From assembly GCF_001729765.1 (NCBI RefSeq), contig NZ_CP017182.1:1-47221 (forward strand): a stretch of DNA of 47,221 bases, read 5' to 3'. The notes under the pieces are model-generated. The model saw only the letters and a program-made list of their open reading frames with translations, did not search any database and was not told where the DNA came from. Positions 1-47,221 of this stretch are shown here, piece after piece. The first letter of the stretch is position 1. Every line of letters starts with the position of its first letter. Source of the DNA: Enterobacter kobei (lineage in GTDB: Bacteria > Pseudomonadota > Gammaproteobacteria > Enterobacterales > Enterobacteriaceae). The position numbers were made by a program, and so were the translations under genes.

Positions 1-1090
1 GTATCCGGAAAAAATATACGCGTTCTCAAGCAACTATGAACTTTATGCCTCGATGTCAGCGCGCGTGATGAGCTGCCTGGAGGAGCTGGCCCCAAGGGTG
101 GAACAGTATTCGATTGACGAGATGTTCCTCGACCTGACCGGCGTTGAGCACTGCATGGACCTGGAGGACTTCGGCCGGCAGCTGCGCCAGCACGTGTATG
201 ACTGTACCCGTCTGACCATCGGCGTGGGTGCCGGGCCGACGAAAACCCTGGCAAAATCAGCCCAGTGGGCCTCAAAGGAGTGGAAACAGTTTCGTGGTGT
301 GCTCGCCCTGACCAGGGGGAATCCTCAGCGAACGCGGAAACTGCTTTCACTGCAGCCGGTCGAAGAGATCTGGGGCGTGGGAAACCGTATTGCACGCAAA
401 CTTAATGTACTGGGTATCAGGACCGCGCTCGATCTGGCCCTGACGAACCCGGCCTTTATACGCAAAAATTTCTCCGTCGTTCTCGAGCGAACAGTACGCG
501 AACTGAACGGGGAAAGCTGCATGTCGCTTGAGGAAGCACCACCGACGAAACAGCAGATCGTCTGCAGCCGCAGCTTTGGAGAGAAAATCACGGAGTACGA
601 TTCGCTCCGCCAGGCTGTCTGTCAGTACGCAGAGCGGGCCTCTGAAAAGCTGCGGAAAGAGCGCCAGTACTGCCGGCATATTTCCGTTTTCATCAAAACG
701 TCTCCGTTCGCCGTTAAAGAGCCTTACTACGGCAACGTGGCCACGGAGAAACTGCTTACACCCACTCAGGACACCCGGGACATTATTGCGGCCGCCACAA
801 CGGCTCTGGAGCGTATCTGGAAGGATGGGCACCTGTATGCCAAAGCCGGTGTGATGCTGAATGACTTCACCGGCTCCGGCGTTTCGCAGCTGCAGCTGTT
901 CGACGAACGTCCGCCACGTCCTCACAGCTCTGAGCTGATGAAGGTTCTCGATGGCATTAATCATTCCGGTCTGGGACAGATCTGGTTTGCCGGGCGAGGG
1001 ATAGCGCCATCATGGCAAATGAAACGCGATATGCTCTCCCCTGCGTACACCACCCGCTGGAAAGATATTCCCGTTGCGAGGATCAGATAA
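1..1090 (+). CDS. umuC: UmuC, catalytic subunit of DNA polymerase V (3' part; gene wraps around the window ends)
   Basis: Y-family translesion polymerase subunit acting with processed UmuD in SOS mutagenesis. The frame is open from base 1 and continues exactly from the 5' part at 47040-47221 (junction reads K-N-E-T-Y-P-E-K), giving about 423 residues, the normal UmuC length. Visible are the palm motif YSIDEMFLDLTG with its catalytic acidic pair, the helix-hairpin-helix region (VEEIWGVGNRIARKL) and the little-finger region with CSRSFGEK and FIKTSPFA. The C-terminal QLQLFDE resembles the beta-clamp-binding segment of UmuC. Identity is certain at family level. Whether it is named umuC, impB or mucB is only nomenclature. 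It is expressed with umuD from a LexA-controlled promoter at the other end of the window. Confidence 0.96.
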   Translation, partial: YPEKIYAFSSNYELYASMSARVMSCLEELAPRVEQYSIDEMFLDLTGVEHCMDLEDFGRQLRQHVYDCTRLTIGVGAGPTKTLAKSAQWASKEWKQFRGVLALTRGNPQRTRKLLSLQPVEEIWGVGNRIARKLNVLGIRTALDLALTNPAFIRKNFSVVLERTVRELNGESCMSLEEAPPTKQQIVCSRSFGEKITEYDSLRQAVCQYAERASEKLRKERQYCRHISVFIKTSPFAVKEPYYGNVATEKLLTPTQDTRDIIAAATTALERIWKDGHLYAKAGVMLNDFTGSGVSQLQLFDERPPRPHSSELMKVLDGINHSGLGQIWFAGRGIAPSWQMKRDMLSPAYTTRWKDIPVARIR

Positions 1091-1267
1091 ATTCTGCTTT
1101 TCTGAGAGAGCCAGTAGTGCTCGCCGCAGCCGAACGACAGGGCGAAGCCCGCGAGTGAGCCAGGAAGCACCAGGGAACAAAACGAACATAATCTTCTTAC
1201 GCACCTAATACAGGAATCACAGTAACAATCTCAAAATCTGTATTGTGATAGAAACAGCTGAATAGAG

Positions 1268-1615
1268 TGGGACCATGGTCCCAGTTAAATCCGGCGTGTG
1301 GAATCGATATTCCAGGCGGGGTTGAAGGATGAGTTCTGACACGCAAGTAGGAGGTGGGACCGTGGTCCCAGTTAAATCCGGCGTGTGGAATCGATATTCC
1401 AGGCGGGGTTGAAGGATGAGTTCTGACACGCAAGTAGGAGGTGGGACCGTGGTCCCAGTTAAATCCGGCGTGTGGAATCGATATTCCAAGCGGGCTTGAC
1501 GGGTGAGTTCTGACACGCAAGTAGGAAGTGGGACCGTGGTCCCAGTTAATCTGGTGTATGAAATCAGTATTCCGGGATGGGTTACCGTCTGAGTTCTGAT
1601 ATGCAGGTTGAGGGG
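1268..1615. repeat. sopC: sopC-like centromere: four 87-bp direct repeats, each with two inverted repeats
   Basis: TGGGACCRTGGTCCCA palindromes lie at 1268-1283, 1355-1370, 1442-1457 and 1529-1544, exactly 87 bp apart. They match the SopB-binding palindrome at the core of the F plasmid sopC repeats. A second inverted repeat, TGGAAT-CGAT-ATTCCA, follows 31 bp centre-to-centre in the first three units (first copy 1299-1314). The fourth unit is degenerate after its SopB box (about 1545-1615). F sopC instead has 43-bp units, so this is a period-doubled variant. It lies downstream of sopB, as in F. The stretch 1091-1267 before it holds no gene I can support. Confidence 0.9.
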
Positions 1616-1736
1616 TGAACTGCGGAACTAGTTAAGGAAAACTAGAAAAAACTGGATCTTTAGATTGTGGTAACAATCAGGTTGGGAGAAGTAAACAGAT
1701 CTTTTTAACAACACTGGGCTATAGTGCAGAAAATAA

Positions 1737-1765
1737 CTGCTTCGGATGTATATATTCCGAAGCAG
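1737..1765. terminator. Perfect 10-bp stem hairpin between sopC and sopB
   Basis: CTGCTTCGGA at 1737-1746 pairs with TCCGAAGCAG at 1756-1765 around a 9-nt AT-rich loop. It lies just past the sopB stop on the sopAB transcript side. There is no clear T-run, so a terminator or an RNA-stability hairpin are both possible. The rest of 1616-1826 shows nothing else. Confidence 0.4.
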
Positions 1766-1826
1766 CATGTAACGCATTAAGGATATTGGAAATTAATGAA
1801 GACTCTCGCGTGTATCATTAAACAGG

Positions 1827-2792
1827 CTAAACTTTTTGTAAGTCGCGCAGTATGCTTTCTATCTTCTCGATACACTCGGCAGGCAAACGAGATTTATCGA
1901 GATTAAAAATCACCTTATCGCCTTTGTATAGGGCTGTCGCACCAGGTACAAATTGATGACGGGTATTAAGGTTTACTTTTTTACCTGATGGCTCTTTCAG
2001 AACATCCGTCAGTAAACCAATAACTTCCTCGGATTCAAAGATAACTCCCGCTTTCTTTTGCTCATGAAGCTGTTGTGTCCGTTGCAACAATAAAGCTTCT
2101 TTTCCCGAAAATGCTTTGTACAGCGTCTCCCCAGAGCGGGCGGAAAGTTCACCAGGATGAGTAAACAGGGCAACCACTGATTTTGGCAAATGGGCCGTGT
2201 TGATGCAACGCGTGATGATTTTACGGGAAATATTCTCAGCTTCAGCCAGAGCAGAGATATTGCCGTTAAAATCATTTTCCAACCGCTGTGCATAACGGTT
2301 GCCCCGTTCATAAGCGCTGACAGGACGATAATCATTACCCAGCCGTGATAAAGCCATCATCTGTTCGTCATCGAGATCCCCGACGAGAACACGATAATCT
2401 GATGATGTCAGTATGGCGGCTTTACGACGGCGACTACCATCAGCAATTTCAATGACACCTTCTACCCTTCGTCCGAACGCAGGCGTCTGTTGACCACTCA
2501 GCATAAAAGAGGGAATCAGATCATCAAGCGCGTCTTCGGTCAGTAGTTCCTGGTCACGTTCATTACCTGACCAGACTCTTGATGCCGTCTCAACACTCTC
2601 GCCCGGGATCGCTTCCAGAATAAATTTCACTTCCCGGCCACAAACCGGAAGCAGAATGGTATTCCCGCGGGCCATGGCTCCAACCCGTGCAATTAATGAA
2701 TCAACCATCGGTGCAGCGGGTGCCGCTGAAGGTTCAGTTTCGGGGCGGATATCTTTTACGGTATGTTTTGGAATGACTGGTGCACGTTTCAT
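1827..2792 (-). CDS. sopB: SopB, ParB-family centromere-binding protein
   Basis: CTP-switch ParB-family protein that binds sopC and spreads to form the partition complex. The 321 residues match F SopB from the first residues ([11 protein letters not shown]) through the ParB/Srx-type region ([27 protein letters not shown]), the helix-turn-helix ([20 protein letters not shown]) and a C-terminal dimerisation region. Its start overlaps the sopA stop (TAATG), so translation is probably coupled and the two form one operon. The neighbouring repeats at 1268-1615 carry its expected binding palindromes. Length and end-to-end resemblance make the call secure. Confidence 0.96.
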
Positions 2793-3958
2793 TATCTGAT
2801 CTCCCAGCGAGGTTTAATCAGGCGATCAAAAATTTCATTACAGACAGGCTCCCAGATAGACAGCGCATTTCGCCAGGCTCCTGTAGATGAGCGCTGATCG
2901 ATAGCCTGCTCAAACACCGTTCTCATACGGATCTGACCTTTACCGACTTCGTCGGTCTCGCGAACAACGTTTTTCAGTACCATGCTTCCCCAGGCATCGC
3001 GGATCTGTTCTTCCATCCAGGGTGACTGTGAGCCATTGTTATTGCTGTACTTGGTCAGAAGAATTCTAACGTCAGGTTCAAAACCCTGCAGGTCCACGTT
3101 TTTTAACAGGTCGCGCAGCATGTCAAAAAACTGAAGGGCAGAGGTGTAATCAAATAACTCTGCTGGCGTTGGCACGATGAGTACATCTGCAGCACAGACG
3201 ACATTGATGGTACCAATACCGAGGTTCGGTGCACTGTCGATAACAATGACATCATAATCATGGGCCACTGTTTCGATGGCCAGGCGAAGCATCATATGAG
3301 GTTCTGTCGGCAGTTTCCCGTTGTCAAACCTTCCCATTAGTTCTGTCTCAATGCGGTGCAGAGCCAGGCATGAAGGTATGATGTCGAGACCCGGCCAGCA
3401 GGTGGCTTTGACGGCATAGGCTGCATCATCGCGCTCACCAAGATAAAAAGGCAGCAGTGTGTCTTCGGCATGGATATGCAAATCAGGGACCCAGCCGTGG
3501 TACATGGAGGCTGTGCCTTGAGGATCGTTCCCTTCGACAAGCAGTACTCGCAGCCCTTTCAGCGCCAGGTCCTGTGCCAAATGTACAGATACAGATGTCT
3601 TATAGACACCCCCTTTATGTGCTGCCACCGCGATGACGGGCGGAACGCTGTCATCAGGACGGCGCAGACGGGTGCCAAATACATCCCGCATATGGTTGAT
3701 TTGTTCAATGGTGTAGCCCACCCGCTGCTCTACACGTCCACGCATTTCCATATCAGGATGGGGAAGGCGTCCTGCTTTTTCTGCATCACGGATTGCCTGA
3801 GAAGAAACGCCAATCAGATCGGCGGCCTCACCCACACGCCAGCGACGGGTAATTTTCCTGGCTTCCGGGCTATCATCGTTAAACTGTGCAATCGCGATAG
3901 CTTTCGTCATTTCATGACCGGCCGTAATGCACTGGTCAAGCGTTTCCATCAGTCCCAT
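2792..3958 (-). CDS. sopA: SopA, ParA-family partition ATPase and autorepressor
   Basis: Walker-type ATPase that positions the plasmid on the nucleoid together with SopB/sopC, and represses its own operon. The 388 residues match F SopA along the whole length. An N-terminal winged helix-turn-helix ([24 protein letters not shown]-binding form typical of type Ia ParA) precedes the deviant Walker A KGGVYKT (about residues 114-120), followed by the Walker B-type segment [10 protein letters not shown]. Start at 3958 follows an AAGGAAC ribosome site. Operator motifs sit directly upstream (3979-4056). The first gene of the sopAB operon. Confidence 0.97.
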
Positions 3959-3978
3959 TCTTTGTTCCTTATTATTAT

Positions 3979-4056
3979 CTTTGCATTAATCTATTAAATC
4001 TTGGTAAAAGGCGCAAAGCAACATTAAAGTTGCAAACCGTCTTAAATATTGCAAAG
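3979..4056 (-). promoter_or_regulatory. sopAB promoter/operator with SopA-type hexamers
   Basis: F SopA autoregulation uses CTTTGC hexamers in the sopAB promoter. Here CTTTGC occurs at 3979-3984 and, in the opposite orientation, GCAAAG at 4013-4018 and 4051-4056, with a variant GCAAAC at 4032-4037. Their number and placement just before the sopA start support an autoregulatory operator. No confident -35/-10 pair was assigned. Confidence 0.7.
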
Positions 4057-4257
4057 CCGATCAAAATATAGTCTTGTTCAGTTCAGCATCCGCCTGAAAG
4101 GCTGCCGCATGCTTCAGTCAATATCATCCGCTCGCCGCAGAAAGTATGCGCGCGTAGGCGCATGCGTCGAGGAAGCGGAATTACTCCGTACTAACAAGGT
4201 GTGGCTGACGCTCTGAAGCTAACGAAGCTCCACTGGAAGGAACTGAATGGTAAGGAA

Positions 4258-4659
4258 TTGACTATAGTATGCAGATTATTGACTGCGGTATGAAGCTGAA
4301 TAGGAATAGGGAAGAGTAATGACATGCATTTTTCTGCATATCACAGTCAAGACTATTGCCTTTCCTGGTGTTGTATTACTGGGTTGTTGTACCAAGATTC
4401 ACATTGTGTCATGTCAGTGGTCCATATGTATTGGATGCTGGCTGTTATTCCATATTTCGATCCAGTAATTGATCCTTAAGGAGATCATGTTGAGATCAAA
4501 AAGAGATCCCCGGATCGTTTAGCGCCCCGCTACGCCTGAGCCTGGAGACTATCTTCATTAACTGTGGTGTGTGGTATGTTGACTGTTGTGTGCGAGATCA
4601 ACTATTGCGGTATGCAATTGTATTAACTGGGGTATGTATTTCCGTTGACTGTGATATGC
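4258..4659. repeat. RepFIB origin iterons upstream of repA
   Basis: Copies of a motif close to TTGACTGYGRTATGC: 4258-4272, 4279-4293, inverted copy 4336-4350, then 4558-4572, 4579-4593, 4598-4615 (imperfect), 4623-4637 and 4645-4659. They match the iteron type of RepFIB replicons and presumably bind the RepA encoded at 4699. Copies nearest repA are the more divergent, as expected if they also serve autoregulation. The part of 4057-4257 not covered by motifs shows no gene. Confidence 0.85.
4459..4516. promoter_or_regulatory. Cluster of six Dam (GATC) sites in the origin
   Basis: GATC occurs at 4459, 4471, 4483, 4494, 4505 and 4513, that is six times in 58 bp, with near-helical 11-12 bp spacing. 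Dam-site clusters next to iterons are a feature of several theta origins such as P1, where methylation is needed for opening. Function here is inferred from position between the two iteron blocks. Confidence 0.6.
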
Positions 4660-4674
4660 GTATATACTTTCGTT

Positions 4675-4683
4675 TGTGGATAA
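4675..4683 (-). promoter_or_regulatory. DnaA box before repA
   Basis: TGTGGATAA is the exact complement of the consensus DnaA box TTATCCACA. It ends 15 bp before the repA start and follows the last upstream iteron. This is a plausible host DnaA loading site for the RepFIB origin. Confidence 0.7.
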
Positions 4684-4698
4684 CCGCGGGTTAATAAA

Positions 4699-5709
4699 AT
4701 GGCTATGGAAAATAATGAGTTACCCCTGAATCTTCAGGAGGTCAATAAGACAACGGGTGAAGTTGTTAAGCTGGATGTCAACAGCGCCAGTACTGTTCAG
4801 CCTGTTGCGCTCATGAGGCTTGGTCTGTTCGTTCCTACCCTCAAATCGACCTCTAGGAGTAAGACGAACCGCAAAAACGTCACGGATGCGACTGAGGAGC
4901 TCGTACAGCTGTCCATTGCCCGGAGTGAAGGGTATACCGATGTCAGGATCACCGGATCGCGCCTCGATATGGATACGGACTTCAAAGTCTGGCTTGGAAT
5001 CATCCGTTCAATGTATGATTTTGGCGTTAAGGATGACACGCTCAAGCTGTCTTTTGTTGAGTTTGTTAAAATGTGTGGCTTTGACTCCCGGCGCTCTAAC
5101 AAGAAAATGCGTGACAGGATAAGCAACTCCCTGTTCAAGCTGGCATCCGTAACCCTCAAGTTTCAGAGTGAAACGAAAGGGTGGACTACGCACCTGGTTC
5201 AGTCTGCCTATTACGACATCACTGCCGATGTCGTGGAGATCAGGGCAGAGCCCAAGCTCTTTGAGCTTTATCAGATGGACAGGCGGGTCCTGTTGCGTCT
5301 GAAAGCCATTGATGCCCTGCAGCGCAAGGAGTCCGCACAGGCACTCTATACCTACATTGAAAGTCTGCCACAGAATCCGGCCCCCATCTCCATGAAGCGT
5401 ATGCGAGACAGACTCAACCTGACGTCTAACCTCTACACGCAGAACCACACGGTGCGCAAAGCCATGGCGCAGCTGAAGGATATCGGCTATCTGGATTACA
5501 CCGAATTCAAACGCGGCCGGGCCACCTACTTCAGCGTGCATTACCGTAATCCGAAACTCATCAGTAGCAAGGTCGTTGTTCCCCGTGAGCCGGAAGAGGA
5601 AGTACCTGAGCAGAACTATGACGAAGTTATTAAAGCCCTGAAGGCTGCAGGTATTGATCCTCAGAAACTAGCAAAAGCGCTCGCCAGCGTGAAACCGGGA
5701 AATGACTGA
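4699..5709 (+). CDS. repA: RepFIB-type replication initiation protein
   Basis: Initiator of the plasmid, binding the surrounding iterons. The 336 residues belong to the Rep_3/RepB initiator family, with two winged-helix domains. Visible family stretches are LKLSFVEFVKMCGFDSRRSNKKMRDRI in the N-terminal half and LRLKAIDALQRKESAQALYTYIESLP plus MKRMRDRLNLTS in the middle. The IncFIB RepA proteins are of similar length (about 325). The start ATG at 4699 has only a weak ribosome site. The next internal Met is two codons later. Iterons on both sides (4258-4659 and 5731-5901) fit RepFIB organisation. Exact IncFIB subtype cannot be set from memory. Confidence 0.93.
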   Translation: MAMENNELPLNLQEVNKTTGEVVKLDVNSASTVQPVALMRLGLFVPTLKSTSRSKTNRKNVTDATEELVQLSIARSEGYTDVRITGSRLDMDTDFKVWLGIIRSMYDFGVKDDTLKLSFVEFVKMCGFDSRRSNKKMRDRISNSLFKLASVTLKFQSETKGWTTHLVQSAYYDITADVVEIRAEPKLFELYQMDRRVLLRLKAIDALQRKESAQALYTYIESLPQNPAPISMKRMRDRLNLTSNLYTQNHTVRKAMAQLKDIGYLDYTEFKRGRATYFSVHYRNPKLISSKVVVPREPEEEVPEQNYDEVIKALKAAGIDPQKLAKALASVKPGND

Positions 5710-5730
5710 GGAATGCCGTTTTAGAGTTTG

Positions 5731-5901
5731 TTGACTGTGGTATGCAGAGCGCATACCACAGTCAATTTATACTGATTCATCATTCCGTTTAGGTTTTGCT
5801 TGCCTTGACTGCGATATGCGGATAGGCCTACCGGAGTATTGATATTGACTGCGGTGTGTGGAAGAGCGGGCAGTCTGCTCAACATCTTCACTGCGATATG
5901 T
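5731..5901. repeat. RepFIB downstream iterons
   Basis: Same motif as upstream: 5731-5745 and its inverted partner 5751-5765 (a near-perfect palindromic pair separated by 5 bp), then 5805-5819, 5845-5859 and a weaker copy at 5887-5901. RepFIB replicons carry iterons on both sides of the initiator gene. The inverted pair right after repA could also act as a terminator-like hairpin. Confidence 0.8.
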
Positions 5902-6015
5902 TTACTTTCATCACTTAGTCAATATTGTTCGTCAGGGCGGATGCCCTTAGCCCAGTACTTTCACAAAGGGTCTTAACCCACCGAGATCAAAGGATTCCGG
6001 GGGCAGCGTCCGGGA

Positions 6016-6155
6016 TTCACTGATCCGCACTCCCGTGTTCCAGAAAGTAGAGAACAGCATTTAATGGTGAAGATCCGGCATATAGAAGAGTAGGGCTCTC
6101 ACTTCGGGGACGAGTAGGTACGCCAGGGTGGCGCCGGTTAAAGTGGCCATCCTTC
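6016..6155 (-). pseudogene. Decayed fragment of a resD-type recombinase gene
   Basis: This stretch aligns by eye with the inside of intact resD near 6965-7140, in the same orientation. Shared blocks include GTGTTCCA, AACAGCAT/AGCAGCAT, TGGTGAAGATC/CGGTGAAGATC and CTCACTTC, in the same order and spacing up to about 6116; beyond that the match needs gaps. It has many substitutions and no open frame. It is best explained as an old partial duplication or a leftover of another resD allele. Confidence 0.6.
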
Positions 6156-6287
6156 TGAGTGCGGCCGCGGTCGCAAAGTCGACCCCATGGGCTTTCGGCA
6201 ACAGTGAAATGCGTTATGAAGAAAAGGGGGCAATGCAGGGATGAACAGGATCGGAACGAAAAGGTAAGTAATGAAGAAGACGTAAAG

Positions 6288-6347
6288 TGCGTTACGTGAA
6301 TTCCGGCCTGGTACAGCCTGGACCCCTGTCAGTTTTCACGTAACGCA
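6288..6347. repeat. 13-bp perfect inverted repeat downstream of resD, candidate resolution-site element
   Basis: TGCGTTACGTGAA at 6288-6300 is mirrored exactly by TTCACGTAACGCA at 6335-6347, with 34 bp between. In F-type plasmids the ResD target (rfsF) lies beside the resolvase gene and contains inverted repeats, so this is a likely part of the plasmid's dimer-resolution site. The arm spacing is wider than a simple tyrosine-recombinase core, so the crossover point is not identified. Nothing else coding in 5902-6411. Confidence 0.55.
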
Positions 6348-6411
6348 AGATTAATTTATTATCGAATAAGTGGATGTCATTACAACTGTCTGTAAATTTT
6401 GACAAATTTAG

Positions 6412-7188
6412 TTATCTTTTTTTCAGCATGGCAACAGCATCAGCCTCTGCCATTGAAAATTGCACACGATGCCTTGCAGCAACATCGAGCGCAAATACCT
6501 TTGTATAGACTTCCGTCGAGCTGATCGACTTGTGCCCCATCAGGCTCTGCAGCACCTTCAGCGGAATTCCGGCATACAGCATGTGCATGGCGTAGGAGTG
6601 GCGGAACGTGTGTGGCGTCACCGGCACGGAGAACGTCACCCCGTCGGCGGCTGCCGCTTCAACAGCTTCGCCCAGCCAGGTGCGAACGGTACGGTCGGTG
6701 ATCTCCCAGATGCGCACCTTTTCCGTTCTGCCGGTGCGCTTATTCCGGCGTTCCAGCGGTATTTTCAGGGTGGCCACCATCATTTCCAGCTGGCGGGCAT
6801 ACTGCGGATCGGAAAGCGGAACGTTACGATGAGGCTGGCTGCCGGCCGGAGCACGGCCGGCCGTTCGGGCCGCTTTCTCCACCCGCTGTTTGAGGGTTGC
6901 CAGTTGCACGAACGGGTAGGGCGGGGCCAGGGAAAAATCACTCCGGGTCAGGGCCAGTGCTTCGTTAATACGGGCGCCGGTGTTCCACAGGGTGGTCAGC
7001 AGCATCTTACGGTGAAGATCGGGCACGTAGTGGAGCAGGGCGCTCACTTCCGGCGCCAGCAGGTATTTCGGCAGTTCGTCCTGAACGAGCGCCATCTGGC
7101 GCAGTGCCAGCGCGGCCGGGTAATCGATGGCCACCGGCAGCTGAGCAGAGGAAAAAGCCCCGCTATGGCCTGGCAGTGCTGGCATCAT
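6412..7188 (-). CDS. resD: ResD-type tyrosine recombinase (plasmid dimer resolution)
   Basis: Phage-integrase family enzyme that resolves plasmid multimers. The 258 residues resemble F ResD (D protein). Catalytic residues can be placed: Arg73 in NTGARINEAL, His193 and Arg196 in HTFRHSY, His219 in LMGHKS and the nucleophile Tyr228 in STEVYTKVF. It is shorter than phage integrases because the N-terminal arm-binding domain is absent, as in ResD. Located beside RepFIB, with a decayed copy (6016-6155) and an inverted repeat (6288-6347) downstream. Two ATGs are adjacent at the start. The signal-peptide gene 7207-7737 ends 18 bp upstream and may be cotranscribed. Confidence 0.92.
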   Translation of the reverse strand: MMPALPGHSGAFSSAQLPVAIDYPAALALRQMALVQDELPKYLLAPEVSALLHYVPDLHRKMLLTTLWNTGARINEALALTRSDFSLAPPYPFVQLATLKQRVEKAARTAGRAPAGSQPHRNVPLSDPQYARQLEMMVATLKIPLERRNKRTGRTEKVRIWEITDRTVRTWLGEAVEAAAADGVTFSVPVTPHTFRHSYAMHMLYAGIPLKVLQSLMGHKSISSTEVYTKVFALDVAARHRVQFSMAEADAVAMLKKR

Positions 7189-7206
7189 GTTATGTCACCA
7201 TTGTCA

Positions 7207-7737
7207 TTAGAGTGTGCAGTGCATCACCGGTGCATCCGGGGATGCCGGACCCGGCAGGATCAGATACTCGGTAGCAGATTTGACACGATAATTGGTGTAA
7301 TCTTCAAACGAAACCGGGCTTGCTTTCATCCCCGAGAGAAAAGTTTCTTCAAGACCGCGGGCACGCGGAAGCGATAGTTCTATCGTCTCAGGATCGATGG
7401 CCATTTTCTGGCGGGTGGCTTCCAGCTCAGTGGTCAGCTGGTATTTTTCCGTACGAAAAGGAATACTCTCTTCAGCGTTTCGCTGTGTATAGGTCACGTC
7501 AAACATCATGCGATCACCGTCGTTCTGCAGTACCACGCCCCTGAGGAGACTTTCTATACGAACGGGGGATTCACCTTTCTGCGGAATCTCCGAGGTCCGG
7601 CTGCAGATAATCACCATCCCGGGTTTCTGACTGGCATTAACCATCCGCATTTCACTGAGCGTTGCCGCCCCTGCATCCCGTGCAGTCACACCCAGCAGGA
7701 TCGTCAGCCCCATTATAAAACCGGTCAGTTTACACAT
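7207..7737 (-). CDS. Hypothetical exported protein upstream of resD
   Basis: Unrecognised 176-residue protein. The N-terminus (MCKLTGFIMGLTILLGVTARDAGA) looks like a Sec signal peptide with cleavage near residue 24-25, so the mature protein is probably periplasmic. The mature part is mixed beta-like (VVLQNDGDRMMFDVTYTQRN) with two cysteines (Cys46 in VIICSRTSE and Cys174 close to the C-terminus) that could form a disulphide. It runs in the same direction as resD, and the close spacing suggests an operon, but no functional link to recombination is apparent. No catalytic motif seen. Confidence 0.7.
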   Translation of the reverse strand: MCKLTGFIMGLTILLGVTARDAGAATLSEMRMVNASQKPGMVIICSRTSEIPQKGESPVRIESLLRGVVLQNDGDRMMFDVTYTQRNAEESIPFRTEKYQLTTELEATRQKMAIDPETIELSLPRARGLEETFLSGMKASPVSFEDYTNYRVKSATEYLILPGPASPDAPVMHCTL

Positions 7738-7867
7738 CGTTCCTGTATCCTTTACGTTAATGTCTGGATCATCTTCAGGGAGAAATCCCGCCGGACTACA
7801 CTATCGAGTGACATGTGGCCGCCAGAGGGTGTCCAGCCGACCACTCATTAAATGCTGCTGTCGGCTA

Positions 7868-8158
7868 TCAGTAGCGACCAAGAGTCATTAACTGGAAGCA
7901 TTTTTCCTCGGAGAGCTCTCCTTCTTTCTTTGGGAGAGGGCCAAGGAAAGGAGTTATCACATCGACTTCTGTGGACAGATACCATGTGTCATCAGCATCA
8001 TCCCACCAGGCAACTGTGCGATCGTCCCAAGTGTGTATCTCAAGGTAGCAGCCGTATCCGTATATGTGCTCAAACTCCGATTCTTCCATCCAGACTCTGT
8101 CATGCCCAAGGATTATGAGAGCCTCAAATAAAACACTCAGTGTAATTTTCATATTCAT
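7868..8158 (-). CDS. Small acidic hypothetical protein
   Basis: 96 residues when started at the ATG at 8158, which follows an AAGGAAG ribosome site. It is rich in aromatic and acidic residues (for example EIHTWDDRTVAWWDDADDTWYLS, six Trp overall) and has no signal peptide I would defend, although the N-terminus is hydrophobic. I do not recognise it. Small acidic Trp-rich proteins include immunity proteins and DNA-mimic inhibitors, but nothing here proves either. Gap 7741-7867 shows no other gene. Confidence 0.55.
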   Translation of the reverse strand: MNMKITLSVLFEALIILGHDRVWMEESEFEHIYGYGCYLEIHTWDDRTVAWWDDADDTWYLSTEVDVITPFLGPLPKKEGELSEEKCFQLMTLGRY

Positions 8159-8164
8159 AATCAA

Positions 8165-8637
8165 CTTCCTTATTATTTAATATCTATTAGTTCTATTTAT
8201 TTATCATCGCCAGCAGAACATTCCGTTGCCCGCCTGCATTGATTAGCAGAATAACAGTCACCGCCCGCAATTACCGGATCTCACTCTTTTTGACTTCCGA
8301 AAAATTCATAATAGCAAAGTTTTCGGAAGCGATGATGAACAGATTAACAGGATTTACTCGTCAGGTCGGTCTGATGCGGAGAGGGTGAAAGTTATCTAAC
8401 TACTTAAAGTGTAGCACATTTTTAATTTTCGTTTCACAAATCAGCGCAGAAAATCGCCGTGATCCGGAACCACCAGAAATCGGATCTTCGAAAACAAGCC
8501 AGATTGTCACAGTAAGTCTCATGACGCATTGTGATGCAAATTTGGATTTATGATGCATTTGACAATAAATGATTCTTGTGTAATTGTGTGAATCAAATGT
8601 AAGGCATGATAAAGCTTCAGCATCAAAAGGTATCATT
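8165..8637 (+). promoter_or_regulatory. Divergent intergenic region with palindrome and likely promoter for the 8638 gene
   Basis: No gene is seen. A perfect inverted repeat, CTTCCGAAAA (8294-8303) with TTTTCGGAAG (8320-8329), sits mid-way. A consensus -35 TTGACA is at 8559-8564; a weak -10 follows about 17 bp later. TGATGC occurs at 8532 and 8551, with an inverted GCATCA near 8619, around the promoter. This is a possible operator for the ribbon-helix-helix protein encoded next. Confidence 0.4.
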
Positions 8638-9219
8638 ATGACATTTCAGGAACAGGAACCAGACGTAAACAAAACAGCAACGCTAACGGTGCGAAATATC
8701 CCGCTTGATGTTGATGCGATGATTACGGTGCAGGCAAGCATCGCCGGGAAGTCCAAAAGCGATTTTCTGAAAGAGCTCCTGACACAGGAATTTCAGGATT
8801 TGATCAAAAACTTCAGCCGGACAAGTTCGCTTGTCAGCCTGATGGATGAAGAGCTCGGTAAGCAGTTCGGCGTAAAGGTCGCCAAACACTGGTTTGAAAA
8901 CGATATGATCACCGGTAATAACCTTAAGTATAAGGCGCTGCTGAAACTGACCACCCATGATGATCTACAGCAGCTTATGATGAAGAATATGCCTTATCTT
9001 CATCTGCGTGCCAGCCAGGTGCTGCACAGCCAGTTTGCCCATATTCCCCGTGGCCTGTCCCTGACGTTTTCTCTGTTTAATGAAATTGCCGGCCGTGATG
9101 CGAAGTTGATTGACCGGGTATTTCATGAGATTTTTTATCCGGTCGGAGCGGAGAAATTTTACGCGGACATCAATGCCATTCGTGCGGAGAAGAAGCTGGA
9201 ACCCGTGGACGGGCTCTGA
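8638..9219 (+). CDS. Ribbon-helix-helix (Arc/CopG-like) DNA-binding protein with unknown C-terminal domain
   Basis: 193 residues from the ATG at 8638; a longer in-frame start at 8584 lacks support. Residues about 12-50 (TATLTVRNIPLDVDAMI, then a helix with GKSKSDFLKELL) fit an RHH fold: a short beta strand, helix, turn and helix. The remaining 140 residues are helical and unrecognised (LHLRASQVLHSQFAHIPRGL, LFNEIAGRDAKLIDRVFHEIF). A strong hairpin terminator follows at once, so it is probably monocistronic and may repress its own promoter through TGATGC repeats. RHH proteins on plasmids serve as antitoxins, copy-number or transfer regulators; which applies here is not visible. Confidence 0.7.
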   Translation: MTFQEQEPDVNKTATLTVRNIPLDVDAMITVQASIAGKSKSDFLKELLTQEFQDLIKNFSRTSSLVSLMDEELGKQFGVKVAKHWFENDMITGNNLKYKALLKLTTHDDLQQLMMKNMPYLHLRASQVLHSQFAHIPRGLSLTFSLFNEIAGRDAKLIDRVFHEIFYPVGAEKFYADINAIRAEKKLEPVDGL

Positions 9220-9224
9220 AACGA

Positions 9225-9252
9225 GAAAAGCCATCCCTAGGGATGGCTTTTC
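9225..9252. terminator. 28-bp perfect palindrome, Rho-independent terminator
   Basis: The palindrome begins GAAAAGCCATCC and ends GGATGGCTTTTC, centred on CTAG. It lies 5 bp after the stop of the RHH gene. The A/T ends make it active in either direction. Confidence 0.85.
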
Positions 9253-9358
9253 CGGACTACTATTGCCGCGTGAGACCTTTAACAAGGCGACTCCGCTTTG
9301 ATGGGGCTATTACGCCATACACACGTCACGTGTGTCAACCGTTTTTCAGGAAAGAAAC

Positions 9359-10393
9359 ATGACGGCACAGCAACTCATCACCAGCGACAGGCTGGATATC
9401 TATGAAAAACACCTGAAGGTACGCCTGGATCAGGTCATGGCTGCGTATCACTGGAACAAAGCGCTTGCCGGTGCCATGCTGCCTGCCATTCAGTGCCTGG
9501 AAATTACGTTACGTAACGCGATTGACGCAGGGATCCGCAATTTCCCTCCTCCGGCGGCGGTCGGGCTGTACCAAACCGATCATAACTGGATTTTTACGCT
9601 GCCACGGTATATGGGAAACCGTACATTCCGGCGTCCTCACGAACGCTACAGACGCGCCCGCGGAGGGGAACCCCAGGATATACAGGGCTTCCTGCTCGAT
9701 GCGCATGGTAAGAGAGTGATCGCCCGAAAAATTTCAGTCGAGACGATGGTGGATAATGCCAAATCCGAGATTGCGCGTCTGAATAAAACCCTGACACCCG
9801 GACGCGTTATTTCCGGGCTTTCTTTTGGGTTCTGGACACAGCTTCTGACGCACTACTATGAAAATACGCAGGGCCAGAGCCATAACCTTCTGTGGCCACA
9901 CCTGACGTCCGTTGTTTTCCCCCATGCTCCAGCGGGATGGGGTCGGGATAAAATCTGCGAAGCCTTTTTCAGGATCAAAGAACTCAGGAATCGCCTGTCC
10001 CACCACGAAGCGATGTGGAAATTTCACTATGATGATCCTGTAACAGGTAAACCTGATTACAACAATCCTGTTTATGGTGCCCAGGCAAGCTGTAGTCTGT
10101 TGAGAAAACATTATGATGATATTATCGAGATGATCGGCTGGATGAGTCCCGACCGCAAAGCCACGTTTCTCAGCCACTCCGCCAATCTGCGTTTCTACGC
10201 ACTGTGCTCCGTGGACGGGCTTAACAGTTATATCGCCCCTGAAAAGATCAGATCACAGATAAAGGTGACCCGTGGCGGTAAGGGGATCAGCCGGTTAATC
10301 CGGGTGCTTGAGAAAAATGAGTTCATCCGGATTGTGATGGATGGCCGGACTATACTTACCATCGGCAATGATAATTCCATCGCCATTCTCTAG
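9359..10393 (+). CDS. Abi-family (AbiD/AbiF-like) protein with HEPN motif, candidate abortive-infection gene
   Basis: 344 residues from the ATG at 9359, which follows AGGAAAG; an upstream in-frame start at 9332 is less likely. The layout fits the Abi_2 family: an N-terminal helical region with CLEITLRNAID, and a HEPN ribonuclease-type motif R-x4-H (Arg210 to His215 in ELRNRLSHHE). Known Abi_2 proteins abort phage infection. The 60-residue C-terminal extension (about 285-344) with TRGGKGISRLIRVLEKNEF is not recognised. The gene stands alone on the plus strand, convergent with the PHP-ATPase gene. Cargo position beside other defence-like genes supports, but does not prove, an antiphage role. 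Confidence 0.8.
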   Translation: MTAQQLITSDRLDIYEKHLKVRLDQVMAAYHWNKALAGAMLPAIQCLEITLRNAIDAGIRNFPPPAAVGLYQTDHNWIFTLPRYMGNRTFRRPHERYRRARGGEPQDIQGFLLDAHGKRVIARKISVETMVDNAKSEIARLNKTLTPGRVISGLSFGFWTQLLTHYYENTQGQSHNLLWPHLTSVVFPHAPAGWGRDKICEAFFRIKELRNRLSHHEAMWKFHYDDPVTGKPDYNNPVYGAQASCSLLRKHYDDIIEMIGWMSPDRKATFLSHSANLRFYALCSVDGLNSYIAPEKIRSQIKVTRGGKGISRLIRVLEKNEFIRIVMDGRTILTIGNDNSIAIL

Positions 10394-10420
10394 GTTCCCA
10401 TATCTTTACAGGCACTTTTG

Positions 10421-10518
10421 ACCCGGATACCTTCCGGGTTATTGAGTTTCGGATCAGGATGAAAATAAAAGAGCAGAAATATGGTCAATTCTTGCCGACG
10501 CCCAGCGTACGGCAAGAA
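10421..10518. terminator. Two hairpins between convergent abi and PHP-ATPase genes
   Basis: ACCCGGA at 10421-10427 pairs with TCCGGGT at 10433-10439. A second perfect stem, TTCTTGCCG (10489-10497) with CGGCAAGAA (10510-10518), lies closer to the minus-strand gene. Neither has a strong T-run, so these are possible terminators of the convergent transcripts. Confidence 0.45.
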
Positions 10519-10536
10519 CTGAAGCGTTATTTTAGT

Positions 10537-13341
10537 CTACAGGCCGTACTTGCGTTCCCTTTCCTTAAAGGCCTGGATCCCGCCTTCCAGAATTTCACAA
10601 ACGTGTTCTCTGATACCCCGGGTATGCAGACGGCCGGAATCGTCCTGTGAAGTGAACGAGCACTCCAGTGAGCCGGTATAATATTCAAACCGGAATTCAC
10701 TGTTCTCAATACCCGAGCGCTGCCCACTCTGGTTAGATACGATCACGCATTCGGCATCCGTTCCCACGACGAGGTTGGCATTGTGCGTCACCATAATGAT
10801 TTGCCGGTCCGCCTTACGCTGCCTGACGAAATCATTGAGCTGGGAATAAATCGTCCGGTTATCGAGATTGTCTTCAGGCTGATCAATAAGGATAGGGTGT
10901 CGCGAATTGCTCAGGTGAAGGATCAGGTTAAGCAGCACCAGACCCCGTTTGCCTGGCGACATCTGCACGATATCGTCGCTGCGGTAACGGACAGAAAAAT
11001 CAATCAGGTAGCAGTCATCATAGAGATAACTCAGAATATCAGAATCCTCAATGCCCTTACGAAGAGCGGGAGCAACCCCGCCGCTTCTGTAGCGATCATA
11101 GATGCCTGCGATCGTATCCGCATGGCTATCAGCGGAAAATGAGTAGCCGCCTTTCGGGCTGGCCAGATCGCCGAGCAGGAGGTTTATGTTCCCTCGCCGG
11201 TCAAAGCAGCCGGTGAAGCGATCAAACTTCTCAGCATTGAAGGATATGCGAGCGATTACGCTAATTTCGCCTTCAGGGTGGTATTCAGGCTTGCTTAGCT
11301 CGTCCACGTAAGCCTGATAAAGGCCAGTAAGGCGCGCATACTCTGTCTGGAGCTGGCTTTTTGTATCATTGCCTTCCTGTAAAATGGACCGACGGCGTTC
11401 AGAGAACTGTTGTAGCTGTCTGAGTTTTTCTTTTTCCTTTTCAAGCGCAGCCGTGGATGCTTTGAGCGTTTCCTGATCGGTAATTTTTACCGACAGGGGA
11501 AGCAGCGTTTCCCTTTTGGCTGCGCTTTCGGTATCAATCCGCCTCAGCCTTGCGGGGATGCAACCAAAACGGGCCTCGTGGCGACCAATGAAGTCACTGA
11601 CAGCAGCTGAAAGACGGGCCTCCAGCTGACGAAGGCTTTTCTCCAAAAAAGAGGAATTCTCAGACAGCGGAATATCCAGCCTGAGTTGGTCGGTAAGGCT
11701 TTGTATCGTGCTACCGGCATGCCGATAAAGGCTTTCTTTCAGGCTTCTGCTGGCATCAGTAAGATCTTCTATCGCGCGCCGACGGGATTGAAGGTTGTCC
11801 GTGCGCAGTCTGAGTGCCATATACTGCTTTTCTTCATCCGGTGTAAACGATGCCTGCTTCCTCAGTTGAGCTATCTTCTCCTCCTGCCGCCTAATTTCAT
11901 CACTTACCGCCTTTTCCGTGCCGTACTTCTCCATTTCCTTACCGCATTCGCTATATTTTTTGCGCAGCTCGGTAAGGTAATCAATCCTGGTTTTTATAAC
12001 CCGTATAGTCGCTTCCCGCTGTGCGGTATTCTCAACTGCGAAAGCTTTGAAATTATTATTCTGATACAGAATTTCCTCGACCAGCTGATTTAGCTGAAGC
12101 TGACCGCTACGTTCGGCAAGGTGATTGATATAGAGCTGCGGAATGTAGGTCACTGGCCGGCAGTCGTCACCATGTAATGAACTAACTTCACCGTTTCCCC
12201 ATGTGACTTCAACATCGAGATTGCTAAAGTCGTCATAGGCGGCTTGTCCTGAGATCCTGATTTTCTCGCTAACCTCATCAGCGTTAATGGCGCATGCCAT
12301 GTGGTAAAGCAGCAGAGATTTGCCTGAAGACTTCCCGCCTATGATTGCATTCAGGTCGGGACTGAAGTTTACAGGCTGGTCTGAAAAAAGTGCATGGCCA
12401 CTGCGATCCGTAAAACAGACGTGTTTAATATATTGATAAGGCGTTTTTGTATGGGGGGACGTTTTCTGGATCCTGACGCGAGTGTGATCGTACAGTACCT
12501 GTTTTAATCCCGCAAAAGTAGGATCGGCTTTAATCCAGCAAAAACGATCCCCGTCGGGACGAAAAATTTTAGTCAGTCCATGTGCATCCGAACCGTGAAG
12601 GCAGGGGAGTAGCTTGCCGTATTTACTGATGACTTCAGCCCTGCTGTCGCTGCCGCGTCCCTGAAAGTACTCACAATCCTGCGGGTTACCAGAAAAAATC
12701 GCATCAACTAGGCGATAGATGTTCTGCCGGACAGCAAGAAGACCATTGTCCCGGAGCCCGGAGATTCCGTCTCCTGAGCTGTTAGATGCAATGACAATAA
12801 CGTTGTTCCGCAGCCAGGTTTCACTCCTCAGCCAGTCTTCAAAGACGTCAAAAGAAGGCTTGAACTGGTTAATGCCGTCGCGCAGATTTTTCTCGGGAGA
12901 GGACAACCCTGCTACCGCAATCCCCAGTTCAGTCAGCTGCTGATCGCTGCAGGAATAGTTCTGCCCGCAGTAACGGAAGTGAAGCCGGCCCAGCGCGTGT
13001 TTTATTTTGTCAACGTGACCTGCATCCGCCGGATTGACAATAAGATGAATATTCACACCCTTATCTTTTTGTGTTTCAGGCGTGATGCGAAATTCTATAT
13101 TAGGAAAAACGGCCTCAATATTGGCTATCCGGCCCTGCGCACGGTATGCGAGCAGCTTCTCATACCCGGAGATAGTGCAGTAGTCGGTCGCCCCCATGAC
13201 AGCGACCTCGTCGCCAAACGCTTCAATTGCAGAAAGATAAGCTTCCCAGTCATTCCGATACTGATTCTCAAGTGATGACGAAGGGGTATGAACATGCAGA
13301 TCCCATTTACGCCATTCAGAGCCATTCGGGAATAGCTTCAC
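10537..13341 (-). CDS. PHP-domain/SMC-like ATPase (TrlF family), candidate defence nuclease-ATPase
   Basis: 934 residues. N-terminal PHP phosphoesterase domain: DLHVHTPSS (14-22), TDYCT (52-56), NIHLIV (97-102) and HGSDAH (249-254) supply the usual metal-binding His/Asp set. An ABC/SMC-type ATPase follows: Walker A GGKSSGKS (335-342), a long coiled-coil-prone middle with many Glu/Arg/Gln (about 420-700), a signature-like SPGKRG, Walker B ILIDQPED (817-824) and the H-loop THNAN (His853). PHP plus SMC-type ATPase is the layout annotated as TrlF-family. Similar nuclease-ATPase fusions occur in phage-defence loci, but the substrate is unknown. RBS GGAGG lies just upstream of the start. No partner gene is on the same strand, so it probably acts alone or with the convergent Abi gene. 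Confidence 0.85.
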   Translation of the reverse strand: MKLFPNGSEWRKWDLHVHTPSSSLENQYRNDWEAYLSAIEAFGDEVAVMGATDYCTISGYEKLLAYRAQGRIANIEAVFPNIEFRITPETQKDKGVNIHLIVNPADAGHVDKIKHALGRLHFRYCGQNYSCSDQQLTELGIAVAGLSSPEKNLRDGINQFKPSFDVFEDWLRSETWLRNNVIVIASNSSGDGISGLRDNGLLAVRQNIYRLVDAIFSGNPQDCEYFQGRGSDSRAEVISKYGKLLPCLHGSDAHGLTKIFRPDGDRFCWIKADPTFAGLKQVLYDHTRVRIQKTSPHTKTPYQYIKHVCFTDRSGHALFSDQPVNFSPDLNAIIGGKSSGKSLLLYHMACAINADEVSEKIRISGQAAYDDFSNLDVEVTWGNGEVSSLHGDDCRPVTYIPQLYINHLAERSGQLQLNQLVEEILYQNNNFKAFAVENTAQREATIRVIKTRIDYLTELRKKYSECGKEMEKYGTEKAVSDEIRRQEEKIAQLRKQASFTPDEEKQYMALRLRTDNLQSRRRAIEDLTDASRSLKESLYRHAGSTIQSLTDQLRLDIPLSENSSFLEKSLRQLEARLSAAVSDFIGRHEARFGCIPARLRRIDTESAAKRETLLPLSVKITDQETLKASTAALEKEKEKLRQLQQFSERRRSILQEGNDTKSQLQTEYARLTGLYQAYVDELSKPEYHPEGEISVIARISFNAEKFDRFTGCFDRRGNINLLLGDLASPKGGYSFSADSHADTIAGIYDRYRSGGVAPALRKGIEDSDILSYLYDDCYLIDFSVRYRSDDIVQMSPGKRGLVLLNLILHLSNSRHPILIDQPEDNLDNRTIYSQLNDFVRQRKADRQIIMVTHNANLVVGTDAECVIVSNQSGQRSGIENSEFRFEYYTGSLECSFTSQDDSGRLHTRGIREHVCEILEGGIQAFKERERKYGL

Positions 13342-13831
13342 TGTTACCTCCTTTTAACATGTCTATCAAAAATTGAAATCTGCGTTTACGCACCCGGGAC
13401 GTCAGTACAGAACATAACCTAATAGTTACCGCAAGCCTTTACAAGCGCATAAACGTGACCACTTGCATCCAGCGTTTCTATATACGAACGTGCCTATCAG
13501 ATGCTTTCTGCCATTGCGATTCTGGTGGCATACGGAACTATGCTGACGGGACTGAGACCCTTTCCCCTTCTCACGGAAATTCTTACCCACTACAGCAAAC
13601 TTATTTTCACCATATCGGCTCCCCCAGAGATCCGAATTTACCTTTTTTCGGATCTCGGGAGAGGAAGAGAGGAATTATTGCAGCATGGACACAAAAACGA
13701 GTAATTGTTGCGATGAGAGGATTATTGCGCCATGAGCAAATATAAATGACTTTATGCGCCATGAGGTTAAATATATTGTTCCTGCCGTCCGGCTGAACCC
13801 CGGGGCAGGGGATCAGCCGGGAAGGAAAGCG
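13342..13831. repeat. Non-coding stretch with a 10-bp hairpin and an iteron-like repeat array
   Basis: No gene supported. GAGATCCGAA (13627-13636) pairs perfectly with TTCGGATCTC (13647-13656). Right after it, four related segments occur in one orientation: AATTATTGCAGCATG (13673-13687), AATTGTTGCGATGAG (13703-13717), ATTATTGCGCCATGAG (13721-13736) and CTTTATGCGCCATGAG (13750-13765). Their starts are 30, 18 and 29 bp apart. They differ in sequence from the RepFIB iterons. The promoter of the PHP-ATPase gene must lie in the first part of this region. Confidence 0.5.
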
Positions 13832-14806
13832 TCACGGTTCTGCTTTCCGGGAGAGGGTCTTTCGTTTTTTCTTCAGGTACATCACTTCGTCACATTTGCC
13901 GATCATTTCCGCCAGCGTCGCGTACTGGTCTGCGTTATTGATCAGTTCGCCAAAGGAATAATTGATGTTGTAGGGCTTACCCGAGGTGTCATTGTAATGA
14001 TCCAAACTGGCACTCAGCGCTTGCAGAAAAGAACTCGTGTTCCCGTTTCGCCGGATCAGGGCGGCAAACTCATCCCCGCCGAGGCGGCCTGCTATTTCGC
14101 CCGGTTCGAGGTGCTGATGTAAAAAGCCGGCAAAAACCTTCAGCACCTCGTCTCCCTCTGCGTGTCCCCAGAGATCGTTCACCGGCTTGAACCTGTCCAG
14201 ATCGAAATAGATGAGGCTGAACGACGCATCCTGCCGGTTCATCGCGCGGAAGAGTTTTTCGCCGGCGCGGTAAAACCCGCGCCGGTTGGGAATGCCCGTC
14301 AGGCTGTCCGTCATGGCCATGCTGATGGCCTCGAATTCGTCTTCCACGATACAGGCCAGATCCCGGAGGGACGCAATGTCATCATCCGTGAAGGCGCGGG
14401 GAACGGTGTGGATCAGGCACAGCGTGCCGGCCACCGTGCCGTCGGGCAGGCTCACCGGCTGGCCGGCGTAGAACCGGATGTGGGGCTCACCGGTGACCAG
14501 GGGATTGTCACGGAACCGCTCATCAGCAGCTGCGTCGTGAACAATGAAGGGCCCCTCCTGCAGAATGGCATGCCCGCAGAACGAGATGTTACGCGGGGTT
14601 TCGCGCACGCCGACGCCCTGGCAGGCGAGGAGCCACTGGCGCTCGCGATCCAGCAGGCTTATCAGGGCCACCGGGACCTGAAAGGCTTTGCGGGCCAGCC
14701 GCGTCAGGCGTTCAAAACGCTCATCGTCACGGGTATCAAGAAGGCCGGTAATATACAGGGACTTCAGCCTCTGTTCTTCATTCTCCGGTATACCGGGTGC
14801 CTGCAT
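13832..14806 (-). CDS. GAF-GGDEF diguanylate cyclase
   Basis: Predicted soluble c-di-GMP synthase of 324 residues from the ATG at 14806, chosen because AGGAG lies 5 nt before it; an in-frame ATG seven codons upstream has poorer spacing. Residues about 10-155 form a GAF sensor (ALISLLDRERQWLLACQGVG, FCGHAIL, FYAGQPV, GTLCLI). The GGDEF domain follows (DSLTGIPNRRGFY, YFDLDRFKPVND) with an intact active-site GGDEF at about 243-247. No RxxD inhibitory site is visible five residues before it, so product inhibition may be lost. It is monocistronic. The plasmid also carries an EAL-HDOD protein at 31331-32560. Confidence 0.92.
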   Translation of the reverse strand: MQAPGIPENEEQRLKSLYITGLLDTRDDERFERLTRLARKAFQVPVALISLLDRERQWLLACQGVGVRETPRNISFCGHAILQEGPFIVHDAAADERFRDNPLVTGEPHIRFYAGQPVSLPDGTVAGTLCLIHTVPRAFTDDDIASLRDLACIVEDEFEAISMAMTDSLTGIPNRRGFYRAGEKLFRAMNRQDASFSLIYFDLDRFKPVNDLWGHAEGDEVLKVFAGFLHQHLEPGEIAGRLGGDEFAALIRRNGNTSSFLQALSASLDHYNDTSGKPYNINYSFGELINNADQYATLAEMIGKCDEVMYLKKKRKTLSRKAEP

Positions 14807-15291
14807 GTAATCTCCTGGTATGTACAAAGTATATATGCAGATGAAAAGGTGTTTGGATCTGACTGAGTGTAATTATAGTTCACGACTTATCTGCCAGCGG
14901 CTGAACTTCAGGTACAGGAATTCACGTTTATCACTCGTACTAGACTCTCCGGAGGACCAGGGGGAATGACCGGGTCTGTTACGGTGAGGGAATCTGTAAA
15001 CCTCAGGATTTTTGCCGGGACAGTACGTATAACTGCTATCTTGATTAGTAAATGTTAAAATTTGTAGGTATCCACCCGTTAAACAAAATGATTAATATTT
15101 TAAAATACTCTTTGAACACCCGTGCCGTAATAATGAAGTACATTAAAAACGTTATCCGGTCATGTGAAACTGAGACCGTCTCTTCGTCATGTAAAATGCC
15201 GTACTTTCTTTGTCGTGAAGAATGACCGGGTTAAGTCCATAAGGTTGAGAGGAAGTCTGCTGATGTGATACGCTCAAGGCGAGATTTATCT

Positions 15292-15364
15292 CAGTGAGAA
15301 CTCACTGCAACAAAAAGTTTTTGGACAACAAAACACAAAGTTGTTTTGGACTGTAGGAGTCCAA
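15292..15364 (+). promoter_or_regulatory. Palindromes in the leader of the HNH gene
   Basis: CAGTGAG-AA-CTCACTG (15292-15307) is a perfect 16-bp operator-like palindrome. TTGGACT-GTAGG-AGTCCAA (15346-15364) is a perfect 7-bp stem hairpin about 75 bp before the gene. Such sites suit a repressor or attenuation control of a potentially harmful nuclease. The rest of 14807-15437 is AT-rich with no gene I can support; a 30-codon ATG frame near 15136 lacks a ribosome site. Confidence 0.4.
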
Positions 15365-15437
15365 GAGACAATGACATTACATACAACGCCGTGTAACGGA
15401 TTTTACATTATTACAAAGCCTGTGTTACAAGAGAGTT

Positions 15438-16352
15438 ATGGACATGATTGAAAAAATATGTGAAGTAATTGATGGTGAATACGTCTGTGATATAGATATT
15501 AGCGTTGAAGAATGGAAGATTTTATTAAGGGATAAAAAAGTTTTTGATGACAAAAGTATTGCAGCGTTAAAAAAATGGTTCATTGAGCCAGACCATTCCT
15601 GTACATGTTTCGATATCGGCAAGAAGTACGACCTGCACAGTATGAGTGCTAATGGTGTAATCAATGGGTTGGGTGGAAGAGTTCAGAAGCAGCTTGGCCG
15701 ATTCGAGGTTAAAGGAGTCGGAAAGATTGCTTCCGGGACAAAATTCATTACAGTCATGAAAAGTAGAGAAATTAAAGGAAACCCAAAGCGAAATTTATGG
15801 ACTATCCGTGAAGAACTTGTTCAGGCAATAAAAGAACTAGATTTTTTTAGTACGAACGAAAGCTCAAGCATTGATTTTTACTCAGATAATGATTTGATCA
15901 CTGCTCTAGAAGAAAGTAATCACTTTGACGTTACTCAGACATTTGAGTATAGCGAAAAAGCGAAACCTAAGAAAGCTGCAATAGAAGTCAAAAATGGACT
16001 CTCATACCCAAGAAGTAAATCTGTTTCAAAAAATGCGCTTAACAAAGCTGATTATAAATGTGAAATTAATTGCGACCATCCAACGTTCAGAAGGCGAAAC
16101 TCTCCTCTAAATTACACAGAACCTCATCACATTGTCCCGATGTCAAAGCAAGACTATTTTGAGAATTCACTGGATGTGGAAGAGAATATCATATCACTAT
16201 GTTGCAACTGCCATAAACAAATTCATCTTGGCAAGGGGTTTGAAGATATGTTGAGGAAAATATATGCCGAGCGGAAAGATGTATTAAAAAAAGCGGGAAT
16301 CGAGATATTATTAGAGGATTTGATTCTTTTTTACAAGATGGAAGGTAATTAA
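15438..16352 (+). CDS. HNH endonuclease, candidate modification-dependent restriction enzyme
   Basis: 304 residues, visibly AT-rich compared with its neighbours, so recently acquired. The C-terminal HNH domain has paired cysteines (Cys208/Cys212 and Cys255/256/258), the catalytic His pair at 230-231 in TEPHHIVP, Asn250 in EENIISLC and His263 in CHKQIH. The N-terminal 125 residues contain EPDHSCTCFDIGKKYDLHS and GRVQKQLGRFEV. From memory this resembles a module placed before HNH or McrB-like domains in McrA-type proteins, which could read modified DNA. No methylase is adjacent, which fits a type IV-like solitary enzyme. Substrate is inference only. Start is either 15438 or the ATG six bases on. 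Confidence 0.78.
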   Translation: MDMIEKICEVIDGEYVCDIDISVEEWKILLRDKKVFDDKSIAALKKWFIEPDHSCTCFDIGKKYDLHSMSANGVINGLGGRVQKQLGRFEVKGVGKIASGTKFITVMKSREIKGNPKRNLWTIREELVQAIKELDFFSTNESSSIDFYSDNDLITALEESNHFDVTQTFEYSEKAKPKKAAIEVKNGLSYPRSKSVSKNALNKADYKCEINCDHPTFRRRNSPLNYTEPHHIVPMSKQDYFENSLDVEENIISLCCNCHKQIHLGKGFEDMLRKIYAERKDVLKKAGIEILLEDLILFYKMEGN

Positions 16353-16738
16353 TCTTCGAGAAGATGCATGCTTATTTTTATTTTTTTAGCAATGAATGTG
16401 AAATACTGCCTGACTATCAATCCTGTCATGTGGTTCAGATTTATGGGGGAGGATTTTAATATTTTACCAGCATGGCATGTCGATCAATCGGTTAAGTATA
16501 GCGCCAGGTAACCAGACGGATTTTCCCTCTCAGGCGGGAGTCGTTATCCATCGTCCAGTACCTGATTAAAAGTAGGAGTAATTACAAGAAAATTAAATTG
16601 TATGACTATTATTTCCGTTCAGAAAAGAAAGTTACATTAAAAAACCGAAATTATTAGGGTTATTAATTAGTTAAGTGCTATATATTTTCGTGTCCGGGGT
16701 ACCCTAAGAGGGTGCGCAAGACAACACTCCAGTGTTCA
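16353..16738. other. Intergenic AT-rich stretch, no gene
   Basis: No open frame, repeat or terminator that I can support. It forms the boundary between the HNH gene and the silver-resistance block, and may contain the old insertion end of that block. No terminal inverted repeat of a known transposon was recognised. Confidence 0.4.
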
Positions 16739-17089
16739 TTATTTATGACTGTCAAGCCATTTATTCATCTGCTCAATTTCACCTTTTTGAGCTTTAATGA
16801 TGTCCTGCGCAAGCTTTCTCATTTCGGGATCTTTTCCGTATTTGAGCTCGGTCTCAGCCATTGCGATTGCCCCTTCATGGTGTGCGATCATACCTTTTGC
16901 AAAGGCCTTATCGGGATTGGATTCATTAACGGCGGCCATCATTTTTTCATGCATATTTTTCATGCCAGCCATATATTCCTGTGATGATGCCGATGAGTGC
17001 ATATCTGACATTTTCATTTCCGAATGTTCAGCAGAAATGGCTGGCAGGGATAACATTAATATTACAAAAAGGGTGTTTTTGATTTTCAT
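16739..17089 (-). CDS. DUF305/CopM-like periplasmic metal-binding protein
   Basis: 116 residues from the ATG at 17089 (AAGGA upstream). A signal peptide (MKIKNTLFVILMLSLPAISA) is followed by a His/Met-rich segment (EHSEMKMSDMHSSA) and a DUF305 core with MKNMHEKM and GMIAHHEGAIAMAETEL, whose HH and Met/His residues fit copper or silver binding. Known CopM-type proteins chaperone copper in the periplasm. It lies downstream of silE on the same strand but behind a strong terminator, so it is probably transcribed separately. A role in Ag+/Cu+ buffering is inferred from family and place. Confidence 0.85.
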   Translation of the reverse strand: MKIKNTLFVILMLSLPAISAEHSEMKMSDMHSSASSQEYMAGMKNMHEKMMAAVNESNPDKAFAKGMIAHHEGAIAMAETELKYGKDPEMRKLAQDIIKAQKGEIEQMNKWLDSHK

Positions 17090-17144
17090 ATAATAATTCC
17101 TTTCAGACAGGTACCGGTTAAGTGTAGCTGAGTCAGACAAAAAA

Positions 17145-17161
17145 GCCCCCTGACGGGGGGC
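17145..17161 (-). terminator. Terminator after silE
   Basis: GCCCCC-TGACG-GGGGGC hairpin; read on the minus strand it is followed by TTTTTT, a classic Rho-independent terminator ending the silE transcript before the DUF305 gene. Confidence 0.85.
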
Positions 17162-17232
17162 AAAAATGTAGCAACGTTGTTTCAGGAAAATCTATCAGGG
17201 AAAAGGTAACAGCACGGATACTACCGTCGCAT

Positions 17233-17664
17233 TCAGCCTGCATTGATCATGCGGCGGTGCGCTTCGGCCATGGCCTGATGTGGGCCGGATTGCCCGTTAT
17301 TCATGAATTCATGGGCAACCGCTGCTCTTTCATGCTCATTCATCGCCGCGTAAGACGTTGACGGGACGGTCGTGGATACCGTGTTATTTCCCATCATCTT
17401 CTGATGACTTTCCACCATTTTCTGGTGCGCATCCGCCGAGCCGTTCGTCATGGTTTCATGAGCAATAATGGCCTGTTCATGCTGGTCCATACCGGTCATA
17501 CGAGGAGCAGTCCCCTGGATCCCGACAGGAGCCGCAGCAGACTGCATCTGGTGAGCAGGAGCCTGTGCATTGTTGACGCGATCATGGATATTCACGGTTT
17601 CAGTGGCCCAGGCCGATGAAATTAAACCAAAGCCCAGCAAGGATGCTAATACGATATTTTTCAT
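17233..17664 (-). CDS. silE: SilE, periplasmic silver-binding protein
   Basis: 143-residue Ag+ sponge of the sil system. The start at 17664 is chosen at MKNIVLASLLGFGLISSAWA, a signal peptide ending near residue 20, after a GGAGAG ribosome site; the frame is open further upstream without support. The mature protein is disordered and rich in His and Met, with the intervals HxxM (HQKM twice, HRRM). It contains an internal duplication: HEQAIIAHETMTNGSADAHQKM matches HERAAVAHEFMNNGQSGPHQAM. It is regulated separately from silSR through the SilR-type box at 17884-17901. Confidence 0.95.
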   Translation of the reverse strand: MKNIVLASLLGFGLISSAWATETVNIHDRVNNAQAPAHQMQSAAAPVGIQGTAPRMTGMDQHEQAIIAHETMTNGSADAHQKMVESHQKMMGNNTVSTTVPSTSYAAMNEHERAAVAHEFMNNGQSGPHQAMAEAHRRMINAG

Positions 17665-17883
17665 GATAACTCTCCATTTCTGAATTAGTGATGTCCGGGG
17701 AAGTACAACCGGTGTTTTCAGTTCCATAACTGAAACAAGTTCGGCAGCGTTTATTTCTCCGGAAGAGGGCTGGATATTCATTTCCTGGCGTACTCTGACG
17801 CCGGGTATTGATGAAGCAATCCAGCCTTCCTGATAAGTTGCACTAATTATATCGAATGGCTTCTGTTTGCTGCATGACAGGCT

Positions 17884-17901
17884 AATGACATCTTTGTCAT
17901 T
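17884..17901. promoter_or_regulatory. SilR/CusR-type operator upstream of silE
   Basis: AATGACATCTTTGTCATT is a near-palindrome matching the CusR/PcoR/SilR box (AATGACAANNTTGTCATT) except for one position in the left arm. It lies in the silS-silE gap, about 220 bp before silE. Copies before silE and silC would make SilR activate both transcripts. Confidence 0.8.
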
Positions 17902-17914
17902 TACATCTTTATTT

Positions 17915-19390
17915 TCAGCATTGGGTTTCCGGGATCATTTTCTCCAGTCTGGGCACGGATAAGATAAAACGCGTGGAGCGTACGTCTGATTCCACCTGCA
18001 CTCTTCCGTGATGTGCTTCCACGATTGACTTCACAATCGCAAGGCCGATGCCGCTGCCTTCTCCTTTTCGTTGTCTGGATGGATCCACCCGATAAAAACG
18101 GTCAAACAGCCTTGATAAATGTTCTTCAGGGATCGGTTTCCCCGGATTTTCAATCACAAGGTCAAAAAAGCTCTCCTGCTCTCTTATTGAGACGGTGATT
18201 GCCTGTCCCTCCGGGGTATAACGCAGGGCATTGGATAACAGATTATTGATCGCCCTTCTGAACATTTGTGGATCTCCCTCAACCAGGCAGGGCATCCCGT
18301 CAAATTTGAGCGTGATATTGCGTTCTTCGGCCCAGGCTTCGAAAAACTCGAAGACTTTCATGACTTCCGCTCTGAGGTCAAACATGACCCTGTCAGGTAT
18401 CAGCTGATTATTGTCTGCCTGCGCCAGGAACAGCATGTCGCTGACCATTTTGGTCATCCGGTTATACTCTTCCAGGCTGGAGTAGAGGACATCCTCAAGT
18501 TCCTTCTGGGTTCGATCCTGACTCAGCGCGATTTCAGTCTGTGTCACCAGATTGGTGATGGGCGTTCTGATCTCGTGCGCGATATCGGCAGAGAAATTGG
18601 CCTGGCGGGTAAAGACATCCTCAATCTTTCCAATCATATGATTGAACGAGATAACCAGTTGCTCCAGCTCAATGGGAACCCGTGTCGGTTCCAGCCGCGC
18701 ATCAAGATTCTCGGAGGTGATGCTTTTAATGGCATTGCTGACATTACGAAGGGGCAGATGCCCCTGACGGACAGCGATGCGAATGATCAGAACAATCAGC
18801 AGGCTTATCACAACAGCGATTGCAATCAGATTTTTTTTCAGCGCATCAAGGTAATGGAGATGGAAATTAATGGAGAGGCCAGTCAGCATGACATAGTTCT
18901 GCTGTTTGCCCTGAAATATCGCCTGGCCAGAGGAGGCGATAATCCGGTATGTTTCCATCTTCATTCCGGACCCGGTATCCATCGGTCCCGCAGGATCCTC
19001 CACCGTCCAGAGAAAGACATCCCGTGCGCGGCTGTGCTCGCTAAAATCTGCTGAATTCACTGCCGGGCGTAGTGCCGCCCCCTGAGCTGAGCTCAAGAGC
19101 ACTTCACCCCTGGGATTGAGGAGCAAAAGGGCAACGTTGCGGTAGCTGGCAATTGATTCCTTTATTTTGCTTACTTTTTTTTCATCCGGATCTGCCGGGG
19201 ACTGGAGTATACGGCTCAGTGTGGTGCTGATTTGTTGCAGATCGCTGACATCCTGCTCGGCAAAATGCTTTTCAACAGAATGCAGCATAAACCAGGTGAA
19301 GGCGATAAACGCCAGTATTGTGGACAGGCTGATAAAAAAGGTCAGCCGCAGAGCGAGTGAGAAAGGTCGTCTGGACGGTTTGCTATGCAT
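17915..19390 (-). CDS. silS: SilS, silver-responsive sensor histidine kinase
   Basis: 491-residue membrane kinase of the CusS/PcoS type, sensing periplasmic Ag+/Cu+ and phosphorylating SilR. TM1 is near residues 13-35 and TM2 near 188-208, with a periplasmic sensor between; HAMP follows, then the H-box [15 protein letters not shown]-box region ([14 protein letters not shown]) and G-box [20 protein letters not shown]. Its start overlaps the end of silR by 8 bases, so the two are coupled in one operon. Length matches the family. Confidence 0.95.
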
Positions 19391-20066
19391 CCGGGATCTC
19401 CAGCATGTAGCCCACGCCCCGCACTGTCTGGATCAGTTTTGTCCCGTAATCGTTGTCTATTTTAGCGCGGAGTCGCTTTACTGCGACATCAATCGCGTTA
19501 GTGTCGCTGTCAAAATTCATGTCCCAGACCTGAGAGGCAATCAGGGAGCGGGGAAGAACTTCTCCCTGATGGCGAATGAAGAATTCCAGCAAGCTGAACT
19601 CTTTACTGGTGAGCACAATGCGGTTCCCGGCGCGGCTGACTTTTCTGGATACGAGATCAACCGAGAGGTCAGCCACTTTAAGCTGGCTTTCCGTGATCAT
19701 CGTGTTTCCCCGCCTGAGGAGGGTTCTTACCCGGGCGAGCAGTTCAGCAAACGCAAAGGGCTTCACCAGATAATCGTCCGCACCCAGCTCAAGTCCTTTG
19801 ACCCTGTGTTCAATCGTGCCAAGGGCCGTCAGCAGTAATACCGGCATCCCCTTTCCGGCACTGCGCAGCATACGGATGATATCCCAGCCGTTTACATCAG
19901 GCAGCATGATATCCAGGATGACTAAATCATACTCGGCTGTCATGGCAAGATGATATCCGGTCAGACCATTATCAGCGTGATCCACGACGAACCCCGCCTC
20001 TGTCAGCCCCTTGCTGAGATATTCACCTGTTTTAATTTCGTCTTCAACGATTAATATTTTCATCAT
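19383..20066 (-). CDS. silR: SilR, response regulator of silver resistance
   Basis: OmpR-family regulator of 227 residues (or 226 from the second ATG). The receiver has the acidic pair in IVEDE and the phospho-acceptor Asp in [16 protein letters not shown] (about residue 52). The C-terminal winged helix ends with [14 protein letters not shown]. It is read with silS, divergent from silC, and should bind the AATGACAA-type boxes at 20133-20150 and 17884-17901. Ribosome site GGGGAG lies directly upstream. Confidence 0.95.
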
Positions 20067-20132
20067 GCTCCCCGGCTGGCTGCTAATGTCATTTTATTGC
20101 GCCCACGATCGTTATCAACGGATTACAGCAAA

Positions 20133-20150
20133 AATGACAACATTGTCATT
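20133..20150. promoter_or_regulatory. SilR/CusR-type operator between silR and silC
   Basis: AATGACAA-CA-TTGTCATT is a perfect palindrome of the CusR/PcoR-box type in the divergent silR-silC region, about 100 bp before the silC start. It probably activates silCFBA and may also tune silRS. Confidence 0.88.
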
Positions 20151-20252
20151 ATCCTGTCACCCGGCAAACAGAGAGCGTTCGGTAAAGTATCCCTATCAAT
20201 ACTCTGGACTTCGTTTGAACCATTTACCAGGTCTGCCTGTACGAGAAGCGTT

Positions 20253-21638
20253 ATGTTCAAATTAAAATTACTCAGCATCAGTACCATATTCATCCTGGCT
20301 GGTTGTGTTTCTCTGGCACCTGAATATCAGCGTCCGCCAGCTCCGGTTCCCCAGCAGTTTTCATTGTCTAAAAACAGTCTGACGCCTGCGGTAAACAGCT
20401 ATCAGGATACGGGCTGGCGAAACTTTTTTGTCGATCCCCAGGTCAGCAGGCTGATCGGTGAAGCCCTGAATAATAACCGTGATTTGAGAATGGCTGCCCT
20501 GAAGGTTGAAGAGGCCCGGGCCCAGTTCAACGTCACGGATGCAGATCGTTATCCCCAACTGAATGCCTCATCCGGGATCACATACAACGGTGGTCTGAAA
20601 GGTGACAAGCCGACCACACAGGAGTACGACGCGGGTCTGGAGCTCAGCTATGAGCTCGATTTTTTTGGCAAACTTAAGAACATGAGTGAGGCTGATCGCC
20701 AGAACTACTTTGCCAGCGAAGAAGCCCGTCGTGCCGTACACATCCTGCTGGTCTCCAACGTTTCACAGAGCTATTTCAGCCAGCAACTGGCGTACGAACA
20801 ACTCCGTATTGCGCGGGAAACGCTGAAAAATTATGAACAGTCCTATGCTTTCGTTGAGCAACAGCTCGTGACCGGGAGTACGAACGTTCTGGCACTTGAA
20901 CAGGCGAGAGGACAAATCGAAAGTACCCGCGCCGAAATAGCCAAACGAGAAGGCGATCTGGCTCAGGCAAACAATGCCCTGCAACTGGTGCTGGGAACGT
21001 ACCGCGCACTTCCGTCAGAAAAAGGGATGAAAGGCGGGGAGATCGCACCAGTAAAATTGCCACCAAATCTATCTTCACAAATTTTGCTGCAGCGACCGGA
21101 TATTATGGAAGCGGAATATCAGCTGAAAGCGGCTGATGCCAATATTGGCGCAGCGCGAGCGGCCTTTTTCCCCTCCATTACCCTGACCAGTGGTCTTTCC
21201 GCAAGCAGTACGGAGCTGTCAAGCCTGTTTACGTCAGGAAGTGGAATGTGGAATTTTATCCCTAAAATTGAAATTCCTATTTTTAATGCTGGCAGGAATA
21301 AAGCCAATCTGAAGCTGGCTGAAATTCGCCAGCAACAATCGGTGGTTAATTACGAACAAAAAATTCAGTCAGCCTTTAAGGATGTTTCCGACACGCTTGC
21401 GCTGCGCGACAGCCTTAGCCAGCAACTTGAGTCACAGCAGCGTTATCTTGATTCACTTCAGATAACTCTCCAGCGTGCCAGAGGATTATATGCAAGTGGT
21501 GCTGTCAGTTACATCGAAGTGCTGGATGCAGAACGTTCCCTCTTCGCTACGCAGCAAACCATTCTCGATCTTACCTATTCCCGACAGGTTAACGAAATTA
21601 ATCTGTTTACCGCGCTGGGTGGCGGTTGGGTAGAGTAA
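20253..21638 (+). CDS. silC: SilC, outer-membrane channel of the silver efflux pump
   Basis: TolC/CusC-family outer-membrane factor of 461 residues from the ATG at 20253; the frame extends upstream but the lipoprotein signal MFKLKLLSISTIFILAGC fixes the start, with lipobox LAGC and Cys18 as lipid anchor. Two repeats of long coiled-coil helices are visible (for example DLRMAALKVEEARAQFNV and LKAADANIGAARAAFFPS). It is the first gene of silCFBA, behind the SilR operator, and forms the outer part of the SilCBA tripartite Ag+ pump. Confidence 0.95.
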   Translation: MFKLKLLSISTIFILAGCVSLAPEYQRPPAPVPQQFSLSKNSLTPAVNSYQDTGWRNFFVDPQVSRLIGEALNNNRDLRMAALKVEEARAQFNVTDADRYPQLNASSGITYNGGLKGDKPTTQEYDAGLELSYELDFFGKLKNMSEADRQNYFASEEARRAVHILLVSNVSQSYFSQQLAYEQLRIARETLKNYEQSYAFVEQQLVTGSTNVLALEQARGQIESTRAEIAKREGDLAQANNALQLVLGTYRALPSEKGMKGGEIAPVKLPPNLSSQILLQRPDIMEAEYQLKAADANIGAARAAFFPSITLTSGLSASSTELSSLFTSGSGMWNFIPKIEIPIFNAGRNKANLKLAEIRQQQSVVNYEQKIQSAFKDVSDTLALRDSLSQQLESQQRYLDSLQITLQRARGLYASGAVSYIEVLDAERSLFATQQTILDLTYSRQVNEINLFTALGGGWVE

Positions 21639-21666
21639 ATTTATTTAATTAATCAGGAAATTAAAA

Positions 21667-22020
21667 ATGCGTAATTCACTTAAAGCCGTTTTATTTGGTG
21701 CCTTCTCTGTCATGTTTTCTGCCGGTCTTCATGCTGAAACACATCAGCATGGCGATATGAATGCTGCCAGTGATGCTTCGGTACAGCAGGTTATCAAGGG
21801 CACCGGTGTCGTTAAAGACATTGATATGAATAGTAAAAAGATTACCATTTCGCACGAAGCAATCCCTGCTGTGGGCTGGCCTGCAATGACCATGCGCTTC
21901 ACTTTTGTTAATGCAGACGACGCTATCAATGCCCTGAAAACCGGCAACCATGTCGATTTCTCGTTTATTCAGCAGGGCAATATCTCCTTACTCAAAAGCA
22001 TTAACGTTACGCAATCCTGA
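21667..22020 (+). CDS. silF: SilF, periplasmic silver/copper chaperone
   Basis: CusF-like protein of 117 residues with a signal peptide (MRNSLKAVLFGAFSVMFSAGLHA). The metal site residues are present: His and Trp in ISHEAIPAVGWPAMTM plus the two Met of that segment, matching the His/Met/Met/Trp cation-pi site of CusF. It hands Ag+/Cu+ to SilB. It lies between silC and silB in the same operon, with AGGA upstream of the start. Confidence 0.94.
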   Translation: MRNSLKAVLFGAFSVMFSAGLHAETHQHGDMNAASDASVQQVIKGTGVVKDIDMNSKKITISHEAIPAVGWPAMTMRFTFVNADDAINALKTGNHVDFSFIQQGNISLLKSINVTQS

Positions 22021-22133
22021 TTATCAGTCCGGAGCGAATACATCCAGTGCGCCTGAACATTCATTAAGGGATTACTGTGAATGAATGATCGGGCGCATAT
22101 GCCAGGTGTTTTGATTTTTCAGCGAGAAATTGT

Positions 22134-23426
22134 ATGGCTTCTTTAAAGATAAAATATGCTGCAATAATTATCAGCAGCCTCATAGCAGGGGGGCTGATAT
22201 CGGTTACTGCCTGGCAGTATGTAAACTCATCACAAAAAACAGTACAAACCGAACAAAAGGCACCGGAGCGAAAGGTACTTTTCTGGTATGACCCGATGAA
22301 ACCGGATACCAAATTTGATAAACCCGGAAAATCTCCCTTTATGGATATGGACCTGGTGCCGAAATATGCTGATGAAAGTGGCGATAAAAGCAGTGGCGGG
22401 ATCCGTATCGATCCAACCCAGGTTCAGAATCTGGGATTAAAAACGCAAAAAGTTACGCGAGGAATGCTGAATTATTCCCAGACAATCCCGGCTAATGTCA
22501 GTTACAACGAGTATCAGTTTGTCATTGTGCAGGCGCGTTCTGACGGTTTCGTCGAAAAAGTGTATCCCCTGACGATTGGCGATCATGTGAAGAAAGGCAC
22601 TCCGCTTATCGATATCACCATTCCTGAATGGGTTGAGGCACAAAGTGAGTTCCTGCTGTTATCCGGTACAGGCGGTACGTCAACCCAGATAAAAGGGGTT
22701 CTGGAGCGACTTCGTCTGGCTGGTATGCCGGAAGAGGATATTCAAAGGCTGCGTTCAACCCGCACAATCCAGACCCGTTTTACCATTAAAGCACCTATTG
22801 ATGGTGTCATTACTGCGTTTGACCTGCGCACCGGAATGAATATTTCGAAAGATAAAGTAGTGGCTCAGATTCAGGGGATGGACCCGGTCTGGATCAGCGC
22901 TGCAGTGCCAGAATCTATCGCCTATCTGCTGAAAGATACGTCGCAGTTTGAAATTTCGGTACCGGCTTATCCGGATAAAACATTCCATGTCGAAAAATGG
23001 AACATTCTTCCCAGCGTGGATCAGACAACCCGTACGCTTCAGGTCCGTCTCCAGGTTTCTAATAAGGATGAGTTTCTCAAGCCGGGCATGAATGCCTATC
23101 TGAAACTGAATACCAAGAGCCAGGAGATGCTGCTGATACCAAGCCAGGCCGTTATCGATACCGGCAAAGAACAGCGCGTGATTACTGTTGATGATGAAGG
23201 CAAGTTTGTGCCGAAACAGATCCACGTTCTGCATGAATCACAGCAACAGTCCGGCATTGGCTCCGGCCTGAATGAAGGCGATACCGTGGTGGTCAGTGGC
23301 CTGTTCCTCATTGACTCCGAAGCCAATATTACGGGCGCGCTGGAACGTATGCGCCACCCTGAAAAAACAGAAAACAGTATGCCAGCAATGTCTGAGCAGC
23401 CTGTAAATATGCATTCAGGGCACTGA
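22134..23426 (+). CDS. silB: SilB, membrane-fusion subunit of the silver efflux pump
   Basis: CusB-family adaptor of 430 residues linking SilA and SilC. An N-terminal membrane anchor ([19 protein letters not shown]) is followed by the CusB-type metal-binding segment ([23 protein letters not shown]) whose Met residues capture Ag+ from SilF. Barrel-sandwich and alpha-hairpin regions follow, with [15 protein letters not shown]. The His/Met-rich C-terminus ends MHSGH. The stop is 10 bp before silA. Confidence 0.95.
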
Positions 23427-23436
23427 GGAGACGACG

Positions 23437-26400
23437 ATGATTGAATGGATTATCCGGCGCTCTGTCGCCAACCGTTTCCTGGTCATGATGGGCGCACTGT
23501 TTCTCAGCATCTGGGGCACATGGACGATAATTAACACGCCGGTCGATGCGCTGCCTGACCTGTCAGATGTGCAGGTCATTATTAAAACCAGCTATCCCGG
23601 ACAGGCCCCGCAGATTGTAGAAAACCAGGTCACCTATCCGCTTACCACCACCATGCTGTCCGTACCTGGCGCAAAAACCGTGCGTGGCTTTTCACAGTTC
23701 GGTGATTCGTATGTGTATGTCATTTTTGAAGACGGCACCGATCTGTACTGGGCCCGTTCGCGCGTGCTGGAATACCTGAATCAGGTTCAGGGCAAACTGC
23801 CTGCGGGTGTGAGCTCTGAAATCGGCCCGGACGCCACGGGAGTGGGCTGGATATTTGAATATGCCCTTGTCGATCGCAACGGAAAACACGACCTTTCAGA
23901 ACTGCGCTCTCTGCAGGACTGGTTCCTGAAATTTGAGCTGAAAACCATCCCGAACGTGGCTGAGGTCGCTTCGGTTGGCGGCGTGGTGAAACAGTACCAG
24001 ATTCAGGTCAATCCGGTAAAACTGTCCCAGTACGGTATCAGCCTGCCCGAAGTGAAACAGGCACTTGAATCGTCTAACCAGGAGGCCGGTGGCTCATCCG
24101 TTGAAATGGCCGAAGCGGAGTATATGGTCCGTGCCAGCGGTTATCTTCAGAGCATTGATGATTTTAATAACATCGTCCTGAAAACAGGTGAGAACGGCGT
24201 GCCGGTTTATCTGCGGGATGTTGCCCGCGTGCAGACCGGGCCCGAAATGAGGCGTGGTATTGCCGAGCTGAACGGCCAGGGAGAAGTCGCTGGCGGCGTG
24301 GTGATCCTGCGGTCGGGTAAAAATGCGCGCGACGTTATCACGGCAGTGAGGGATAAACTGGAGACGCTGAAGGCCAGCCTGCCGGAAGGCGTTGAAATCG
24401 TGACCACCTACGATCGCAGCCAGTTAATCGACCGGGCGATTGATAACCTCAGTTCCAAACTTCTGGAAGAGTTTATCGTGGTGGCCATCGTCTGTGCTCT
24501 GTTCCTGTGGCACGTACGTTCTGCCCTGGTGGCGATTATCTCTCTGCCGCTTGGCCTGTGTATCGCCTTTATCGTCATGCACTTCCAGGGACTGAACGCC
24601 AATATCATGTCGCTGGGAGGGATAGCGATTGCCGTCGGTGCGATGGTGGATGCCGCCATTGTGATGATTGAAAATGCGCACAAACGGCTTGAGGAGTGGG
24701 ATCATCAGCATCCGGGTGAGCAGATTGACAACGCCACCCGCTGGAAGGTGATTACCGACGCCTCCGTGGAAGTGGGACCCGCGTTGTTCATTAGCCTGCT
24801 GATCATCACCCTGTCCTTTATTCCTATCTTTACCCTGGAAGGGCAGGAAGGTCGTCTGTTTGGCCCGCTGGCATTCACGAAAACGTACTCCATGGCGGGA
24901 GCGGCCGCACTGGCCATCATCGTCATTCCTATTCTGATGGGATTCTGGATCCGGGGGAAAATTCCTGCCGAGACAAGTAACCCCCTGAACCGGGTGCTGA
25001 TCAAAGCGTATCATCCTTTGCTGCTGCGGGTCCTCCACTGGCCAAAAACAACCCTGCTGGTTGCGGCCTTGTCCATTTTCACGGTTATCTGGCCACTGAG
25101 TCAGGTGGGCGGTGAATTTCTGCCGAAGATTAACGAGGGCGATCTGCTGTATATGCCGTCGACCTTGCCTGGCGTCTCTCCGGCAGAAGCTGCAGCGCTC
25201 CTGCAGACAACAGACAAGTTAATCAAAAGCGTTCCTGAAGTGGCTTCTGTATTTGGCAAGACCGGTAAAGCAGAGACCGCAACGGATTCCGCGCCGCTCG
25301 AAATGGTGGAAACCACGATCCAGCTCAAACCTGAGGATCAGTGGCGTCCCGGCATGACAATTGACAAGATTATTGATGAACTCGACAGGACAGTCCGTTT
25401 ACCGGGTCTGGCAAACCTCTGGGTGCCGCCTATCCGTAACCGTATTGATATGCTCTCAACCGGGATCAAAAGCCCGATAGGTATCAAAGTGTCCGGGACT
25501 GTTCTGTCCGATATCGACGCGACGGCGCAGAGTATCGAGGCGGTAGCCAAAACCGTGCCTGGCGTGGTGTCTGTCCTGGCTGAGCGACTTGAGGGCGGGC
25601 GCTACATCGATATCGATATCAACCGGGAGAAAGCCTCCCGCTACGGGATGACGGTAGGTGATGTCCAGCTGTTCGTCTCTTCAGCAATCGGAGGTGCTAT
25701 GGTGGGTGAGACGGTTGAAGGGGTGGCCCGGTACCCTATTAACATTCGCTACCCGCAGGATTACCGGAACAGTCCGCAGGCGCTGAAACAGATGCCGATC
25801 CTGACCCCGATGAAGCAGCAGATCACGCTGGGCGATGTCGCGGATATTAACGTCGTTTCTGGACCAACCATGCTGAAAACCGAAAATGCCCGGCCAGCCA
25901 GCTGGATTTATGTTGATGCCCGCGGCAGGGACATGGTGTCGGTGGTTAACGACATTAAGACGGCCATCAGCGAGAAAGTGAAACTGAGACCGGGAACCAG
26001 TGTGGCATTCTCCGGACAGTTTGAACTGCTTGAGCATGCCAACAAGAAACTGAAGCTGATGGTGCCGATGACGGTGATGATCATTTTCATCCTGTTGTAT
26101 CTGGCATTCCGCCGGGTTGACGAAGCCCTGCTGATCCTGATGAGCCTGCCGTTCGCCCTGGTTGGCGGAATATGGTTCCTGTACTGGCAGGGCTTCCATA
26201 TGTCAGTGGCGACCGGAACCGGGTTTATCGCCCTGGCCGGGGTGGCAGCAGAGTTTGGCGTGGTCATGCTGATGTATCTGCGTCATGCCATTGAAGCGCA
26301 CCCGGAATTGTCCCGTAAAGAGACGTTCACACCGGAAGGTCTTGATGAAGCCCTCTATCATGGTGCCGTACTGCGTGTCCGGCCGAAAGCCATGACCGTG

Positions 26401-26583
26401 GCGGTGATCATTGCGGGTCTGCTGCCAATACTCTGGGGAACCGGCGCAGGTTCAGAAGTCATGAGCCGTATTGCGGCACCCATGATTGGTGGGATGATCA
26501 CGGCTCCGCTGCTGTCCCTGTTCATTATTCCTGCCGCCTACAAATTAATCTGGCTGCGCAGACATAAAAAAAGCGTGTCCTGA
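23437..26583 (+). CDS. silA: SilA, RND-type Ag+/Cu+ efflux transporter
   Basis: Proton-driven inner-membrane pump of 1048 residues, the normal CusA length. The N-terminal [15 protein letters not shown] starts the first membrane segment; the TM4 proton-relay Asp is in [17 protein letters not shown]; the HME-RND motifs of the periplasmic domain and the second TM bundle ([36 protein letters not shown]) are intact. It exports Ag+ through SilB/SilC. A weak terminator follows at 26590-26617. Confidence 0.97.
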
Positions 26584-26589
26584 ACCTGA

Positions 26590-26617
26590 AAGGGCACCCC
26601 CTGTGGGTGTCCTTCTT
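26590..26617 (+). terminator. Terminator after silCFBA
   Basis: AGGGCACCC pairs with GGGTGTCCT around CCTGT, followed by TCTTT. It is a modest Rho-independent terminator that would partly separate silCFBA from the DUF411 gene and silP. Confidence 0.6.
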
Positions 26618-26669
26618 TACTGATTCACCCTGACGTCAGGGTTTATATCGATAATATACAGAGGTGAGT

Positions 26670-27110
26670 ATGAAAAAAGTGGTTCTAATGGCGCTGGCTC
26701 TCGGTCTTTCACTACCCGCGATGGCGAGTGAAAAAGTGATTGATATGTACAAATCTGAAAACTGTGGCTGTTGTTCCCTGTGGGGCAAAGCGATGGAAAA
26801 AGACGGGTTCGAAGTACGAACTCACGTCATGAATGATCAGGCGCTGTCAGCCCTGAAAGAAAAGCATGCTGTTCCTGCAGGACTACGAAGTTGTCATACC
26901 GCGGTTGCCGGTAATTTGATCATTGAAGGCCATGTGCCTGCGACAACGATACATAAGGCAATGCAGTCTGGTTCGGGTATATACGGTCTCGCCACCCCCG
27001 GTATGCCAGCAGGAAGTCCTGGAATGGAGATGGGAGCCCGAAAAGAGGCTTACGATGTTATCGCATTCTCACCGGATGGAAGTAAAAAAGTCTTCCAGCG
27101 AATCGAATAG
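26670..27110 (+). CDS. silG: DUF411 periplasmic metal-binding protein of the sil operon (ORF105)
   Basis: 146 residues from the ATG at 26670, with GAGGTG just before. Signal peptide MKKVVLMALALGLSLPAMA; the mature protein starts with the DUF411 motif KSENCGCCSLWGKAM, a CxCC cluster fit for soft metals, followed by RSCHTAVAGNLIIEGHVP. This gene between silA and silP was long called ORF105 and is sometimes named silG. A periplasmic Ag+/Cu+ chaperone role is assumed from family and context. Confidence 0.88.
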   Translation: MKKVVLMALALGLSLPAMASEKVIDMYKSENCGCCSLWGKAMEKDGFEVRTHVMNDQALSALKEKHAVPAGLRSCHTAVAGNLIIEGHVPATTIHKAMQSGSGIYGLATPGMPAGSPGMEMGARKEAYDVIAFSPDGSKKVFQRIE

Positions 27111-27236
27111 TCAGCGGAACGGCTGATAACGGGACGCCGGTAGCAGGCACTCCTGTGCCGGCGATATTCGTGGTAATCGCATCCATGACATACCCTGAAG
27201 ACAGAAGATGCTTCGGTATGCATAAGGAGAGTTACT

Positions 27237-29684
27237 GTGAAAAATGACAATGCAGTGCAACACAACAACCAGACTGCTTCTGAGCAGACATTATCCCCGG
27301 ACGAGGGCCACGTATTGCATAAGGTGAGAGATCCCGTGTGCGGGATGGTCATCCTGCCTGACAAGGCGCACAGCAGCATTCGATACCAGGACCATCAGCT
27401 TTATTTCTGCTCCGCCAGCTGTGAGAGCAAATTTAAAGCCCATCCCGATCATTATTTTACCGAAGATGCCAGTGAACATTCCCATCACCATCACCACGAT
27501 CATCACGAAGTCAGCCCTGATCAGATAAAACAGCCTCACAACCAGGCGGAAAAAGAGAATTCTGAAGGTGTGTGGACATGTCCGATGCACCCGGAGATAC
27601 GCCGCAGTGGTCCCGGAAGCTGTCCTGTCTGTGGAATGGCACTGGAGCCGCTCGTAGCCACGGCATCCACGGGGCCGAGTGATGAACTTCACGACATGAC
27701 AAGACGCTTCTGGCTGGGGTTGTTGCTGGCGTTTCCGGTTCTGGTACTCGAAATGGGATCTCATCTGTTTCCCGCCTTGAGGAATACAGTACCGCCACAG
27801 TACAACACATGGCTGCAGCTGCTTCTGGCCTCTCCTGTCGTGTTGTGGTGTGGCTGGCCATTCTTCGCCCGGGCCGGAATGTCGTTACGTAACCGCTCCC
27901 TGAATATGTTTACCCTTGTTGCAATGGGCACCGGCGTAGCCTGGGTGTACAGCGTCATTGCAACCGTCTTCCCCTCCTGGTTTCCTGCATCGTTCAGAAA
28001 CATGGATGGCCTGGTGGCCGTTTATTTTGAAGCCGCAGCAGTTATTACGGTGCTTGTTCTGCTGGGACAGGTTCTTGAGCTGCGGGCACGGGAACAAACC
28101 TCAGGTGCCATTACTGCACTACTGAATCTTGCCCCCAAAACCGCCAGGCGGCTGGATCATGACGGTCATGAAACGGATATTAATGCGGAAGATGTTCTGC
28201 CTGGCGATAAGCTCCGCATCAGACCAGGAGAGAGTATTCCGGTCGACGGTATTGTGATCGAAGGCAAAACAACCGTTGATGAATCGATGGTGACCGGGGA
28301 ATCTATGCCGGTTACCAAAACGGAGGGTGACCCTGTCATCGGGGGGACCATTAATCAGACAGGGAGTCTCATCATCCGTGCAGAGAAAGTCGGTGATGAA
28401 ACAATGCTCTCACGAATTGTTCAGATGGTCGCTGATGCACAGCGTTCGCGTGCCCCCATCCAGAGAATGGCTGACAGCGTTTCAGGCTGGTTTGTTCCTC
28501 TGGTGATACTTATCGCGGTTGTTGCTTTCGTGATCTGGTCTGTCTGGGGGCCCGAGCCCAGGATGGCGCACGGTCTCATTGCGGCTGTGTCGGTCCTGAT
28601 TATTGCCTGTCCCTGCGCGCTGGGGCTGGCCACGCCGATGTCGATAATGGTGGGGGTGGGCAAAGGAGCCCAGGCCGGGGTGTTAATCAGGAATGCCGAA
28701 GCCCTTGAGCGTCTTGAAAAAGTGGACACGCTGGTTGTCGACAAAACAGGCACGCTCACGGAAGGTTCGCCTACGGTGACAGGGATTATCAGTCTCAATC
28801 CGGGTGGGGAAACATCTCTTTTGCGTGTAACAGCCGCAGTGGAAAAAGGCTCGCAGCATCCGCTGGGTATGGCAGTAGTTAAAGCAGCACAGGAAAAGGG
28901 GATCGCAATACCCGCAGTCACTCATTTCGATGCACCGTCGGGTAAAGGTGTCTCAGGCGATGTCGAAGGTCAACGGGTTGTTATTGGTAATGAACTGGCT
29001 ATGCAGGAAAACAGTATCGTTATTGATAATCAAAAGGCCGTTGCGGATACGTTGCGGATGGAAGGCGCTACCGTTATCTATGTGGCCACAGACGGGGACC
29101 TTGCAGGCCTGATAGCTATCTCGGATCCCGTGAAAACAACCACGCCGGATGCGCTTAAAGCTTTGCGTCAGGCGGGGATCCGCATTGTTATGCTCACCGG
29201 GGATAACCAGCTTACTGCTGAAGCAGTCGCACGGAAACTGGGAATAGATGAGGTTGAAGCCGGAATTCTGCCGGATGGCAAAAAAGCAGTGATAACCCGA
29301 CTGAAAGAGTCTGGCCATGTGGTTGCGATGGCCGGAGACGGTGTGAATGATGCCCCGGCGCTGGCAGCGGCTGACGTGGGTATAGCCATGGGAACGGGTA
29401 CAGATGTGGCAATTGAAAGTGCCGGAGTCACCCTTCTCAAAGGCGACTTGATGATACTGAACAGGGCCCGTCATCTGTCAGAGATCACCATGAAAAATAT
29501 CCGTCAGAATCTGTTTTTTGCATTTATCTACAACGCACTTGGCGTGCCTGTGGCTGCAGGTCTGCTTTATCCTGTGTATGGAATACTGCTGTCGCCAGTT
29601 ATTGCGGCGGCGGCCATGGCTCTTTCCTCCGTCAGCGTCATTGTGAATGCGTTGCGTCTGAAAAGTGTCAGGCTCGGGAAATAA
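27237..29684 (+). CDS. silP: SilP, P1B-type Ag+/Cu+ ATPase
   Basis: Inner-membrane ATPase of 815 residues, starting at GTG 27237 after AAGGAGAG. Order: a YHS-like segment ([19 protein letters not shown]), a His-rich stretch ([11 protein letters not shown]), a heavy-metal-binding segment [22 protein letters not shown], the actuator motif TGES, the CPC ion site in [11 protein letters not shown], phosphorylation motif DKTGTLT, the SQHPLGMAV His-Pro site and [10 protein letters not shown]. It moves cytosolic Ag+ to the periplasm for SilCBA. Fully intact and in the usual place. Confidence 0.96.
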
Positions 29685-29724
29685 CACTGAGTGAAGGGTC
29701 AGTTACGAACAGAAGGAGTCCAGT

Positions 29725-29922
29725 ATGAAAAGTACCACCTATGCGCTTATTGCTGTCGCCGCGATCGCGGCATTTGCCCTCCTGCGCGAACACTGGTCAC
29801 ATGTGGCAGGTTACTGGCCATATCTGTTATTGCTGGTCTGCCCGCTAATGCATCTTTTCCACGGCCACGGAGGGCATGGAGATCATCAACATCACGGAAG
29901 TGAAAACGATAAAAAAAATTAA
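29725..29922 (+). CDS. DUF2933 small membrane protein of the sil locus
   Basis: 65 residues after an AAGGAG ribosome site. A short N-terminal hydrophobic segment (YALIAVAAIAAFALL), a second (WPYLLLLVCPLMHLF) and a His-rich tail (HGHGGHGDHQHHG) fit DUF2933 proteins that accompany silP. It is likely a membrane metal-binding accessory protein; its mechanism is not known. Confidence 0.85.
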   Translation: MKSTTYALIAVAAIAAFALLREHWSHVAGYWPYLLLLVCPLMHLFHGHGGHGDHQHHGSENDKKN

Positions 29923-29930
29923 TCCGGCAG

Positions 29931-29953
29931 ACGGGGCCGCGTCGCGGTCCCGT
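29931..29953. terminator. GC-rich hairpin between the sil operon and the M23 fragment
   Basis: ACGGG-GCCGCG pairs with CGCGGT-CCCGT around a short loop, lying between two convergent genes. An A/T run lies on the sil side. It is probably a two-way terminator. Confidence 0.6.
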
Positions 29954-29955
29954 TA

Positions 29956-30543
29956 TCAGTCCAGGTATCGTTCGTAGTCTCTGGCATGCGCAAAGGCATG
30001 CTGTTCGAGTTTGTTATCAGCGGGTGCCGCTGCCCGGAACGCCAGAGAGTTAACAGGGTTGTTATTGATGACCAGCTCGTAATGCAGATGAGGACCGGAT
30101 GAACGTCCGCTGTTACCGGATAACGCAATAGCACCTCCCCGGGTAACCCTGGCCCCTTTAGTAACGAGTATTTTATTGAGGTGGAGATAGCGAGTTTTAA
30201 CACCGGCTTTTCCCGTTACTTCAACAAAATATCCCATGGTACTGTTGTATTCGGCCCGGGTGATTTTTCCGTCGATGACGCTGACTATTTTCGTGTTCAT
30301 GGGCATGGAATAATCAATGCCATTATGGGGACTCACTTTTCCCGATACCGGGTTAAGCCTTGCAGGATTGAAAGGCGAACTGAGTCTTGCTGTGGCCGGT
30401 AACGGATAATCGAGACTGCCTTTCCCGGAAGTATCGGAAAGGTTATAGAACTTTTTATCTGATATACGATACGCCGTGTAATTAAATGAACCGGACGTAA
30501 ATTTATAGGCCACGACACGTGATTTTCCCGCTTTCTTTTGCAG
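29956..30543 (-). pseudogene. M23-family peptidase, 5' end removed at the IS1 junction
   Basis: 195 codons of an LytM-type metallopeptidase are left. The catalytic domain is complete: SPHNGIDYSMP (H-x3-D metal ligands), HLHYELV (HxH) and GNSGRSSGPHLHYE. The frame runs open right up to the first base of IS1 at 30544, so the N-terminal signal and anchor are missing and no native start remains (GTG at 30513 is possible but unsupported). This peptidase gene normally lies between sil and pco, so the break marks where the island was cut. Confidence 0.88.
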
Positions 30544-30598
30544 GGTGATGCTGCCAACTTACTGATTTAGTGTATGATGGTGTTTTTGAGGTGCTCCA

Positions 30599-30874
30599 GT
30601 GGCTTCTGTTTCTATCAGCTGTCCCTCCTGTTCAGCTACTGACGGGGTGGTGCGTAACGGCAAAAGCACTGCCGGACATCAGCGCTATCTCTGCTCTCAC
30701 TGCCGTAAAACATGGCAACTGCAGTTCACTTACACCGCTTCTCAACCCGGTACGCACCAGAAAATCATTGATATGGCCATGAATGGCGTTGGATGCCGGG
30801 CAACCGCCCGCATTATGGGCGTTGGCCTCAACACGATTTTCCGCCATTTAAAAAACTCAGGCCGCAGTCGGTAA
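30599..30874 (+). CDS. insA: IS1 InsA (repressor / zinc-finger part of the transposase)
   Basis: 91 residues with the [28 protein letters not shown] zinc-ribbon and helix-turn-helix. By known IS1 biology, it represses the IS1 promoter alone and becomes the N-terminus of the InsAB' transposase through a -1 frameshift in an A-run near its end. Confidence 0.95.
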
Positions 30875-31296
30875 CCTCGCGCATACAGCCGGGCAGTGAC
30901 GTCATCGTCTGCGCGGAAATGGACGAACAGTGGGGATACGTCGGGGATAAATCGCGCCAGCGCTGGCTGTTTTACGCGTATGACAGGCTCCGGAAGACGG
31001 TTGTTGCGCACGTATTCGGTGAACGCACTATGGCGACGCTGGGGCGTCTTATGAGCCTGCTGTCACCCTTTGACGTGGTGATATGGATGACGGATGGCTG
31101 GCCGCTGTATGAATCCCGCCTGAAGGGAAAGCTGCACGTAATCAGCAAGCGATATACGCAGCGAATTGAGCGGCATAACCTGAATCTGAGGCAGCACCTG
31201 GCACGGCTGGGACGGAAGTCGCTGTCGTTCTCAAAATCGGTGGAGCTGCATGACAAAGTCATCGGGCATTATCTGAACATAAAACACTATCAATAA
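30793..31296 (+). CDS. insB: IS1 InsB (catalytic part of the transposase)
   Basis: 167 residues in the -1 frame, overlapping insA. It carries the DDE catalytic region ([43 protein letters not shown]) and is made as the InsAB' fusion. Intact, so this IS1 may still move. Confidence 0.93.
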
Positions 31297-31330
31297 GTTG
31301 GAGTCATTACCTGTCTTGTGATAAATATCC

Positions 31331-32560
31331 TTAACAGACGGCGAGCTCGTCCGCCCATTTTGTTGCGGCCTGCATGGTTTCTATAACAGTGAACTCGCTG
31401 ATATTGAGGGTATTACATATTTTCGCGGTTTCCTCCCAGTTAAGTTTCTCATAACATAACGACAGGGTCAGTATGTCAAAAAGTTCACCTTTATGTTCAC
31501 AAAGCGCGGCAGTTACGTTTTGCGGGATTGAAATCTGTTTAATTAAATCGTCCATGGGGAGTTCAAGAATGACATCCAGCAATGAAAACAGACCGCATAT
31601 AAATGCGTTATAGGATAATGAAACATTATTTATTTTTCCGGCAATTAATTCGCAGAATTTTCCGCGAACCATGCTCAGATGATAAAGTTCACTGATGCCG
31701 GAACGCCCCATATTTGAAAGGGCGGCCACCGCAACAAACCGCCGGAGTTCTTTGCCCCCCAGATACATCAGCATTTCTTTCAGGGTAAGATTGTCCGCCT
31801 GAATTATGCCATGTGATTTAAACAGCATGTTTCTGACGTAGCGCATGATTTTATATGACAGCGTCAGATCGGTTTTAAGCAGACGTTCGACCGCGGCAAA
31901 GTCCAGGTTTTCCCTGTTCACCTCCATCATCAGCCTGGAGAGTGGCAGGGGGTTCTGGGAAAGGCATTTATTTCTGAGGATTTCCGGGCGACTGAAGAAA
32001 AATCCCTGGAAAAGCGCGAAACCCGCCCGGCTGTAAAGCTCAAACTCGTCCCTTGTTTCCACTTTTTCAGCAAGGAATTTTATGCCCTGCAGAAGCTGAC
32101 TTTTTCTGTGGATATATTGCCGGATATCTTCATAGTCATTGTCTCTGACATCAAATTTGATGACAGAAATATACTGCATAAAGCGGTCCCATTCATCATC
32201 CATCGTGAAATCATCGAGCGCAAGCTGGTAACCCCTGTCGTGCATATCCTTTACGGCACAGAAAAGCGCATCATCCGGGACTGCATTTTCCAGAATTTCG
32301 ATGACCACTTTTTCATTCGGCAGCGTATTGCCCAGTCCGTTAATGATCATCTGGTGCGGCACATTAATAAAAGAACTGTGATTGTTGGCTATACGGGAAA
32401 CAGGGATGCATAAAAACTGGTCAGAAATCATTCTGGACGTGGCGTATTCTGGTGAAACATCGGGAAAGGCATTGTTCATTCCGTCCCTGAAAAGCAGCTC
32501 ATAAGCGACGGTCTGCATTTTTGTGTCAAAAATAGGCTGGCGTGCGATAAATGAATACAT
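31331..32560 (-). CDS. EAL-HDOD (YuxH/CdgJ-like) c-di-GMP signalling protein
   Basis: 409 residues. N-terminal EAL domain with the motif changed to ELL (FIARQPIF then YELLFRDG, 21-23), INVPH, EILE (88-91), LDDF (115-118), IKFD (Lys135) and LAEKVET. The acidic metal-binding residues are mostly present but the family often lacks activity. A C-terminal HDOD domain (about 205-400) with MLFKSHGIIQADNLTLKEMLMYLGGKELRR follows. Such proteins act in c-di-GMP-linked control of motility and biofilm. Its stop is 19 bp from IS1. A diguanylate cyclase is elsewhere on the plasmid (13832-14806). Confidence 0.88.
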   Translation of the reverse strand: MYSFIARQPIFDTKMQTVAYELLFRDGMNNAFPDVSPEYATSRMISDQFLCIPVSRIANNHSSFINVPHQMIINGLGNTLPNEKVVIEILENAVPDDALFCAVKDMHDRGYQLALDDFTMDDEWDRFMQYISVIKFDVRDNDYEDIRQYIHRKSQLLQGIKFLAEKVETRDEFELYSRAGFALFQGFFFSRPEILRNKCLSQNPLPLSRLMMEVNRENLDFAAVERLLKTDLTLSYKIMRYVRNMLFKSHGIIQADNLTLKEMLMYLGGKELRRFVAVAALSNMGRSGISELYHLSMVRGKFCELIAGKINNVSLSYNAFICGLFSLLDVILELPMDDLIKQISIPQNVTAALCEHKGELFDILTLSLCYEKLNWEETAKICNTLNISEFTVIETMQAATKWADELAVC

Positions 32561-32611
32561 ATTCCCGGTCCCCAGGTCAGCGTTATAATTTTTAGAAATG
32601 TAACCTTTCCA

Positions 32612-32836
32612 GGCACTGTTGCAAAGTTAGCGATGAGGCAGCGTTTTGTCTTATTCAAAGGCCTTACATTTCAAAAACTCTGCTTACCAGGCGCATTTCG
32701 CCCAGGGGATCACCATAATAAAATGCTGAGGCCTGGCCTTTGCGTAGTGCACGCATCACCTCAATACCTTTGATGGTGGCGTAAGCCGTCTTCATGGATT
32801 TAAATCCCAGCGTGGCGCCGATTATCCGTTTCAGTT
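32612..32836 (-). mobile_element. IS26 remnant (right end plus 3' end of tnpA)
   Basis: Begins with the IS26 terminus GGCACTGTTGCAAAG and contains the last ~57 codons of tnpA on the minus strand (stop at 32664-32666; ends GDPLGEMRLVSRVFEM). The match stops abruptly at about 32836, where IS26 would continue. So it was cut by a later deletion, with the VIT gene now 22 bp away. Not mobile by itself. Confidence 0.88.
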
Positions 32837-32858
32837 ACTCGAATTGTGCTTCATAACA

Positions 32859-33548
32859 TTAAAGCAGGGCCTGCCCTGCAAAATGACCAATCCCCATAGA
32901 CAAAAGCATAGCCATGGTACTCCAGAACGTAATTCTTATGATCGCCCTGACAGGAGAGGCTTTACTCAAAACCGAAGATATATAGCCAAGGACCGCCAGT
33001 GAAAAAAGGGTGGAAAGGATTATCAACAAAAAAGCCAGTTTCAGAGGGGAGAGCCATGCCACGATTAAGGGTAACACCGCACCAGCGGAAAAACTCAGGG
33101 CAGAAAAGACAGCTGCCTGTAGGGGCTGTGCAGAATTTATATCCGTCAACCCCAGTTCTTCACGGGCATGAGCATCCAGGGCATCTTTGACCATAAGTTG
33201 CTCCGCAACCTGCCGGGCAAGCTCTGGCTCCAGTCCACGTTGCATATAAAGTGAAGTCAGTTCCCGCACCTCTCCCTGATAATCAGTTTCCAGCTCCCTT
33301 TTTTCCTGGGCAAGTGCTGCGTTTTCGGTATCCGCCTGAGATGAGACGGAAACATATTCCCCTGTAGCCATTGACATAGCTCCGGCAACCAGTCCTGCAA
33401 CACCTGCAAGTAAAACACCGGAAGGACTGCTATTTGCAGATGCAACCCCAAGAACAAGGCTCGCTGTCGAAACAATTCCGTCATTTGCCCCCAGTACAGC
33501 TGCCCTCAGCCATCCCACTTTTTCGATACTATGTCGTTCAAGATGCAT
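32859..33548 (-). CDS. VIT/CCC1-family metal transporter
   Basis: 229 residues with the VIT1/CCC1 layout: TM1 with LGANDGIVSTASLVLGVA, TM2 with SMATGEYVSVSSQ (typical of the family), a charged cytosolic helical hairpin rich in Glu (about 70-130, QADTENAALAQEKRELE), and three more TMs at the C-terminus. The family moves Fe2+ or Mn2+ out of the cytosol. GAAGGA lies before the start. It is last in a same-strand group with cytochrome b561, cytochrome b562 and a CDF exporter. Metal preference is not proven. Confidence 0.88.
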   Translation of the reverse strand: MHLERHSIEKVGWLRAAVLGANDGIVSTASLVLGVASANSSPSGVLLAGVAGLVAGAMSMATGEYVSVSSQADTENAALAQEKRELETDYQGEVRELTSLYMQRGLEPELARQVAEQLMVKDALDAHAREELGLTDINSAQPLQAAVFSALSFSAGAVLPLIVAWLSPLKLAFLLIILSTLFSLAVLGYISSVLSKASPVRAIIRITFWSTMAMLLSMGIGHFAGQALL

Positions 33549-33682
33549 ATATTTTTTCCTTCAAATACGCATACTCATCGGAATTACGGATAAATAGAAA
33601 ATGCATTGACGGATAAATGCGCGGTTATAGTCTGTTTTAGCCAACCATTACAGGGCATCTTATCCATCATAAACCTACAGCA

Positions 33683-34264
33683 CTATTCGGTAACGGGATT
33701 TTTCCTTTGGCTACGAACGGTGAGGAAGATATGCAGCAACCCCATCGCACCATGTGCCCAGAAATAGGTTTCAATAAATACAGTCAGAAACTTATGCACA
33801 TGCAGGACGGTTTCTGTCAGCACAGGTGACGTGCCAAGAGCAGTATTGAGAGCAAACCAGAATCCACCACATAATGCAACGCCCAATAGTGCAAGTACAC
33901 CAAGCCCCTGAACCAGAGCAGCAATCCCACCAGCATGAGCTTCAGGAAGACGGAATGATATCAGCATTTTGATATCTTCAACCACACCTCGAAAATCAAG
34001 GACCACCCAGGCAAAATAGTAACGAAATCCTCGTTGTGTCAGCATCCATGCAAGCATGACAAACCCAAGGACAATCAGTGATAACCCAGTGATAACATGG
34101 AACCATGTTACGAACCCAGTGAGAGTATAGTCACTAAGCGCATCGCTTTCGGTAAGGTTTGAATTAATAATCTGCAATAAAATCAATACAGCTACGATGA
34201 TATGCAGCACACGTAGAAATGGTGTGTTTTTGTGAGGAAGAGCATTACGTAAATTTTCGTTCAT
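33683..34264 (-). CDS. Cytochrome b561-type membrane protein
   Basis: 193 residues with four predicted TMs (about 17-36, 50-76, 112-139, 150-183). His residues suitable as haem b ligands occur in the membrane segments: His21 in RVLHIIVA, His56 in WFHVITG, and His155/157, His171 in TVLHVHKF and FWAHGAMG. This fits the bacterial cytochrome b561 (CybB/Ni-Fe hydrogenase b-type) fold, passing electrons across the inner membrane. It lies between VIT and cytochrome b562 genes on the same strand. Electron donor and acceptor unknown. Confidence 0.82.
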   Translation of the reverse strand: MNENLRNALPHKNTPFLRVLHIIVAVLILLQIINSNLTESDALSDYTLTGFVTWFHVITGLSLIVLGFVMLAWMLTQRGFRYYFAWVVLDFRGVVEDIKMLISFRLPEAHAGGIAALVQGLGVLALLGVALCGGFWFALNTALGTSPVLTETVLHVHKFLTVFIETYFWAHGAMGLLHIFLTVRSQRKNPVTE

Positions 34265-35052
34265 AATTTAGCCACTTTTTTAAGGTTGGTTGACCACTCA
34301 ATATTATGCCTTTTTATTAATGATAACCTTAACTTCTCAAAACCAAGATGCACTCAGTAATATCCAAACCATGTTCAAAGGCCCAGTACTCGACAGGTAA
34401 ATTCAGGTTCCTGAGTGGTTCTTATCGTCGCCAGATAGCCACGAAACAACGCAATGCTGTACAGAATGCTTATATCTGAACGCTTGAAATTCCAAAAGCG
34501 ACGTGGATCGTACGGCACTTAATCCGACGACCGATGAAGAGTGCAGCCATGACAAAATCCATTCACCAAGCCACATTAGGTGACGTCGGAAATGATCTTC
34601 TTACGGCAAAGCACATGGCTTAGAATCCCTGTTCCAGCCTCGAAGAGGATACTGATGATTTATTTGCCGGAAAAAAGCATCTTAATGAGGGTCTCATACC
34701 GATGATGAAGACATTACGGGCATCAGTGTGTTAATCAACGGGGAGCAGGTCATCATGACCAACAAACAAAACACAGACTGACGCGTGACCACCAAATATA
34801 ATTTGGCCCCCTGAATCCACCCCGCGCAACACCAATAGGTACTTAACTTATGTTGAGGCAACAAACTAAAATATGTAGCATTGATAATGCATGTTTGTTA
34901 CCCCAACATTTTTATATGTATTTTGCAGATAAGATAACGTTGTGAAATTTCCTCACCAGTGCATAGCTATCTGCTTGATTACAGGCACGTGTATCATGTC
35001 AGTTCAGGGATATCTTTCCAGCATATCTACCTTCACCGAATAATTCCCGGTC
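34265..35052. other. Non-coding gap inside the metal/redox group
   Basis: 788 bp with no intact gene. Short open stretches (for example an ATG near 34549 with 23 codons) look like decayed coding sequence but match nothing I know. The end of the gap carries a large hairpin at 34851-34908. The promoter of the b561-VIT pair should be just upstream of 34264. Confidence 0.45.
34851..34908 (+). repeat. Large imperfect hairpin with inner stem
   Basis: TGTTGAGGCAACAAAC (34851-34866) pairs with GTTTGTTACCCCAACA (34893-34908), 14 of 16 positions, with an inner perfect stem GCATT-GAT-AATGC (34878-34890). On the plus strand it is followed by TTTTTAT. It may be a terminator, an RNA element or the folded end of a transposon. 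Confidence 0.55.
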
Positions 35053-35427
35053 TCAGTCAACACCTAGTTTATTGTGGTATTTTCTCATCAGACTGCCTAG
35101 TTTCTGTGCTGCAATTTTCCCGGCGTCAAGACCTTCCTTCTCAGCGGTACTTTCAACGGCAGTTACCTCATCAATTAGAAGTGACATGCCTGCAACATAC
35201 GTTTCCCTGTCATACCCTTCTACAGGGCTGTTCAGGATGGACTCTGCTGTTGCTTTCAGTTCCCGCATATCTTTCCTGAAGGATGTAACGTCCTCCTCCT
35301 TAAGTGCTGCGCGGTAGCTTTTATTCATCATCTTCATGGCATGTTCAACACCGTCAGAACCAGCCATTACACAGGGGGATAAAAGAAGGGTGGCTCCTAT
35401 CACAACAGTACGCATAATTTTTCTCAT
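35053..35427 (-). CDS. Cytochrome b562-family periplasmic protein
   Basis: 124 residues from the ATG at 35427, picked because GGAGG lies 5 nt before it. Signal peptide MRKIMRTVVIGATLLLSPCVMA; mature four-helix bundle. The haem ligands of cytochrome b562 are matched in position: Met31 in EHAMKMMNKS near the mature N-terminus and His118 in MRKYHNKLG near the C-terminus. It is therefore likely a true haem protein, not only a fold relative. It is next to a CDF exporter, suggesting a redox or metal-stress role. Confidence 0.85.
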   Translation of the reverse strand: MRKIMRTVVIGATLLLSPCVMAGSDGVEHAMKMMNKSYRAALKEEDVTSFRKDMRELKATAESILNSPVEGYDRETYVAGMSLLIDEVTAVESTAEKEGLDAGKIAAQKLGSLMRKYHNKLGVD

Positions 35428-35544
35428 AATAGCCTCCATATTGTTTACTCTCGTTTTCACAGTCAGAAGGGGTAATATTGCGCAAAAAAATAACCCCTTC
35501 CCAATCTTCTCAAAAAACAGCAGCATTCATATTATTTTTCAGGA

Positions 35545-36483
35545 TTATTTGCCCCCGCAACCAGGACTATTATCACCTTTAAAATAAGGGTCAACATGTG
35601 TCATAACATTTAAAACATGATGATTATCTAAAACTGATTTCCTGGCCAAAACAGCAATGTCATGTCCTACTTTCACTGATAAATCACCATCAATTTCCAG
35701 ATGAACATCAACCACAACAAGGTCCCCCATTTTTCTGGTCTTGAGGTCATGGATGCCTTCGACCCCAGGCGTGGACAATAATGTTGTTTTTATACTATTT
35801 TCAGTTTCAATATCCACGGCCCTGTCCATCAAGTCATGAAGCGAATCTGACATAAATGAATATCCCATTCTGGTCACAATCAGTCCCACAACCAGTGCAG
35901 CTACCGGATCAAGCAATTTAAACCCTGATAAACTACCAATAATACCAATAGCCACCACCAAAGATGAGGCGGCATCAGAGCGGGCATGCCAGGCATTGGC
36001 AACCAGCATAGTGGATTTTACTCGGGTTGCTACTGCCAGCATATAGCGAAAAAGAAGCTCTTTGATAACCAGTGCGGCTAAGGCCACCCACAGAGCAACA
36101 ATATGTACCTGAGGAATATCATCTGGTTGTTGCATTTTATTTGCTGCTGACCATAACATCCCGATGCCAACAATGAATAAAATTGTCCCCAGAATTAATG
36201 ATGCACCATTTTCATAACGATGATGCCCGTAGTGATGGTCATCATCGGGATTTTTTTTACTTTTATGATTAGCAATAAGCACCACAAAGTCTGAAACTAA
36301 ATCAGACAGAGAATGGATACCATCCGCAATAAGCCCCTGAGATCCGGAAAATACGCCAGTAATCACTTGCCCGGATGTCAGAAAACAATTAACAAGCACA
36401 CTAACCCATGTGCTTTTACGGGCCGCGAGGAAACGCTCATGAGAACTAATATCAATATCATCCGTAAGTTTGTTTACCTGCAC
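35545..36483 (-). CDS. Cation diffusion facilitator (CDF) metal exporter
   Basis: 312 residues starting at GTG 36483 with GGAG before it. Six-TM CDF layout, with the TM2 and TM5 metal site His57/Asp61 (IHSLSD) and His166/Asp170 (HARSD). This HD-HD set is typical of zinc-type CDFs, while FieF/YiiP has DD-HD. There is a His-rich loop (DDDHHYGHHRYENG) and a C-terminal cytoplasmic metal-binding domain (GVEGIHDLKTRKMGDLVVVDVHLEID). It is the first gene of the four-gene metal/redox group. The substrate is probably Zn2+, Fe2+ or another divalent metal. Confidence 0.9.
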   Translation of the reverse strand: MQVNKLTDDIDISSHERFLAARKSTWVSVLVNCFLTSGQVITGVFSGSQGLIADGIHSLSDLVSDFVVLIANHKSKKNPDDDHHYGHHRYENGASLILGTILFIVGIGMLWSAANKMQQPDDIPQVHIVALWVALAALVIKELLFRYMLAVATRVKSTMLVANAWHARSDAASSLVVAIGIIGSLSGFKLLDPVAALVVGLIVTRMGYSFMSDSLHDLMDRAVDIETENSIKTTLLSTPGVEGIHDLKTRKMGDLVVVDVHLEIDGDLSVKVGHDIAVLARKSVLDNHHVLNVMTHVDPYFKGDNSPGCGGK

Positions 36484-36678
36484 CTGAAACTCCTAATAAC
36501 AGCATCTACAGTTAATACTAAGCAGCCAATACTACCCGGCCAAGTTCAGTTTTGGTATATGAAATTTTGAGGTACTGTGGTGAAAATATAAAAATGGTGA
36601 GATTTATTCCTGTAAAGACCGCGCCATGGTGGCGATAACATCTATTTATCATAACGCCTGAACATTAATTTATTCTGA

Positions 36679-36894
36679 ACAGAAGAGAGAAGAAAAGTTG
36701 ACAGTTATCACAACTATACACTTACGCCCAGTGTGGATGGGTTCAACAAACTAAAATTGCAAACCCGATTAACTGAGGAATTGAGCGCTCTCGAAGAGGA
36801 GTTGCTTTCGGGTAGCTGTCAACCATTGCAAAATGGTAAACAACATCCTTTGGGTCCCCAACTGTGTGGCCACTGTAGTGACTGTGGTGGGTGA
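36679..36894 (+). pseudogene. Start-less open frame ending in a Cys-rich motif, possible gene remnant
   Basis: 72 codons with no ATG/GTG start; the frame opens after a stop at 36676. The translation includes LQTRLTEELSALEEELLSG and ends CGHCSDCGG, a zinc-ribbon-like tail. It may be the 3' end of a lost gene. An opposite-strand frame (36743-36946) is equally unsupported. Nothing else is coding in 36484-37178. Confidence 0.3.
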
Positions 36895-37077
36895 TAGAAC
36901 TGGTCACATTGATGCCAGACTTTTTCGTGCCGCATGTATGGCACACTGAATTTGATTAAGACCTGCTGAAATGAAACCGGAGTGCTTCAGCTACAGAAAC
37001 TGACCAAATCGTATACCCCAAGCAAGATCTGAATACCATCCGAACAATATCTCTTTTAGGTATACCTGATAAAGACC

Positions 37078-37142
37078 ATGATACAAAGTCTCAATAGGGT
37101 TCAATTTAACTCTATTGACAACAAAAATCCGCAATGTATCAT
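37078..37142. promoter_or_regulatory. Inverted repeats before the serine recombinase, candidate res site
   Basis: ATGATACA (37078-37085) is mirrored by TGTATCAT (37135-37142), and inside them CAATAGGGTT/AACTCTATTG forms an inverted pair (37092-37116) with one mismatch. Serine resolvases commonly bind such palindromic subsites directly upstream of their gene, which also overlap the promoter. Confidence 0.45.
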
Positions 37143-37178
37143 ATGGGTATCAAATTAATACTTAAAAGAGAATTCATA

Positions 37179-37793
37179 ATGAATGTCCGTATCTACTGCC
37201 GAGCATCTACTGAAAGCCAGCATGCCGACCGTGCATTGGTAAGTCTGCGCGAATTTGCGCATAGCAAAAAATGGCAGGTAGCCGGAGAATACATTGAAAA
37301 TGCCAGTGGTGCTAAGCTGGAGCGTGTGGAACTGATGCATCTCCTTGAGGAAGCACAACCCGGCGATCTGCTTCTCATCGAATCGATTGACCGTCTCAGC
37401 CGCCTTAAACATGAAGAATGGGCTGAACTCAAAGCTACGCTGAACAGTAAAGGGCTGGTGATAGTATCAATGGACTTACCGACCAGTTGGCAGATGGTTG
37501 AAATGTCCGGCAACGACCTTACCAGCGGCATTCTTCGGGCAGTCAATGCTATGCTGATCGATATCCTTGCGACAATGGCACGACAAGATTATGAAACCCG
37601 CCGTAAACGCCAGGCACAGGGGATCGAGAGAGCAAAACAGGCAGGTTTGTATACGGGAAAAGAGAAAGATATGGAAGCCCGTGAAGTGGTACGTGAAATG
37701 TTGGCACAGAACGTTAAACCAGCTCACATAATGAAAGCTGCTGATATCAGTCGTGCAACGTTCTACCGGATCAAAAAGGAATTGGTAATCTAG
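37179..37793 (+). CDS. Serine recombinase (resolvase/invertase family)
   Basis: 204 residues from the ATG at 37179; a longer in-frame start upstream is not needed. The catalytic N-terminus reads MNVRIYCRASTESQ with the nucleophile Ser10, followed by LLLIESIDRLSR with the active-site Arg motif. The long E-helix region (LIDILATMARQDYETRRKRQAQGIERAK) and a C-terminal helix-turn-helix (KPAHIMKAADISRATFYRIKKEL) complete the small resolvase/invertase layout. No Tn3-type transposase accompanies it, so it may resolve plasmid dimers or be a transposon remnant. Confidence 0.9.
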   Translation: MNVRIYCRASTESQHADRALVSLREFAHSKKWQVAGEYIENASGAKLERVELMHLLEEAQPGDLLLIESIDRLSRLKHEEWAELKATLNSKGLVIVSMDLPTSWQMVEMSGNDLTSGILRAVNAMLIDILATMARQDYETRRKRQAQGIERAKQAGLYTGKEKDMEAREVVREMLAQNVKPAHIMKAADISRATFYRIKKELVI

Positions 37794-38064
37794 TTCAAAA
37801 TAAGTGTATTAGCTCGAAGTGACAGTTACCGTAGACAAAGTACAATCAAATCTGACTGTCCGCTCTGAGCAAATAGCAGACTGTTACCATGTGCAACTGA
37901 ATATTTTGCCACTAACATTACATCCCTATTGCGAACCCTGGATCTGATATCTTTAAAACAACAATATACTCCACTTTATAAATCGTAACTCAAGAGATTA
38001 CTTTGCAGCCAGAACACTCAAGACTTTATCTTCGTCCTGTAAGCGCATTAGATACCTCGCCCAT

Positions 38065-38383
38065 GGTGATGCTGCCAACTTACTGATTTAGTGTATGATG
38101 GTGTTTTTGAGGTGCTCCAGTGGCTTCTGTTTCTATCAGCTGTCCCTCCTGTTCAGCTACTGACGGGGTGGTGCGTAACGGCAAAAGCACTGCCGGACAT
38201 CAGCGCTATCTCTGCTCTCACTGCCGTAAAACATGGCAACTGCAGTTCACTTACACCGCTTCTCAACCCGGTACGCACCAGAAAATCATTGATATGGCCA
38301 TGAATGGCGTTGGATGCCGGGCAACCGCCCGCATTATGGGCGTTGGCCTCAACACGATTTTCCGCCATTTAAAAAACTCAGGC
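38065..38383 (+). mobile_element. IS1 fragment (left 319 bp), cut by the IS66-family element
   Basis: Begins with the same GGTGATGCTGCCAACTTACT terminus as the complete IS1 at 30544 and looks identical to it through AAAACTCAGGC, where the IS66-family terminus starts. It retains most of insA. The remaining right part of IS1 is absent on the far side of the IS66 element, so the DNA between was lost. The preceding gap 37794-38064 contains no gene. Confidence 0.95.
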
Positions 38384-38464
38384 GTAAGCGTCGTCTCAGC
38401 ACCGTCTGGCAGATCCTGATATTCCTGAGAGGATAGTGGACACCAAATATGGTGGACGCTATCC

Positions 38465-38868
38465 ATGAAATCATTAACCGCAGTGCGTAAAAAAAGCCCT
38501 AATTATCCCGTTGAGTTCAAAATCAAAATGGTTGAACTCTCGCATCGACCAGAGATCTCCGTAGCGCAACTCGCTCGTGAGCATGGGATCAACGATAATT
38601 TGCTGTTCAAGTGGCGCCAGTACTGGCGCGAAGGAAAACTACGTCCTCCTTCAACAACAGAAAACAACGTGCCTGAGCTGCTCCCGATAACACTTGATAC
38701 CGAAGATGTTGTCCCTGCAACCTCCCCCGGTCACAACCTGTAGCTGCTGCGGCACCTGAATCACTCAATATCAGCTGTGAAGTGACGTTCCGGCACGGAT
38801 CACTCCGTCTGAATGGTGCCATCAGCGAAAATATCCTGAACCTGCTGATACGGGAGCTCAAACGTTGA
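38465..38868 (+). pseudogene. tnpA: IS66-family TnpA, frameshifted near its middle
   Basis: The first 92 codons encode the IS3/IS66-type helix-turn-helix (KIKMVELSHRPEISVAQLAREHG) and stop at 38743. The family C-terminus (NISCEVTFRHGSLRLNGAISENI) continues in another frame to 38868. The full span of 404 nt is one base short of a 134-codon gene, so a single-base deletion is likely. A programmed shift cannot be excluded. Confidence 0.8.
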
Positions 38869-39212
38869 TCCCATTACCATCAGGGACAAAGATCTGGCTG
38901 GTCGCTGGCATCACCGATATGAGAAACGGCTTCAACGGCCTGGCGGCAAAGGTGCAGACGACGCTGAAAGACGATCCGATGTCAGGTCACGTTTTTATCT
39001 TCCGTGGGCGTAATGGCAGTCAGGTAAAGCTCCTCTGGTCTACCGGCGATGGACTGTGTCTGCTGACCAAACGGCTGGAGCGCGGCCGCTTCGCCTGGCC
39101 GTCAGCCCGGGATGGCAAAGTGTTCCTCACACCGGCACAGCTGGCGATGCTCCTTGAAGGTATCGACTGGCGGCAGCCTAAAAGACTGCTTACGTCACTG
39201 ACTATGTTGTAG
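38865..39212 (+). CDS. tnpB: IS66-family TnpB accessory protein
   Basis: 115 residues, starting with TTG in a TTGA overlap with the tnpA stop, a typical coupled start in this family. Contains the family core (GTKIWLVAGITDMRNGFNGLA and the motif GHVFIFRGRNGSQVKLLWSTGDG). Required for IS66 transposition; molecular role is not established. Confidence 0.92.
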   Translation: MIPLPSGTKIWLVAGITDMRNGFNGLAAKVQTTLKDDPMSGHVFIFRGRNGSQVKLLWSTGDGLCLLTKRLERGRFAWPSARDGKVFLTPAQLAMLLEGIDWRQPKRLLTSLTML

Positions 39213-39260
39213 GCCTCTTTATCCTGGTCGACGCTGAATGAGCCTGGTAATATACCCGGT

Positions 39261-40799
39261 ATGAACAGCTTACTTCCTGACGATATCGATGAACTGGAAC
39301 GTCTCCTTGCCGAACAGGAGGCGCTGAACCGTGCCCTTCTGGAAAAGCTGAACGAGCGTGAACGCGAAATAGATCACCTGCAGGCGCAACTGGATAAGCT
39401 GCGCCGGATGAACTTCGGCAGCCGCTCCGAAAAAGTCTCCCGCCGTATCGCGCAGATGGAAGCCGACCTTAAGCAGTTGCAGAAAGAAAGCGATACCCTT
39501 ACCGGCCGGGTGGATGACCCGGCCGTGCAGCGCCCGCTGCGGCAGACCCGTACCCGCAAACCGTTCCCTGAATCACTTCCCCGTGACGAAAAACGGCTGC
39601 TGCCGGCAGCGTCATGCTGCCCGGAATGTGGTGGTGCGCTGAGTTACCTGGGTGAAGATGCCGCCGAACAGCTGGAGCTGATGCGCAGCGCCTTCCGGGT
39701 TATCCGGACAGTACGTGAAAAGCATGCCTGTACTCAGTGCGATGCCATCGTGCAGGCCCCCGCGCCTTCACGTCCCATCGAGCGGGGTATCGCCGGACCG
39801 GGGCTGCTGGCCCGCGTGCTGAGTTCAAAGTATGCAGAACATACCCCGCTGTACCGGCAGTCAGAAATATACAGCCGCCAGGGTGTGGAGCTGAGCCGCT
39901 CACTGCTGTCGGGCTGGGTGGATGCATGCTGCCGGCTGCTGTCACCGCTGGAAGAGGCGCTTCAGGGCTATGTCCTGACCGACGGTAAACTCCATGCCGA
40001 TGACACCCCGGTCCAGGTGCTGCTGCCGGGCAATAAGAAGACGAAGACCGGGCGGTTGTGGACGTATGTTCGTGATGACCGCAACGCTGGATCAGCAGTC
40101 GCGCCGGCGGTGTGGTTCGCTTACAGCCCGGACAGAAAAGGCATCCACCCTCAGACCCATCTTGCAGGGTTCAGTGGTGTGCTGCAGGCCGATGCGTACG
40201 CCGGGTTCAACGAGCTGTACCGCGATGGCCAGATAACGGAAGCCGCCTGCTGGGCTCACGCCCGCCGTAAAATCCACGATGTGCACGTCCGCACACCGTC
40301 GGCGCTGACGGATGAAGCCCTGAAGCGTATCGGCGAGCTGTATGCCGTTGAAGCGGAGATAAGGGGAATGCCGGCGAAGCGACGCCTTGCAGAACGTCAG
40401 CAAAAAGCTAAACCGCGGCTGAAATCCCTGGAAAGCTGGCTGCGTGAAAAGGTGAAAACGCTGTCGCGACACTCAGAACTGGCGAAAGCGTTCACGTACG
40501 TACTGAACCAGTGGCCGGCGCTGGCTTACTATACTGACGACGGCTGGGCCGAGGCAGATAACAACATAGCTGAGAATGCGCTACGGATGGTCAGCCTGGG
40601 CCGCAAAAACTACCTGTTCTTCGGTTCGGATCATGGAGGAGAGCGGGGAGCGCTGCTGTACAGCCTGATCGGGACATGCAAACTGAACGGAGTGGAGCCA
40701 GAAAGCTACCTCCGTCACGTCCTTAACGTCATAGCGGACTGGCCGATAAACCGGGTCAGCGAACTACTCCCCTGGCGCGTAGCACTGCCAACTGAATAA
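39261..40799 (+). CDS. tnpC: IS66-family TnpC transposase
   Basis: 512 residues with an N-terminal leucine-rich coiled coil, a zinc-binding region (CCPECGG, HACTQCDA), and a DDE catalytic core (HADDTPVQVL, QADAYAGFNELY, WAEADNNIAENALR with the final Glu). The C-terminal segment ends with LLPWRVALPTE. Intact. The fragment at 42851-43291 encodes a close relative of its last 147 or so residues. Confidence 0.95.
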   Translation: MNSLLPDDIDELERLLAEQEALNRALLEKLNEREREIDHLQAQLDKLRRMNFGSRSEKVSRRIAQMEADLKQLQKESDTLTGRVDDPAVQRPLRQTRTRKPFPESLPRDEKRLLPAASCCPECGGALSYLGEDAAEQLELMRSAFRVIRTVREKHACTQCDAIVQAPAPSRPIERGIAGPGLLARVLSSKYAEHTPLYRQSEIYSRQGVELSRSLLSGWVDACCRLLSPLEEALQGYVLTDGKLHADDTPVQVLLPGNKKTKTGRLWTYVRDDRNAGSAVAPAVWFAYSPDRKGIHPQTHLAGFSGVLQADAYAGFNELYRDGQITEAACWAHARRKIHDVHVRTPSALTDEALKRIGELYAVEAEIRGMPAKRRLAERQQKAKPRLKSLESWLREKVKTLSRHSELAKAFTYVLNQWPALAYYTDDGWAEADNNIAENALRMVSLGRKNYLFFGSDHGGERGALLYSLIGTCKLNGVEPESYLRHVLNVIADWPINRVSELLPWRVALPTE

Positions 40800-40835
40800 C
40801 ACATCCCGTCAATACGGTTCTCGCTGCACGCTTAC

Positions 40836-40862
40836 TAAAGTTATGTGAGTGATGACCGATAA
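40836..40862 (+). promoter_or_regulatory. Sigma-28 (FliA) flagellar promoter for the chemoreceptor
   Basis: TAAAGTTA - 11 bp - ACCGATAA differs from the enterobacterial FliA consensus (TAAAGTTT - N11 - GCCGATAA) at two positions. Its first base directly follows the last base of the IS66 element. The start codon of the chemoreceptor is 40 bp further. Confidence 0.85.
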
Positions 40863-40901
40863 GGATATCTGTCTGAGGAAAACTATCTCCAGGGAGAAAA
40901 T

Positions 40902-42467
40902 ATGTTCTTGCATAACGTAAAGATTCGCTCGAAATTATTTATCGCGTTTGGTTTGTTTGTTGTACTGATGATGGTGAGTTCGGGCCTTTCGCTGTTGAGT
41001 CTGGATCGTAGTAACAGTGGGATGCAGAACATCATTACCACTGACTATCCGATTACGGTAAAAGCCAATCTGCTCATTGATAATTTTCAGGAGATTGTCA
41101 GTACTCAACAATTGATGTTATTGGATGAGGAAGGTAAATGGACTCAGGCGTCCCAGAAAAAGCTCGATACCATCAGCCAGCAAATTTCTGCTCTGCTGGA
41201 TGCGCTGAGTGCAGCGCCTCTCAATGATGCATCCAAAAAAATTATTGCGGAAATCCGCGATGTGCGTGAGCAGTATGTGGCTTCCCGATTCCGCATTCTG
41301 CAGGCGCTGCAGAATCACGATCGCTCTGGTGCGATGCACGAGATGATGACCCGCACAGTGAATGTGCAGCAGGCTTATAAAGCAAAAGTGCAGGAATTGA
41401 TCGCCATTGAAGATGCCAAGATGCAGAAGGCGGGCGCTCAGGTGGAATACGATTTCCACACCAATCGCGCACTGTTGATTACTCTGGCGCTGATAAGCAT
41501 TGCTGCCGGTTGTGTGATGGGTTGGTATATTGTGCGCTCAATTACCCGACCCCTTAACGAAGCCGTACAGTTTGCCGAGGCGATTGCGCAAGGCGATCTC
41601 ACTCGCAACATCAGTATGGAACAAAAGGATGAGACCGGTGTGCTGCTGCAAGCGCTGATGGCAATGAAAACCCGACTGTTAGAGATTGTCGAGAAAGTGC
41701 AAAACGGCTCCGAGAATATCTCTGCTGCGGCGGCACAGATTGTCGCGGGTAATCAGGATTTGGCTGCGCGTACCGAAGAACAGGCAAGCTCGGTAGAACA
41801 GACCGCAGCGTCGATGGAACAAATTACTGCGACAGTCAAAACGACGGCAGACCATACCCATGAAGCGACGAAGCTGTCTACCGGAGCGGCGACGGTCGTG
41901 AAAAACAACGGTGAGATGATGAATCAGGTGACGCAGAAAATACGCGTGATTAATGAAACCTCTAACCGTATGTCAGAAATTATCAACCTGATAGATTCGA
42001 TTGCTTTTCAAACCAATATTTTGGCGCTGAATGCGGCTGTCGAAGCAGCGCGCGCTGGTGAGCACGGGCGTGGTTTTGCGGTAGTTGCCGGAGAAGTGCG
42101 TCAACTGGCGCAAAAAAGCGCATCGTCTGCCAGCGAGATCCGCAATCTGATTGAAGACTCCACCAGTCAAACCCGGGAAGGGCTGGCGTTGGTTGAAAAA
42201 GCCAACGCGTTGATCAATGGAATGGTCACTAACGTTGAAGATATGGATGTGATATTACGGGAAATCGCTCAGGCCAGCCGCGAGCAGACGGACGGTATTT
42301 CGCAGATTAACAGTGCGATTGGCCTGATCGACACCACCACGCAACAGAACTCCTGTCTGGTAGAAGAGTCCGTTGCGGCAGCGGCGTCATTAAACGAACA
42401 GGCATTACACTTAAAAGAGATGATCAAAGTGTTCCGCGTGCGTAAAGAAGACGCGCAGCCTGCTTAA
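40902..42467 (+). CDS. Methyl-accepting chemotaxis protein
   Basis: 521-residue transmembrane chemoreceptor. TM1 about 11-33, periplasmic helical ligand domain 34-188 (4HB/Tar-like fold, [17 protein letters not shown]), TM2 189-211, HAMP 212-264, signalling hairpin with the highly conserved tip [34 protein letters not shown] (about 367-400). The C-terminus (RKEDAQPA) lacks the NWETF tether for CheR/CheB. The ligand is unknown. GGGAG lies before the start. It overlaps the convergent yqjI fragment by 4 bases. It has its own FliA promoter, so it comes from a flagellated host. Confidence 0.95.
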
Positions 42468-42813
42468 TCAAGCTGGGTGATGTCCAGCGATGCGCGATCG
42501 ATAATACCGATGATCTTCTTGATTTGCGCTTCGCTGGTGTCACTGTGATTGACCCGCAGATCCAGCACGGCTTTAAAATTCTCCAGTGCTCTTTTCATCT
42601 GTGGATTCTTGCGTAATTCAAAGCCGACACTGCGTGCTTTAATACGTTCGTGGATATGTTCCAGATGTTCCTGGTTCTCTTCCAGCCATTGCAGGCCTTG
42701 CTCCGTGATTGTTATTTGCTTACGTCCACCTTCCTCGTCACGGATAGCAATAAGCGACTGATCCTGCAAGAAATCCAGTGTCGGATAAATCACGCCCGGG
42801 CTTGGGGTGTAAT
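42464..42813 (-). pseudogene. yqjI: YqjI (PadR-family regulator), 5' part lost at IS66
   Basis: The last ~116 codons match the C-terminal half of E. coli YqjI: YTPSPGVIYPTLDFLQDQSL, then IKARSVGFELRKNPQMKRAL, ending [12 protein letters not shown]. The His-rich N-terminus and the start of the winged helix are missing; the open frame runs straight into the IS66 terminus at 42814. In enterobacteria yqjI is a chromosomal gene beside a chemoreceptor gene (aer in E. coli), so this is captured chromosomal DNA. Confidence 0.92.
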
Positions 42814-43291
42814 GTAAGCGTCCAGCGAGAACCGTATTGACGGGGATGCGTTATTCAATTGGCAGTGCTACGCGCCAGGGGAGTAGTTCGCTGACCCGGT
42901 TTATCGGCCAGTCCGCTATGACGTTAAGGACGTGACGGAGGTAGCTTTCTGGATCCACGCCATTCAGTTTGCACGTCCCGATCAGGCTGTACAGCAGCGC
43001 TCCTCGCTCACCACCGTGGTCAGAGCCGAAGAACAGCCAGTTTTTACGCCCCAGACTGACCAGCCGTAGCGCATTTTCAGCGATGTTGTTATCGGCTTCG
43101 GCCCAGCCATCTTCCGCATAGTACGTCAGTGCCGGCCACTGGTTCAGGGCGTACGTGAACGCTTTCGCCAGCTCCGAGTGTCGCGACAGCGTTTTCATCT
43201 TTTCACGCAGCCAGCTTTCCAGGGCTTTCAACTGTGGTTTAGCTTTTTGCTGACGTTCAGCAAGGCGTTGCTCCGCCGGCATTCCCCTTAT
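42814..43291 (-). mobile_element. IS66-family remnant, inverted relative to the complete copy
   Basis: Starts with the terminus GTAAGCGTCCAGCGAGAACC, one base different over 20 from the right end of the complete element, and carries the last ~146 codons of tnpC on the minus strand (42851-43291), with scattered amino-acid differences from the full copy (for example ALPIE for ALPTE). The match to the full tnpC stops at 43291. With 38384-40835 it frames the chemoreceptor/yqjI segment as an inverted pair. Confidence 0.92.
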
Positions 43292-43295
43292 ATGG

Positions 43296-43414
43296 CAGGT
43301 GAAAGTGCGAAGTGATTATGTGATTATCAGCGCCGAAAACATCTTAAGGGTTTTCACCTGTAACGAATTGCATGGCTTCAGGACACCCCCTCCCCGGATG
43401 GTGTCCTTTTTTTT
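43296..43414 (+). ncRNA. Possible structured RNA or leader with a strong terminator
   Basis: CAGGTGAAA (43296-43304) pairs perfectly with TTTCACCTG (43352-43360). The terminator GGACACC...GGTGTCC (43381-43406) then ends in eight T. No promoter was confirmed and no protein frame fits. It may be the 3' end of a transcript cut by the IS66 deletion at 43291. The terminator itself is convincing; the RNA is not. Confidence 0.4.
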
Positions 43415-43879
43415 AGCGCCCCTTCACGTGGTCGATAGCGAACTGCAGCGTGTCCCAGTTAAAACCGATGCCTGCATCGTGGCTGTGGTCGCAGATACGC
43501 ATGGCTTCTGCAATTTCCTCCTCCGACAGACTGCCATCGAGCGACAGAAAATCATCTTCCAGCCAGAACGTCCCCATACACAGTGCATCCGGTGGGTACT
43601 GCTTCAGCCTGGCGATGAGCCCTGCCACCGTCACATCATCACGACATGCAGGACGCGGCGGCAGGACGCGATCGGCGATGTCGTTCCAGCACCAGTCATC
43701 GCACTCCGGTACGGGTTCCAGCAGGGTCTGTAATTCCACGCCCGGCAGCAGGGAGAGCTGCTCCAGAACCTCCCCAGAGAAAGTCGCTCTCCGCTGGCAT
43801 CTTCACTCCCCAGGTAATGGTGATTGATATAGACGGCAAACTCGCCGTTATCGGGTTCAATACAGGTCAGTCTGAACAT
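43413..43879 (-). pseudogene. Plasmid hypothetical protein split by an apparent frameshift
   Basis: Two overlapping frames read as one protein of about 155 residues. The first begins at 43879 (MFRLTCIEPDNGEFAVYINHHYLGSEDASGE); the second continues near 43785 with SGEVLEQLSLLPGVELQTLLEP and ends FAIDHVKGR. The span of 467 nt is not a multiple of three, so one base is missing or two are extra. The protein is acidic and unrecognised, without signal or membrane segment. If the shift is a sequencing error the gene is intact. Confidence 0.55.
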
Positions 43880-44127
43880 GGTTGTGTCCTCAGCATCCGG
43901 CACCCTCTTGCGCCGTGCCGCCACAAAAACACGGCGTAAAGCGGAGGACGCCAGGGCGACGCCGAAGCCGCAGCGCAAGCCCTTCACGGGCTGAATGCAC
44001 CGTGCAGGGTGAGGACGGAGACAACGTGAACCCTTGCGACCGCAGCGGCCGGGTTAGCGTGAAGGCACGGCGGGTAATTTTTTACGGGAGATATAAAGCG
44101 GAGGAAAAATTTCACATTAAATTAAAA
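43880..44127. other. GC-rich non-coding stretch before the small-RNA promoter
   Basis: No gene supported. Contains short hairpin-forming segments (for example AAGCCCTTCACGGGCTGAA near 43978) and, near its end, TCACATT (about 44112) which pairs with AATGTGA of the following palindrome. Confidence 0.35.
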
Positions 44128-44160
44128 TGTGATTTACATCACAAAACAATACATTATAAT
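44128..44160 (+). promoter_or_regulatory. Near-consensus sigma-70 promoter inside a CRP-like palindrome
   Basis: TGTGA-TTTACA-TCACA (44128-44143) has both conserved half-sites of the CRP (cAMP receptor) box. A -35 TTTACA (44133-44138), 16-bp spacer and a perfect -10 TATAAT (44155-44160) overlap it. A CRP dimer there would cover the -35, so it is more likely to repress than activate. Overlap with an adjacent inverted TCACATT (44112-44118) gives two possible pairings. Confidence 0.7.
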
Positions 44161-44165
44161 CGCCG

Positions 44166-44222
44166 AAAAATTAAGCGTTTAGTTTTGACGGCAGGGATAA
44201 GATGTCACCCTGCCGTTTTTTT
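44166..44222 (+). ncRNA. Candidate small RNA of about 57 nt
   Basis: Expected start 6-7 nt after the TATAAT at 44155-44160. The transcript would have a short A/U-rich 5' part, then the stem CGGCAGGG (44189-44196) / CCCTGCCG (44208-44215) with an 11-nt loop, and seven T (44216-44222), a classic terminator. There is no credible open frame between promoter and terminator. It runs convergent to the parM operon, whose last gene ends at 44244, so it could also act on that transcript. Existence is inferred from signals only. Confidence 0.6.
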
Positions 44223-44243
44223 CTGAAGTGTACGGGACCGGAT

Positions 44244-44447
44244 TTAACGCGCAGGAGCTGCACCAATACGTCTCAGCGCATCCTCTACTTCACGCAGCCC
44301 AAAAATATCTTCCGGCGGCTGCTCTTTTCCGGACAGGCTACATACCGTAAAGACGGCATTTGATGCGGATAATCTCTCGCGGAACAACGCCTGCAGTGCC
44401 ACAACGACCAGCGTACGTTCGTCTCCTGTCAGTTCTTCAAGCTGCAT
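44244..44447 (-). CDS. Small hypothetical protein at the end of the parM operon
   Basis: 67 residues, acidic N-terminus (MQLEELTGDERTLVVVALQALFRERL), mostly helical by eye. Ribosome site GAAGGAAA precedes the ATG. It follows the membrane-protein gene by 15 bp and is likely cotranscribed with parM and the adaptor gene. Unrecognised. Confidence 0.6.
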   Translation of the reverse strand: MQLEELTGDERTLVVVALQALFRERLSASNAVFTVCSLSGKEQPPEDIFGLREVEDALRRIGAAPAR

Positions 44448-44462
44448 ACTGTTTCCTTCAGG

Positions 44463-44738
44463 TTAATGTTCATATTCATCCCCGCCCCTCTGGTTATTTC
44501 TCGTCAAACGCCAGGAGAACCCGAGGCCGATCAGTGAGGCATAGCAGACCTGCATCGCGATTGTCACCGGCAGTGAGATGTTATCAACCAGAACGCCGGG
44601 AACCACGACGGCCACGCCTGCCAGTATCATTCCCCTGCCGGTCTTTTTGACCCGTTCCGGCCACTGAGATTCAGGCACGTTCCGGGCGCGCAGAAAGTTA
44701 TGAATGCACTGCTCTGCTTTTTGTTTAATCACTGACAT
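44463..44738 (-). CDS. Hypothetical membrane protein in the parM operon
   Basis: 91 residues with two hydrophobic segments (GMILAGVAVVVPGVLV, about 36-51, and LPVTIAMQVCYASLIGLGFSW, about 56-76), between basic ends. It starts 4 bp after the adaptor gene, so it is in the same operon. Unrecognised; a membrane anchor or stability function is only a guess. Confidence 0.65.
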   Translation of the reverse strand: MSVIKQKAEQCIHNFLRARNVPESQWPERVKKTGRGMILAGVAVVVPGVLVDNISLPVTIAMQVCYASLIGLGFSWRLTRNNQRGGDEYEH

Positions 44739-44741
44739 GCT

Positions 44742-45404
44742 CTAGTCTCCGAATGCCCGGCGCATATTTTTCTTTATGCTGGTCGCTTCAGCGGATACCG
44801 GTGCGGCAGGCTCCGCTGGTTTCTCCGGCACTGCAGCCATACTCACGTCAGCCGTACCAGCCATCTGCTGAACCAGAACCTGCAGCTCGCTGACCGTGCC
44901 GGGCGGTACCGGCATACTGGCCAGCAGACGCGGCAGCTCCGGTGCGGTCGTATGCAGTGCCAGACCGGTGATAATCAGGTTTCTCAGCAGCTCTCCGCGC
45001 AGGCGGGATGACACGCCCGTCAGCACACGCTCAACCCGTTCACTGCTCCGGTCATCCTGAAGCGTCAGGGTGTAACGCCGGCGCTGGTATTCCGTCTCCG
45101 GTGACATGGCCAGAGCAGCCACGCCACCATCAGGCTCATCAGGAAGTCCTGAGAGTGAAGACCAGGTGCCGGATACCAGGGCCATCACGGCACAAAGCCG
45201 GATGGCACTCAGATGTCCGTCAAAGAACACCGGGATCAGCGCCGGTAAACGGGCATCCGTCTGGTACATCACCGCCCCGGCGGTGGCGGCGGTCCGAATG
45301 AAGTCACCGCGCAGGGGCTGTGAGATGGTGCTGATGGTCGCCATCGCCGCGATGTCGGTGCGATCGTCGCTGTGCAGATAGAAAGAATACTGGCCGTCCG
45401 GCAT
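44742..45404 (-). CDS. stbB: ParM-system adaptor (StbB family) with two ParR-like halves
   Basis: 220 residues annotated in related plasmids as a partitioning/stability protein. By eye it holds two copies of a ParR-like ribbon-helix-helix fold: residues 6-57 (YSFYLHSDDR, then FIRTAATAGAVMYQTDARLP) and 111-161 (YTLTLQDDRS, then LLRNLIITGLALHTTAPELP). The first half resembles R1 ParR at its RAALTAGLALYRQDPRTP segment. A Pro/Ala-rich linker leads to the tail SIKKNMRRAFGD, similar to the ParM-binding tail of ParR (TKKNAMKLIN). It starts 2 bp after parM ends. Normal ParR is only about 117 residues. Confidence 0.75.
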   Translation of the reverse strand: MPDGQYSFYLHSDDRTDIAAMATISTISQPLRGDFIRTAATAGAVMYQTDARLPALIPVFFDGHLSAIRLCAVMALVSGTWSSLSGLPDEPDGGVAALAMSPETEYQRRRYTLTLQDDRSSERVERVLTGVSSRLRGELLRNLIITGLALHTTAPELPRLLASMPVPPGTVSELQVLVQQMAGTADVSMAAVPEKPAEPAAPVSAEATSIKKNMRRAFGD

Positions 45405-45406
45405 GT

Positions 45407-46381
45407 TTAGTCCTCTTTATTGTAAAGGGCAATCTCTCTGGCCAGCGCCAGCTGCGGATCGCCGATAACCTCGATACGGTCAGGAGCCAGAGGCCAGGCC
45501 TGACGGATAGCCTCTTCAATGAGGGATGCCCCTCCCCCGACTAGGAATACCCGGTTAACGCTCCTGAAGACCGTCAGCTCACTGGTGACACGCGCGCCCA
45601 GGGAAGTGATTGCCTCTGTAATTTTGTTCAGAACATCGTCAATTTTTCCGGCATCGTTGATCACTCGCTGCAGATACTGACGATCATTGCGGTTGCGGAT
45701 GACCGTGTCAGCAATAAGCGCGCTGGTTTCGCTGTCTGCAGCCCGCAGCGCGCCTGCAGCTGCGCGGGTGACCTGTGACACGCCGACAGACGGATTGCCG
45801 TGTACCGCACTGATATCATCAAACTGTCCGACAATCACGCCGGCATCGAGCGTGGTTCCGCCGAGATCGATAATCAGGGTGGTCTCAGCGGGTCCGGGCT
45901 TCATCTCCGCGAGACGGGAGAACGCCGCCGGCAGTGATTCAGGCATCACCTTCACGTCCGTTACGGTAAATGCCCTGCCCTTATTCAGAACCAGCTCACG
46001 CATCAGGTTTTCTCGTTTGCGTCGGATGTTCTCCTCGTTCCGCTGGCAGTCCCCGTCATAATACTCGCTCAGGGGCAGCGTCACGGTCAGGCTCACCGGC
46101 TGCGGCTCAAGTCCGCTGTTCAGCAGGGCATGATGCACGGCCAGCAGGTTGAGATCACCGTACTGGTATTCCACGTTTGTTGTCGGGATGGCATCCCGGC
46201 TGAAGCTGTCCCAGGTGTATTTCAGCGTGCCCACCTGATAGTTGAACGTTGCGGCACTGAATTCCGCCACTTTCCAGCCATGCCGGAAGGAGTTAGCAGA
46301 AACCCGGGTCTGCAGCTCGTTTCCTTCAAACCATGCCAGCTTAACATTAGTTGAACCATCATCGCAGTAAATATTCATCAT
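45407..46381 (-). CDS. parM: ParM/StbA actin-like partition ATPase
   Basis: 324 residues of the ParM (StbA) family, which forms filaments pushing plasmid copies apart. Actin-type motifs: phosphate 1 DDGSTNVKLAW (7-17), VMPESLPAAF, phosphate 2 LIIDLGGTTLDAG (about 169-181), and VFLVGGGASLIEEAI in the adenosine region. The family resemblance to R1 ParM runs end to end. Ribosome site GGAG lies just before two adjacent ATGs. The operon continues with the adaptor gene and two small genes. This is a second partition system beside sopABC. Confidence 0.95.
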   Translation of the reverse strand: MMNIYCDDGSTNVKLAWFEGNELQTRVSANSFRHGWKVAEFSAATFNYQVGTLKYTWDSFSRDAIPTTNVEYQYGDLNLLAVHHALLNSGLEPQPVSLTVTLPLSEYYDGDCQRNEENIRRKRENLMRELVLNKGRAFTVTDVKVMPESLPAAFSRLAEMKPGPAETTLIIDLGGTTLDAGVIVGQFDDISAVHGNPSVGVSQVTRAAAGALRAADSETSALIADTVIRNRNDRQYLQRVINDAGKIDDVLNKITEAITSLGARVTSELTVFRSVNRVFLVGGGASLIEEAIRQAWPLAPDRIEVIGDPQLALAREIALYNKED

Positions 46382-46567
46382 TATGCTCCGTCAATTAAAC
46401 TCAATTTGATACATATTATAAGAGCAAAATGGCAAAATAAAGCCATGCTTCTCATTATGAGTAATTTAAATGTCCCATAATGATATTAAATAGCATTTTG
46501 AGTAACTTAGGTTACTCACCCTGTTCATGAAGCAGGTGATCTGGATTATCCTCACGCTGTTAAATAT
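46382..46567. promoter_or_regulatory. Putative parM centromere/promoter region
   Basis: AT-rich, divergent between parM and umuD. Holds a perfect inverted repeat TGAGTAAC-TTAG-GTTACTCA (46499-46518), related half-sites ATGAGTAA near 46478, and ATGGC/GCCAT. In ParM systems the ParR-binding centromere lies directly before parM, so these repeats are candidates, but no tidy iteron array like R1 parC is seen. Confidence 0.5.
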
Positions 46568-46587
46568 ACTGTATGCATAACCAGTAT
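46568..46587 (+). promoter_or_regulatory. LexA (SOS) box of umuDC
   Basis: TACTGTATGCATAACCAGTA contains the LexA core CTG-N10-CAG with A/T-rich centre. It ends 21 bp before the umuD start, overlapping the likely promoter. Confidence 0.92.
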
Positions 46588-46608
46588 ATTTAGACGTCAG
46601 GAGGAAAG

Positions 46609-47040
46609 ATGAAACTGCAGCTTTTCAGCACCGGGAAAGCACTCCCGCCACAGGCCCATCCGTTGTTTGCAGACCTGGCCAGCTGCGGTTTTCCGAGCCC
46701 TGCCGCTGACTATGTCGAGTCCGACCTGGATCTCCATGATTACTGCATACGGCACCCGAGCGCGACTTACTATCTCCGTGCCAGCGGTGACAGCATGTCC
46801 GACGGCAGCCTTTACAATGGCGATCTGCTGGTTGTGGACAGTGCAGAGAAGCCCCGGCACGGCGATATTGTTGTGGCCAGCGTGCAGGGGGAGTTTACGG
46901 TTAAACGGCTTCTGCTGACGCCACGACTGACGCTGCAGCCAATGAACGCCGCCTGGCCGCCGATTTATCCCGACCCGGACGATCTGGATATCTTTGGCGT
47001 CGTCACGCACATCATCCACCGCCCGAGGGAGATGTACTGA
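46609..47040 (+). CDS. umuD: UmuD, SOS mutagenesis protein (self-cleaving Pol V subunit)
   Basis: 143 residues after an AGGAGG site. RecA-stimulated self-cleavage at Cys26-Gly27 (ASCGFPSP) removes the N-terminal arm to form UmuD'. The catalytic pair is Ser62 (SGDSMSDG) and Lys99 (FTVKR). The length matches UmuD/MucA/ImpA. It is controlled by the LexA box upstream; the umuC start overlaps its stop (TGATG). Confidence 0.96.
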
Positions 47041-47221
47041 TGTTTGCCCTGGCCGATGTGAACAGCTTTTATGCCAGCTGCGAACGTGTTTTCCGCCCGG
47101 ATTTGCAAGGAAAGCCGGTTGTGGTGCTCAGTAATAACGATGGCTGCGTTATCGCAAGAAGTGCCGAGGCAAAGCCCTGGATCAAAATGGGCATGCCGTG
47201 GTTTCAGATGAAAAACGAAAC
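47040..47221 (+). CDS. umuC: UmuC, DNA polymerase V catalytic subunit (5' part; continues at base 1)
   Basis: The first 60 codons ([20 protein letters not shown], then [15 protein letters not shown]) include the first catalytic Asp of the Y-family polymerases (Asp6) and the dNTP-binding NNDGCVIAR. The ATG overlaps the umuD TGA. The frame runs to the last base and resumes at base 1, so the DNA is circular. Divergence from E. coli UmuC around [18 protein letters not shown] is normal for plasmid homologues. Confidence 0.96.

Follow-up and report, generated by a model that had tools for sequence, protein, structure and literature searches.

The 220-residue protein encoded at 44742..45404 (minus strand) of the window, the 47,221-base stretch of DNA analysed here, holds two ParR folds in one chain and is a variant of the known ParR family. 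In our judgement it is quite probably a one-chain ParR pseudo-dimer, carrying one ParM tail per DNA-binding unit.

The window comprises a whole contig, of which the first 25 kb and positions 43300-47221 have 99.9% matches in a plasmid record of Citrobacter portucalensis (NZ_AP022488.1). The open reading frame for the two-fold ParR/StbB opens with an ATG and matches Pfam PF10784 in two stretches. It is directly downstream of the gene for the partner filament protein, two bases away and on the same strand. This partner, a ParM/StbA of 324 residues (45407..46381, minus strand; PF06406 StbA_N and PF21523), has ParM 4a62 as its top PDB match (E 5.7e-77) and is R1-like. Two small open reading frames downstream of the ParR gene (44463-44738 and 44244-44447) returned no Pfam family above cut-off and no NCBIfam or PHROGs match at the limits used, and an Rfam scan gave zero matches across 43000-47221. 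Genes for umuD and/or a umuC-type polymerase adjoin parMR in six fetched plasmids (L001, L003, L006, L028, L029 and L040), which include both one-fold and two-fold kinds, and such genes also adjoin parMR in the window (46609-47221). Between the parM and umuD starts, positions 46569-46584 hold what we take, by eye, to be a LexA-box-like sequence, so that an SOS operator and parC may lie together in this divergent region.

Evidence for two folds comes from independent treatment of the two halves. Scored separately against Plasmid_stab_B (PF10784; cut-off 25 bits), the ParR N-terminal domain, half 1 (residues 5-74; 45183..45392, minus strand) reaches 90.5 bits and half 2 (approximately residues 109-177; 44874..45080, minus strand) 70.3 bits, both above the curated cut-off and assigning the protein to the ParR/StbB family. 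PHROG_8671 ('partition protein') also matches in two stretches, while NCBIfam holds no family for the protein. The sole significant PDB chain for residues 1-80 alone is 2jd3, annotated as 'StbB protein' (pB171 ParR; E 3.1e-7), and the same chain is the sole significant match for residues 105-187 alone (E 2.5e-7). A profile of 68 one-fold relatives finds 2jd3 at 1.7e-49, and the relatives used here are therefore the family of that solved ParR. The initial annotation had proposed that each half resembles R1 ParR and had named profile comparison with the family as a check; both halves gave significant PF10784 and 2jd3 matches, the comparators being pB171 ParR and other one-fold relatives. It had also aligned residues 6-57 with residues 111-161 across one gap at 15 identities, and a recount gave exactly that number. 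A local alignment of residues 1-90 with residues 101-195 scored 64, a value reached by none of 2,000 shuffles of the second half (mean 24.2, sd 4.4, maximum 49), and profile-profile comparison within a 76-row alignment matched half 1 to half 2 over 69 columns (probability 97.6, P 2.8e-12, 23% identity). A typical ParR/StbB has one fold per chain; since this protein has two, we class it as a variant of ParR/StbB and not as a typical member.

The two halves are followed by a single C-terminal tail (residues 209-218; 44751..44780, minus strand), predicted as a helix at low confidence and presumed to bind ParM by analogy with the function ascribed to the ParR tail in a review (PMC5016525). Of 75 two-fold proteins, 73 have the dipeptide NM within their last 14 residues, and none of the 75 linkers contains NM with K or R after it, which bears out the earlier proposal of one ParM-type tail per chain. 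Should a single chain form the DNA-binding unit, each unit would have one tail, which could change ring stoichiometry.

AlphaFold models of the 220-residue protein and of a 38%-identical relative contain a strand and four helices, twice, and then one tail helix. The topology given for ParR in the same review is a strand and five helices followed by a conserved C-terminal tail (PMC5016525); the window-protein model fits this topology, predicted twice ahead of tail helix 209-218, and in the relative's model the short fifth helix is not called. With the protein modelled on its own, as the initial annotation had suggested, both halves are thus predicted as a strand-helix-helix with further ParR helices, and we found neither a half that departs from the ribbon-helix-helix nor one that lacks a ParR profile match. 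DSSP places the strand of half 1 at residues 5-11 (45372..45392, minus strand), with Tyr9 and His11 kept and Gly4 where a basic residue is expected, and the strand of half 2 at residues 108-114 (45063..45083, minus strand), starting with Arg108-Arg109-Arg110. The linker between the halves (residues 85-106; 45087..45152, minus strand) has pLDDT below 50 at residues 91-103 and is 23-29 residues long across two-fold proteins. Because each model has only two strands, one per half, these pair with each other in the model, a one-chain prediction that cannot tell within-chain from between-chain pairing. For both models, the best-matching solved structure is F TraY, known to be a ribbon-helix-helix monomer made of one chain; 2jd3 is missing from the structural-match rows, an absence that is uninformative either way. 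On these models, the strands of the two halves most likely pair within the same chain. Of the single-chain pseudo-dimer put forward initially, then, the two ParR folds, the one tail and the strand pairing of the model stand, and pairing within the chain is what we infer.

To describe how strand residues are distributed between the halves, we compared 68 one-fold proteins (53 of the 120 listed among 207 matches, plus 15 from loci) with 76 aligned two-fold rows, hand-picked as near full length and free of near copies, plus L001. One-fold strands start with Arg or Asn (one Asp), then Lys or Arg, then Lys (one Arg), with Tyr four places on in 67 of 68 and Trp in the other; two places past the Tyr come His (41), Tyr (19), Asn (4), Arg (3) or Gln (1). 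In half 2, all 76 rows have RRR, residue 114 is never Tyr (0/76) and residue 116 never His or Tyr, both strand positions varying widely. Half 1, which one row lacks, has Gly4 and Tyr9 in 75 of 75, and residue 11 is His in 59, Tyr in 14 and Asn in 2. As read from these alignments, the one-fold strand signature is split, with the paired basic arm in half 2 and Tyr-x-His/Tyr/Asn in half 1, and the suggestion that the halves can specialise is thereby supported in detail. Further invariant residues are Arg134, Arg136 and Arg141 in half 2, besides Arg108-110, and Arg32-Gly33 in half 1; the Arg-Gly before the second helix, and an Arg four to five places on, are retained in both. By the DSSP ranges rather than by coordinates (5-11 against 108-114, sum 119), Tyr9 would face Arg110 and His11 would face Arg108 at one end of the ribbon. 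A tentative extension, which we regard as rather doubtful, is that the ribbon has one complete reading end (the half 2 Arg arm facing the half 1 Tyr/His) and one worn end. Each site could then be bound in a fixed orientation and would carry a single ParM tail; the persistence of Lys5 in 53 of 75 first halves weakens the worn-end reading. If true, this would make a natural half-tail segregation complex with about five tails, compared with the ten that a homodimer occupying those sites would supply. Volume compensation between the halves (small residues in half 1, large in half 2) was also considered and was plausible at two helix columns, but failed over all 32 core columns, and covariation between the halves gave no signal.

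Repeated sites are present upstream of parM in the window, in a layout common to its relatives. A site scan identified sites A (TGAACA-GGG-TGAGTA, right half intact; 46513..46527), B (TACTCA-AAA-TGCTAT, left half intact; 46490..46504), D (TACTCA-TAA-TGAGAA, 11/12; 46449..46463) and E (GTATCA-AAT-TGAGTT; 46398..46412), all read on the minus strand; the degenerate site C (46472..46486, minus strand; 6/12 by eye) was missed by the scan and placed from the spacing in relatives. Centres of sites A-E are spaced 23, 18, 23 and 51. A TATAAT-like hexamer, recognised by eye, adjoins site E, and a promoter scan called nothing at the parM start. At 8/12, the scan returned 7 places in the window against 1.01 expected, four kept as A, B, D and E and three dropped (two nearer umuD and one beside site C); at 9/12 or better there were 2 sites against 0.15 expected (300 dinucleotide shuffles; P 0.003). 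Because the pattern itself was derived from one-fold loci, scores there are in part circular: L002, L004 and L030 have four near-perfect TACTCA-N3-TGAGTA sites each (at least 10/12; at most 0.03 expected), and 7 of 11 one-fold loci scored have at least one site at 10/12 or better, with none in L033, L034, L035 and L039. Among two-fold loci, 8 of the 9 scored have at least one site at 10/12, the exception being L001. An alignment of 13 two-fold loci with the one-fold locus L002, leaving out L001, L024, L025 and L037, contains 20 invariant columns, 14 of them letters of two sites: across its 14 rows, CTCA...TGA of site D and TCA...TGAG of site E are invariant. Two CTCA-N3-TGAG-type sites are therefore common to two-fold loci and their nearest one-fold relative. 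Judged by these letters, the operator recognised by the two-fold protein seems to be that of its homodimeric relatives, as expected if one chain stands in for the dimer. In the window's own clade, sites have one worn half; a general need of two-fold proteins for asymmetric sites was rejected, as sites remain nearly symmetric at the distant two-fold loci L023, L026 and L040.

Two-fold ParR is widespread. A tblastn search of PLSDB gave a match in 2394 of 72,556 records, 1724 of them Klebsiella, and in 1978 of the 2394 a single place spans 80% or more of the 220 residues, which is a criterion of coverage and not a domain count. Near matches occur in 58 of 5426 complete E. coli genomes (57 over at least 80%), and all 59 places are on plasmids. 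At E 0.001, matches occur in 7 of 394 genomes of the order, only the window's own being two-fold. The survey of StbB homologues envisaged in the initial annotation found both forms: two-fold proteins in L001 (Salmonella), L015-L026, L037, L038 and L040, and one-fold proteins of 119-147 residues adjoining ParM in L002-L006, L027-L036 and L039. A further one-fold ParR, from one of the 7 matching genomes of the order, lies beside ParM on a 4.95-Mb contig (L011) and is probably chromosomal, so that not all family members are plasmid-borne. Three open reading frames of 202-324 residues on large contigs (L012, L013 and L014), with one weak PF10784 match and a ParR-like C-terminus, were left aside, and two database proteins (P0078 and P0089) have precomputed domains that join ParM and ParR in one chain, through either a real fusion or a sequencing error. 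A viral-contig scan with the 220-residue protein, sensitive to close relatives alone, produced 25 pattern matches, none of them a relative; tblastn against phage records at E 0.001 gave no match, and a viral structure library nothing significant.

A domain tree was built from 79 sequences (33 second halves, 20 first halves and 26 one-fold proteins; reduced from 219 at 80% identity) over 80 columns. All first halves fall on one side of a branch (100/100), as do all second halves (100/100), and the one-fold rows need two changes, the closest of them being L002 (Serratia) and P0244. This topology, unrooted and drawn from few columns, fits a single doubling event. L002, a neighbour of the two-fold halves on the tree and largely alike in site spacing, perhaps resembles the form before doubling.

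In the reading that we favour, the protein would act as ParR/StbB, the adaptor that binds the centromere in a plasmid partition system of type II (ParM). It would descend from a ParR of about 130 residues through a doubling that left one chain with both ribbon-helix-helix halves, their helical caps and a single tail, and the half 1 strand would run antiparallel to the half 2 strand of the same chain. One chain would occupy each CTCA-N3-TGAG site, at about five sites upstream of parM, with the chains lined up on the DNA like ParR dimers and one tail per site, instead of two, reaching the ParM filament end. DNA binding, the array or ring, the number of tails per ring and repression of parM are parts that we infer. 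Pairing might instead join different chains, in a domain swap that sets half 1 of one against half 2 of its neighbour and covalently links adjacent units into a closed dimer or a running chain. The low-confidence linker, at 23-29 residues, might span the distance to a neighbour, ParR units are placed next to one another in arrays according to the review (PMC5016525), and the divided strand residues fit any half 1/half 2 pairing, within or between chains; nonetheless, no positive evidence points to a swap and within-chain pairing is the simplest arrangement, with F TraY as precedent, so that we consider a swap unlikely.

Pairing of like with like across two chains (half 1 to half 1', half 2 to half 2') would yield two ribbon-helix-helix units gripping two sites, an arrangement that agrees with the ParR secondary-structure elements kept in each half and with sites that are in some cases 18-23 bp apart. 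Such ribbons would have a strand face incomplete at both ends, though Lys5 stays in 53 of 75, as half 1 has Gly for the second basic arm residue (75/75) and half 2 lacks the Tyr (76/76), whereas one-fold ParRs keep both the basic arm and the Tyr (67/68; one Trp). The sites moreover retain the palindromic core of the one-fold relatives, and we find like-with-like pairing quite improbable. The wide variation at positions 114 and 116 would suit a relaxed domain, and one half alone might then read DNA, the other being a degenerate copy that serves structure or contacts between units; with the Arg residues of half 2 (108-110, 134, 136, 141), and Arg32-Gly33 and Tyr9 (75/75) of half 1, all held invariant, this seems very improbable indeed.

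The proposed one-chain pseudo-dimer has its closest counterparts in pB171 ParR/StbB and the one-fold relatives (PF10784; 2jd3), which share the domain family of each half, the adjoining ParM gene, the C-terminal tail and, in many loci, a CTCA-N3-TGAG core upstream of parM, with spacing in L002 nearly that of two-fold loci. According to the review, pB171-type ParR differs in having one domain per chain and forming a homodimer (PMC5016525), and hence two tails per unit. One-fold strands also carry the basic arm and Tyr-Leu-His together where the two-fold protein divides them, and several one-fold loci have nearly perfect TACTCA-N3-TGAGTA palindromes. F TraY (PF05509; PDB 9f0x-9f12) is likewise plasmid-encoded. 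It is a one-chain ribbon-helix-helix monomer, the form that the models predict here, and R1 TraY, from a sister plasmid, is its dimeric relative with one motif (PMC12117103). It belongs to another sequence family and acts in conjugation, with the relaxosome rather than ParM; PF05509 gave no match in the 220-residue protein, where only PF10784 appeared at E up to 1. The ParR of pSK41 is also a ribbon-helix-helix protein, forming a helical array on parC with tails inside (PMC5016525); it is a dimer that binds repeats of another sequence, and no sequence match to it appeared. The literature searched, which excluded most subscription papers, contained no recognised description of a two-fold ParR.

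If the pseudo-dimer reading is true, the two-fold ParR would be a second case, after TraY of F versus R1, in which a single chain has taken the place of a plasmid-encoded ribbon-helix-helix homodimer, and one that adds a division of strand residues between the halves. The review raises the question of why so many clustered ParR tails are required for ParR-ParM binding (PMC5016525), and a naturally occurring ParR with a single tail in each DNA-binding unit would allow a direct test of that requirement.
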